Origin: a virus
Direction: 5' to 3' (one strand)
Length of the DNA stretch: 33,584 nucleotides
IMG/VR virus record: IMGVR_UViG_3300030117_002645
Span: 11,620 to 45,203 of that record
This document shows, in pieces, positions 1 through 33,584 of this stretch (position 1 is the first letter of the stretch; every line of letters begins with the position of its first letter). The notes below the pieces were generated by a model. The model saw only the letters and a program-made list of their open reading frames with translations. It was not told the origin of the DNA and searched no databases. A program made the translations under genes and the position numbers.

Positions 1-1
1 T

Positions 2-187
2 GTAGATGGTTTTTTAGCACATGAAGTTGAAGATGCAGTACCTCAAGCTGTGAAAGGTGATAAAGATGCAGTAGATGCAAAAGGAAATATAGTGTCACAA
101 ATGATTGACCACAGTAAACTTGTACCTTTACTCGTTAAGACCATACAAGAATTAGAAGCTAGAATTACAGCATTGGAGAACGCATAA
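2..187 (+). CDS. C-terminal end of a phage fibre/spike with an S74-type intramolecular chaperone (5' partial)
   Basis: The open frame enters from the left edge and stops at TAA (185-187), giving 61 residues with no start inside the window. The sequence reads GFLAHEVEDAVPQAV, then MIDHSKLVPLLVKTIQELEARI. This is the typical end of the Peptidase_S74 / endosialidase chaperone domain: a conserved GFxAHEV(E/Q) motif, then the D-x-S-K-L-V-P-L-L helix that runs into a trimeric coiled coil. In that family the domain folds the fibre trimer and then cleaves itself off; the catalytic Ser-Lys part would lie upstream of the window. The stop overlaps the next start as TAATG, so the two fibre genes are probably translationally coupled. 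Family assignment is confident; the receptor-binding part is not visible. Confidence 0.85.
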   Translation, partial: VDGFLAHEVEDAVPQAVKGDKDAVDAKGNIVSQMIDHSKLVPLLVKTIQELEARITALENA

Positions 188-2694
188 TGACTAAAGCAGC
201 AGAATTAGCAAAGATTGTAGATGCCAGTGGTAATGTTGTAACTTCTGGAACTGTAGAACCAGCAGGTGATACTGCTGCAGGTGATAATGCAGCTATTGGT
301 TTTACTTCTGCCGAAGGCATTATTATCACAGGTCAAGGATCAACTAATGATGTAACAATTAAAAATGACGCTGACGCTGATGTAATTGAAATACCAACTG
401 GTACAACCAATGTAACTGTTGCAGGTTCGGTAACAGCAACAGGATTTATTATTGGATCTGCTGATATTAATGAGAACGACTTAGAATCTATAGATGGCAT
501 AACAGCAGGCACCGTAGCCGCATCAAAAGCAGCGATTGTAGATACTAATAAAGACATTACTGGATTTAGAAACATAACACTTACTGGCGAGTTAGATGCT
601 GCAACTTTGGATATTTCTGGAGATGCAGATATTGATGGGACATTGGAAGCGGATGCTATTACGATTGGTGGAACTGCCATTGCTTCTATATTAAGTCCAG
701 TAGCAGGTTCTAGCTCTATAGTAACAACTGGAGCGTTAAATTCTGGATCAATAACCTCTGGGTTTGGTAATATAGATACTGGCTCTAGTACGATTACAAC
801 TACTGGTGCAGTAAGCACTGGTGCATTGACTGCAGCATCTTTAGCAATTGATAATATAAGTATTGATGGAACAGAAATAGATTTATCTAGTGGAAGTTTT
901 ACAATAGATAGTGCAGCTAATATCACGCTTGATTGTGGCACTGGTGAATTTTTGTTTAATAATGGTAGTAATGGTAATCTTTTAAAAATACAAGCTGATA
1001 GCAGTAATGTTAATTTTATAGGTATGGTTCAAGATAAAGATTTAGTTTTTAAAGGCAATGATGGGGGTGCTACGATAACTGCTCTTACACTTGATATGTC
1101 AGAGGGTGGTAGAGTTGGTATTGGTACTAGTAGTCCTGCAGCTGCCCTCCATGTTCAAACAACAACAGATGGCTCAGGTTTAAGTGGAGATGACCTTTAC
1201 GTTGCTCGTTTCCAAAACCAAGAAGCTACAACAGATAGGTCTTTTGGTGTTGATATACAAGCAGGTAGTTCTACAACTGACCAAGCACTAAGAATTAAAG
1301 ACCATGATGGCACTAACTCTTTGATGGTTGTTGATGGGGTAGGTAATCAAACTATAGCTGGTAATGTTGTTGTAAGTAAAGCAATTCCAAACGTAGATAT
1401 TAAAGACACTGGCACTGCACAAGCATCAATGGATTTTTTGTCTAACAGTGACACAGTAAGAGCTACAATAGGCATGGAAAGAAGTGCTGGTGGTGGGTTG
1501 TTTGTAGGTTCGTCAGCCTATTCTGCTGTATTTGGAACAGCTAGTAGTGGTAACACAGAGTTTGCGACAAATAATAATATAAGAATGGTTATAGACAGCA
1601 GTGGCAAAGTTGGTATTGGCACAAGTTCACCAAGTGAAATTTTTGAAGTTAATAGTGGAACTGGAAATATTGCCGCTAAACTTGTAAGCACTGATTCATT
1701 AGCTGTGATTGCCTTTAAAGATAACAGTACATCAGATGTGCAATTTTTAGGTGCTGATGGTGATAATTTAGTATTTTATACTGGCTCATCTGCCTCTGAA
1801 CGTATGCGAATAGATAGCAGTGGTAATATTGGTATTGGCACTACATCCCCAACTAAGAATCTAACAATTCAAGGCACAGCTTCAACATTAAGGCTAGAAG
1901 ATAATACAAGTGGCAGATACGCAGATATTGAAAATTCAGATGGAAGAATGATTTTACGTTCTGACCCTGACAATGCTGTTTCATCTAGTAGATTCGTATT
2001 TGAAATTGATGGTTCAGAAGTTGCGAGAATAGAAGGTGGAAATATATTGGTAGGAACTACAAGTGATAGTTCTGATGGACAAGGTGCAAGACTGAAATCT
2101 GGTGGTCGTGGAGATTTCACTGTAAGTGGTGGTGTTTGTTCAATAATGAACAGAAAGAGCAGTGATGGAAGTATTCTATTTTTTCAACAAGACAACACTG
2201 CTGAAGGGAGTGTATCAGTAAGTGGTTCAACTGTTTCATATAATGGTGGTCACTTATCAAGATGGTCACAATTGACAGACAACACTCGTGATGACGCAAT
2301 AGTCAAAGGCACAGTAATGACCAACCTTGACCAAATGGCAGAGTGGACAACAGATGGTGTAACAGAAGATAATGAGCAGTTAAACTGTATGGCAGTATCA
2401 AGTGTAGAGGGTGATGTTAATGTTGCTGGAGTTTTTGTTAACTGGGACAATGATGATGAAGTTTATAAAAATGATATGAACGTAGCAATGACTGGTGATA
2501 TGGTTATTCGTATTGCTAAAGATACAACAGTAACTAGAGGTGATTTACTTATGAGTGCTGGAGATGGTACTGCAAAACCTCAAGGTGACGACATTGTAAG
2601 AAGTAAAACAATAGCAAAAGTTATATCAACAAATAAATCACACACATATAATGATGGCACATATTTAGTGCCATGTGTATTAATGGCTTGTTAA
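187..2694 (+). CDS. Tail fibre / structural protein with VGIGTSSP repeats
   Basis: This is an 835-residue protein rich in Gly, Ser, Thr, Asp and Ala with almost no Cys, as expected of a beta-rich fibre. The first ~280 residues contain short repeating ITTTGA/STGAL-type strands. Three copies of a V/I-GIGT-S/T-SP motif start near residues 310, 475 and 548; two are preceded by IDSSGK/N. This motif is common in marine phage fibres that carry S74-type chaperones. The last ~110 residues (from about TNLDQMAEWTTDG to the end) look like a compact, conserved C-terminal domain and are not repetitive, so they may be a trimerisation or processing domain; I cannot name it. The start overlaps the previous stop (TAATG). 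It probably forms part of the host-recognition apparatus together with the upstream S74 protein. Confidence 0.8.
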   Translation: MTKAAELAKIVDASGNVVTSGTVEPAGDTAAGDNAAIGFTSAEGIIITGQGSTNDVTIKNDADADVIEIPTGTTNVTVAGSVTATGFIIGSADINENDLESIDGITAGTVAASKAAIVDTNKDITGFRNITLTGELDAATLDISGDADIDGTLEADAITIGGTAIASILSPVAGSSSIVTTGALNSGSITSGFGNIDTGSSTITTTGAVSTGALTAASLAIDNISIDGTEIDLSSGSFTIDSAANITLDCGTGEFLFNNGSNGNLLKIQADSSNVNFIGMVQDKDLVFKGNDGGATITALTLDMSEGGRVGIGTSSPAAALHVQTTTDGSGLSGDDLYVARFQNQEATTDRSFGVDIQAGSSTTDQALRIKDHDGTNSLMVVDGVGNQTIAGNVVVSKAIPNVDIKDTGTAQASMDFLSNSDTVRATIGMERSAGGGLFVGSSAYSAVFGTASSGNTEFATNNNIRMVIDSSGKVGIGTSSPSEIFEVNSGTGNIAAKLVSTDSLAVIAFKDNSTSDVQFLGADGDNLVFYTGSSASERMRIDSSGNIGIGTTSPTKNLTIQGTASTLRLEDNTSGRYADIENSDGRMILRSDPDNAVSSSRFVFEIDGSEVARIEGGNILVGTTSDSSDGQGARLKSGGRGDFTVSGGVCSIMNRKSSDGSILFFQQDNTAEGSVSVSGSTVSYNGGHLSRWSQLTDNTRDDAIVKGTVMTNLDQMAEWTTDGVTEDNEQLNCMAVSSVEGDVNVAGVFVNWDNDDEVYKNDMNVAMTGDMVIRIAKDTTVTRGDLLMSAGDGTAKPQGDDIVRSKTIAKVISTNKSHTYNDGTYLVPCVLMAC

Positions 2695-2711
2695 CTAAAT
2701 AGGAGAATAAA

Positions 2712-3023
2712 ATGGCAGTAACATGGACAATATCTAATATGGATAGAGCAATAAAACTTGATGGTAAAGATGACGTAGTCACAACTATACATTGGCGAGC
2801 AAGTGAAACAGATAGTGATGGCAATAGTGGTTCATCATATGGCTCTGTAGGTGTAACATTAGGCAAAGACTTTATAGCATACAAAGACATCAAAGAAGCA
2901 AATGCCATACAATGGGCAAAAGATGCTTTGGGTGCAGATGAGGTGAAGAAGATTGAAGATAGTATTGCTAGTCAGATAGCTGAAGCAAAGACACCGACAA
3001 CAGCAAGTGGAGTATCGTGGTGA
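2712..3023 (+). CDS. DUF7936-like small phage structural protein
   Basis: A 103-residue protein with a strong ribosome-binding site (AGGAG about 8 nt before ATG). It begins VTWTISNMDR, continues with VVTTIHWRASETDSDG and a GSSYGSVGV strand, and has a helical second half ending in SGVSW. This pattern (MxVTW-I--M-R, V--HWRA-(D)-G, AI-WAK--LG, W at the end) is one I associate with the short phage protein family DUF7936. The family is usually encoded among tail and fibre genes and is of unproven function. The position between two fibre-like genes fits a decoration or tail accessory role. Identification is from the sequence pattern only. Confidence 0.65.
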   Translation: MAVTWTISNMDRAIKLDGKDDVVTTIHWRASETDSDGNSGSSYGSVGVTLGKDFIAYKDIKEANAIQWAKDALGADEVKKIEDSIASQIAEAKTPTTASGVSW

Positions 3024-3034
3024 TGGGGGTATAA

Positions 3035-3529
3035 TTGTTTAGTTCACTTGCATTTGCTGAAAGACCTTTTTGTGACCAAACAATATTGTTGGCAGGTGTT
3101 GCCGAGTTAAGTGGTATTGCATCTAAAACATCTGTAGGTGTAGGAATTATGTCTGGCGTTGCATCTGCCAGTACAAATTTTATTCAAACAAGTAATGGTA
3201 TTTATATAACTGGCGGTAGTAATGTAGATCTTAGTTTTAACAACATCTTAACATCTGCTGCTATAGAAATTAAAGGCTCGATACTTGCAGAAGAAGCTAT
3301 AGATATTGAATCTCCATTTACACAAACTGCAAATAGTATTAGAATAGCATCAGGTGTTGCAAGTAAAGATTTTAATTTTACTAAAACATCTGTGGGAGAA
3401 ATTAAGTTTGTGGAAGTTAATGCAAGTGCGACACCAGAAAGTTATACAGAGATAACACCAAGTGGTACAGAGACATGGACAGAGATTACGCCTAGTGGCA
3501 CAGAGACATATACTGAAATAGTGAGGTAA
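3035..3529 (+). CDS. Small structural protein with C-terminal 11-residue repeats
   Basis: A 164-residue protein that probably starts at TTG (3035). A GGGGGT stretch lies just upstream, no ATG in this frame precedes the conserved-looking start SSLAFAERPF, and the only nearby upstream ATG (3023) reads into a stop. The middle contains alternating hydrophobic beta-strand patterns such as ASKTSVGVGIMSGVAS and ASKDFNFTKTSVGEI, which may be two internal copies of one strand unit. The C-terminus is a tandem repeat of TYTEITPSGTE. It lies 3 nt before the next structural gene. I do not recognise a family. Position and composition suggest a virion surface or fibre accessory protein. Confidence 0.65.
   Translation: MFSSLAFAERPFCDQTILLAGVAELSGIASKTSVGVGIMSGVASASTNFIQTSNGIYITGGSNVDLSFNNILTSAAIEIKGSILAEEAIDIESPFTQTANSIRIASGVASKDFNFTKTSVGEIKFVEVNASATPESYTEITPSGTETWTEITPSGTETYTEIVR
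3440..3526 (+). repeat. 33-bp tandem repeat coding TYTEITPSGTE
   Basis: Two full 33-bp units (3440-3472, 3473-3505) and one partial unit encode SYTEITPSGTE, TWTEITPSGTE and TYTEIVR at the C-terminus of the preceding protein. The DNA copies have drifted at synonymous positions (for example ataacaccaagtggt against attacgcctagtggc). The repeat is therefore kept at protein level rather than being a recent slippage product. Confidence 0.85.
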
Positions 3530-3531
3530 AC

Positions 3532-4416
3532 ATGGCAAGTACATATACAGCGAATAGTGGTATAGAAAAGATAGGTGCTGGTGAACAAGCTGGTGCTTGG
3601 GGTACTACAACTAACAATAACTTTGATATAATTGATAGAGCCATAAATGGCGTAGGATCTATAACTTTATCTGGCACAACACATACTTTAACAACTAGCG
3701 ATGGCACACCATCAGAAGGTGGTAACAAAGTTTTAGTATTAGGTGGCTCTCCGTCTGGTACAAACACAATTACTATATCTCCAAACGATCAAGATAAAAT
3801 GTTTTTTGTTCACAATAGCACAAGTCAGACTGCTACATTTACACAAGGATCTGGTGGTAATGTGAATGTGCCTGCTGGTGCAAAAGCCTTAATATATGCA
3901 GATGGTGCAGGATCTGGTGCAGCGGTTGTAGATTTATTAGATAGTTTAACATTTGGTGGTACTAAATTAACTGCAACAGCATCAGAGTTAAATCTTATGG
4001 ATGGTGGCACAAGTGCTGGAACAACCGCAGTTGCAGCAGGTGATGGTATCGTAACTAACGATGGTGGCACAATGAGACAAACTACTGCTGCTACTTTTTC
4101 CACATATTTTAATGCTAATCTTGTTACAGTGCCAAGCCCTATAACATCAGCTACGCACACGCTAACACCAAGTGTAGCACAATCACATTATCAGAAAGTA
4201 GATACGTCTAGTAACAATGTAGCGTTAACTTTAGCGATAGGTAGTTTAGCTATAGGCCAATATATAATTGTAGATAAAACAAGCTCTTCTAACACATTAA
4301 CAATCAGTTACCCATCTAATTCACAAGGTGTAAGTCTTGGTAGTTCGGCATCTTTTGCAATAGCAATAAATCAAAATGGAAGTATATTTACTTTTGTAGA
4401 GTCAATTAAATATTAG
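3532..4416 (+). CDS. Phage fibre/tail protein
   Basis: A 294-residue beta-rich protein. The first 40 residues (GIEKIGAGEQAGAWGTTTNNNFDIIDRAI) match the start commonly seen in marine phage fibre proteins of this kind. A central module LTATASELNLMDGGTSAGTTAVAAGDGI is another widespread fibre motif (residues about 145-175). The C-terminal third is Ser/Thr-rich strands ending in a hydrophobic GSIFTFVESIKY. The start has GAGGTAAAC before ATG and lies only two bases after the previous stop. It probably belongs to the same adsorption apparatus as its neighbours. The exact place in the virion cannot be told from sequence. Confidence 0.75.
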   Translation: MASTYTANSGIEKIGAGEQAGAWGTTTNNNFDIIDRAINGVGSITLSGTTHTLTTSDGTPSEGGNKVLVLGGSPSGTNTITISPNDQDKMFFVHNSTSQTATFTQGSGGNVNVPAGAKALIYADGAGSGAAVVDLLDSLTFGGTKLTATASELNLMDGGTSAGTTAVAAGDGIVTNDGGTMRQTTAATFSTYFNANLVTVPSPITSATHTLTPSVAQSHYQKVDTSSNNVALTLAIGSLAIGQYIIVDKTSSSNTLTISYPSNSQGVSLGSSASFAIAINQNGSIFTFVESIKY

Positions 4417-4423
4417 GTGATAC

Positions 4424-5611
4424 ATGGCAATACCATTAATATCAAATGTAGGGTTTACTGAAATAAGTTCATCAGGTGTTTTAAATGACAAGGCTGGTAC
4501 TGCAAAAAGTAAATTACCTGTCCAATTATTTAAGTTGTCTAGCGCCATCACAGGTAATTTGCAAATGAATAACGACTCTGCACATAAAAAAATAATATTA
4601 GACACAAATGGGAACAACATTACAAACTCTTCTGGCTCTCCTCTAACAAACAATTCTAGTGTTGCATTAGAATTAAAAGGTAGTGGTAATGTGCAATCTA
4701 CATTAAAAACATTTACATCATCCCAAAGTTCAACAAGTAACTCTGGAACAACTACAATAAGTGAGGCAGATAATTCTACAGTGGTAGTACAGACAGATAC
4801 ACATACTTTTGATACTGCTTTAGTTAGTGACACTAGAGGTTCTGGTGCTTCTTCAGGATCTGGTGGTGGTGTTAGTTTTGGCGATGGTAATACAACTGTA
4901 ACAAAGCCAAATACTGGTAGTAATTCTGCTATGCTTGTAAATGAGACATATTATACTACAGGTTTTACAACTCTTTTTGGTGGAGTAGGACTTGATAACA
5001 TAGATAGGTCAGATTTTGGAATGTCTTTTACTCATGCCTTTATGGAAGATGGCACAACAATAAGTGGTCGTATTTCTGGTCCATCAACCTCAGGTGGAAC
5101 AGGAGGCACAAGCACATTTGATGGTGGCACTTCAAAACGACCAAGTACAAATACAACTCATTCTCATGCAGGTGGCACATATCGTTTTATGAAATGGGAT
5201 GACGCTTTAGTTGGTGTAAATACTGGTAACATAGGTAGTTTCGATATTGAAATGTTTATAGACTCTGCAACTGGTAAAGCAGTGGTTGCCATTATAGGTG
5301 GTCGTGGAGCATTTAACCAAATTAAAAACGTAAGTGTTACAGGTCCAACAGCAGGCAGACGATTTATATTTACAAATAATTTAGCAATATCATGCACATT
5401 ATCTGGCAGTGATCCATTTAGTGCAACAGTATCTGCTGGTGCTACGAATACTGTAAACAGAGATTCAACAGATGGATCTTTTAGTTTAACTGGCACTATA
5501 TCTGGCAGCGATGGAAGTAGTAGACCTTTTGCTTTAAAAGAAATTAACGATGGTTCAGGCAGTATCGATGAAACTGCTTATACTGGAACTAAATCAGTCA
5601 GTGCGTTCTAA
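4424..5611 (+). CDS. Putative virion structural protein, unrecognised
   Basis: A 395-residue protein, again Gly/Ser/Thr/Asn-rich and beta-rich. The first ~60 residues contain a more ordered segment (SNVGFTEISSSGVLNDKAG, then LFKLSSAITGNLQMNND). A glycine-rich hinge GSGASSGSGGGVSFGDGN lies near residues 137-155, and another near residues 220-245. The C-terminal half has a possible beta-jellyroll-like segment (RFMKWDDALVGVNTGNIGSFDIEMFID). I do not recognise the family. The stop overlaps the next start (TAATG), so it is cotranslated with the large tail protein that follows. The location points to a fibre or baseplate-type component. Confidence 0.7.
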   Translation: MAIPLISNVGFTEISSSGVLNDKAGTAKSKLPVQLFKLSSAITGNLQMNNDSAHKKIILDTNGNNITNSSGSPLTNNSSVALELKGSGNVQSTLKTFTSSQSSTSNSGTTTISEADNSTVVVQTDTHTFDTALVSDTRGSGASSGSGGGVSFGDGNTTVTKPNTGSNSAMLVNETYYTTGFTTLFGGVGLDNIDRSDFGMSFTHAFMEDGTTISGRISGPSTSGGTGGTSTFDGGTSKRPSTNTTHSHAGGTYRFMKWDDALVGVNTGNIGSFDIEMFIDSATGKAVVAIIGGRGAFNQIKNVSVTGPTAGRRFIFTNNLAISCTLSGSDPFSATVSAGATNTVNRDSTDGSFSLTGTISGSDGSSRPFALKEINDGSGSIDETAYTGTKSVSAF

Positions 5612-7809
5612 TGCCCTTAAATAAAATAACATTCAAATCAGGTATAGTATCAGATATTACCCCATATAGTAATGAGGGCGGTTTTGTTGATGGAGACAAA
5701 ATTAGATTTAGATTGGGTTCACCAGAAAAAATAGGTGGTTGGTCTAAGTTTAGCCCTAATACATATTTAGGTAGCGCAAGAAGACTTCTTAATTGGGTTG
5801 CATTAGATGGATCTGATTTTTTAGGTGTTGGCACACATTTAAAGTATTATATAGAGGAGGGGCAAACCTTTAACGATATAACACCTATTAGGTCAACAAT
5901 TAACACAAATGTCACATTTACAACTAATACAGTATCCGATACTGAAGATAGCACTTTTCAAACAGTTCTTGTAAGCGCAAATGCACACGGTGCAAATCTA
6001 AATGATTTTGTTACAATATCAAATGCTGATACTGCAGTTGGTGGGATTGCAGCTTCAACTATTGGTGATTCTGACGGGAAAGAGCATCAGATAGTTGAGA
6101 TTGTTAGTTCAAATCAATTTAGAATAAATGTTGGCACTACTGCAAGTTCTGCTACAACTGGTGCAGCAAAAAGTTCAGGGAGCGTTGAGTTGAAATTTCA
6201 AATTAATACTGGGCTTGATGTTACTGTTGGTGGCACAGGATGGGGTGCTGGTCAGTGGAGCGGCACAACAACAAATGCCGCAGCCACAACAATAAATGAG
6301 GGTGGTACTTATTCTGACTCAGATACAACGTTGACTGTTGCATCTTCAAATCCTGCAATTCCTGCGGGAGGAAATCATCAAATAGTTGCAACAGATATAT
6401 TATTTATAGACAACGAATTAATTACTGTTACAAATGTAGCAACAAATGATTTAACTGTTACAAGAGCTTCTAGTGGAACTACTGCATCATCACATGCAGA
6501 TGGAACTACAGTTAGATTAGCTAAGGGTAATGCAGATGCAGCCAATGATTTTGTTGGCTGGGGTAATGCAGCATCTGTTAGAGTTCCGGGTGCGCAAATT
6601 AGGCTTTGGTCACATGATAATTTTGGTGAGGACATTATAATAAATCCAAGAGATGGTGGTTTATTTTATTGGGACAAAACAGATGGCACAAGCACTAGAG
6701 CAGTAAAACTTAATACTAGAGCAGGAACAAAGACAAGCATTCCGACAGTTGCAAAGCAGATAATAGTTTCCGATCAAGACAGGCATGTCATAGTTTTTGG
6801 ATGTGATGGCTTGGCTTCTAGCTCGACAGATACAGATGGGGATGGGGTGCAAGATCCTTTGTTAATTAGGTTCTCATCTCAAGAAAATCCTTTGGATTTT
6901 TTTCCTACAACTACAAACACAGCAGGTGATATTAGGTTAGGTGGTGGCTCTGAGTTTGTGCAAGCTGTAGAAACCAAAGAACAAATATTGGTTTACACTA
7001 ATAAAACATTGCACTCTATGAGGTTTATTGGCCCACCATTTACATTTGGTATAAAGGAATTATCAAAAAATATAACAATAATGAGTCCATCGTCTGCTAT
7101 TGCAGTTGATGATAGCGTTTACTGGATGGGCGTTGATACATTTTATTTATATAACGGTCAGACACAACAGCTACCGTGTAGCGTAAAAGATAAAGTTTTT
7201 CTTGATTTAAATATAGAGGAGCGTGACAAAGTTCATGCTGGAGCTAATACTGAGTTTAGTGAAATATGGTGGTTTTACCCTAGCTCAAGTAGCACTGAAA
7301 TAGATAAATATGTTATTTACAATTACCTAGAAAATATATGGTATTTTGGTTCTTTGGCAAGACAAGCTTGGTTAGATAGAGGTATAAGAGCGTTACCATT
7401 AGCAACAGGGGGTCAGAATTTATTTAATCATGAAACTGGGTTTGATGATGATGGCAGTGCTATGACATCATTTGTTGAATCAGCGCCCATGATATTAGGA
7501 GGTGCGGACAGATTTTCTTTTATAAATAGAATAGTTCCAGATGTAAGTTTTGCGGGGTCTACATCAATAAATCCACAGGTTGATTTTACAATTAAAGCAA
7601 GAACACACTCAGGCTCTGGTTTTACACAAACAGATGATAGCAATACATCACAAAGGACAGCAACTAATCCTGTAGAGGTTTATACAGAAAAACTAGATGT
7701 AAGGGTCAGAGGGAGAACTTTTGCACTTCGTGTTGAGGCTACCGAAATAGGCACAAAGTTTAAATTAGGGTCGCCACAAATTAATATTGTACAAGATGGA
7801 AGAAGATAA
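5611..7809 (+). CDS. Large tail/hub structural protein, 732 aa
   Basis: The protein opens with PLNKITFKSGIVSDITPYSNEGGFVDGDKIRFRLG and then KIGGWSKF, a conserved start in marine podovirus-like tail proteins. A long insertion follows (about residues 95-300) with repeat-like modules DFVTISNADTAVGGIA and LTVTRASSGTTASSHADGTTVRL. The second half resembles a propeller-like structural protein: repeated strand pairs such as QIIVSDQDRHVIVFG, EQILVYTNKTLHSMRFIG, DDSVYWMGVDTFYLYNG and EIWWFYPSSSSTEIDKYVIYNYLENIWYFG. Functionally it may be comparable to tail-hub or DNA-stabilisation proteins of podoviruses (P22 gp10-like); this is an analogy, not a demonstrated homology. It overlaps the genes on both sides by one base (TAATG), giving a tightly coupled structural operon. 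Confidence 0.7.
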   Translation: MPLNKITFKSGIVSDITPYSNEGGFVDGDKIRFRLGSPEKIGGWSKFSPNTYLGSARRLLNWVALDGSDFLGVGTHLKYYIEEGQTFNDITPIRSTINTNVTFTTNTVSDTEDSTFQTVLVSANAHGANLNDFVTISNADTAVGGIAASTIGDSDGKEHQIVEIVSSNQFRINVGTTASSATTGAAKSSGSVELKFQINTGLDVTVGGTGWGAGQWSGTTTNAAATTINEGGTYSDSDTTLTVASSNPAIPAGGNHQIVATDILFIDNELITVTNVATNDLTVTRASSGTTASSHADGTTVRLAKGNADAANDFVGWGNAASVRVPGAQIRLWSHDNFGEDIIINPRDGGLFYWDKTDGTSTRAVKLNTRAGTKTSIPTVAKQIIVSDQDRHVIVFGCDGLASSSTDTDGDGVQDPLLIRFSSQENPLDFFPTTTNTAGDIRLGGGSEFVQAVETKEQILVYTNKTLHSMRFIGPPFTFGIKELSKNITIMSPSSAIAVDDSVYWMGVDTFYLYNGQTQQLPCSVKDKVFLDLNIEERDKVHAGANTEFSEIWWFYPSSSSTEIDKYVIYNYLENIWYFGSLARQAWLDRGIRALPLATGGQNLFNHETGFDDDGSAMTSFVESAPMILGGADRFSFINRIVPDVSFAGSTSINPQVDFTIKARTHSGSGFTQTDDSNTSQRTATNPVEVYTEKLDVRVRGRTFALRVEATEIGTKFKLGSPQINIVQDGRR

Positions 7810-8216
7810 TGTTAGTTGTAAGTATACCGCAATATGTTCAAGGTTTAACAAATGCTAAAATAGATTTAACAACGACTGACGCAGAAACATTATATACAGC
7901 GCCAACTAATGCTGATTTTAACCAATCAGTTATAAATTCTATTATAGTTGCAAATGACTCTGGAAGCGCATCTACTATTACAATTACTTTAACAGGTGAT
8001 GGGTTAAACGGTGCTGGATCAGTAACTTCTCATGCATTTACTTTATTTAATGTCAAATCTATAGCAGCAAACACTACTACTGAGCTTTTAACAAGAGATC
8101 TTATTTTAAATGCAGGGGAAATAATTAAAGTAACAGCAGCAAATGCAGATAGGTTACATGTTATTGCAAGCATACAAGAGTTTGCTGTAGTTAGAACGCC
8201 ACAGAGTGATTTATAA
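7809..8216 (+). CDS. Small beta-rich virion protein
   Basis: A 135-residue protein with alternating strand patterns (AETLYTAPTNADFNQSVINSIIVANDSGSASTITITLTG) and a final RLHVIASIQEF strand. A beta-sandwich of this type, with a 'values on a surface' pattern (INSIIVAN, TTELLTRDLILNAGEIIKVTAANADRLHV), is common in phage head or tail decoration proteins. The start and stop both overlap neighbours (TAATG). A virion accessory role is likely from context; no specific function can be assigned. Confidence 0.7.
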   Translation: MLVVSIPQYVQGLTNAKIDLTTTDAETLYTAPTNADFNQSVINSIIVANDSGSASTITITLTGDGLNGAGSVTSHAFTLFNVKSIAANTTTELLTRDLILNAGEIIKVTAANADRLHVIASIQEFAVVRTPQSDL

Positions 8217-8416
8217 TGACAGCATTTATATTGGCATGCTATCTTAATGGAGTAGCTGATAGAGATGGAATATATTTTAGAAGTGCGGCATCATGTATGG
8301 ATTTTAGTCAAATGTTAAGTAATCAAACATATATGAAAGATAATGAGAAGTTTACTTATGAATGTATATGTAAACTTGTGCCATATGTAAATAAAGATAA
8401 AGTGAGGGTATATTAA
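8216..8416 (+). CDS. Conserved small phage protein, 66 aa
   Basis: A short protein with four cysteines. It starts with a hydrophobic segment (FILACYLNGVADRDGIYFRSAASCMDF) and ends ICKLVPYVNKDKVRVY. The pattern FIL--CLNG at the start and C(K)-LVP-VN-DKVRVY at the end recurs in small marine phage proteins as I remember them, but their function is unknown. The paired cysteines could hold a small fold together. It overlaps both the preceding structural gene and the holin gene by one base, so it may belong either to the end of the structural block or to the lysis cassette. Confidence 0.7.
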   Translation: MTAFILACYLNGVADRDGIYFRSAASCMDFSQMLSNQTYMKDNEKFTYECICKLVPYVNKDKVRVY

Positions 8417-8811
8417 TGTTACAAGCTCTTATAGGACCAGTTACAGGACTACTAGATAAGTTTATACCTGATGCAGATCAAAAGGCTAAGTTGGCTCACG
8501 AGATAGCCACCATGTCTGAAAAACATGCGCAGGAGGCTTTGCTTGCCCAGTTAGAAATAAACAAAGCAGAAGCGGCAAGTGGTTCTATATTTAAGGGCGG
8601 CTGGAGACCAGCAGTTGGGTGGGTCTGTGCGATTGCTTTTGCCTATCACTTTATCTTAAAAGATCTAATTATATTTGGTGCAAGTTTTGCTGGTGCAGAA
8701 CTGCCAGAGTTGCCTGAATTTGATATGGGTACACTTTTAACTGTTCTTGGCGGCATGCTTGGAATCGGGGGGCTTAGGACATATGAAAAGCAGAAAGGGT
8801 TGACAAAGTAA
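8416..8811 (+). CDS. Holin, 3TM GTA-holin-like family
   Basis: A 131-residue protein. The amphipathic N-terminal region (DKFIPDADQKAKLAHEIATMSEKHAQEALLAQLEINKAEA) leads into GGWRPAVGWVCAIAFAYHFIL, a membrane segment introduced by the conserved WRP motif. A second hydrophobic stretch follows (IIFGASFAGAELPEL), then LLTVLGGMLGIGGLRTYEKQ at the C-terminus. This layout is that of the 3TM holin family (GTA_holin_3TM type). Holins make the pores that let the lysozyme reach the murein and set the time of lysis. The lysozyme gene is only about 0.5 kb downstream. No spanin gene was recognised nearby. Confidence 0.85.
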   Translation: MLQALIGPVTGLLDKFIPDADQKAKLAHEIATMSEKHAQEALLAQLEINKAEAASGSIFKGGWRPAVGWVCAIAFAYHFILKDLIIFGASFAGAELPELPEFDMGTLLTVLGGMLGIGGLRTYEKQKGLTK

Positions 8812-8846
8812 TACAAGATTTATTTAGACATTTAAGGATACATGTT

Positions 8847-8984
8847 ATGAGTTTATACGCAAATATACATAAAAAAAGAAAAAGAATAAAAGCTGGTAGT
8901 GGAGAGAAGATGAGAAAAAAAGGTGCAAAAGGCGCACCTACAGCTAAAAACTTTAGAAGAGCAAAACAAACAGTTAAAAGATAA
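8847..8984 (+). CDS. Very small, strongly basic protein, 45 aa
   Basis: ATG at 8847 with AAGGA about 9 nt upstream; the stop TAA (8982-8984) shares its last base with the next start (TAATG). The protein starts MSLYANIHKKRKRIKAG and continues with KMRKKGAKGAPTAKNFRRAKQ. More than a third of the residues are Lys or Arg and no acidic cluster is present. Similar short proteins starting MSLYxNI and containing GAPT recur between lysis genes in marine phages as I remember them. A nucleic-acid or membrane-surface binding role is possible. Coupling to both neighbours supports it as a real gene despite its size. Confidence 0.75.
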   Translation: MSLYANIHKKRKRIKAGSGEKMRKKGAKGAPTAKNFRRAKQTVKR

Positions 8985-9304
8985 TGTCAGATAGACTTTT
9001 TAGGATAAGAAGAAAGATGGCTAAAAAAAGAGACCCTAAAGTTGGAACAGGAAAGAAACCAAAAGGTTCTGGTAGACGCTTATACACAGATGAGAATCCA
9101 AAAGATACAGTCGGTATCAAGTTTGCCACAGAGGCAGACGCAAGAGCTACGGTTGCAAAAGTTAAGAGAGTCAGTAAACCTTTTGCGAGAAAGATACAGA
9201 TACTTACAGTTGGTGAACAAAGAGCAAAGGTAATGGGTAAAAATAAAGTTTCCAGTATATTTAAAAGAGGCAAAGAAAGCATAAGAAAGGCACATAAAAA
9301 ATAA
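8984..9304 (+). CDS. DUF5872-like basic phage protein
   Basis: A 106-residue highly basic protein. An internal ATG at codon 12 (MAKKRDPKVGTGKKPKGSGRRLYT) may be the true start, since homologues as I recall them begin there; the upstream ATG is kept because it overlaps the previous stop as TAATG. The conserved block PKVGTGKKPKGSGRRLYTDENPKDT followed by VGIKFAT is the hallmark I associate with DUF5872, a domain found in phage and bacterial proteins of unknown function. The rest is a KVKRVSKPFARKIQILTV segment and a Lys/Arg-rich tail. The stop codon lies inside a 20-bp palindrome that precedes the lysozyme gene. Function is unknown; it may bind nucleic acid. Confidence 0.75.
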   Translation: MSDRLFRIRRKMAKKRDPKVGTGKKPKGSGRRLYTDENPKDTVGIKFATEADARATVAKVKRVSKPFARKIQILTVGEQRAKVMGKNKVSSIFKRGKESIRKAHKK

Positions 9305-9322
9305 AACTTTACGTAAAGTTTT
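9303..9322. repeat. Palindrome copy 1 (AAAACTTTACGTAAAGTTTT), upstream of lysozyme
   Basis: A perfect 20-bp palindrome centred between 9312 and 9313. It begins inside the stop codon of the DUF5872-like gene and ends one base before the GGAG of the lysozyme ribosome-binding site. The same core (TTTACGTAAA) occurs at six other places in the window, one of them with a single change. The position suggests an operator, promoter element or mRNA hairpin controlling the lysozyme gene. Confidence 0.8.
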
Positions 9323-9332
9323 GGAGATAAAT

Positions 9333-9779
9333 ATGGATATTAAAAAGTTAAGACAAGAAATTGAAACAGACGAAGGAAACGTACATGAAATTTATTTGGA
9401 TCACCTCAACCTGCCTACTTTTGGGATTGGTCATCTGGTCCGTGATACTGACCCAGAGTATGGACAAGATGTAGGCACACCTGTAAGTGAAGAGCGTGTA
9501 AATAGTTGTTTTGATAGTGATATTCAAGGAACTATAACAGATTGTAAAAATTTATTTGGCAACTTCGATGACTTGCCAGAAGAGGCACAATTAATTTTAT
9601 GTAACATGATGTACAATTTGGGGTACACAAGACTAAGTAAATTTAGTAAACTTAGAGCAAGTATATCAATTATGGACTTTACTGAGAGCGCAAATCAAAT
9701 GTATGACTCGAAATGGAGAACACAAGTGCCTAACAGAGCAGAGCGTTTAATTAATAGAATGAAAGCACTAGGAGCGTAA
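9333..9779 (+). CDS. Endolysin, T4-type lysozyme (GH24)
   Basis: ATG at 9333 is chosen over an in-frame TTG at 9321 because GGAGA lies 5 nt upstream of it. The 148-residue protein has the T4-lysozyme catalytic triad in its usual spacing: Glu14 (in TDEG), Asp23 (in YLDH) and Thr29 (in LPTFGIGHL). FGIGHL corresponds to the substrate-binding beta-turn of the family. The second half contains the helical lobe (AQLILCNMMYNLGYTRLSKF and VPNRAERLINRM, the family's P-RA-RL motif). It hydrolyses the MurNAc-GlcNAc bond of peptidoglycan at the end of infection. No signal peptide is visible, so it depends on the holin encoded just upstream. A 20-bp palindrome immediately before the ribosome-binding site may regulate it. 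Confidence 0.92.
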   Translation: MDIKKLRQEIETDEGNVHEIYLDHLNLPTFGIGHLVRDTDPEYGQDVGTPVSEERVNSCFDSDIQGTITDCKNLFGNFDDLPEEAQLILCNMMYNLGYTRLSKFSKLRASISIMDFTESANQMYDSKWRTQVPNRAERLINRMKALGA

Positions 9780-9780
9780 T

Positions 9781-10830
9781 ATGTTATCAGCAATACTTAG
9801 TTTAGCAGCACCGGCAATATTAGGGCCTATAGGTATAACAAGTCCAATGATTGCGAGTGCCATAGGTGGTGGAATAGGTAAGCTATTAGAGGGCGGCAAT
9901 CAACAAGATGCCTTACAAGCCGCTGCTCTAGGTGGTCTTGGTGGATTTTTAGGTGGCAAATTAGGGTCAACTGCGACAGGAACTTCTACTGTCATGGGAG
10001 GAGATCCTAGCGCTTTAGTTGGCGCTCCTACAGAAACTTTAGGGGCAAGTTTACCAGCAGGCATGAATTATGATCAATTAGTTGCTGCAAGCGGAGGCCC
10101 TGCAACTGCAGGAACTGGTGCTGGTTTTATGTCTCAATTGACTAGACCAGAGGCTATAGGAGCTGGTATAGGTGCATCTTTAGCACCACCTCCTATGATG
10201 AAGCCAAAAGAAGAAGAAGAAAAAGAAATGCCAAGAGGTATGCCTATTAAAAATACATCTATATTTCCAGAGATGGGGTACGATGCAGGTAAAATGGGTG
10301 AGTTTAACTATAGAATACCTAAAAACTTTGCAGAAGGTGGAGAAGTAGAAAGCGATATTATGCCTATGGATGCAGGTATTGGCGGCATGATGAATGAAGG
10401 AATGAATGATAAAGAATTAATAAGTAGCACTATTGACGTATTACAAGGTGAAATAATAGACACTGACAGACAAAGTGTAATATTAGCACAATTTGTAGCT
10501 CAGTTTGGTCAAGAAGCGTTACAAGATTTAATTAACAGAGTTGAATCTGGTGAGATACCAGCTATTCCTAGCGAGGGCGATGGTATGGTTAGCGGTGCAG
10601 GTGATGGCATGGCTGATATGATACCTGCCTCAATGGAAGGAGATCAAGATGTATTACTTTCTGATGGTGAGTTTGTTGTGCCTGCTGACGTTGTTAGTGG
10701 CCTCGGAAACGGCTCCTCAGATGCAGGTGCTAATAAATTAGAAGATATGATGGATAGAGTTAGAGAGTTAAGAACTGGTGGTAAGACACAGCCACCTGCT
10801 ATACCTGATGAGATGATGTTGCCTGCATGA
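9781..10830 (+). CDS. Putative internal virion/scaffold-like protein, 349 aa
   Basis: The N-terminus is hydrophobic and glycine-rich (LSLAAPAILGPIGITSPMIASAIGGGIG, then ALGGLGGFLGGKLG), which could insert into a membrane. A proline-rich charged hinge follows (PPPMMKPKEEEEKEMPRGMP, residues about 138-157). Near the end is VLLSDGEFVVPADVVSGLGNGSSDAGANKL followed by MMDRVREL, a motif common in marine phage proteins placed before the large ejection proteins. AGGAGCG lies 4 nt before ATG. It overlaps the next gene by ATGA. The context and membrane-active N-terminus fit an ejection or internal head protein, but the function is not proven. Confidence 0.65.
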   Translation: MLSAILSLAAPAILGPIGITSPMIASAIGGGIGKLLEGGNQQDALQAAALGGLGGFLGGKLGSTATGTSTVMGGDPSALVGAPTETLGASLPAGMNYDQLVAASGGPATAGTGAGFMSQLTRPEAIGAGIGASLAPPPMMKPKEEEEKEMPRGMPIKNTSIFPEMGYDAGKMGEFNYRIPKNFAEGGEVESDIMPMDAGIGGMMNEGMNDKELISSTIDVLQGEIIDTDRQSVILAQFVAQFGQEALQDLINRVESGEIPAIPSEGDGMVSGAGDGMADMIPASMEGDQDVLLSDGEFVVPADVVSGLGNGSSDAGANKLEDMMDRVRELRTGGKTQPPAIPDEMMLPA

Positions 10831-11255
10831 TATGCACAGCAGTGCCTCGTGAGGCAGTAGATATAGTTTGGGGTGATGTTAGCAATATGCTTAACAAAGC
10901 CATAGAAACTAGTAAGGGTAAGTATCATATAGATGATATTTATCAAGATTTGATGAAAGGCTACTATAACCTTTGGTTAATAGTAGATAATAAAGAGGGA
11001 GAAAAAGTTATAGCAGCTATTACCACAAGAATAATAGAATATCCAAATAGAAAAGCTATGGCTATGGATTGGATAGGCGGTAAAAGAATGATGGAGTGGT
11101 TACCTATAGCTATGGAAAAATTATCTAGCTTTGCTAAAGACTGTGATTGCAGTCACCTAGAAGGCTATGGCAGAAAAGCGTGGATAAAAATATTAAAAAA
11201 ATATAATTGGGAACCTGAATATATAGCTTATCGTATGGAGATTAATAATGGGTAA
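10827..11255 (+). CDS. GNAT-like virion-associated protein
   Basis: A 142-residue protein. The order of elements resembles an acetyltransferase-type fold: an N-terminal helix region (WGDVSNMLNKAIETSKGKYHIDDI), YYNLWLIVDNKEGEKVIAAITTRIIEYPNRKAMAMDWIGG (two long strands), a helix (EWLPIAMEKLSSFAKDCDCSHLEGYG), and RKAWIKILKKYNWEPEYIAYRMEI (C-terminal strand). Proteins with this LW-(V)-D--(I)-AA-T-I--YP-RKA layout and a YGRxxW motif are frequent among internal virion genes of marine phages. Whether they keep acetyltransferase activity is unknown; a classical R-x-x-G-x-G/A acetyl-CoA loop is not obvious. It overlaps both neighbours by 4-8 bases. Confidence 0.6.
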   Translation: MICTAVPREAVDIVWGDVSNMLNKAIETSKGKYHIDDIYQDLMKGYYNLWLIVDNKEGEKVIAAITTRIIEYPNRKAMAMDWIGGKRMMEWLPIAMEKLSSFAKDCDCSHLEGYGRKAWIKILKKYNWEPEYIAYRMEINNG

Positions 11256-12186
11256 AGGTAGATCAAGGCCACAACAGCCTACAGAACAAAATATAGTACA
11301 AAGCTCATTACCTAAATATTTTGAGCCTTATGCTATAGACATGATAAAAAGGGCTGAAGCTGAGTCAAAAAGAGAATATATACCATTTGAAGGCCAAAGA
11401 CTTGCAGATGAAAACACTGATACAGCTAGATCAAGACAAATAGCTAGAGCTGTGGCAGAGGGCGGTATACCGGGCCTAGGTCAAGCAACAGCAGGCACTA
11501 CAGCAGGTATGGGTAGAGCTATAGAAGGCTTAGGATTTCAATCACAAGATTTTGGATCTGATCAAGCACGACAATATATGTCTCCGTATTTGCAAAACGT
11601 GTTAGACGTACAAAAAAGACAGGCTATATTAGATTTTAACAGACAACAAGCAGGTAGAGATGCTGATGCCGTTCAGGCTGGTGCGTTTGGTGGCTCAAGA
11701 CAAGCTGTAGCTCAAGCTCTTGCTGGAGAAGGCTTACAAAGACAACTAGGTGAAATACAAGCTGTTGGTCAACAAAAAGCATTTGAGCAAGCACAGCAAC
11801 AGTTTGAGAGAGATAGGGCGGCACAACTAGCAGCAGAAAGACAGGGGTTATCTGCAGCAGAAAGTTTGTCTGGTCAATCAGCACAACTTGCTGCTTTAGG
11901 TGAAAAAGCTAGAGCAGGTGATATTGAGTCTGCACAGTTGTTAGAAAAAATTGCTAAAGATAGACAGGCAAGAGAACAGGCTGGTTTAGACTTGGCATAT
12001 GAAGACTTTGTAAGACAAAGAGACTTTCCAAGAGAGAGCTTGACATTCTTATCATCTATCTTGCGTGGTGTTCCTGTACAGCCATCAACAGAAACTACTA
12101 AATTTCAACAATACAATCCTGTGAAAGACTTATTAGGTACAGGTATAGCTGGATTAGGATTATATAGAGGATTAACAGGCGGATGA
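11248..12186 (+). CDS. Internal virion protein, Gln/Ala-rich coiled coil
   Basis: A 312-residue protein. The start (GKGRSRPQQPTEQNIVQSSLPKYFEPYAIDMI) leads into a segment containing Gly-rich IPGLGQATAGTTAGMGRAI and the conserved-looking YMSPYLQNVLDVQKRQA. Residues about 130-240 are a long Gln/Ala/Arg/Glu helix (GAFGGSRQAVAQALAGEG and QAFEQAQQQFERDRAAQLAAERQ-like), consistent with a coiled coil. The C-terminus has a short glycine-rich hydrophobic tail (LLGTGIAGLGLYRGLTGG). Such proteins sit between the tail genes and giant ejection proteins in podovirus-like marine phages and are taken to be internal or ejected. The start codon ATG is preceded by GGAG, and it overlaps the next gene by ATGA. 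Confidence 0.65.
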   Translation: MGKGRSRPQQPTEQNIVQSSLPKYFEPYAIDMIKRAEAESKREYIPFEGQRLADENTDTARSRQIARAVAEGGIPGLGQATAGTTAGMGRAIEGLGFQSQDFGSDQARQYMSPYLQNVLDVQKRQAILDFNRQQAGRDADAVQAGAFGGSRQAVAQALAGEGLQRQLGEIQAVGQQKAFEQAQQQFERDRAAQLAAERQGLSAAESLSGQSAQLAALGEKARAGDIESAQLLEKIAKDRQAREQAGLDLAYEDFVRQRDFPRESLTFLSSILRGVPVQPSTETTKFQQYNPVKDLLGTGIAGLGLYRGLTGG

Positions 12187-13532
12187 TGAATGTTTTACAA
12201 ATACAAGATGATTTAAAAAACTTTTCTGAAGATCAGTTAATAAAAGAAATGCAACAGCCAAGTGGCTCTGCTCCTCAGTTTCTTGTATTGTCAGAATTAA
12301 ATAGACGCAAAAGGGTAAAAGGTGAGTTTGCCGCTAGACAAGCACAGCAAGCCCCAACAGTTGCAGAAGAGGTTGTTGCTGCGGCAGGAGTTCCTCAATC
12401 TGGTATAGCTGGTATGGCTGAAGCAATGGCTCCTGCAAGCGCTGCTTCAGAGGGTATAGGAACAAATGCGCCTATCAATATGAGGTCAGGTGGGTTAGCT
12501 CAGTTTGGTAATGAAATAAGAGAAAGCATGGGTCAAGAAATAGACCCTTATTTAGATCAAATAGAGAATGAAGCAGAGTCAAAATTTAATGTTGATTTAG
12601 ATAATCAAGATATGAAAGGTCCGTTGGGATTTGTAGGCCCATACCCACCCGGATTTGTAGACAGAGGCGGCTTTCGTCCCGGCATTAGAGATCGTAATCA
12701 AACACAAATAGGTATAGGTGGCAAGGGAAGAAGTAGGTTTTTCTCAGGACCTGCAAGAATATCTCCTATTAGAGATATGATTGAACCAGCTATTGCAATC
12801 CCTAGAAGACCTTTGCGAGGAGGTCCTGAAATGTTAAGATCTCAGTCATTACGAGGTTATGCAGATGGTGGTGTTATTAGAGCGTCAAATGGCTTTGCTG
12901 GTACTGGTAAATCCGCAGATGATATAATCAAACAGATGGAAGAAAAAGATAAAGCAAAGATAGACGAAAATGCTGATGTTGAAAATATATCAAAAGATGT
13001 TACTGCACAAAACACAGGAGTAAGAGGTAATGTGCCTAATTATACTATAGAGCCTGATATAATACCTTTAGTATCTGATTCCGTAGAACAAGATATTTTA
13101 AATTTACAAAAAGGACTGCAGAAAGAAAGAGCCTTAGATAGGGCTTTAGCTATCGCACAAGCAGGTTTTGGTATTTTAGCATCAGATGCACCAACCTTGG
13201 GTCAAGCAGTGGGTGAAGGGGCTTCTACGGGCCTAGAAGCCTATAGAGATGCTAATAAAAGATATCAAGAAGGTGTTGTTGATTTAATAAATGCCAGAGC
13301 AAAGATTGCTTCTGGTAGAAAAAAAGGCAAGTTAACTGCAAGTGATATCATGAGTAATCTTAATAAAACTAGAGAGCAGCTTTATGGTAAGGCCGGTGAC
13401 ATGGCTTACATTCAATCAGAAATTGACGATAAAACTAGGAATCAATTAGCGGCACAAGAAAGATATTTAATGAATCTTCTAAAAGAGGATTATGGTATAG
13501 ATCTACCTGTTGCAACAGCCATACCATCTTAA
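12183..13532 (+). CDS. Internal virion protein, 449 aa
   Basis: The N-terminal ~60 residues form a helical segment (DDLKNFSEDQLIKEMQQPSGSAPQFLVLSELNRRKRVKG) often found at the start of phage internal proteins. The centre is Ala/Gly/Pro-rich and disordered-looking. A short ARG-type motif GGPEMLRSQSLRGYADGGVIRASNGF (residues about 217-242), ending in a YADGGVIRA box that recurs in virion proteins of marine phages, leads to the C-terminal helical half (ALDRALAIAQAGFGILASDAPTLGQAVGEGASTGLEAYRDA). That last segment resembles the membrane-active part of neighbouring internal proteins. ATG overlaps the previous stop (ATGA). Probable ejection or head-interior component; not assigned to a named family. 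Confidence 0.65.
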   Translation: MMNVLQIQDDLKNFSEDQLIKEMQQPSGSAPQFLVLSELNRRKRVKGEFAARQAQQAPTVAEEVVAAAGVPQSGIAGMAEAMAPASAASEGIGTNAPINMRSGGLAQFGNEIRESMGQEIDPYLDQIENEAESKFNVDLDNQDMKGPLGFVGPYPPGFVDRGGFRPGIRDRNQTQIGIGGKGRSRFFSGPARISPIRDMIEPAIAIPRRPLRGGPEMLRSQSLRGYADGGVIRASNGFAGTGKSADDIIKQMEEKDKAKIDENADVENISKDVTAQNTGVRGNVPNYTIEPDIIPLVSDSVEQDILNLQKGLQKERALDRALAIAQAGFGILASDAPTLGQAVGEGASTGLEAYRDANKRYQEGVVDLINARAKIASGRKKGKLTASDIMSNLNKTREQLYGKAGDMAYIQSEIDDKTRNQLAAQERYLMNLLKEDYGIDLPVATAIPS

Positions 13533-13542
13533 AGGCGCATAA

Positions 13543-16500
13543 ATGGGTACAATTAATGTAAAAAGTAATCTTACTGGTAAAACATACCCTATATTGATAG
13601 CTGGTAGCAGACCCACTGCAGCAGAAGACCAATTTATACGAAACTATATTGCTAAAGAAGATGGTGTTTTATTAGAAGCTCCTGAAACAGAAGAAGAAGA
13701 GGGAAGCCTTATTGATGTACCTAAAGGTATAGCAGGAGGGTTTTTTCAATCTTTAGCACAAGTACCCGGTGGTATAGCTTCATTAGGCGAGTCTGTGGGT
13801 GAAAAACTAGGCTTTGATGTTGCTCCCGGTGAAAGCGATATAGGCAGAGCTGCACAAGATTTTTCTAGAGGCGCAAGCAGAGCTATAGCAGATACTTTTG
13901 ATCTTAATGACAGTGCTTATAGTAAGTCAGGACAAGCATTTGGTTCTTTGGCATCATTCTTTATACCCGGCACAGCAGTTGCAAAAGGCGCATCTTTATT
14001 AGGTGCTGGAGCTAAAACTGTTGCAGGATTAGGATTTGGTACAGCGGCAACACAAGGTGCTGCAGTGCAATCGCAAGATCAAATGAATAGAATAGCTAAC
14101 TTTTTGGAACGTGGTGGTGTCATAGATGGTTCACAAAAAGCTGATGCTGTTTTGTTAAGTGGATTAGTTGGTACATCAGAGGCTATACCTTTCGCTGCTT
14201 TAAGCAGAAGTTTAGGTGCTGGATTAAAAATATTAAAAAAGGTTAGTAAAAAAGACAGAGATGCTGCTATAAAAACCATAGGTGGTAGAATAAGAAGAGG
14301 TTTAACTGCCGGTGTTGCTGAGGGAACACAAGAATTACTTGCAGGCATAGCTCAAGATTTAATTGAAGAGGGCATTTACAACCCAGATGTTCAGGTTGGG
14401 CAAAGTGCATACGATGACGCTGTGTATGGCGGAGGTGCCGGTGCTGCTTTAAGCCTTATACTAGACAGTATAAGAGGAAGAAAACTTAAGCAACTAGACA
14501 AAAAACAACAAGAATTAGATGATGATGCGGATCAAGCTGCTAGAGAAAATGCTAGTATGGCACAAAATGCTAAAGATTATCTAAAAACTCAAGAAGATAA
14601 ACAAGTAAAATTAATAGAGGGTCCGGGCCTTGGTTTACCTGCACCTGATACATCTATTATCTCACCATCTGGAGATCCTGTTACTGATATAGACAATCAG
14701 TCAGCACTTGATGCTCAACAAAATCAAAAAAGAAAAAATACTGAAGAGACACTTGATGCTGCAAAAGAAGCTAGAACTCCATATAGTCCTGTAAAAATAG
14801 AAAATCTACCACAAGAAGAGGCGTTTAAAATACGCAAACAAAGAATTGAATTAGGTAAATCTATACCTGTTGATGATCCAGTTACAATACAAGAATTAGA
14901 GGATGTGGTTGGCAAACAAGCTGCTGATAGAGAAAGATTTAATCAAAAACCTATACTAAATAAAAAACCCGAAGAGTCTGTTGATCCAAGAGTATCAGAG
15001 TTTAATGACAAAATATTAAAACAAAAAATAATAAATAGAGCGTCAACAAAAAAAGTATATTCTTCTGTATTTAATGAAAAAATATCTGATGAAAATGCAG
15101 ATAATATTTTAGTAGATTTATTATCTTCTGGTGTTTTGCAATATGATGGAAAAGGTAAGTATTCTTCAAAAAGTAAAATAGACATTAATTTAGATTTTAT
15201 AGATCAAGCTAGTGCTTTGTCAGAAAGGGCAAGGCAAATTAGAGATGCGGAAAATAAATTAAGAAAGCAACAAGAGCAATTTGTAAATGACCCTGTTAAC
15301 TTTGAAACATTAAATCAACAGTTAGATATATTACAAAGAAGATACAGTGATGTGCAGTTAGAGGCTTTTAATTTAGAAAACAAAGCAAATCAAGCTGTAG
15401 AAGGCCAACAAACAATAAAAGCAAGAAGAATAGCCCCATCACTTGCACCTAAAAAGGTCTTTGATCAAGCTCCTAAAACAAAAGAAACTCCAGAATATGT
15501 CCTAAAACAAAAACGTGTGCTTGATGCTCTTAGAGCAGAGCTTAATAGGATAGGTCTTACTGATGTTAGATTAGAAGGTAAACCTCTATTAGATCAGGTG
15601 CAGCTTACAGAAGATTTAGCTAGAGGACAGGATATAGGCATTACCGAGGGCATACAAGAGGTATCACCTGACGGTAAACGCATCATAGCATTGGCTATGG
15701 AAATATACGATCCTAATATGACTGATGCTGAATTAGAAGCTAAGTTAGCCAGTGTTATGAATCATGAAGTTATTCATGCATTGAAAAGTCTAAATGTATT
15801 TACAGAACAAGAATACGACATACTTACAAGAGCGGCTATGACTAGAAAGTATGTTAAGAGATCAAAGGGCAAAGATACTACTAGAAGTTACACTTATTAC
15901 GAAAGAGCTAGTCATGCTTATATGCGGACCGGTATGCCAGAGGATCAGATAATTGAAGAAGCTATTGCAGAAATGTATAGAGATTATACTGACAACAAAC
16001 TTAAACTTGGCGGTAAACCTAAGAGTCTATTTGACAGAATCGTTGCATTTTTTAAGTCTATTTTTGGTTCGCATGCGGATCAGGGTTTTACAGAAGCAGA
16101 TCAGATATTTGAAAACATAGGCACAACAGAGATAGAAAAGCAGATAGGTAGAAGAGATAGAAAGCCGGATGACCCTGAAACTGTTACTGAGCCACGTAGA
16201 TCACGTATAATTATTGATAGATTACCAGATTTACACAGAAATTCTATAGGACCCTTACCTATAGCGCATGTTGTTAAGTCTAGATATTTACAATCGATAG
16301 GTATGCCTAATACACGGCCTGATAGGTATGTGCAAGTAAATGAAGAGTTAGCTAGAAGAATAGCTAAAGACTTTGACGAAGCAAAGCACGATCCTACTAA
16401 TCCAGAAGTAATACAGGCATACAAAGCTATGGCTGATGAAACATTTAATCAATGGTTGTTTATAAAAGATACAGGAATACAAATAGAGTTTATTAAACCT

Positions 16501-19500
16501 AATCAAAGTAATCCTTATCCAAAGGGATCTAAAGATTTATTACAAGATATTAATAATAATCATATGTGGGTTTTCGCTACAGACGATGGCTTTGGCAGTG
16601 AAGCTATTACAGAGCAAGATATAGCAGAGAACCCATTACTACAGACAACTGGTGAGATTATTGATGGCCGTGATGTACGTTATAATGATTTATTTAGAAT
16701 AGTTCATGATTACTTTGGTCATGCGCTAGAAGGTGCGACATTTACAGCTAGAGGTGAAGAGAATGCATGGCAGGCACATAGTCGTATGTACACCCCGTTA
16801 GCTGCTAGAGCCATGACTACAGAAACAAGAGGACAAAATTCATGGCTTAACTACAGTGACGCTGTTGGAGACCACAATAGAAATAGCAAAAATAAAGCTG
16901 AAGAAACAATATACGCAGATCAAAAGATAACTTTACTATCTGATTTTGTGCAGACAGAGGGATTAGCTAATAATATAGAAGGAGCAGTAGATGAAAGAGC
17001 AATTCAAGAAGATGAACGATTTAGTGAAACAAGAGATGATGCAACTGACCGAGGAAGAGATGCTAGAAGAGACGGAAGACGGAGCGTTATACGAAGCACG
17101 ATTGAACCGACAAAAGAAAGGAGGGAACCTGAGTTATCTCCGCAAAGGACAGTCAAGCTAACACACTTCTCTCCTATCGAGGGCCTGCAAAGCATAGACC
17201 CAGAAAAACAAAGGTCAAATTTATTTATGCGGGGAGAGGAGAGGAGAAGAACTTTTGAGGGATATCCTGCTAGAAGCTATTTTGCTGTAAATATATCTGA
17301 TCCTAATGGTTATAATCCGGAACAAAATTTAGGAGATAATATATACGAAGTGGATGTGCCATATGAAGGTATGTATGATTGGGAGGCAGACCCAGAAAAA
17401 TTCAACGATGCAGCAAATGCAGAATTAGATAAAAATAGACCTGATATCAAAGACCCAACTGGTCGTGTTAATTACATAACTACTGCCAAAGAAAGGATGA
17501 TTAAAGAGTCTGGTGCTACGGGTTATTGGATAAATGACCCTTTCCGTGGAACTATGGCGGCTATGTTCTATGAGTTAAGAGTTCCAGAGACCTATCAAGC
17601 TAAGAAGTATGATCAGGCTTATAAAGATGGTATAAATCAAAAACGTGGTGTTGATGCAAAAAGAACCATGAGATCTAGAACAAGAGCAGTGGGACAGGAA
17701 CACACAGTTAGCACAAGATTTCCTACAGCAAAATCAAGAGAAGTAGATCCATCAACTAATCTATTATTTATAAATGGTGATATAATTAAAAATGATTCTA
17801 AGTTATCTGAAAAAGCCGCCAACTTAATTAAAGGATATAATTTATCAGGTAACTCAAAACTTTACGTAAACTTTTCAAATGAAGAAATAATCGAAGATCA
17901 CATACAGGCCATGACAAATAATATTTTGTTTGTTCATGATACTTATCCTGAACAGTTTAGAGAAAGATCTTCATTATGGTATGATGGCGCTAGAGATATT
18001 ATAGATAGGTTTTCAAAAACGTATAATTATCCTCCTGAAGTAGTGGCCGCTGCCATAGCAACCCAATCACCACAAAAAGATTGGTACATGAATGTTTCTT
18101 TAGCAGAGCGTGTATTAGATATAAGCAGAAATCATGGCAATAAAGAATTTACACCAGAGATGATGGAAACTGCAAAAAGGATTTATAGTAAACCTGTATA
18201 TAAAGAAGCATTAAATTATATTAGTAATCCTAAAAGAAACTCTACCAATTTAGATAATTTAAATCATTCTTTGCATAAGGCGATGTGGATTAGAATATTT
18301 GATGAGACATATAATGATAGAGGTCATAGAATAATAACACCTGAGGGTCAGTTTTTAGATTATGCAAGAAAAAAAGATGGAAACAAAAAACTTACAGGCT
18401 GGGGTACAAATAAGGAAATTTCCTCAGCAGTACAGGCTTTAGAGTTAAAAGGTGATCAATCCTTACAACAAATATCAATAATATTAGGGGATAGGCATAA
18501 AGTAAGAAGTTTTTATAACAATATGATATCACCAATGTCACCTGATGGACACTCTACAATAGATACGCATGCTGTAGCAGTAGCTTTTTTGAAACCTTTG
18601 AGTGGCAAGTCTGTAGAAGTTGATCATAACTTTGGTGTTTATACAGGAGAGGGTAGGTCAAAAATATATGGTGTAATACCTAATTCTTCTATTACAGGTG
18701 CTAGAGGTATGTATGGATTAATTGCTGATGCATATGCTAGAGCAGCAGAGCAAAGAGGCGTATTGCCAAGACAAATGCAATCAATAACATGGGAACCAAT
18801 AAGAGGATTATTTCCAGATACATTTAAAAATCAAAAACAAAATGTAGAAAAAATAAATTCAATTTGGGACTCATATATTGACGGTGGATTAACTTTAGAT
18901 CAAACAAGACAGGAGATAATAAATGCTACCCCAGATGGATTTACGGAACCAAGTTGGGCAAGACCCTCTGATACAATATCTCAATTCAGTAGGGATGCCA
19001 GTTACGAGACAGAATTATCTAGACCTTATGTTTCCGGAAGGAATACCGGAGATGACACCGGAGCTGGAGGAGACTTTACCGGAACACCTGAGACTAGACG
19101 CTCAAGAATAAGAGCAACTCCATCTAGTGAAAGGCAAAGACAAGCACAACAGAATGATCGTGATATTGCACAAGCCCAGTTAAATATTAGATACGATAAT
19201 TTAACTGGTTTATTAGCAAAAGGATTAAAAATTATTCCTGAAAAATTACTCTTTGGTAGAACAAGGGCGGAGGCTGCACAAAGGATAGTGCAAAAATATC
19301 AAGATTCTTTTCAACCTGTTGGCGCAATGATGGATGAGTTGCGCAATAAGGGCTACACAATAGCCGATGCTATGGACCCTTATCTAAGAGAGGTAAATTC
19401 TTCAGGTATTATTGGGGACAAAATATCTGATTTAGAAGAGACAATAGTTAAGCCTCTTATAGAAGAAGCAAGAAAAATTAATATTTCAGAGGCTAAATTA

Positions 19501-22026
19501 GAAGAATTAAAAAATGTCTCTGCTAGAGCCGCTGCGCAGTCACAAGATGAAGGATATATAAAAAGAGCATTAGAAGTTTCTATAGACGAAAAGTTAGCAT
19601 TAATTGATGCCTATCTTTATGCTATGCATGCGAAAGAAAGAAACGCACAAATACTTCAAGAATATCAAAGAGGTTTAGGCTCTGGTATGTCAAATGCTGA
19701 GGCAGATGCAATATTAGATTGGTTTGATAGCTTAGAGCAAAGCAATAAAGATGTTTTTTTGGCAGTTGATCGTTATGTAAAAAGAATAATTGAAAGTACT
19801 AATAATATTAGATATGAAAGCGGCTTAATAGATCAGGCAGAATTTGATGGTAATAAAGCAAGATTTAATCATTATGTGCCTCTTCGTGGTGATTTAGATC
19901 AAGATCAAGAGCTAGAAGATGATAGGAAGAATGTAAAAAGAAGAACTGTTAATTATTTTGGCGCATTAGGCAAAGAAGATATTAAGGCTAGAGGTAGAGG
20001 GGCTAAATACGCAGAAAATATATTAGCATCTGTAGTTGCGCAGAATCAAAGAGCAATAGATAGATCAGAAAGAAATAAAGTAGGACAAGATCTTTTAAGA
20101 TTGTTAAGAGGTCAAGAGGAACAATCTGATGGTAGTGTGGCTATAAACGATTCTTTGGCTACAGACTTACAACAAAACTTTGCTGAAATAGTAGATAAGG
20201 AAGATCCGAATGACCTATTACAACTTGTGGTAAAAGAAAATGGTCAAAAAGTTTACGTAAACTTTTACAGAGAAGCTTTAGCCAGAGCGTTTAAGCATCA
20301 TTACGAGCCTCAAACTAGCCATGTATTATTTCAGGCTTTGTCTAAGTTAAATAGATTTTTATCAAATGTTAATACATCTTATAACCCAGCCTTCGTTATT
20401 CCAAACTTTGCAAAAGACTTAGAGACAGCTTTGATTAATATACAGCAACATGATGCTGAGGGTATAACAAAAGAGATTGTTAGAGATGTGGCTGGTGCTA
20501 TTAATGGCATAAGGAAAGTGTTGAGAAATAATGATGATACTAGTTTTTGGTCACAAGAATATAATAAATTTGTAAAAGCAGGTGGAAAGAACGCTACTAA
20601 CATGATGGGTACAGTTCAAGATCAAATGGAAAACTTGAACAAACTATTACAAGAAATTAATGACACAACTTCTTTAGGAATAAATCGTAACAATTTCTTT
20701 CTAAAGAAAGGTAAAAGTCTATTAAAATTCTTGGAAGATTACAACACAGTTATTGAAAATGGTGTTCGTGTTGCCACATTTACTAATTTGAAAAAAAGAG
20801 GTTTTACTGATGCTAGAGCTGCTGAAGCAGCGAGGAATGTCACAGTAAACTTTGCCAAAGGTGGTGAAGATAAAGTTTTTATGAACTCTTTATTTTTATT
20901 TTATAATGCCTCTGTACAGGGCAGTATGGCTATATTTAATGCGGCTCGTAAATCATCTAAAGTTAGAAAGTTACTAGGTGGATTAATTATATATGGTATG
21001 CTTCAAGATCAACTTATGGCTTTCTTTAGAGACCCTGATGATGAAGACGAGCCAAATCCATACGATAAATTAAATGATTATGTTTTAGAGCATAATTTAA
21101 TATTTGGAACATTCGGTTTAACTGAAGAAAAATTTATTTCAATACCATTAGCCTATGGACTTAACATGCCATTTAATTTAGGCAGAGCATTAAGTCGCTA
21201 CACACGAGGCGAATACACATTTGGTCAGATGGCAGATACAGTATTTGGTACAACTATGGAAACATTATCTCCATTTGGTGCAATAGAAAATGTAGAAACA
21301 TATCTTCTGCCTACATCTGTTAAGCCATTAGGCGAAATGTTTATTAATAAAAATTATAGAAATGATCCAATATATAAAGAAACGCCTATGTACTCTTCTT
21401 CGACTACACCGGATTCTTATACGCATTGGAGCAACACAGGTGCATTGTCTAAGTTTATAGTTCAAACAATAAACGATTTAACCGGTGGCGATGAGGTAGA
21501 AAGTGGTTTGATTGATGTTTCTCCGGATACAGTAGAATATTTTTATGAGTATGTCATTGGAGGTGTTGGAGCTTTTGTTGGCAGATCTGCAAACCTAGTT
21601 TATGAAGTGATACCGGCTATAGCCTCCGGAGACTTCGAGGGTAACTTAGAAAATAGAATACCTTTTGTTAGGAAGGTTATTAAACAGCCGTCAGAAAGAG
21701 TTGATACACAAAATTATTTAGAGAAGAGAAAAGAGCTATTCACGATATTTTCTAGATTAGATCTTGCTAGACGAAGAGGAGACAGCGAGGCTGTACGTCA
21801 GCTTGTGTCTAGATACGATGACGAGGTTCGTATATATGGTAGATTTAAGGCTTTGGATAACGCAAGAAACAGATTATTGAGGCAAATCAGAGAGTTAGAG
21901 CGAAATCTTCGACTGTCAGATGATGTCAGACAAAAACTTATTAAATTACGTAGAGAACGAATACAAGAGATCATGAAAAAAGGTATTCAGTTAATGAGAA
22001 GTGTAGGCATAAGACAAACTGCATGA
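13543..22026 (+). CDS. Giant multidomain phage protein (2827 aa): metallopeptidase motif, HDYFGH domain, ART-like domain, LPD38-like C-terminus
   Basis: Start ATG has AAAGG upstream. Domains by residue: 55-200, Gly/Ala-rich hydrophobic segment, possibly membrane-active. 700-870, HEVIH zinc motif (741-745) with a downstream EEAIAEMYRDY (about 805-815), as in gluzincin-type peptidases. 890-1145, a phage domain centred on HDYFGH (1055-1060). 1205-1350, LTHFSPIEGLQSIDPEKQRS and downstream strands, ADP-ribosyltransferase-like. 1400-1800, an unnamed domain with AAIATQSPQKDW and DTHAVAVAFLKPLSG. 1870-2827, helical region typical of large polyvalent phage proteins (LPD38-like; YNPAFVIPNFAKDLETALIN; NASVQGSMAIFNAARKS). 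Such giants are usually packaged and ejected with the genome. Charged linkers (PETVTEPRRSRI, GTPETRRSRI) separate the domains, and two of them overlap separate small genes in another frame. It is probably a fusion; post-translational or translational breaks cannot be excluded. Confidence 0.8.
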   Translation: MGTINVKSNLTGKTYPILIAGSRPTAAEDQFIRNYIAKEDGVLLEAPETEEEEGSLIDVPKGIAGGFFQSLAQVPGGIASLGESVGEKLGFDVAPGESDIGRAAQDFSRGASRAIADTFDLNDSAYSKSGQAFGSLASFFIPGTAVAKGASLLGAGAKTVAGLGFGTAATQGAAVQSQDQMNRIANFLERGGVIDGSQKADAVLLSGLVGTSEAIPFAALSRSLGAGLKILKKVSKKDRDAAIKTIGGRIRRGLTAGVAEGTQELLAGIAQDLIEEGIYNPDVQVGQSAYDDAVYGGGAGAALSLILDSIRGRKLKQLDKKQQELDDDADQAARENASMAQNAKDYLKTQEDKQVKLIEGPGLGLPAPDTSIISPSGDPVTDIDNQSALDAQQNQKRKNTEETLDAAKEARTPYSPVKIENLPQEEAFKIRKQRIELGKSIPVDDPVTIQELEDVVGKQAADRERFNQKPILNKKPEESVDPRVSEFNDKILKQKIINRASTKKVYSSVFNEKISDENADNILVDLLSSGVLQYDGKGKYSSKSKIDINLDFIDQASALSERARQIRDAENKLRKQQEQFVNDPVNFETLNQQLDILQRRYSDVQLEAFNLENKANQAVEGQQTIKARRIAPSLAPKKVFDQAPKTKETPEYVLKQKRVLDALRAELNRIGLTDVRLEGKPLLDQVQLTEDLARGQDIGITEGIQEVSPDGKRIIALAMEIYDPNMTDAELEAKLASVMNHEVIHALKSLNVFTEQEYDILTRAAMTRKYVKRSKGKDTTRSYTYYERASHAYMRTGMPEDQIIEEAIAEMYRDYTDNKLKLGGKPKSLFDRIVAFFKSIFGSHADQGFTEADQIFENIGTTEIEKQIGRRDRKPDDPETVTEPRRSRIIIDRLPDLHRNSIGPLPIAHVVKSRYLQSIGMPNTRPDRYVQVNEELARRIAKDFDEAKHDPTNPEVIQAYKAMADETFNQWLFIKDTGIQIEFIKPNQSNPYPKGSKDLLQDINNNHMWVFATDDGFGSEAITEQDIAENPLLQTTGEIIDGRDVRYNDLFRIVHDYFGHALEGATFTARGEENAWQAHSRMYTPLAARAMTTETRGQNSWLNYSDAVGDHNRNSKNKAEETIYADQKITLLSDFVQTEGLANNIEGAVDERAIQEDERFSETRDDATDRGRDARRDGRRSVIRSTIEPTKERREPELSPQRTVKLTHFSPIEGLQSIDPEKQRSNLFMRGEERRRTFEGYPARSYFAVNISDPNGYNPEQNLGDNIYEVDVPYEGMYDWEADPEKFNDAANAELDKNRPDIKDPTGRVNYITTAKERMIKESGATGYWINDPFRGTMAAMFYELRVPETYQAKKYDQAYKDGINQKRGVDAKRTMRSRTRAVGQEHTVSTRFPTAKSREVDPSTNLLFINGDIIKNDSKLSEKAANLIKGYNLSGNSKLYVNFSNEEIIEDHIQAMTNNILFVHDTYPEQFRERSSLWYDGARDIIDRFSKTYNYPPEVVAAAIATQSPQKDWYMNVSLAERVLDISRNHGNKEFTPEMMETAKRIYSKPVYKEALNYISNPKRNSTNLDNLNHSLHKAMWIRIFDETYNDRGHRIITPEGQFLDYARKKDGNKKLTGWGTNKEISSAVQALELKGDQSLQQISIILGDRHKVRSFYNNMISPMSPDGHSTIDTHAVAVAFLKPLSGKSVEVDHNFGVYTGEGRSKIYGVIPNSSITGARGMYGLIADAYARAAEQRGVLPRQMQSITWEPIRGLFPDTFKNQKQNVEKINSIWDSYIDGGLTLDQTRQEIINATPDGFTEPSWARPSDTISQFSRDASYETELSRPYVSGRNTGDDTGAGGDFTGTPETRRSRIRATPSSERQRQAQQNDRDIAQAQLNIRYDNLTGLLAKGLKIIPEKLLFGRTRAEAAQRIVQKYQDSFQPVGAMMDELRNKGYTIADAMDPYLREVNSSGIIGDKISDLEETIVKPLIEEARKINISEAKLEELKNVSARAAAQSQDEGYIKRALEVSIDEKLALIDAYLYAMHAKERNAQILQEYQRGLGSGMSNAEADAILDWFDSLEQSNKDVFLAVDRYVKRIIESTNNIRYESGLIDQAEFDGNKARFNHYVPLRGDLDQDQELEDDRKNVKRRTVNYFGALGKEDIKARGRGAKYAENILASVVAQNQRAIDRSERNKVGQDLLRLLRGQEEQSDGSVAINDSLATDLQQNFAEIVDKEDPNDLLQLVVKENGQKVYVNFYREALARAFKHHYEPQTSHVLFQALSKLNRFLSNVNTSYNPAFVIPNFAKDLETALINIQQHDAEGITKEIVRDVAGAINGIRKVLRNNDDTSFWSQEYNKFVKAGGKNATNMMGTVQDQMENLNKLLQEINDTTSLGINRNNFFLKKGKSLLKFLEDYNTVIENGVRVATFTNLKKRGFTDARAAEAARNVTVNFAKGGEDKVFMNSLFLFYNASVQGSMAIFNAARKSSKVRKLLGGLIIYGMLQDQLMAFFRDPDDEDEPNPYDKLNDYVLEHNLIFGTFGLTEEKFISIPLAYGLNMPFNLGRALSRYTRGEYTFGQMADTVFGTTMETLSPFGAIENVETYLLPTSVKPLGEMFINKNYRNDPIYKETPMYSSSTTPDSYTHWSNTGALSKFIVQTINDLTGGDEVESGLIDVSPDTVEYFYEYVIGGVGAFVGRSANLVYEVIPAIASGDFEGNLENRIPFVRKVIKQPSERVDTQNYLEKRKELFTIFSRLDLARRRGDSEAVRQLVSRYDDEVRIYGRFKALDNARNRLLRQIRELERNLRLSDDVRQKLIKLRRERIQEIMKKGIQLMRSVGIRQTA
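16991..17161 (+). CDS. Embedded small gene 1 in the first linker of the giant ORF, 56 aa
   Basis: ATG at 16991 with AAGGAG at 16979-16984 and a 6-nt spacer, an ideal Shine-Dalgarno arrangement. The frame is +1 relative to the giant ORF and ends at TAA (17159-17161). The 56-residue product starts MKEQFKKMNDLVKQEMMQ, continues TEEEMLEETEDG, then LYEARLNRQKKGGNLSYLRKG. It is a well-formed amphipathic, charged small protein rather than random reading. Short phage proteins ending (Y-EARLNRQ)-(GG-LSYLR) are ones I remember from marine phage genomes. In the main frame the same DNA encodes a low-complexity Arg/Asp/Glu linker (DERFSETRDDATDRGRDARR), as expected if that frame is only spacer. Function unknown. 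Confidence 0.7.
   Translation: MKEQFKKMNDLVKQEMMQLTEEEMLEETEDGALYEARLNRQKKGGNLSYLRKGQSS
17856..17875. repeat. Palindrome copy inside the giant ORF (AAAACTTTACGTAAACTTTT)
   Basis: 19 of 20 bases match the consensus AAAACTTTACGTAAAGTTTT; the only change is G to C at position 16. It lies in the giant ORF and encodes KLYVNF near the start of the fourth recognisable domain, so it may be tolerated or functional in place. Confidence 0.7.
18923..19111 (+). CDS. Embedded small gene 2 in the second linker of the giant ORF, 62 aa
   Basis: ATG at 18923 follows AGGAG (18911-18915) by 7 nt. The frame is again +1 to the giant ORF. The product has QYLNSVGMPVTRQNYLDLMF, then PEGIPEMTPELEETLPEHLR. The pattern DP-I-YL---G-P-TR(E/Q)NYL-LA/M---PE--T-E-E--LPE-L is one I recognise from short stand-alone phage proteins of unknown function. 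In this frame all four prolines followed by Glu use CCG and create CCGG, the rule followed by the right-arm genes, which suggests this frame is the one under constraint. The main frame here gives a Gly/Thr/Asp-rich linker (SGRNTGDDTGAGGDFTGTP). The ORF ends 19109-19111 (TAA). Very likely a real overlapping gene. Confidence 0.8.
   Translation: MLPQMDLRNQVGQDPLIQYLNSVGMPVTRQNYLDLMFPEGIPEMTPELEETLPEHLRLDAQE
20247..20266. repeat. Palindrome copy inside the giant ORF (AAAAGTTTACGTAAACTTTT)
   Basis: A perfect 20-bp palindrome. It differs from the consensus at two positions (5 and 16), which changed together so that symmetry is kept. It encodes KVYVNF in the LPD38-like region. The compensatory change argues that symmetry itself matters. 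Confidence 0.75.
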
Positions 22027-22109
22027 TAGTAATAGAGCCAATGAGTATAGATAGCACCGGCAATGTAGGCATTGGAACTGTCATAGTAAAACTTTACGTA
22101 AAGTTTTAG
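22023..22109 (+). CDS. Tiny ORF with a tail-fibre motif at the end of the structural block, 28 aa
   Basis: ATG overlaps the giant ORF's stop (ATGA), so it could be translationally coupled, though no separate Shine-Dalgarno site is evident. The product contains SIDSTGNVGIGT, the same motif as IDSSGNIGIGT in the fibre protein. At DNA level 26 of 33 bases match positions 1808-1840. It ends KLYVKF then TAG inside palindrome copy 2 (22088-22107). It could be the remnant of a fibre gene that was once placed here, or a real short peptide. An internal ATG (codon 7) is an alternative start. Confidence 0.45.
   Translation: MIVIEPMSIDSTGNVGIGTVIVKLYVKF
22088..22107. repeat. Palindrome copy 2 between the convergent arms
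   Basis: Perfect copy of AAAACTTTACGTAAAGTTTT, followed by AGTCT (22108-22112) and a GC-rich hairpin TTCCCG-TGC-CGGGGAA (22117-22132, one bulged G). It marks the boundary between the rightward structural block and the leftward early block. It could act as a regulator site or a weak bidirectional terminator. Confidence 0.75.
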
Positions 22110-22116
22110 TCTAGCT

Positions 22117-22132
22117 TTCCCGTGCCGGGGAA
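22117..22132. terminator. Short GC hairpin at the convergent junction
   Basis: TTCCCG and CGGGGAA flank a TGC loop; the stem has one bulged G. It is the only GC-rich structure between the two convergent transcription units. A run of four T (ACTTTT) follows six nt later on the + strand. This is weak evidence for a terminator of the rightward block. Confidence 0.35.
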
Positions 22133-22145
22133 CGACTTTTCATAG

Positions 22146-22370
22146 TCATTTCTTTTTTATTTTTATTAATTCTTTGAGATACCATTCTGCTTTCATCAAA
22201 TCTTCTAAGCTACTCTTGTGCTTGTGCCTGTATCTCCAAACATATTTAATTATATTTCCTTGTAGGTAATACTCGTAGCCCTCGCCTAGGGCTGATTTGA
22301 TGGCATCAATGCACTCCACACTACCTTTGCGATAGTGTTTTGGTCTGTTAATATTATCTTTATTCTTCAT
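22146..22370 (-). CDS. DUF3310 family protein
   Basis: A 74-residue protein with the full DUF3310 signature: an N-terminal INRPKHYRKGSVECIDAI, the ALGEGYEYYLQGNIIKYVWRYRHK centre (A--G--F/Y-Y--GN-IKY-WRY-K), then S-EDL-KA-WYL-E(L). The family is widespread in phages and prophages. It is usually called a nucleotide kinase-like or SaV-like protein, but its role is not established. It is the last gene of a leftward operon. Its start lies 11 bases inside the end of the upstream gene, and the end is followed by a T-rich stretch before the convergent junction. Confidence 0.85.
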   Translation of the reverse strand: MKNKDNINRPKHYRKGSVECIDAIKSALGEGYEYYLQGNIIKYVWRYRHKHKSSLEDLMKAEWYLKELIKIKKK

Positions 22371-22611
22371 CTAAATAGTCCTCTATATCATTGATTTTGT
22401 GTTGATTAATAAATATGGGTGTATCATCTCCAACCCAAGCACCTATTGTGTTATAATCAAACCACTCTACAGCCTCTTCTTCGCTCCAATTATTATCATG
22501 CATCAATATCATTATGCACTTGTCGTAATCATATAATGCCACTTGTTTTCTACTGAAGGCACTTATTGTAGTGCCAACAAAAGCATCTTCGTATCCGTCT
22601 GCTAGTTTCAT
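22360..22611 (-). CDS. Conserved acidic phage protein, 83 aa
   Basis: An acidic protein (many Asp/Glu) with the recognisable phage pattern GYEDAFVG, VALYDYDKCIMILM--(D)-W-EEEAVEWFDYNTIGAWVGDDTPIFI. Proteins with YD--K-I-IL, (E)AIE-(F)-(F)N--GA-VG-(N/D)TP-F are frequent in phage early regions. Their function is unknown. It overlaps the upstream HNH gene by ATGA and the downstream DUF3310 gene by 11 bases, so it is clearly within the operon. No catalytic motif is visible. Confidence 0.75.
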   Translation of the reverse strand: MKLADGYEDAFVGTTISAFSRKQVALYDYDKCIMILMHDNNWSEEEAVEWFDYNTIGAWVGDDTPIFINQHKINDIEDYLDEE

Positions 22612-23156
22612 TTTAGTCCATGCTCCTTGTGATGACAGCTAATGCAAAGCAAATCACATTTAGCTATTTCTGCTTTTATCTTTTCCATAGAATGGTTCTT
22701 GCCAACCAATCTAGAGATATTATCAATCTTGGTGTTAGGGTCTCTGTGATGAAAATGTAGTATGTCCGGATTGTCTTTGTATCCACAAGCCATACACCCC
22801 ACTTCTTGCTTATAGGCACTAACTTGTAACCTTTTCTCAGCTTTTCTTCTAGCATTTAATCTGTTACTAGCTTTGTTTTTAAACCTTTCTTCTGCATCGT
22901 TCTTTGCTTTCTTTTGGGTCAAATTCATATCTAAAGAGTTCCTAACTAAAAAACTATCTAAGTCTTTATTAAAATTAGTTTGACTCTCTAGCTTGTCTGC
23001 TAGATCCCTTAAATGTTTTGCCAAGTGATTTAGTTTAATTTGTTTGGATATCTCTTCTTCAGTATAGCCAATAGAAGAAATAATATAGCCATTGAGATTT
23101 TGTTTAGCTCCATTCACTTTGCATGGCATGTTCTCTACTTTTTTATCAATTTTCAT
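22608..23156 (-). CDS. HNH endonuclease
   Basis: ATG preceded by AAAGGACAGAC, a good site. The 182-residue protein is mostly helical and basic. Its last ~60 residues have the HNH layout CMACGYKDNPDILHFHHRDPNTK, then NISRLV and CDLLCISCHHKEHGLK. The two Cys pairs (CMAC and CISC) would bind structural zinc, and HFHHRD contains the catalytic His region; the third HNH position is the final HHxEH. This C-terminal layout is common in free-standing phage HNH enzymes. It may be a homing-like endonuclease or a host or phage DNA-cleaving enzyme of the recombination cluster. It is cotranscribed with the annealing protein and the nucleases. Confidence 0.85.
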   Translation of the reverse strand: MKIDKKVENMPCKVNGAKQNLNGYIISSIGYTEEEISKQIKLNHLAKHLRDLADKLESQTNFNKDLDSFLVRNSLDMNLTQKKAKNDAEERFKNKASNRLNARRKAEKRLQVSAYKQEVGCMACGYKDNPDILHFHHRDPNTKIDNISRLVGKNHSMEKIKAEIAKCDLLCISCHHKEHGLK

Positions 23157-23165
23157 GTCTGTCCT

Positions 23166-23609
23166 TTATTCGGCTGCCGACAAATCAGAGTGTGAAATTA
23201 TTTTAAAATCCTTAATATCAAAATGGCAAACCGGCTCTTGATCTTGCCAATCATCTCTATCTGACCTACCACCTTGCTTAACATCAAAGTCTGAAAAGAA
23301 ATTTATCCAACCGGTAGCATCAGACCAACTTACAATTAAAACAGATTTTGTTCCGGTAACAGATGCAAGTCTTCTGGCTTTGATTACCTTAGACAAAGAT
23401 ATTATGTAAGTTGAGAAATCATGTATTGAGTTCTGTCTGCATTTCACTTCAGCGAAACCTAACAGCTTTTCATCTCTGTACATGGCATAATCTAGTTTAT
23501 AAGATATTGGTAACTTAGAATAAGACACATCCCATTTTACTGACATGTGTCTTAAAATATTTTTTTCTTTGTCTAGGTTATCTTCCGATTCGTATTTTTT
23601 CCTAGGCAT
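23166..23609 (-). CDS. PD-(D/E)XK-like nuclease, 147 aa
   Basis: The start is chosen at ATG (23609, MPRKKYES) because it is the only ATG; a TTG start 36 nt upstream is possible but has no Shine-Dalgarno site. The ATG has no clear SD either. The core KLDYAMYRDEKLLGFAEVKCRQNSIHD contains Asp, then a strand ending in Glu-x-Lys (EVK), as in small PD-(D/E)XK nucleases. A downstream strand SVLIVSWSDATGWINF follows. It could be a VRR-NUC-like or holin-like nuclease acting on recombination intermediates. Its first codons overlap palindrome copy 5 at the border with the upstream gene. Confidence 0.6.
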   Translation of the reverse strand: MPRKKYESEDNLDKEKNILRHMSVKWDVSYSKLPISYKLDYAMYRDEKLLGFAEVKCRQNSIHDFSTYIISLSKVIKARRLASVTGTKSVLIVSWSDATGWINFFSDFDVKQGGRSDRDDWQDQEPVCHFDIKDFKIISHSDLSAAE

Positions 23610-23627
23610 AACTTTACGTAACTTTTT
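23608..23627. repeat. Palindrome copy 5, degenerate, at a gene border
   Basis: Sequence ATAACTTTACGTAACTTTTT; 17 of 20 bases match the consensus and the core TTTACGTAA is intact. It contains the stop codon of the AlpA-like HTH gene and ends two bases inside the start codon of the next gene (leftward). The location mirrors copy 1, which also carries the stop codon of one gene just before the next start. Confidence 0.65.
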
Positions 23628-23853
23628 CACTTCTTTGTTTCTCAAGCCATTCTATAACCTCTTTTTTACTCCAAACATGCTTTTCTCGCTTGTCTGTCTT
23701 CCAAAGAGGAAATGGCTTTGGGAAGTTACGTTCCTTATCATTTGTTAGTTTGCTTATAGATTGTCTAGTTACCATAAACAATTTAGCCAAACCATCAGTT
23801 GTTAAATACTCTGCACCATCCAATGCATCTTCACTAAGTCTCAATCGTGGCAT
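23614..23853 (-). CDS. AlpA/excisionase-like HTH DNA-binding protein
   Basis: The start at 23853 (MPRLRL) is supported by AAGGGGG six bases upstream; an ATG two codons earlier is possible. The 79-residue protein contains EYLTTDGLAKLFMVTRQSISKLTNDKERNFPKPFPLWKTDKREKHVWSKKEVIEWLEKQ. This is a winged-helix/MerR-like layout typical of AlpA and Xis-type regulators: a helix-turn-helix (L--LF-VTRQSIS-L), the FPKP wing, then the VWSK-EV--W(L) final helix. It may regulate early genes. One of the 20-bp palindromes lies at its 3' end, so it is a candidate binder of that site, but this is speculation. Confidence 0.75.
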   Translation of the reverse strand: MPRLRLSEDALDGAEYLTTDGLAKLFMVTRQSISKLTNDKERNFPKPFPLWKTDKREKHVWSKKEVIEWLEKQRSEKVT

Positions 23854-24067
23854 TTTCATCCCCCTTATCCGGAGTACCATCTTCTTTTAACTTAACCATA
23901 ACAACCATGTATCTAGAGCCAACCCAATCCTTGTGTAACTCAGCCGGAACATCGTTTGGATGTATGGTAAGCCTTATGTTAGTTCCGTTTTTGTCTTGCA
24001 TCATAGATGTTTTAACAGCCTCGAAACTCACGTTAGGCACATCTGTTTTTGTTGAAATATCATCCAT
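23834..24067 (-). CDS. Small conserved early protein, 77 aa
   Basis: Excellent ribosome-binding site (AAGGAG, 6 nt from ATG). The product contains SFEAVKTSMMQDKNGTNIRLTIHPNDVPAELHKDWVGSRYMVVMVKLKEDGTPDKG. The segment I-LTIHPND-P-EL--D--G-RY-(V)-(V)-(L)-DG is recognisable from phage early operons. It is short, single-domain and beta-rich, but its function is unknown. The coding end overlaps the HTH gene by about 20 bases. It probably acts near the ssDNA-annealing/nuclease module in which it sits. Confidence 0.7.
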   Translation of the reverse strand: MDDISTKTDVPNVSFEAVKTSMMQDKNGTNIRLTIHPNDVPAELHKDWVGSRYMVVMVKLKEDGTPDKGDENATIET

Positions 24068-24078
24068 TACAATCTCCT

Positions 24079-24396
24079 TTAAAATGTTATTTCTTCTAGT
24101 GCAGAAAAGTCTTCTTTTGGCTTTTCTTGTTTTTTCTCTTCATCTTTATTAGGTGGATCATATATGTTTGCCCTCAAAGATAAAAATGATGTTCCGGTTT
24201 TGTTACTGTATTTCTTCCAACCGGATATATTAAATTGAGGTTTCTTTACACCATCTTTCATTTGTCTTACTAAGTCTTCTATTACATCGTATGACAATTC
24301 AAATTGACCGGTGTAATCCGGAGATCTATCAGATCTCTTATTTTTACTCATAAACAAAGTTCCACTAGGTGGATACTCTTTTTTTTCTTCACTCAT
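24079..24396 (-). CDS. Small early protein, possibly ssDNA-associated, 105 aa
   Basis: AAGGAGAGTTGA precedes ATG; the start directly abuts the annealing-protein stop. The protein contains SGTLFMSKNKRSDRSPDYTGQFEL and, later, QFNISGWKKYSNKTGTSFLSLRANIYDPP. This pattern (SG-LF--K-KRSD-SPDYTG and I-GW-K--K-G-(K/T)-(F)LSL) resembles small DUF736-like, OB-fold-like early proteins. A role beside the annealing protein, such as binding ssDNA, is an inference from position. Residues 85-105 are an acidic tail (KDEEKKQEKPKEDF) of the kind seen on ssDNA-binding proteins. Confidence 0.6.
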   Translation of the reverse strand: MSEEKKEYPPSGTLFMSKNKRSDRSPDYTGQFELSYDVIEDLVRQMKDGVKKPQFNISGWKKYSNKTGTSFLSLRANIYDPPNKDEEKKQEKPKEDFSALEEITF

Positions 24397-25089
24397 TCAA
24401 CTCTCCTTTTGTTGTGATTTGAGTTTATCTGCCCTCTCTATAAAAGCCTTGGAGACCTCTCCAAAAACATTAGGGTCAAATTCTTTTAGTGCTGTCAAAG
24501 CCTTTGCATTAGAATTTTTAAAACTTCTCAGTTCATCAATGTTGGTGTCCGGCATGAAAGTTAAAAATATTTCTTTGACCTCTTCAGCACCTTTTTTTGT
24601 AGATATATATTGAACCTTTTCTGTTTTAATATCTGTAACACCTATAGTTTTTTCTTCTTCATCAGATCCATTGTCTAAAGTTCCACCTTTAATTTCATCC
24701 GGTCTTTCTTCTTTAAATGCATCTGCCTCATCTTCTGCATATACATCGCCATGAAGACCAACTAACTTTAAGATCACTCTATCTTTGGCTCTCTTTTCAG
24801 CCATAGCGTATGGATAGCTATTCTTGTTGTTGGATGGAGATGCCTCTCCAATAGACCATTCTGATTTGTCTCCCATAGTTCCGGTGACAAGTAAGCTGAC
24901 GACTTTTTTTTCAGAATTACATTCTAAAATTGTTGGTTCTTTAAAAACTATTTTTCTGTGTACAGCAACTTTTTCCAATGCTTTATGCAGTAACACGTAA
25001 GTACCATGACAATTCCAACCGGCTTGTTTTGGTGTCATGCCTATTTCTCTCAAGGTATCTGCTACCTTTTCCGGTATATCACTTTTCAT
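24397..25089 (-). CDS. Single-strand annealing protein, ERF/Rad52-like
   Basis: A 230-residue protein. Residues about 28-115 contain HGTYVLLHKALEKVAVHRKIVF, a central SVGTMGDKSEWSIGEASPSNNKNSYPYAMAEKRAKDRVILKLVGLHG-like block and YAEDEADAF. The sequence W-(I)GE-(S/A)P-N--N-YPYAMAEKRA-DR-(I)LK--G(L)-G(D)V-(S/A)E-(E)A is the hallmark of phage ERF/Rad52-type ssDNA annealing proteins. They coat and anneal complementary single strands during phage recombination and repair. It lies in an operon with a PD-(D/E)XK nuclease (a probable exonuclease partner) and near a RusA resolvase, which makes a complete recombination module. The C-terminal third (about 140-230) is a charged, lower-complexity tail probably binding partners. 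Confidence 0.88.
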   Translation of the reverse strand: MKSDIPEKVADTLREIGMTPKQAGWNCHGTYVLLHKALEKVAVHRKIVFKEPTILECNSEKKVVSLLVTGTMGDKSEWSIGEASPSNNKNSYPYAMAEKRAKDRVILKLVGLHGDVYAEDEADAFKEERPDEIKGGTLDNGSDEEEKTIGVTDIKTEKVQYISTKKGAEEVKEIFLTFMPDTNIDELRSFKNSNAKALTALKEFDPNVFGEVSKAFIERADKLKSQQKES

Positions 25090-25092
25090 CTA

Positions 25093-25329
25093 CTAACCTT
25101 TCTCCTCTGTAGAAAATATTTCTGTCCTTGTGCTGTCATAATGTGAGGTCTTGAGAAAATTTCTTTGGAATGTAGTTTTCTTTATTCCGGCATCCACTCT
25201 TTCATAGGTTATCAATTCTTGTGTAATGATATCGCCTTTGTTCTGTGGAAAAAAACTTTCATCTAAAACCTCGTTTATTCTGCACAATCCTCTTGTTGGT
25301 AAGTAACATAAATCAATTCTATCGCTCAT
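25093..25329 (-). CDS. Small early protein, 78 aa
   Basis: Start at 25329 (MSDRIDLCYLPTRGLC); GGTATGTAAG lies just before the ATG. The upstream gene ends one base before it. The protein contains LPTRGLCRINEVLDESFFPQNKGDIITQELITYERVDAGIKKTTFQRNFLKTSHYDSTR. Two cysteines lie near the N-terminus; no catalytic motif is seen. I do not recognise a family. It is tightly packed in the recombination operon, between a basic protein and the annealing protein. Confidence 0.65.
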   Translation of the reverse strand: MSDRIDLCYLPTRGLCRINEVLDESFFPQNKGDIITQELITYERVDAGIKKTTFQRNFLKTSHYDSTRTEIFSTEEKG

Positions 25330-25330
25330 C

Positions 25331-25561
25331 TTACATACCAAACATTCTATCAACGAACTCGTTGTATTTCTTGCCCACGTAATTAAACCATCTAATTAAG
25401 AAAAACTGCTTGATAGGCTTACCTTTGTTGGTAGCCTCTTCTATGTGATCAGCAATTAAAGATTTATCCTTTTCTCTCATTCCGGATATCTTTGGCTTTA
25501 GTTTAACAAAGCCACTTTTCTTAACTTTTCTAACTACTTTTTTTGTTTTTTGTTCTTTCAT
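25331..25561 (-). CDS. Small Lys-rich early protein, 76 aa
   Basis: The ATG overlaps the nuclease stop (ATGA). The N-terminus is very basic (KEQKTKKVVRKVKKSGFVKLKPK), suggesting nucleic-acid binding. The second half (IADHIEEATNKGKPIKQFFLIRWFNYVGKKYNEFVDRMFGM) is an amphipathic helix or two. No family recognised. Coupling to the upstream PD-(D/E)XK nuclease suggests they work in the same process. Confidence 0.65.
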   Translation of the reverse strand: MKEQKTKKVVRKVKKSGFVKLKPKISGMREKDKSLIADHIEEATNKGKPIKQFFLIRWFNYVGKKYNEFVDRMFGM

Positions 25562-26463
25562 TTTATTCTCTCCTTATATTGATTACAAAAATCAGCAACT
25601 GAACAATAGTTGCCACAACGTGTGTACTCGCCACTACGAAACTCTAATTCTAAATCTGTTTTCTTTGTATATGCTTTGTCAGTTTCATTGTGCCAACCCA
25701 TATATTGATTAGCCTCTTCCTCACTATCCAAAACTCTCAATGCTCTTTTCTGACCCTTTTTCTTTACTGCCCAAGTATCGTTTTTCTTCCATGTTTCTTC
25801 GTCAGAACAGAATGGAAGTTCTTCATTCAAGTCATAATTAACTTGAGCCTCTTGATGTAGTGATAATCTATCTGATACGTATTTGTGTGCCACCTCATCA
25901 TCCCACATAGGTATATCAACAAATACTATTGGTGCTTGAGGGTAGTTCTCTTTTTTCTCAGCATCTCTTCTGTTCCAATCTCTGAGGATCGCACATATTT
26001 TTAAAGCACCAACTTTATGCTGAGTAAATTTATGTTTGTCTCTGCACAGCCAAGCATAACAATTTAGCTGTCTTTCCCACTCTACTTTTCCATAAATAAC
26101 TGACCAAACAGATGTGACCTTGTAATCAATTATCGTTGAAACTCCATCTACTATTTCTTGCCTATCCAAAGCACCGGATATAATCCAACCATTTAATTTA
26201 GAGTATAATCTCTCCTCTGTGATTATATCTTTTGATGGATTTGATTGTTCTAAAACTGAGTGTACAGCAGTTCCAAATAATGCCCAAACCATATCTACAG
26301 CATCAACCTCTATGTCCTCTTTGTAGACATCTTTCATTATCCTAACTCTTGGACTATCTATTAATGATGTTACTGATATATCAGCTTTGCCTTTACTGTA
26401 TTTGTCGTTTATGGCAAAGTCTACGAAAGGTTGTGGCATACCAAACTTATTGGTAATTTTCAT
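25558..26463 (-). CDS. PD-(D/E)XK nuclease, RecB/Cas4-like exonuclease
   Basis: AGGAGATTAAT immediately precedes ATG. The 301-residue protein shows the RecB-family core: HSVLEQ (residue ~87, the conserved His before motif I), SGALDRQEIVDGVSTIIDYKVTS (motif I D, motif II DYK) and QLNCYAWL (the QxxxY motif that contacts DNA). The C-terminus has CGNYCSVADFC, whose cysteines could hold an Fe-S cluster as in Cas4/AddB-like proteins, although the N-terminal fourth cysteine is not evident. It probably degrades or processes DNA ends for the annealing protein two genes downstream. The promoter lies in the divergent gap upstream. Confidence 0.85.
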   Translation of the reverse strand: MKITNKFGMPQPFVDFAINDKYSKGKADISVTSLIDSPRVRIMKDVYKEDIEVDAVDMVWALFGTAVHSVLEQSNPSKDIITEERLYSKLNGWIISGALDRQEIVDGVSTIIDYKVTSVWSVIYGKVEWERQLNCYAWLCRDKHKFTQHKVGALKICAILRDWNRRDAEKKENYPQAPIVFVDIPMWDDEVAHKYVSDRLSLHQEAQVNYDLNEELPFCSDEETWKKNDTWAVKKKGQKRALRVLDSEEEANQYMGWHNETDKAYTKKTDLELEFRSGEYTRCGNYCSVADFCNQYKERIK

Positions 26464-26509
26464 ATTAATCTCCTATTATGCTACTATAAATATATATATA
26501 GGTAAAATA
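26464..26509. promoter_or_regulatory. Divergent promoter gap between the nuclease and RusA genes
   Basis: 46 bases, nearly all A/T, between a leftward start and a rightward start. The leftward side has AGGAGATTAAT as ribosome-binding site. The alternating TATATATATATA in the middle could carry -10 elements for both directions, but no convincing -35 box can be singled out. This is the only place from which the leftward recombination operon can be read if its first gene is the nuclease. Confidence 0.5.
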
Positions 26510-26902
26510 ATGTCAATAAATATAAACAAAAAATTTAATTTCATAGTTTATGGAGAACCGGCATCCAAGGGAAATTCAAGAAAAATAGTGCATTTTGGTA
26601 AAAGAATGGCACTCATAAAATCTCAAAAAGCTAGGGATTATGAAAAGAATTTTGCAGAGCAATGTCCTCAATTGGAAAATCTTATTGAAACAAATGTGAA
26701 AGTAGAGTTAATTATATACTATGCATCAAGAAGACCGGATCTAGACGAGAGTGTTGTTTTAGATTGTATGCAAGGAAAAATTTATGTTAATGACAGACAA
26801 GTCAAACAAAAAGTCGTTTATTGGGGGTTGGACAGAAACGCACCACGAACTCACATCAGAATCTCGACTTTGGAAACATGTGATTTGCCAAGCGATTTCT
26901 GA
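26510..26902 (+). CDS. RusA-like Holliday junction resolvase
   Basis: The start at 26510 (MSININKKFNF) is chosen because the longer frame would run through the leftward gene. The 130-residue protein has the RusA pattern: FIVYGEPASKGNSRKI near the N-terminus, then RRPDLDESVVLDCMQGKIYVNDRQVKQKVVYWGLDRNAPRTHIRIS. The acidic residues of RRPDLDE and VNDRQV correspond to the family's metal-binding aspartates. RusA enzymes resolve four-way junctions and D-loops, which fits the annealing and nuclease genes next to it. The last 119 bases also carry the start of another gene in a second frame. Confidence 0.85.
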   Translation: MSININKKFNFIVYGEPASKGNSRKIVHFGKRMALIKSQKARDYEKNFAEQCPQLENLIETNVKVELIIYYASRRPDLDESVVLDCMQGKIYVNDRQVKQKVVYWGLDRNAPRTHIRISTLETCDLPSDF

Positions 26903-27110
26903 TTCATATCTTGGAAACAAAAGACAAAAACTTGCTGTAGGTCAATGGATTGTATCAGAGGATTTTATCATGGTATGTGATTTAAGTTCTTTAAATTCTG
27001 ATAGGATGGAAAAATTAATAAAAGAAATATTAACTAGTAAGCCGGTGGTGGCTAGATATTTAGGGGAGAAACTTAGAAAGGTAATTCAAAACAAAACATG
27101 CAGTATGTAA
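26784..27110 (+). CDS. Small phage protein overlapping RusA, 108 aa
   Basis: ATG at 26784 follows AAGGA by 7 nt. The frame overlaps the last 119 bases of the RusA gene in another phase. The product contains LTSESRLWKHVICQAISD, then KLAVGQWIVSEDFIMVCDLSSLNSDRM. The pattern (R)LW--V--QA--DA--G----A--WI-S-DF--VC-L(A)-L---(V) is a familiar phage protein family of unknown function that I recall as lying near RusA-type genes. The first ~25 residues carry little family character, so a later start such as GTG at about 26879 is possible. The reading in phase with a recognised family makes it a real gene. Confidence 0.7.
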   Translation: MLMTDKSNKKSFIGGWTETHHELTSESRLWKHVICQAISDSYLGNKRQKLAVGQWIVSEDFIMVCDLSSLNSDRMEKLIKEILTSKPVVARYLGEKLRKVIQNKTCSM

Positions 27111-27193
27111 TATTTATAAATATTAATATATATATAAATAATATATATAAACTTCTTTAGAATATTTATAAATATTATACTAGAAATTTTTTT
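27109..27193. other. A/T-only region with two identical 16-bp palindromes, origin candidate
   Basis: AATATTTATAAATATT occurs at 27109-27124 and again at 27161-27176. Between and around them the sequence is almost pure A/T with alternating TATATATA tracts, and the only G/C bases are a few in CTTCTTTAG and ATACTAG. It lies immediately upstream of the primase-helicase gene and after the resolvase unit. Paired repeats flanking an easily melted segment are what a phage replication origin, or a strong operator, looks like. Confidence 0.5.
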
Positions 27194-27194
27194 G

Positions 27195-27224
27195 TTGACG
27201 ATTTCTTTGTTTTAAAATAATTAT
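27195..27224 (+). promoter_or_regulatory. Possible sigma70-like promoter for the primase-helicase
   Basis: TTGACG (27195-27200) followed 18 nt later by AATTAT (27219-27224). The -35 match is 5 of 6, the -10 match 4 of 6. It leaves a short 5' leader before the AAGGAG of the primase gene. Weak but in the right place. Confidence 0.4.
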
Positions 27225-27248
27225 GAATTGTGTAGCAAGGAGATTAAT

Positions 27249-29072
27249 ATGGAGATAAAACACTCACTAAGAAGTGTTGCCTACAAATTAGGAGATGGGC
27301 AACACAAGGCAATATGCCCATTCTGTTCCCATACAAGAAAAAAGAGAGAGCAAAAAACATTATCGTTAAAAGTACACGATGATGTGATTATGTATTACTG
27401 TTGGCATTGTGGGGAAGATGGTGGCATAAAATTCAATGATGAAAATATGGCGAGGAGAAAATCTGTGGAAGAAGAAAAGGTTGTAAGCATCAATAAGAAT
27501 GTAGCTGATAAATGGATTGGCATTGAAGAAAATAATGATTGCTTAGAATACTTAAACAGCAGAGGCATCTCCAAAGAAACAGCAGAAAAAGCCGGTTTAA
27601 AATTTACAAAACAATATATTGGATCAATAAAGAAAGAGGTTTCTTGTTTGGTCTTTCCGTATCAAAACAACAATGGTGGGTATCAGTTTGCCAAAGTAAG
27701 ATCTTTTCCGGACAAGGGTTTTTCTAGCTTTGGTAAAGCAGATAAATTTTATAACGTAGAAAACATAAATAAAGATGAAGACATAATAATTTGTGAGGGA
27801 GAAATGGATTGCCTATCTTTCATGGAAGTAGGCTACACAAACAGCATTTCGATACCACATGGTGCTGTCATGAAAGTTGTTGATGGCAAAATAGATCCTC
27901 GTGAAGATAATAAATTTAAATTCATTTGGAACTCAAAAGAAAAGCTAGACACTTGTAAAAAAATAATAATAGCTATGGACAACGATCAAGCTGGACAAGC
28001 TATGGAAGAAGAAATAGCTAGAAGAGTTGGCAAAGATAAATGTTTTAAAATTGTTTATCCAAAGGATTGCAAAGATGCAAACGAGATATTAACAAAACAT
28101 GGCATAGATAAATTAAAGGATATTGTAAAAAATTCTATACCATATCCGGTTTCAGGTTTATACGATGCAGAGCATTTTTATGAGCAAGTAGATGAAATAT
28201 TTGAAAATGGTGTTGGTAGTGGAACAAGCACCGGATACAAAGATGTTGATAATCTATACACAGTAGTAGAGGGTCAGCTTACAGTTGTTACCGGTCATCC
28301 GTCTTCCGGTAAATCAGAATTTGTAGATCAAATAATGATAAACATATCTAAACAAAAAGGTTGGAAATTTGGTATTTGTTCTTTTGAGAACGAGCCAAGA
28401 ATACATATCGCCAAGTTAATCAGCAAGTATATTGGCAAACCTTTCTTTAGTGGCATGACACCTAGAATGACTACACATGAATTACAAAATGGTAAAAAGT
28501 TTGTCTCAGATAATTTTTGTTTTTTATATCAAGCAGACGGATCGCTATCCACTTTAGAAAGCATATTAGAAAGACTTAAAACTGCTGTGCTTAGATTTGG
28601 TATAAGAGGCTGTGTTATAGATCCATACAACTACATAGCAAAAGATATCACTACGTCTGAAACTGATTGGATATCTGATATGCTAACAAAACTTAGAGTA
28701 TTTGCACAAGCACATGGCATCCACATATGGTTTGTCGCTCATCCAACAAAGATGGTTAGAAGAGAAGATGGAACTGTGCCACCACCAAAGGGTTACGACA
28801 TTGCCGGTTCTGCAAGTTTCTTTAGTAAATCAGATGTTGGATTAACTGTGCATAGAACAAATCCATCTGAAAGCAATGTTACAGAAATACTTGTTTGGAA
28901 ATGTAGATTTTCTTGGGTTGGTGCTATTGGAGAATGTGAATTAGAATATGATAAACTTACATCTAGATACGATGCAATATCAGACGTTGCTAAGATGCTC
29001 AAACCAAAACCAAAAGACAAACAATACAATAATTATTATGAGCCAAAAGAATACAAAGACATCGATTTCTAA
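27249..29072 (+). CDS. DNA primase-helicase, T7 gp4-like
   Basis: ATG at 27249 with AAGGAG 6 nt before it is preferred to an in-frame TTG at 27228. Residues 23-26 (CPFC) and 51-54 (CWHC) form the zinc ribbon of a primase. The TOPRIM fold is visible as CEGEMD (E183) and AMDNDQAG (D244 and D246). Residues 349-356 (GHPSSGKS) are a Walker A motif, and CVIDPYNYI (about 455-463) is the Walker B strand; VAHPTKM and the SAS-FSKSD segment are later RecA-like motifs. At the end, KCRFSWVGAIGECELEYD fits the C-terminal strands. It unwinds DNA and primes the lagging strand. A DNA polymerase gene is not in this window, so it must be elsewhere in the genome or be supplied by the host. Confidence 0.92.
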   Translation: MEIKHSLRSVAYKLGDGQHKAICPFCSHTRKKREQKTLSLKVHDDVIMYYCWHCGEDGGIKFNDENMARRKSVEEEKVVSINKNVADKWIGIEENNDCLEYLNSRGISKETAEKAGLKFTKQYIGSIKKEVSCLVFPYQNNNGGYQFAKVRSFPDKGFSSFGKADKFYNVENINKDEDIIICEGEMDCLSFMEVGYTNSISIPHGAVMKVVDGKIDPREDNKFKFIWNSKEKLDTCKKIIIAMDNDQAGQAMEEEIARRVGKDKCFKIVYPKDCKDANEILTKHGIDKLKDIVKNSIPYPVSGLYDAEHFYEQVDEIFENGVGSGTSTGYKDVDNLYTVVEGQLTVVTGHPSSGKSEFVDQIMINISKQKGWKFGICSFENEPRIHIAKLISKYIGKPFFSGMTPRMTTHELQNGKKFVSDNFCFLYQADGSLSTLESILERLKTAVLRFGIRGCVIDPYNYIAKDITTSETDWISDMLTKLRVFAQAHGIHIWFVAHPTKMVRREDGTVPPPKGYDIAGSASFFSKSDVGLTVHRTNPSESNVTEILVWKCRFSWVGAIGECELEYDKLTSRYDAISDVAKMLKPKPKDKQYNNYYEPKEYKDIDF

Positions 29073-29547
29073 AAAAAGTAAAAAAAATTACGATGAGTTT
29101 AGGGTATATGATGGGCAACATACTGCAAAAGCAGAGTTTATAGGCAATACTAATAAGGCTAGAATAAAGATATTAGATCAGACATGTTTAGACCGGCTAC
29201 TCATGCATGATAGTATATCATTAGCAAATTATAGAATAATGGATAGACTTTATTCTGATTATTGCAAATCCGGATTTGTTGGAGTTAGGGCATCAAATTA
29301 CAATCCTAGGATCGAGGCTACACACGAGGGATTGAGCGAGAAACATATGATGCTAAAAAGAAAAGTTATGGATTGTTTTAATTATATAAAAGATACTGGA
29401 AATAAAACAGCATATAAAATTTTCAAAAAAATTATACACGATGAAGAAATCACGAAATGGGAAAATGAATGGATTGCTGTGGATGGGAACTTTGATTTTA
29501 TATGCAATCACGTAGAAAATTTTTATAAATTTTGGGGAAATAGTTGA
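29038..29547 (+). CDS. Hypothetical phage protein, 169 aa
   Basis: ATG at 29038 lies 35 bases inside the end of the primase gene. The product contains VYDGQHTAKAEFIGNTNKARIKILDQTCLDRLLMHDSISLANYRIMDRLYSDYCKSGFVGVRAS and a helical second half with KRKVMDCFNYIKDTG and a Trp-rich end (WENEWIAVDGNFDF). No known domain is recognised. Its position suggests a replication-associated role. It is the last gene of the rightward early unit, followed by the sRNA-like element and terminator. The Arg codon in CLDRL is CGG, a codon otherwise rare here, and creates CCGG. Confidence 0.65.
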   Translation: MSQKNTKTSISKKSKKNYDEFRVYDGQHTAKAEFIGNTNKARIKILDQTCLDRLLMHDSISLANYRIMDRLYSDYCKSGFVGVRASNYNPRIEATHEGLSEKHMMLKRKVMDCFNYIKDTGNKTAYKIFKKIIHDEEITKWENEWIAVDGNFDFICNHVENFYKFWGNS

Positions 29548-29572
29548 CTAATTCTTTAGTGGCACTTATTAA
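29544..29572 (+). promoter_or_regulatory. Possible promoter for a short transcript
   Basis: TTGACT (29544-29549), 17-nt spacer, TATTAA (29567-29572). It overlaps the stop codon of the upstream gene. The predicted start lies near 29579, at the base of a hairpin, and only about 75 nt before a strong terminator. Confidence 0.4.
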
Positions 29573-29576
29573 TTAA

Positions 29577-29652
29577 GTGTGAGTATTATTTCTCATATAC
29601 TATTATGCTACACACAAGAGCCAATCATCTCCTCGATTGGCTCTTTTTTTTT
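29577..29652 (+). ncRNA. Candidate phage small RNA
   Basis: A transcript of about 75 nt from the putative promoter would start with GTGTGAGTAT (29577-29586), which pairs with ATACT (29597-29601) and CACAC (29611-29615). It would end in the terminator hairpin. Nothing in the region is open for translation. Such a compact unit of promoter, structured 5' part and intrinsic terminator is a typical small RNA layout, but no homologue is recognised. Confidence 0.4.
29616..29652 (+). terminator. Rho-independent terminator of the rightward early unit
   Basis: AAGAGCCAATC (29616-29626) pairs perfectly with GATTGGCTCTT (29635-29645) across an 8-nt loop. A T run follows (29644-29652). This is the strongest intrinsic terminator in the window. 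Confidence 0.9.
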
Positions 29653-29655
29653 GTG

Positions 29656-29675
29656 AAAACTTTACGTAAAGTTTT
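29656..29675. repeat. Palindrome copy 3, directly after the terminator
   Basis: Perfect AAAACTTTACGTAAAGTTTT followed by AGTCT and a small hairpin CTAC-TACT-GTAG (29680-29691). It marks the convergent junction between the rightward early unit and the leftward operon, as copy 2 does at 22.1 kb. Confidence 0.75.
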
Positions 29676-29709
29676 AGTCTACTACTGTAGGGGGTAATGT
29701 AAGAGTAAT

Positions 29710-29961
29710 TTATTCGCCATTATTACTATTATAAATAGAATTAACTGCTCCTTTAATAACCTCAGTTGGTTTTCTAACTACTCTTCCAACATCAATTTCA
29801 CGAATGGCTCTAGGATCGTCTTCAAATCTTTCATCCATTCCTAATTCTTTTGGTGTCATTTTAGCATTACGTTGATAGAGTTCACGTTGTAAATCTACTA
29901 TTGAATTACGATACCGGTGACCTTTAGATCTACCTTTTATTTTGCTATATGTTGTTGTCAT
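29710..29961 (-). CDS. Small basic protein, 83 aa
   Basis: AAGGGG lies 8 nt before the ATG. The product starts TTTYSKIKGRSKGHRYRNSIVDLQRELY and contains MTPKELGMDERFEDDPRAIREIDVGRVV. The first 35 residues are very basic; the rest is mixed. No family is recognised. It is the last gene of the leftward operon and ends about 160 nt after the strong terminator of the opposite unit. An Arg encoded by CGG after CAC creates a CCGG site. Confidence 0.6.
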   Translation of the reverse strand: MTTTYSKIKGRSKGHRYRNSIVDLQRELYQRNAKMTPKELGMDERFEDDPRAIREIDVGRVVRKPTEVIKGAVNSIYNSNNGE

Positions 29962-30025
29962 GTGAATTTCCCCTTAATAAGCGAATACTCTTCGTACAGA
30001 GCATCTAGGTTAATTTGGTAGGTTT

Positions 30026-30057
30026 CATACAGAGAGGTCTGCCAACCTCTCTGTATG
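30026..30057. repeat. 12-bp perfect inverted repeat
   Basis: CATACAGAGAGG (30026-30037), loop TCTGCCAA, CCTCTCTGTATG (30046-30057). It lies in the gap between the membrane-protein gene and the basic-protein gene. Stem strength and GC content are well above the surroundings. It can form in RNA from either strand; on the leftward strand it would be in the leader of the basic-protein gene. Confidence 0.8.
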
Positions 30058-30078
30058 AGGCTCTGAGAGCCTTTTTTT
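30058..30078 (+). terminator. Terminator-like hairpin pointing rightward
   Basis: AGGCTC-TGA-GAGCCT followed by seven T (30072-30078). Together with the 12-bp inverted repeat before it, this looks like the end of a rightward transcript, although the flanking genes are leftward. An antisense or small RNA is therefore possible. No rightward promoter was identified. Confidence 0.5.
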
Positions 30079-30255
30079 GTGGCTTTCCGTACATTAACTG
30101 AACCATTTTTAAAGAGACCTCAGTTTTGCCCATGATACACGTTATATAAAAATATACGAGGGAACATGCATTTAGGGATGTACAGCATTGACGTATGGTT
30201 AATGCATAAACCAAAGGCATCCACTTTTGCCCACATTATGGAGTGGTCTCTCCCC

Positions 30256-30447
30256 CTATTCTTTAAAATAGATACTGTAAAAACTTACAAGTATCATGGT
30301 TAAACCAATTGATCCTATAAATAACGTAAACAGTATGCCCTCTACACTCTGCATATAATATCCATTAGGATCAGACAAAGTAACTAATGACATAAGCATA
30401 ACACAAATGCCTAAGAGAAATAATAATATTCTATCTAATTTATCCAT
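30256..30447 (-). CDS. Two-TM membrane peptide, 63 aa
   Basis: ATG preceded by GGGAG with a 7-nt spacer. The protein has two hydrophobic segments, ILLFLLGICVMLMSLVTL (residues 7-24) and ILFTLFIGSIGLTMILVSFYSIYF (38-61), separated by a short polar loop (SDPNGYYMQSVEG). It is a small integral membrane protein. It could be a host-membrane modifier, a superinfection protein or a holin/antiholin-like peptide; nothing decides between these. Its start lies within the end of the upstream paralogue gene (8-bp overlap), which also carries its Shine-Dalgarno site. Confidence 0.7.
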   Translation of the reverse strand: MDKLDRILLFLLGICVMLMSLVTLSDPNGYYMQSVEGILFTLFIGSIGLTMILVSFYSIYFKE

Positions 30448-30790
30448 CGTCTTTCTCCCATTCTTCTATCTGCTCTAAAAGATTGGTTGCACACTCGTGT
30501 CTTCCATCGAGTATACCAAGTTCATGTCTGTCCGGCTCAGCATCCCAAGTTGGATGAGATTTTCTGACATCAGAGATCTCTCCTCTAAGCCAAGTTTTAA
30601 TTTTATTTGTAATAAAATTATCTCTAAAGTTTTCCGGATTTAATTCAGCACCATACTTTTCCAATTCGTAATATACATTGTTAATCTGATCTTTTATGTA
30701 TACCTCAGTATGTATCAATGCTGTTAATTTACCTTGTAACTTAGATATTTTTACTAGCTTTTTATTTTTAATAAATTCTTTATTAAGCAT
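30440..30790 (-). CDS. Paralogue A of a tandem pair, 116 aa
   Basis: ATG has GGGAG 7 nt upstream, inside the end of paralogue B. The first ~55 residues form a helical region (KKLVKISKLQGKLTALIHTEVYIKDQINNVYYELEKYG). The last ~65 residues contain LNPENFRDNFITNKIKTWLRGEIS and HELGILDGRHECATNLLEQIEEWEKDDG. The end is clearly homologous to that of the upstream paralogue (ELGILDGR-E-A--L---I--WEKD). No known family is recognised. The paralogue with the extra N-terminal helical region may be the ancestral or the extended form. Confidence 0.7.
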   Translation of the reverse strand: MLNKEFIKNKKLVKISKLQGKLTALIHTEVYIKDQINNVYYELEKYGAELNPENFRDNFITNKIKTWLRGEISDVRKSHPTWDAEPDRHELGILDGRHECATNLLEQIEEWEKDDG

Positions 30791-30983
30791 TATCTTTCTC
30801 CCATTTCTTGATTACATTTTTTAATTGCACAGCCATTTCATATCGACCATCAAGAATACCTAGTTCTCGACTATCAACATCGTCTTCATGGCTGTGTGAT
30901 TTATAAGTTTGTATCTCTGAAGATATTTCTTTTTTAATCACAGCTATAAGCTGATTAGACAAATCATCCGGATTAAATCGCAT
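30783..30983 (-). CDS. Paralogue B of a tandem pair, 66 aa
   Basis: ATG at 30983 (MRFNPDDLSNQLIAV) is supported by GGGAG with a 6-nt spacer; it lies one base beyond the upstream stop. It is shorter than paralogue A but aligns along almost its full length: FNPDDLSNQLIAVIKKEI with LNPENFRDNFITNKIKTWL, and RELGILDGRYEMAVQLKNVIKKWEKD with HELGILDGRHECATNLLEQIEEWEKD. Function unknown. The two proteins may form a heteromer. Confidence 0.75.
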   Translation of the reverse strand: MRFNPDDLSNQLIAVIKKEISSEIQTYKSHSHEDDVDSRELGILDGRYEMAVQLKNVIKKWEKDNA

Positions 30984-30984
30984 A

Positions 30985-32151
30985 TTACACTCCCATTGCA
31001 TTAAGTATGTTTCGCTGAACTCTCCCACTCATGACATTCTCTGCTCTTCTAAAGTTTGAGGATGCACAGTTTATGGTCTCAGCTATGTTATACCTACGAT
31101 TATTGTAAGTTTGAGCAGTTTCTCTGTCGTTGCCCCTAAAAGGTATATTGCCCATGCCTTGCTGTGTTTCTTCAATTGTCCAAGCCTTTGTTTGGTAAAC
31201 CAAATAATAAAGATCTTTCTCCATACTGATAATACCATCGTGGCTTGTAATGATATCAACAGTATAAGCCTCAAGACCATTAGCTGTAATTCTGTCAGAA
31301 ACTTTGAGAGGCTTGGCACTAGCAACAAATGCTGTTTTGCTTTTGTATACTGTTGTTGCCATACCTTTCATATAGACATTCTTAAACCATGATGGAGACA
31401 AAGAGACCTCATTAAAATGCTCGTAGTACTGCCAATTATCTGCTCTTCCTACAGTAGATGGTTTAATAACTGTTTCTGCTCTTAATGCATCAGCACTAAT
31501 CTTGACATTGGTTCTAGCCATATTCTCATCCCACCATTTTTTAGCAAAGGCATTAGTGAGTACAGCATACTTGCTGTTGACAGCTTGACCATTGAAGAAA
31601 CCATGTTCGTAATTACGTTCTTTACGAAATACTTTTTTGCCATCAATCTTATTGCTGTAAATGGCAGATTTATCTTTACGAGCCTTTCTGTGTTGCTTGA
31701 TCCAAGCACTACAATTGTAAATGCTGTCTAAACCATGATTGCCAAAATGATCTTTGTGCTTGGTAAACATAAAAACAAAATCTTTTTCTTCAGCAGATAA
31801 ATCGTCTGCATGATATGAATAATTAGATCCGGCTTTTACTAGACTAGCTTTTTGGTTTTCGTTTAATCCAAATGCTTTGTATCCCTCGTTTAAAAAGTTG
31901 AGATAATGCTTTAAGACTATTTGATCCTTAAACTCTTGAGATTTAGGATCTTGTTTTTTTCCAAAATTATGTATCATAAAATACTCCATATAATGATAGT
32001 AGTTGGCTGATTTCATGCTTTCGCAATCATCAGTAGGAACACACATTCCTATATCAGCATCGTTAAAATCCCTAGGTACAATCACACACAGACATATCGT
32101 TTCGCCTCTGTGTGACGTTCCTAGAGCCTTGTTTTTATCCAAAAGTAGCAT
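30985..32151 (-). CDS. Unrecognised 388-aa protein, third member of the vWA cassette
   Basis: The ATG shares a base with the stop of the vWA gene (TAATG), so it is translationally coupled to it. Visible features are an N-terminal strand pair (GETICLCVIVPRDF), two Cys (GMCVPTDDC), and a long helical centre rich in aromatic and charged residues (FGNHGLDSIYNCSAWIKQHRKARKDKSAIYSNKIDGKK). The second half is beta-rich with SLSPSWFKNVYMKGMATTVYKSKTAFV and a VDIITSHDGIISMEKDLYYLVYQ strand pair. The end is RRYNIAETINCASSNFRRAENVMSGRVQRN. No catalytic motif is obvious. Context makes it a candidate substrate or partner of the AAA/vWA-type proteins. Confidence 0.7.
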   Translation of the reverse strand: MLLLDKNKALGTSHRGETICLCVIVPRDFNDADIGMCVPTDDCESMKSANYYHYMEYFMIHNFGKKQDPKSQEFKDQIVLKHYLNFLNEGYKAFGLNENQKASLVKAGSNYSYHADDLSAEEKDFVFMFTKHKDHFGNHGLDSIYNCSAWIKQHRKARKDKSAIYSNKIDGKKVFRKERNYEHGFFNGQAVNSKYAVLTNAFAKKWWDENMARTNVKISADALRAETVIKPSTVGRADNWQYYEHFNEVSLSPSWFKNVYMKGMATTVYKSKTAFVASAKPLKVSDRITANGLEAYTVDIITSHDGIISMEKDLYYLVYQTKAWTIEETQQGMGNIPFRGNDRETAQTYNNRRYNIAETINCASSNFRRAENVMSGRVQRNILNAMGV

Positions 32152-33371
32152 TAAGCCACTTTCAGATAGGTTGTTTGACCAATAGGTGCATTATCAGCAC
32201 GTAGGTCTGTGCTTACCCACAGAACCGGATATGGCTGTTCTTCTGTAGGAAAATCATGTATGCCCATGTCAGTAAAATAAATAAAGCTGTCTACCTCAAG
32301 ATCATTTTCTTTGATGTAGTTGAACACCGGCATTACACATGTACCACCACGACCATCAGCAGATATCATTTTTATTTCATCGCCTTGCTCGTACTTGATA
32401 ACATTCTGTATTTTGCTGTCGCATGTAATTACAGTTACAGATTTTGGTTTAAGATCTAATGCCATAGCATTGAGACCACCAAGAAAATATTGTAACTCTT
32501 TATTTGATACAGAGCCGGAACTATCCACAGCCACAACAATATGACCAACACCAATATGCTCAAGTGTTGGAGCAATCATCTCATGAGTATAGTAGAACTT
32601 TTTATGTATTCTACGATAGCTGTAATTATGAGGAACATCCCCCTCAAGATGTCTTTCAACAACGTCTTCCCAATTGATCTCAGCACGTTTCATAAACTTG
32701 ACCATTTGCTTGACCTCTGCCGGTAATGTTCCACGTTCTTTAGCTTGTCTTACAGCTTGGAATATCTCCTCTTTAACATCAGCCTCTTCTTCGCTGATCT
32801 CAGCTTGAGACATGCCCTCAGTAACATTGTCTTCAATGTTGCCCCATGATTGTGGCTGTAACCAAGTTTGATCTCCATTATCTGATTGATCCCCTTGATC
32901 GCCTTGACCATCTTGACCTTGTTGCTGTTGCTGTTGCTGTTTAGCCTTGATCTGTGGATAGATAAAGTTATAAATCTTTTCAGCCATCCATCCATCAAAC
33001 TGTGGATCAAACAAAGCACCTTTTGGTAAAACAAAACCGGATCTTTCAAGAACTTGGTTCATTGATAAATCACATGCTATGTTCCAAATCTCAGCATCAC
33101 GTTTTTGCTGTCTTACATGGTGCATAAGAAATCTATGACCAACCTCGTGAACAACTACACCTTTGAGTGGCTCGAAATCTAAACTCTCAGCAAATTCTCT
33201 GTTATAGAATATGTCTCGCCCATCAGTTGCAAATGTTGGGATGCTGTTCTTTTCGATAATCTTCATCTTGACTAAGACAGCACCATAAAATGCATGACCT
33301 TTATCGTCACGATCCCATAATAGCTGTATCCTAATCTTTGAGAACTTATCTTCTAGTTTTAAATTCTGCAT
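32151..33371 (-). CDS. vWA and HExxH protein, DUF2201-like (CobT/ViaA-type partner)
   Basis: ATG at 33371 has GGAG 6-7 nt upstream; a longer frame without a ribosome-binding site is ignored. The 406-residue protein starts with a metallopeptidase-like domain: HEVGH (75-79), then HH and D101 in NIACDLSMNQ. A Gln-rich linker (KQQQQQQQGQDGQGDQGDQ, about residues 150-170) leads to a C-terminal vWA domain with the MIDAS motif DSSGS (283-287) and FTDMG. This two-part layout is that of DUF2201/VWA-like proteins. In cellular systems such proteins work with MoxR- or CbbQ-type AAA+ ATPases to remodel other proteins. A palindrome lies 14 nt upstream of the start. Confidence 0.85.
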   Translation of the reverse strand: MQNLKLEDKFSKIRIQLLWDRDDKGHAFYGAVLVKMKIIEKNSIPTFATDGRDIFYNREFAESLDFEPLKGVVVHEVGHRFLMHHVRQQKRDAEIWNIACDLSMNQVLERSGFVLPKGALFDPQFDGWMAEKIYNFIYPQIKAKQQQQQQQGQDGQGDQGDQSDNGDQTWLQPQSWGNIEDNVTEGMSQAEISEEEADVKEEIFQAVRQAKERGTLPAEVKQMVKFMKRAEINWEDVVERHLEGDVPHNYSYRRIHKKFYYTHEMIAPTLEHIGVGHIVVAVDSSGSVSNKELQYFLGGLNAMALDLKPKSVTVITCDSKIQNVIKYEQGDEIKMISADGRGGTCVMPVFNYIKENDLEVDSFIYFTDMGIHDFPTEEQPYPVLWVSTDLRADNAPIGQTTYLKVA

Positions 33372-33384
33372 TAAAATCTCCAAT

Positions 33385-33404
33385 AAAAGTTTACGTAAAT
33401 TTTT
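33385..33404. repeat. Palindrome copy 4, upstream of the vWA gene
   Basis: AAAAGTTTACGTAAATTTTT, the core intact. It precedes the GGAG of the vWA gene (leftward), as copy 1 precedes that of lysozyme (rightward). On the + strand it is followed by TGTCT and a hairpin. Confidence 0.75.
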
Positions 33405-33406
33405 TG

Positions 33407-33438
33407 TCTGTGGCACTACAGGTACGCAGTACCACAGA
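33407..33438. other. Intercistronic hairpin between the partial gene and the vWA gene
   Basis: TCTGTGG (33407-33413) pairs with CCACAGA (33432-33438), with ACT/AGT extending the stem beyond a mismatch. An alternative inner hairpin GGTAC-GCA-GTACC (33421-33433) is mutually exclusive with the outer stem. No T run follows, so it is not a classical terminator. It may control the relative expression of the two genes. Confidence 0.6.
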
Positions 33439-33447
33439 TATAAAGTT

Positions 33448-33584
33448 TTAAAGTAATAGATCTTTCAAGTTACCTTGAGATCCTAATACTTGTTTCATAG
33501 CTTGATGAGTAACCAAGGTCTTGTTTCTTAGTACTGCATCTTTAAGCATAAATGCCATGAACTCTTGCTCCGGTATCCTTTGGA
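33448..33584 (-). CDS. C-terminal end of a gene, possibly the AAA+ ATPase partner of the vWA protein (5' partial)
   Basis: The frame enters from the right edge and ends at TAA (33448-33450), giving 45 codons. The sequence starts QRIPEQEFMAFMLKDAVL and ends KQVLGSQGNLKDLLL. The residues form an amphipathic helix and a Leu-rich end, which fits a C-terminal lid helix, but no diagnostic motif is visible. The suggestion of an AAA+ ATPase rests only on position: in known systems the gene next to a vWA/DUF2201 gene is a MoxR- or CbbQ-type ATPase. Everything decisive is beyond the window. Confidence 0.45.
   Translation of the reverse strand, partial: QRIPEQEFMAFMLKDAVLRNKTLVTHQAMKQVLGSQGNLKDLLL

Follow-up and report, generated by a model that had tools for sequence, protein, structure and literature searches.

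A likely slot of exchangeable small-gene cassettes, each ending in the start signal of the next gene, in an uncultured phage

In a phage contig, the DNA between genes U and T most probably represents a variable slot of gene cassettes, each of which appears to carry the start signal of the gene behind it. The two small genes found there, A and B, are in all likelihood old lineages of one modular family that came to lie side by side via exchange, not by a recent tandem duplication.

The DNA analyzed, referred to as the window, comprises 33.6 kb of a 45,203-base virus record, with the A/B region on the minus strand. At one end of the window, genes V, U, A, B, and T form a compact run on this strand (Table 1). 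Searches of 50,697 isolate phage records with B, the A-type family consensus, and U were without a match, whereas Pelagibacter, Roseobacter, and cyanobacterial phages gave partial matches to the tail-fibre-like protein of this phage. Thus, the source is an uncultured, tailed phage, probably of marine origin. For U, no useful family match was obtained in Pfam or PHROGs. The window also contains a single gene for a 2827-aa protein (13543-22026); its C-terminal third matches several giant, functionally uncharacterized phage proteins (phrog_14770, E 1e-108; phrog_616; phrog_10691).

Table 1. Features of the gene run around the slot (window positions).
Feature	Position	Strand	Description
Gene V	33416-32151	-	Metallopeptidase-like/VWA; Pfam DUF2201_N + DUF2201; upstream neighbour of U
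Gene U	32151-30985	-	388 aa; left-hand anchor of the putative slot
Gene A	30983-30783	-	66 aa; NPDD head and DSRELGILDGR...KKWEKDNA module
Gene B	30790-30440	-	116 aa; long N-terminal helix and C-terminal module, variant EPDRHELGILDGR
Tail of A, TGGGAGAAAGATAATG	30788..30803	-	Last A codons, SD-like GGAG, ATG of B
Tail of B, TGGGAGAAAGACGATG	30445..30460	-	Last B codons, SD-like GGAG, ATG of T
Gene T	30256..30447	-	63 aa; two stretches look hydrophobic by eye; conserved anchor on the right of the putative slot

The A protein terminates in KKWEKDNA and the B protein in EEWEKDDG. The corresponding DNA reads TGGGAGAAAGA(T/C)(A/G)ATG in both tails, with GGAG located 7 nt before the ATG of the next gene. 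Coordinates and sequence of this shared end, together with the start signal placed in it by the original prediction, were confirmed. The genes are co-directed and overlap by 8 nt at both A/B and B/T. Within the 33.6-kb window, TGGGAGAAAGA occurs twice, both times on this strand, with none on the other strand; the tails of A and B are two copies of a direct repeat flanking B. The last codons of U hold GGGAG (30994-30990) ahead of A, and the three successive joints U-A, A-B, and B-T look alike. A ribosome that finishes A would sit near the GGAG serving B, and likewise one that finishes B near the GGAG serving T. From this arrangement we infer translational coupling from A to B and on to T.

Relatives were retrieved by scanning viral contigs with A, B, and U and with alignments of T and of the family; every relative is a metagenome contig. 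Including the window, the set comprised 62 contigs. A total of 64 family copies lie on 58 of these contigs, and the end is complete in 62 of the copies; collapsing near-identical copies left 36 non-redundant ones. Four contigs have no family copy, namely L045, L084, and L146, which stop before or at the slot, and L059. A close group of ten contigs, again including the window, has a complete slot and a U gene 93.7-98.7% identical to that of the window. An eleventh contig with a close U (L023) stops inside the slot.

Among the ten close contigs, seven slot contents were found: A+B (window, L001), B (L002), a shortened relative of a 75-aa gene followed by B (L003, hand reading), A (L005), A+B' (L006), C+A (L007, L008), and B' (L036, L038). 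The flanking U and T genes of L005, which has A alone, and of L002, which has B alone, are 97-99% identical to those of the window. In L003 (3780-4010), the stretch before B resembles in one frame the 75-aa DAY(E/K)EKYG gene of L009 and L079; by hand reading it lacks the first residues and may start with GTG, and it is possibly a shortened or decaying cassette. Counting copies in relatives, a check proposed along with the original prediction, gave a single copy in 26 of 30 distinct complete slots and a pair in the other 4 (L047 and L048 recounted by hand). Outside this count stand L129 with two copies and L059 with none.

The close relatives differ by whole genes, with the breakpoints at the SD/ATG gene boundaries. 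Up to the ATG, the A-T joint of L005 has 1 mismatch in 35 nt to the A tail of the window, and from the ATG on it has 0 mismatches in 53 nt to the window T, with the shared TGGGAGAAAGA in between. The tail word of L005 ends in TA, that of B in CG. As judged from these bases, the single-copy contig L005 is a hybrid across the TGGGAGAAAGA repeat. The A-T joint of L007 gave the same hybrid picture with a few more differences. At the U-A, U-B, U-B', and U-C joints, the left sides are alike up to the ATG and diverge thereafter; one base just before the ATG alternates between T and A. In the window, the A and B genes have no exact word in common that is longer than 13 nt, and across pairs of A with B or B' the longest words measure 13-21 nt, some of them located inside the module rather than the tail. 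In L002, which is devoid of A, the overlap at the breakpoint is just about 5 nt. These joints suggest exchange by recombination at short shared sequences; because the joint repeat is short, homologous recombination at this place and illegitimate recombination with subsequent selection have about equal probability.

A cassette as proposed would extend from its own ATG to the codons that hold the SD-like site for its successor, and would in most cases overlap the successor's ATG. Since each gene spans its own ATG to the next start signal, insertion or removal of a whole gene would spare the start signals of the neighbours, and cassettes could be gained, lost, or replaced at a joint with these signals undisturbed. 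The slot would then represent a natural experiment in which phage gene content changes without breaking the operon, and in which joints between relatives of 94-99% identity can be read base by base.

Tails with a start signal also occur outside the family. Two other slot genes, the 75-aa REKFN gene and the KRGY gene, have ends that hold an SD-like site for the next gene, and the family profile gave no match to these or to other genes preceding A-type copies. To this extent the shared end is widespread beyond duplication, which the original prediction had named as evidence against itself. The genes preceding A-type copies vary; they comprise U, REKFN-ending, KRGY-ending, and 109-aa genes as well as others, the 109-aa gene showing a helix-turn-helix match just below Pfam's cut-off. 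At 21 of the 22 distinct joints preceding A-type copies, GGAG, GAGG, AGGA, or GGGG lies ahead of the start. The slot without a family copy in L059 (1227-1856) contains the KRGY gene and then a 90-aa gene ending in EEDNEK, the tail of which has GGAGG ahead of T; in this contig U lies off the end, and the 1.6 kb before T are free of family copies.

The strongest alternative is ordinary phage gene packing with no exchange function, in which many genes of this phage simply begin within their predecessor and selection alone keeps the joints clean. It fits most of the data and needs no targeted recombination. In agreement, an SD-like motif lies inside the upstream gene at 14 of 30 same-strand joints of the window, a hand-picked sample evaluated by an automatic rule with uncurated starts, and SD-like motifs inside upstream genes are a widespread prokaryotic habit (PMC2784483). 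Ordinary packing alone, however, leaves unexplained the whole-gene differences between slots and the hybrid joints at 94-99% identity. We therefore consider it a serious but somewhat improbable account and retain the reading as a slot of cassettes.

The start signal of such cassettes was evaluated across the whole family. GGAG was present within the last 36 nt in 62 of 62 complete copies, compared with 456 of 9643 plus-strand ATGs in the fetched loci (family joints included) that have GGAG at about the same distance; the tail signal therefore appears to be more than chance. In 35 of the 36 non-redundant copies, a script located GGAG 4-10 nt ahead of the chosen next start; the 4-nt score of two B copies arose because the script chose an ATG in the same frame that precedes the likely start by three bases. 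Spacing from GGAG to ATG is mostly 7-10 nt, although the overlap ranges from 14 nt to none. For the 36th copy (L029), the script picked the T start, 42 nt further on; reading by hand placed GGAG 8 nt before a 17-codon micro-ORF, MIVEWWELPFDWENDYE. This micro-ORF (4192-4245) lies between a B-type gene and T and ends, as some family members do, in a WENDYE tail that leads into T; it may be a minimal start-signal relay or the remnant of a lost cassette. The frame following a family copy is T in most cases, and the others have 16 to 344 codons; taken together, these following frames show at least ten different beginnings by eye, and the short frames of 16 and 22 codons may not be genes. The earlier claim that each copy drives the gene after it thus holds for the placement of GGAG before the following frame.

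Codon usage at the site points to a constraint on the DNA. The Glu codon of the tail site is GAG in all 32 non-redundant copies that have this Glu, whereas GAG accounts for 86 of 270 Glu codons earlier in the same genes and 11 of 31 later in the tail; at the conserved Glu residues of ELGIL and GRxE, it was found in 5 of 24 and 8 of 35 cases, respectively. The nominal P value of 1e-16 is overstated, as related phages were counted as independent, but the direction is uniform. A change from W to L in L025-L027 and L031 abolishes the protein motif and keeps GGAG. Likewise, four copies without W/L-E at the site retain GGAG, one after a shift of frame (L020), two with an extended tail (the second copy of L006, and L032), and one with a different end (L047). 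This codon choice and the exceptions in which the motif is lost and GGAG retained suggest that the DNA is kept rather than the peptide, and that the WE(K/N) protein end is largely a by-product of the start signal. The tails harbour a conserved Shine-Dalgarno-like site inside the upstream coding sequence that is under constraint at the DNA level.

Alternatively, the WE(K/N) end could be kept for protein function, with the ribosome-binding site being a coincidence of coding by TGG-GAG. W and E are common across the family, and in A they lie near the end of the second, confidently predicted helix. This explanation is very improbable in view of the exclusive use of GAG, the synonymous GAA being commoner elsewhere in the genes, the persistence of GGAG through frame change, W-to-L replacement, and tail extension, and a spacing to the next ATG that stays mostly steady while the overlap varies. 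With the DNA-level reading preferred, annotators should be aware that ribosome-binding sites can pass for conserved peptide motifs at the C-terminus.

Alignment of A with the C-terminal 67 residues of B gave 28 of 67 identities (42%, E 4e-12). The homology of A with this part of B, judged on the aligned residues, is real; A and B are paralogous as originally proposed, and the possibility that they belong to unrelated families, which would have counted against the proposal, was not borne out. AlphaFold2 modelled A as a helical hairpin (helices 8-29 and 38-65, mean pLDDT 85.4) and B as three helices (2-50, 55-77, and 88-114; mean pLDDT 85.1). By eye, the C-terminal module of the family is fused to at least six different N-termini. 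An N-terminal sequence M.IISS.YN.NEEECKIKT is joined to the module in L054 (2648-3001), and a similar sequence forms a separate gene without the module in L066 (2598-2831).

Neither A nor B gave a usable match in Pfam or PHROGs (best E 0.064); the match at this value, to a Polo-box, and weak PHROG matches were discarded as chance. A PHROGs search with ten relatives also gave no usable match, and one distant relative compared with isolate phages showed weak, unrelated matches alone. No family relative was confirmed in a scan of bacterial and archaeal genomes that relies on short peptide patterns. Foldseek comparison of the A model with the PDB yielded generic helical matches (best E 1.8), with no solved structure standing out. 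As a guess, A and B may serve as a small helical protein-protein interaction module or adaptor.

The module tree, which is based on few columns and has many unresolved forks, placed A copies (14 rows, support 97/99) and B/B' copies (7 rows, 92/97) in separate groups. A topology that forces the A and B copies of the window and of its nearest relative, L001, into one group was rejected (p-AU 2.9e-5); this group was chosen for the test once the tree had been seen. In none of the four array types (A+B, A+B', C+A, and the L129 pair) are the two copies sisters, although C and both L129 copies are on long branches and their places in the tree are unsure. A and B are thus not mutual nearest relatives, as copies from a recent tandem duplication would be. 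The original prediction had taken duplication of the unit in this genome as the event that gave rise to A and B and also copied the coupling signal, an account that now appears hardly credible: the two genes are adjacent, homologous, and alike at their ends, but their modules share 42% protein and 55.6% DNA identity, whereas within the close group identity to the window genes is 94.0-98.0% for A and 87.7-97.4% for B, they fall into separate clades, close relatives have A without B or B without A, and single-copy relatives have similar tails, too. The data imply an old duplication that founded the family, and the adjacency of A and B is better accounted for by exchange.

B itself is a mosaic. 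The B genes of the window and L002 are identical over the first 170 nt and nearly so over the last 45; the middle differs and resembles, in the window, the B' of L006 and not the B of L002. Although their N-termini differ, B and B' of the close group alike carry the variant EPDRHE motif where A is present (3 of 3; window, L001, and L006) and the canonical form where A is absent (4 of 4; L002, L003, L032, and L038). When viral contigs were searched with a degenerate form of the EPDRHE stretch, the L001 and L006 contigs alone were retrieved. Contigs with two copies had exactly one canonical D(S/A)RELGIL(D/S)GR copy in 6 of 6 cases (four array types), and single complete copies had the canonical motif in 40 of 50. 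With few independent cases, the pattern of one canonical copy is a lead and not a result; if it holds in more genomes, it would point to a specificity rule between co-resident small proteins. The idea that the variant lowers the DNA identity of B to A and thereby averts deletion was rejected, as the identity to A was 51-59% for B/B' living with A and 56-62% for those without A, a small and overlapping difference.

A more far-reaching reading takes the slot as an enzyme-free cassette array, in which cassettes with the outgoing start signal at the 3' end could be interchanged at any joint, and co-resident family members would be kept apart in specificity. We regard it as doubtful. If true, the motif would set the choice of partner, and duplicates would have to diverge in order to coexist.

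A second variable patch was observed downstream of T (window about 29680-29779, minus strand; 5147-5596 in L001), with about 455 bases more in L001, L003, and L005 than in the window. In L001 the patch holds a gene for a cell wall hydrolase (Pfam Hydrolase_2, E 2e-27). Given the two hydrophobic stretches of T and the hydrolase patch nearby, our guess is that T might be a lysis protein.

The slot is, as far as its joints can tell, a new case of the known boundary mosaicism of phages. For HK620 and the lambdoid phages, Clark et al. in 2001 reportedly proposed short conserved boundary sequences as sites of homologous gene exchange. A short conserved sequence at gene boundaries is likewise present here; unlike in the lambdoid phages, A, B, and U are without a match in isolates, and the boundary lies inside the coding end of a paralogue family. 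With regard to coupling, 13 of 14 overlapping gene pairs tested elsewhere proved to be coupled, and in 4 of 5 E. coli pairs reinitiation fell when the SD sequence was removed (PMC6728339). The overlaps named in the abstract of this 2019 paper are ATGA and TGATG, compared with 8 nt in the phage, for which coupling is deduced from the sequence.

The closest counterpart is the gene pair 67/68 of mycobacteriophage Island3, which has common 3' ends of 60 bp, corresponding to 18 C-terminal residues; in the closely related Brujita, the single copy is a hybrid of 67 and 68, and the authors infer recombination at the shared end (PMC3029335). Neighbouring genes with a shared 3' end and a single-copy relative that is a hybrid (L005) are likewise found here. 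In contrast to the Island3 pair, the shared end of A and B is shorter and holds the SD-like site of the next gene, it recurs across the whole family and in many slot contents, and A and B are homologous over about 65 residues. The slot would thus join two known things, boundary mosaicism and embedded start sites, in a way that may allow phages to stay compact yet changeable.
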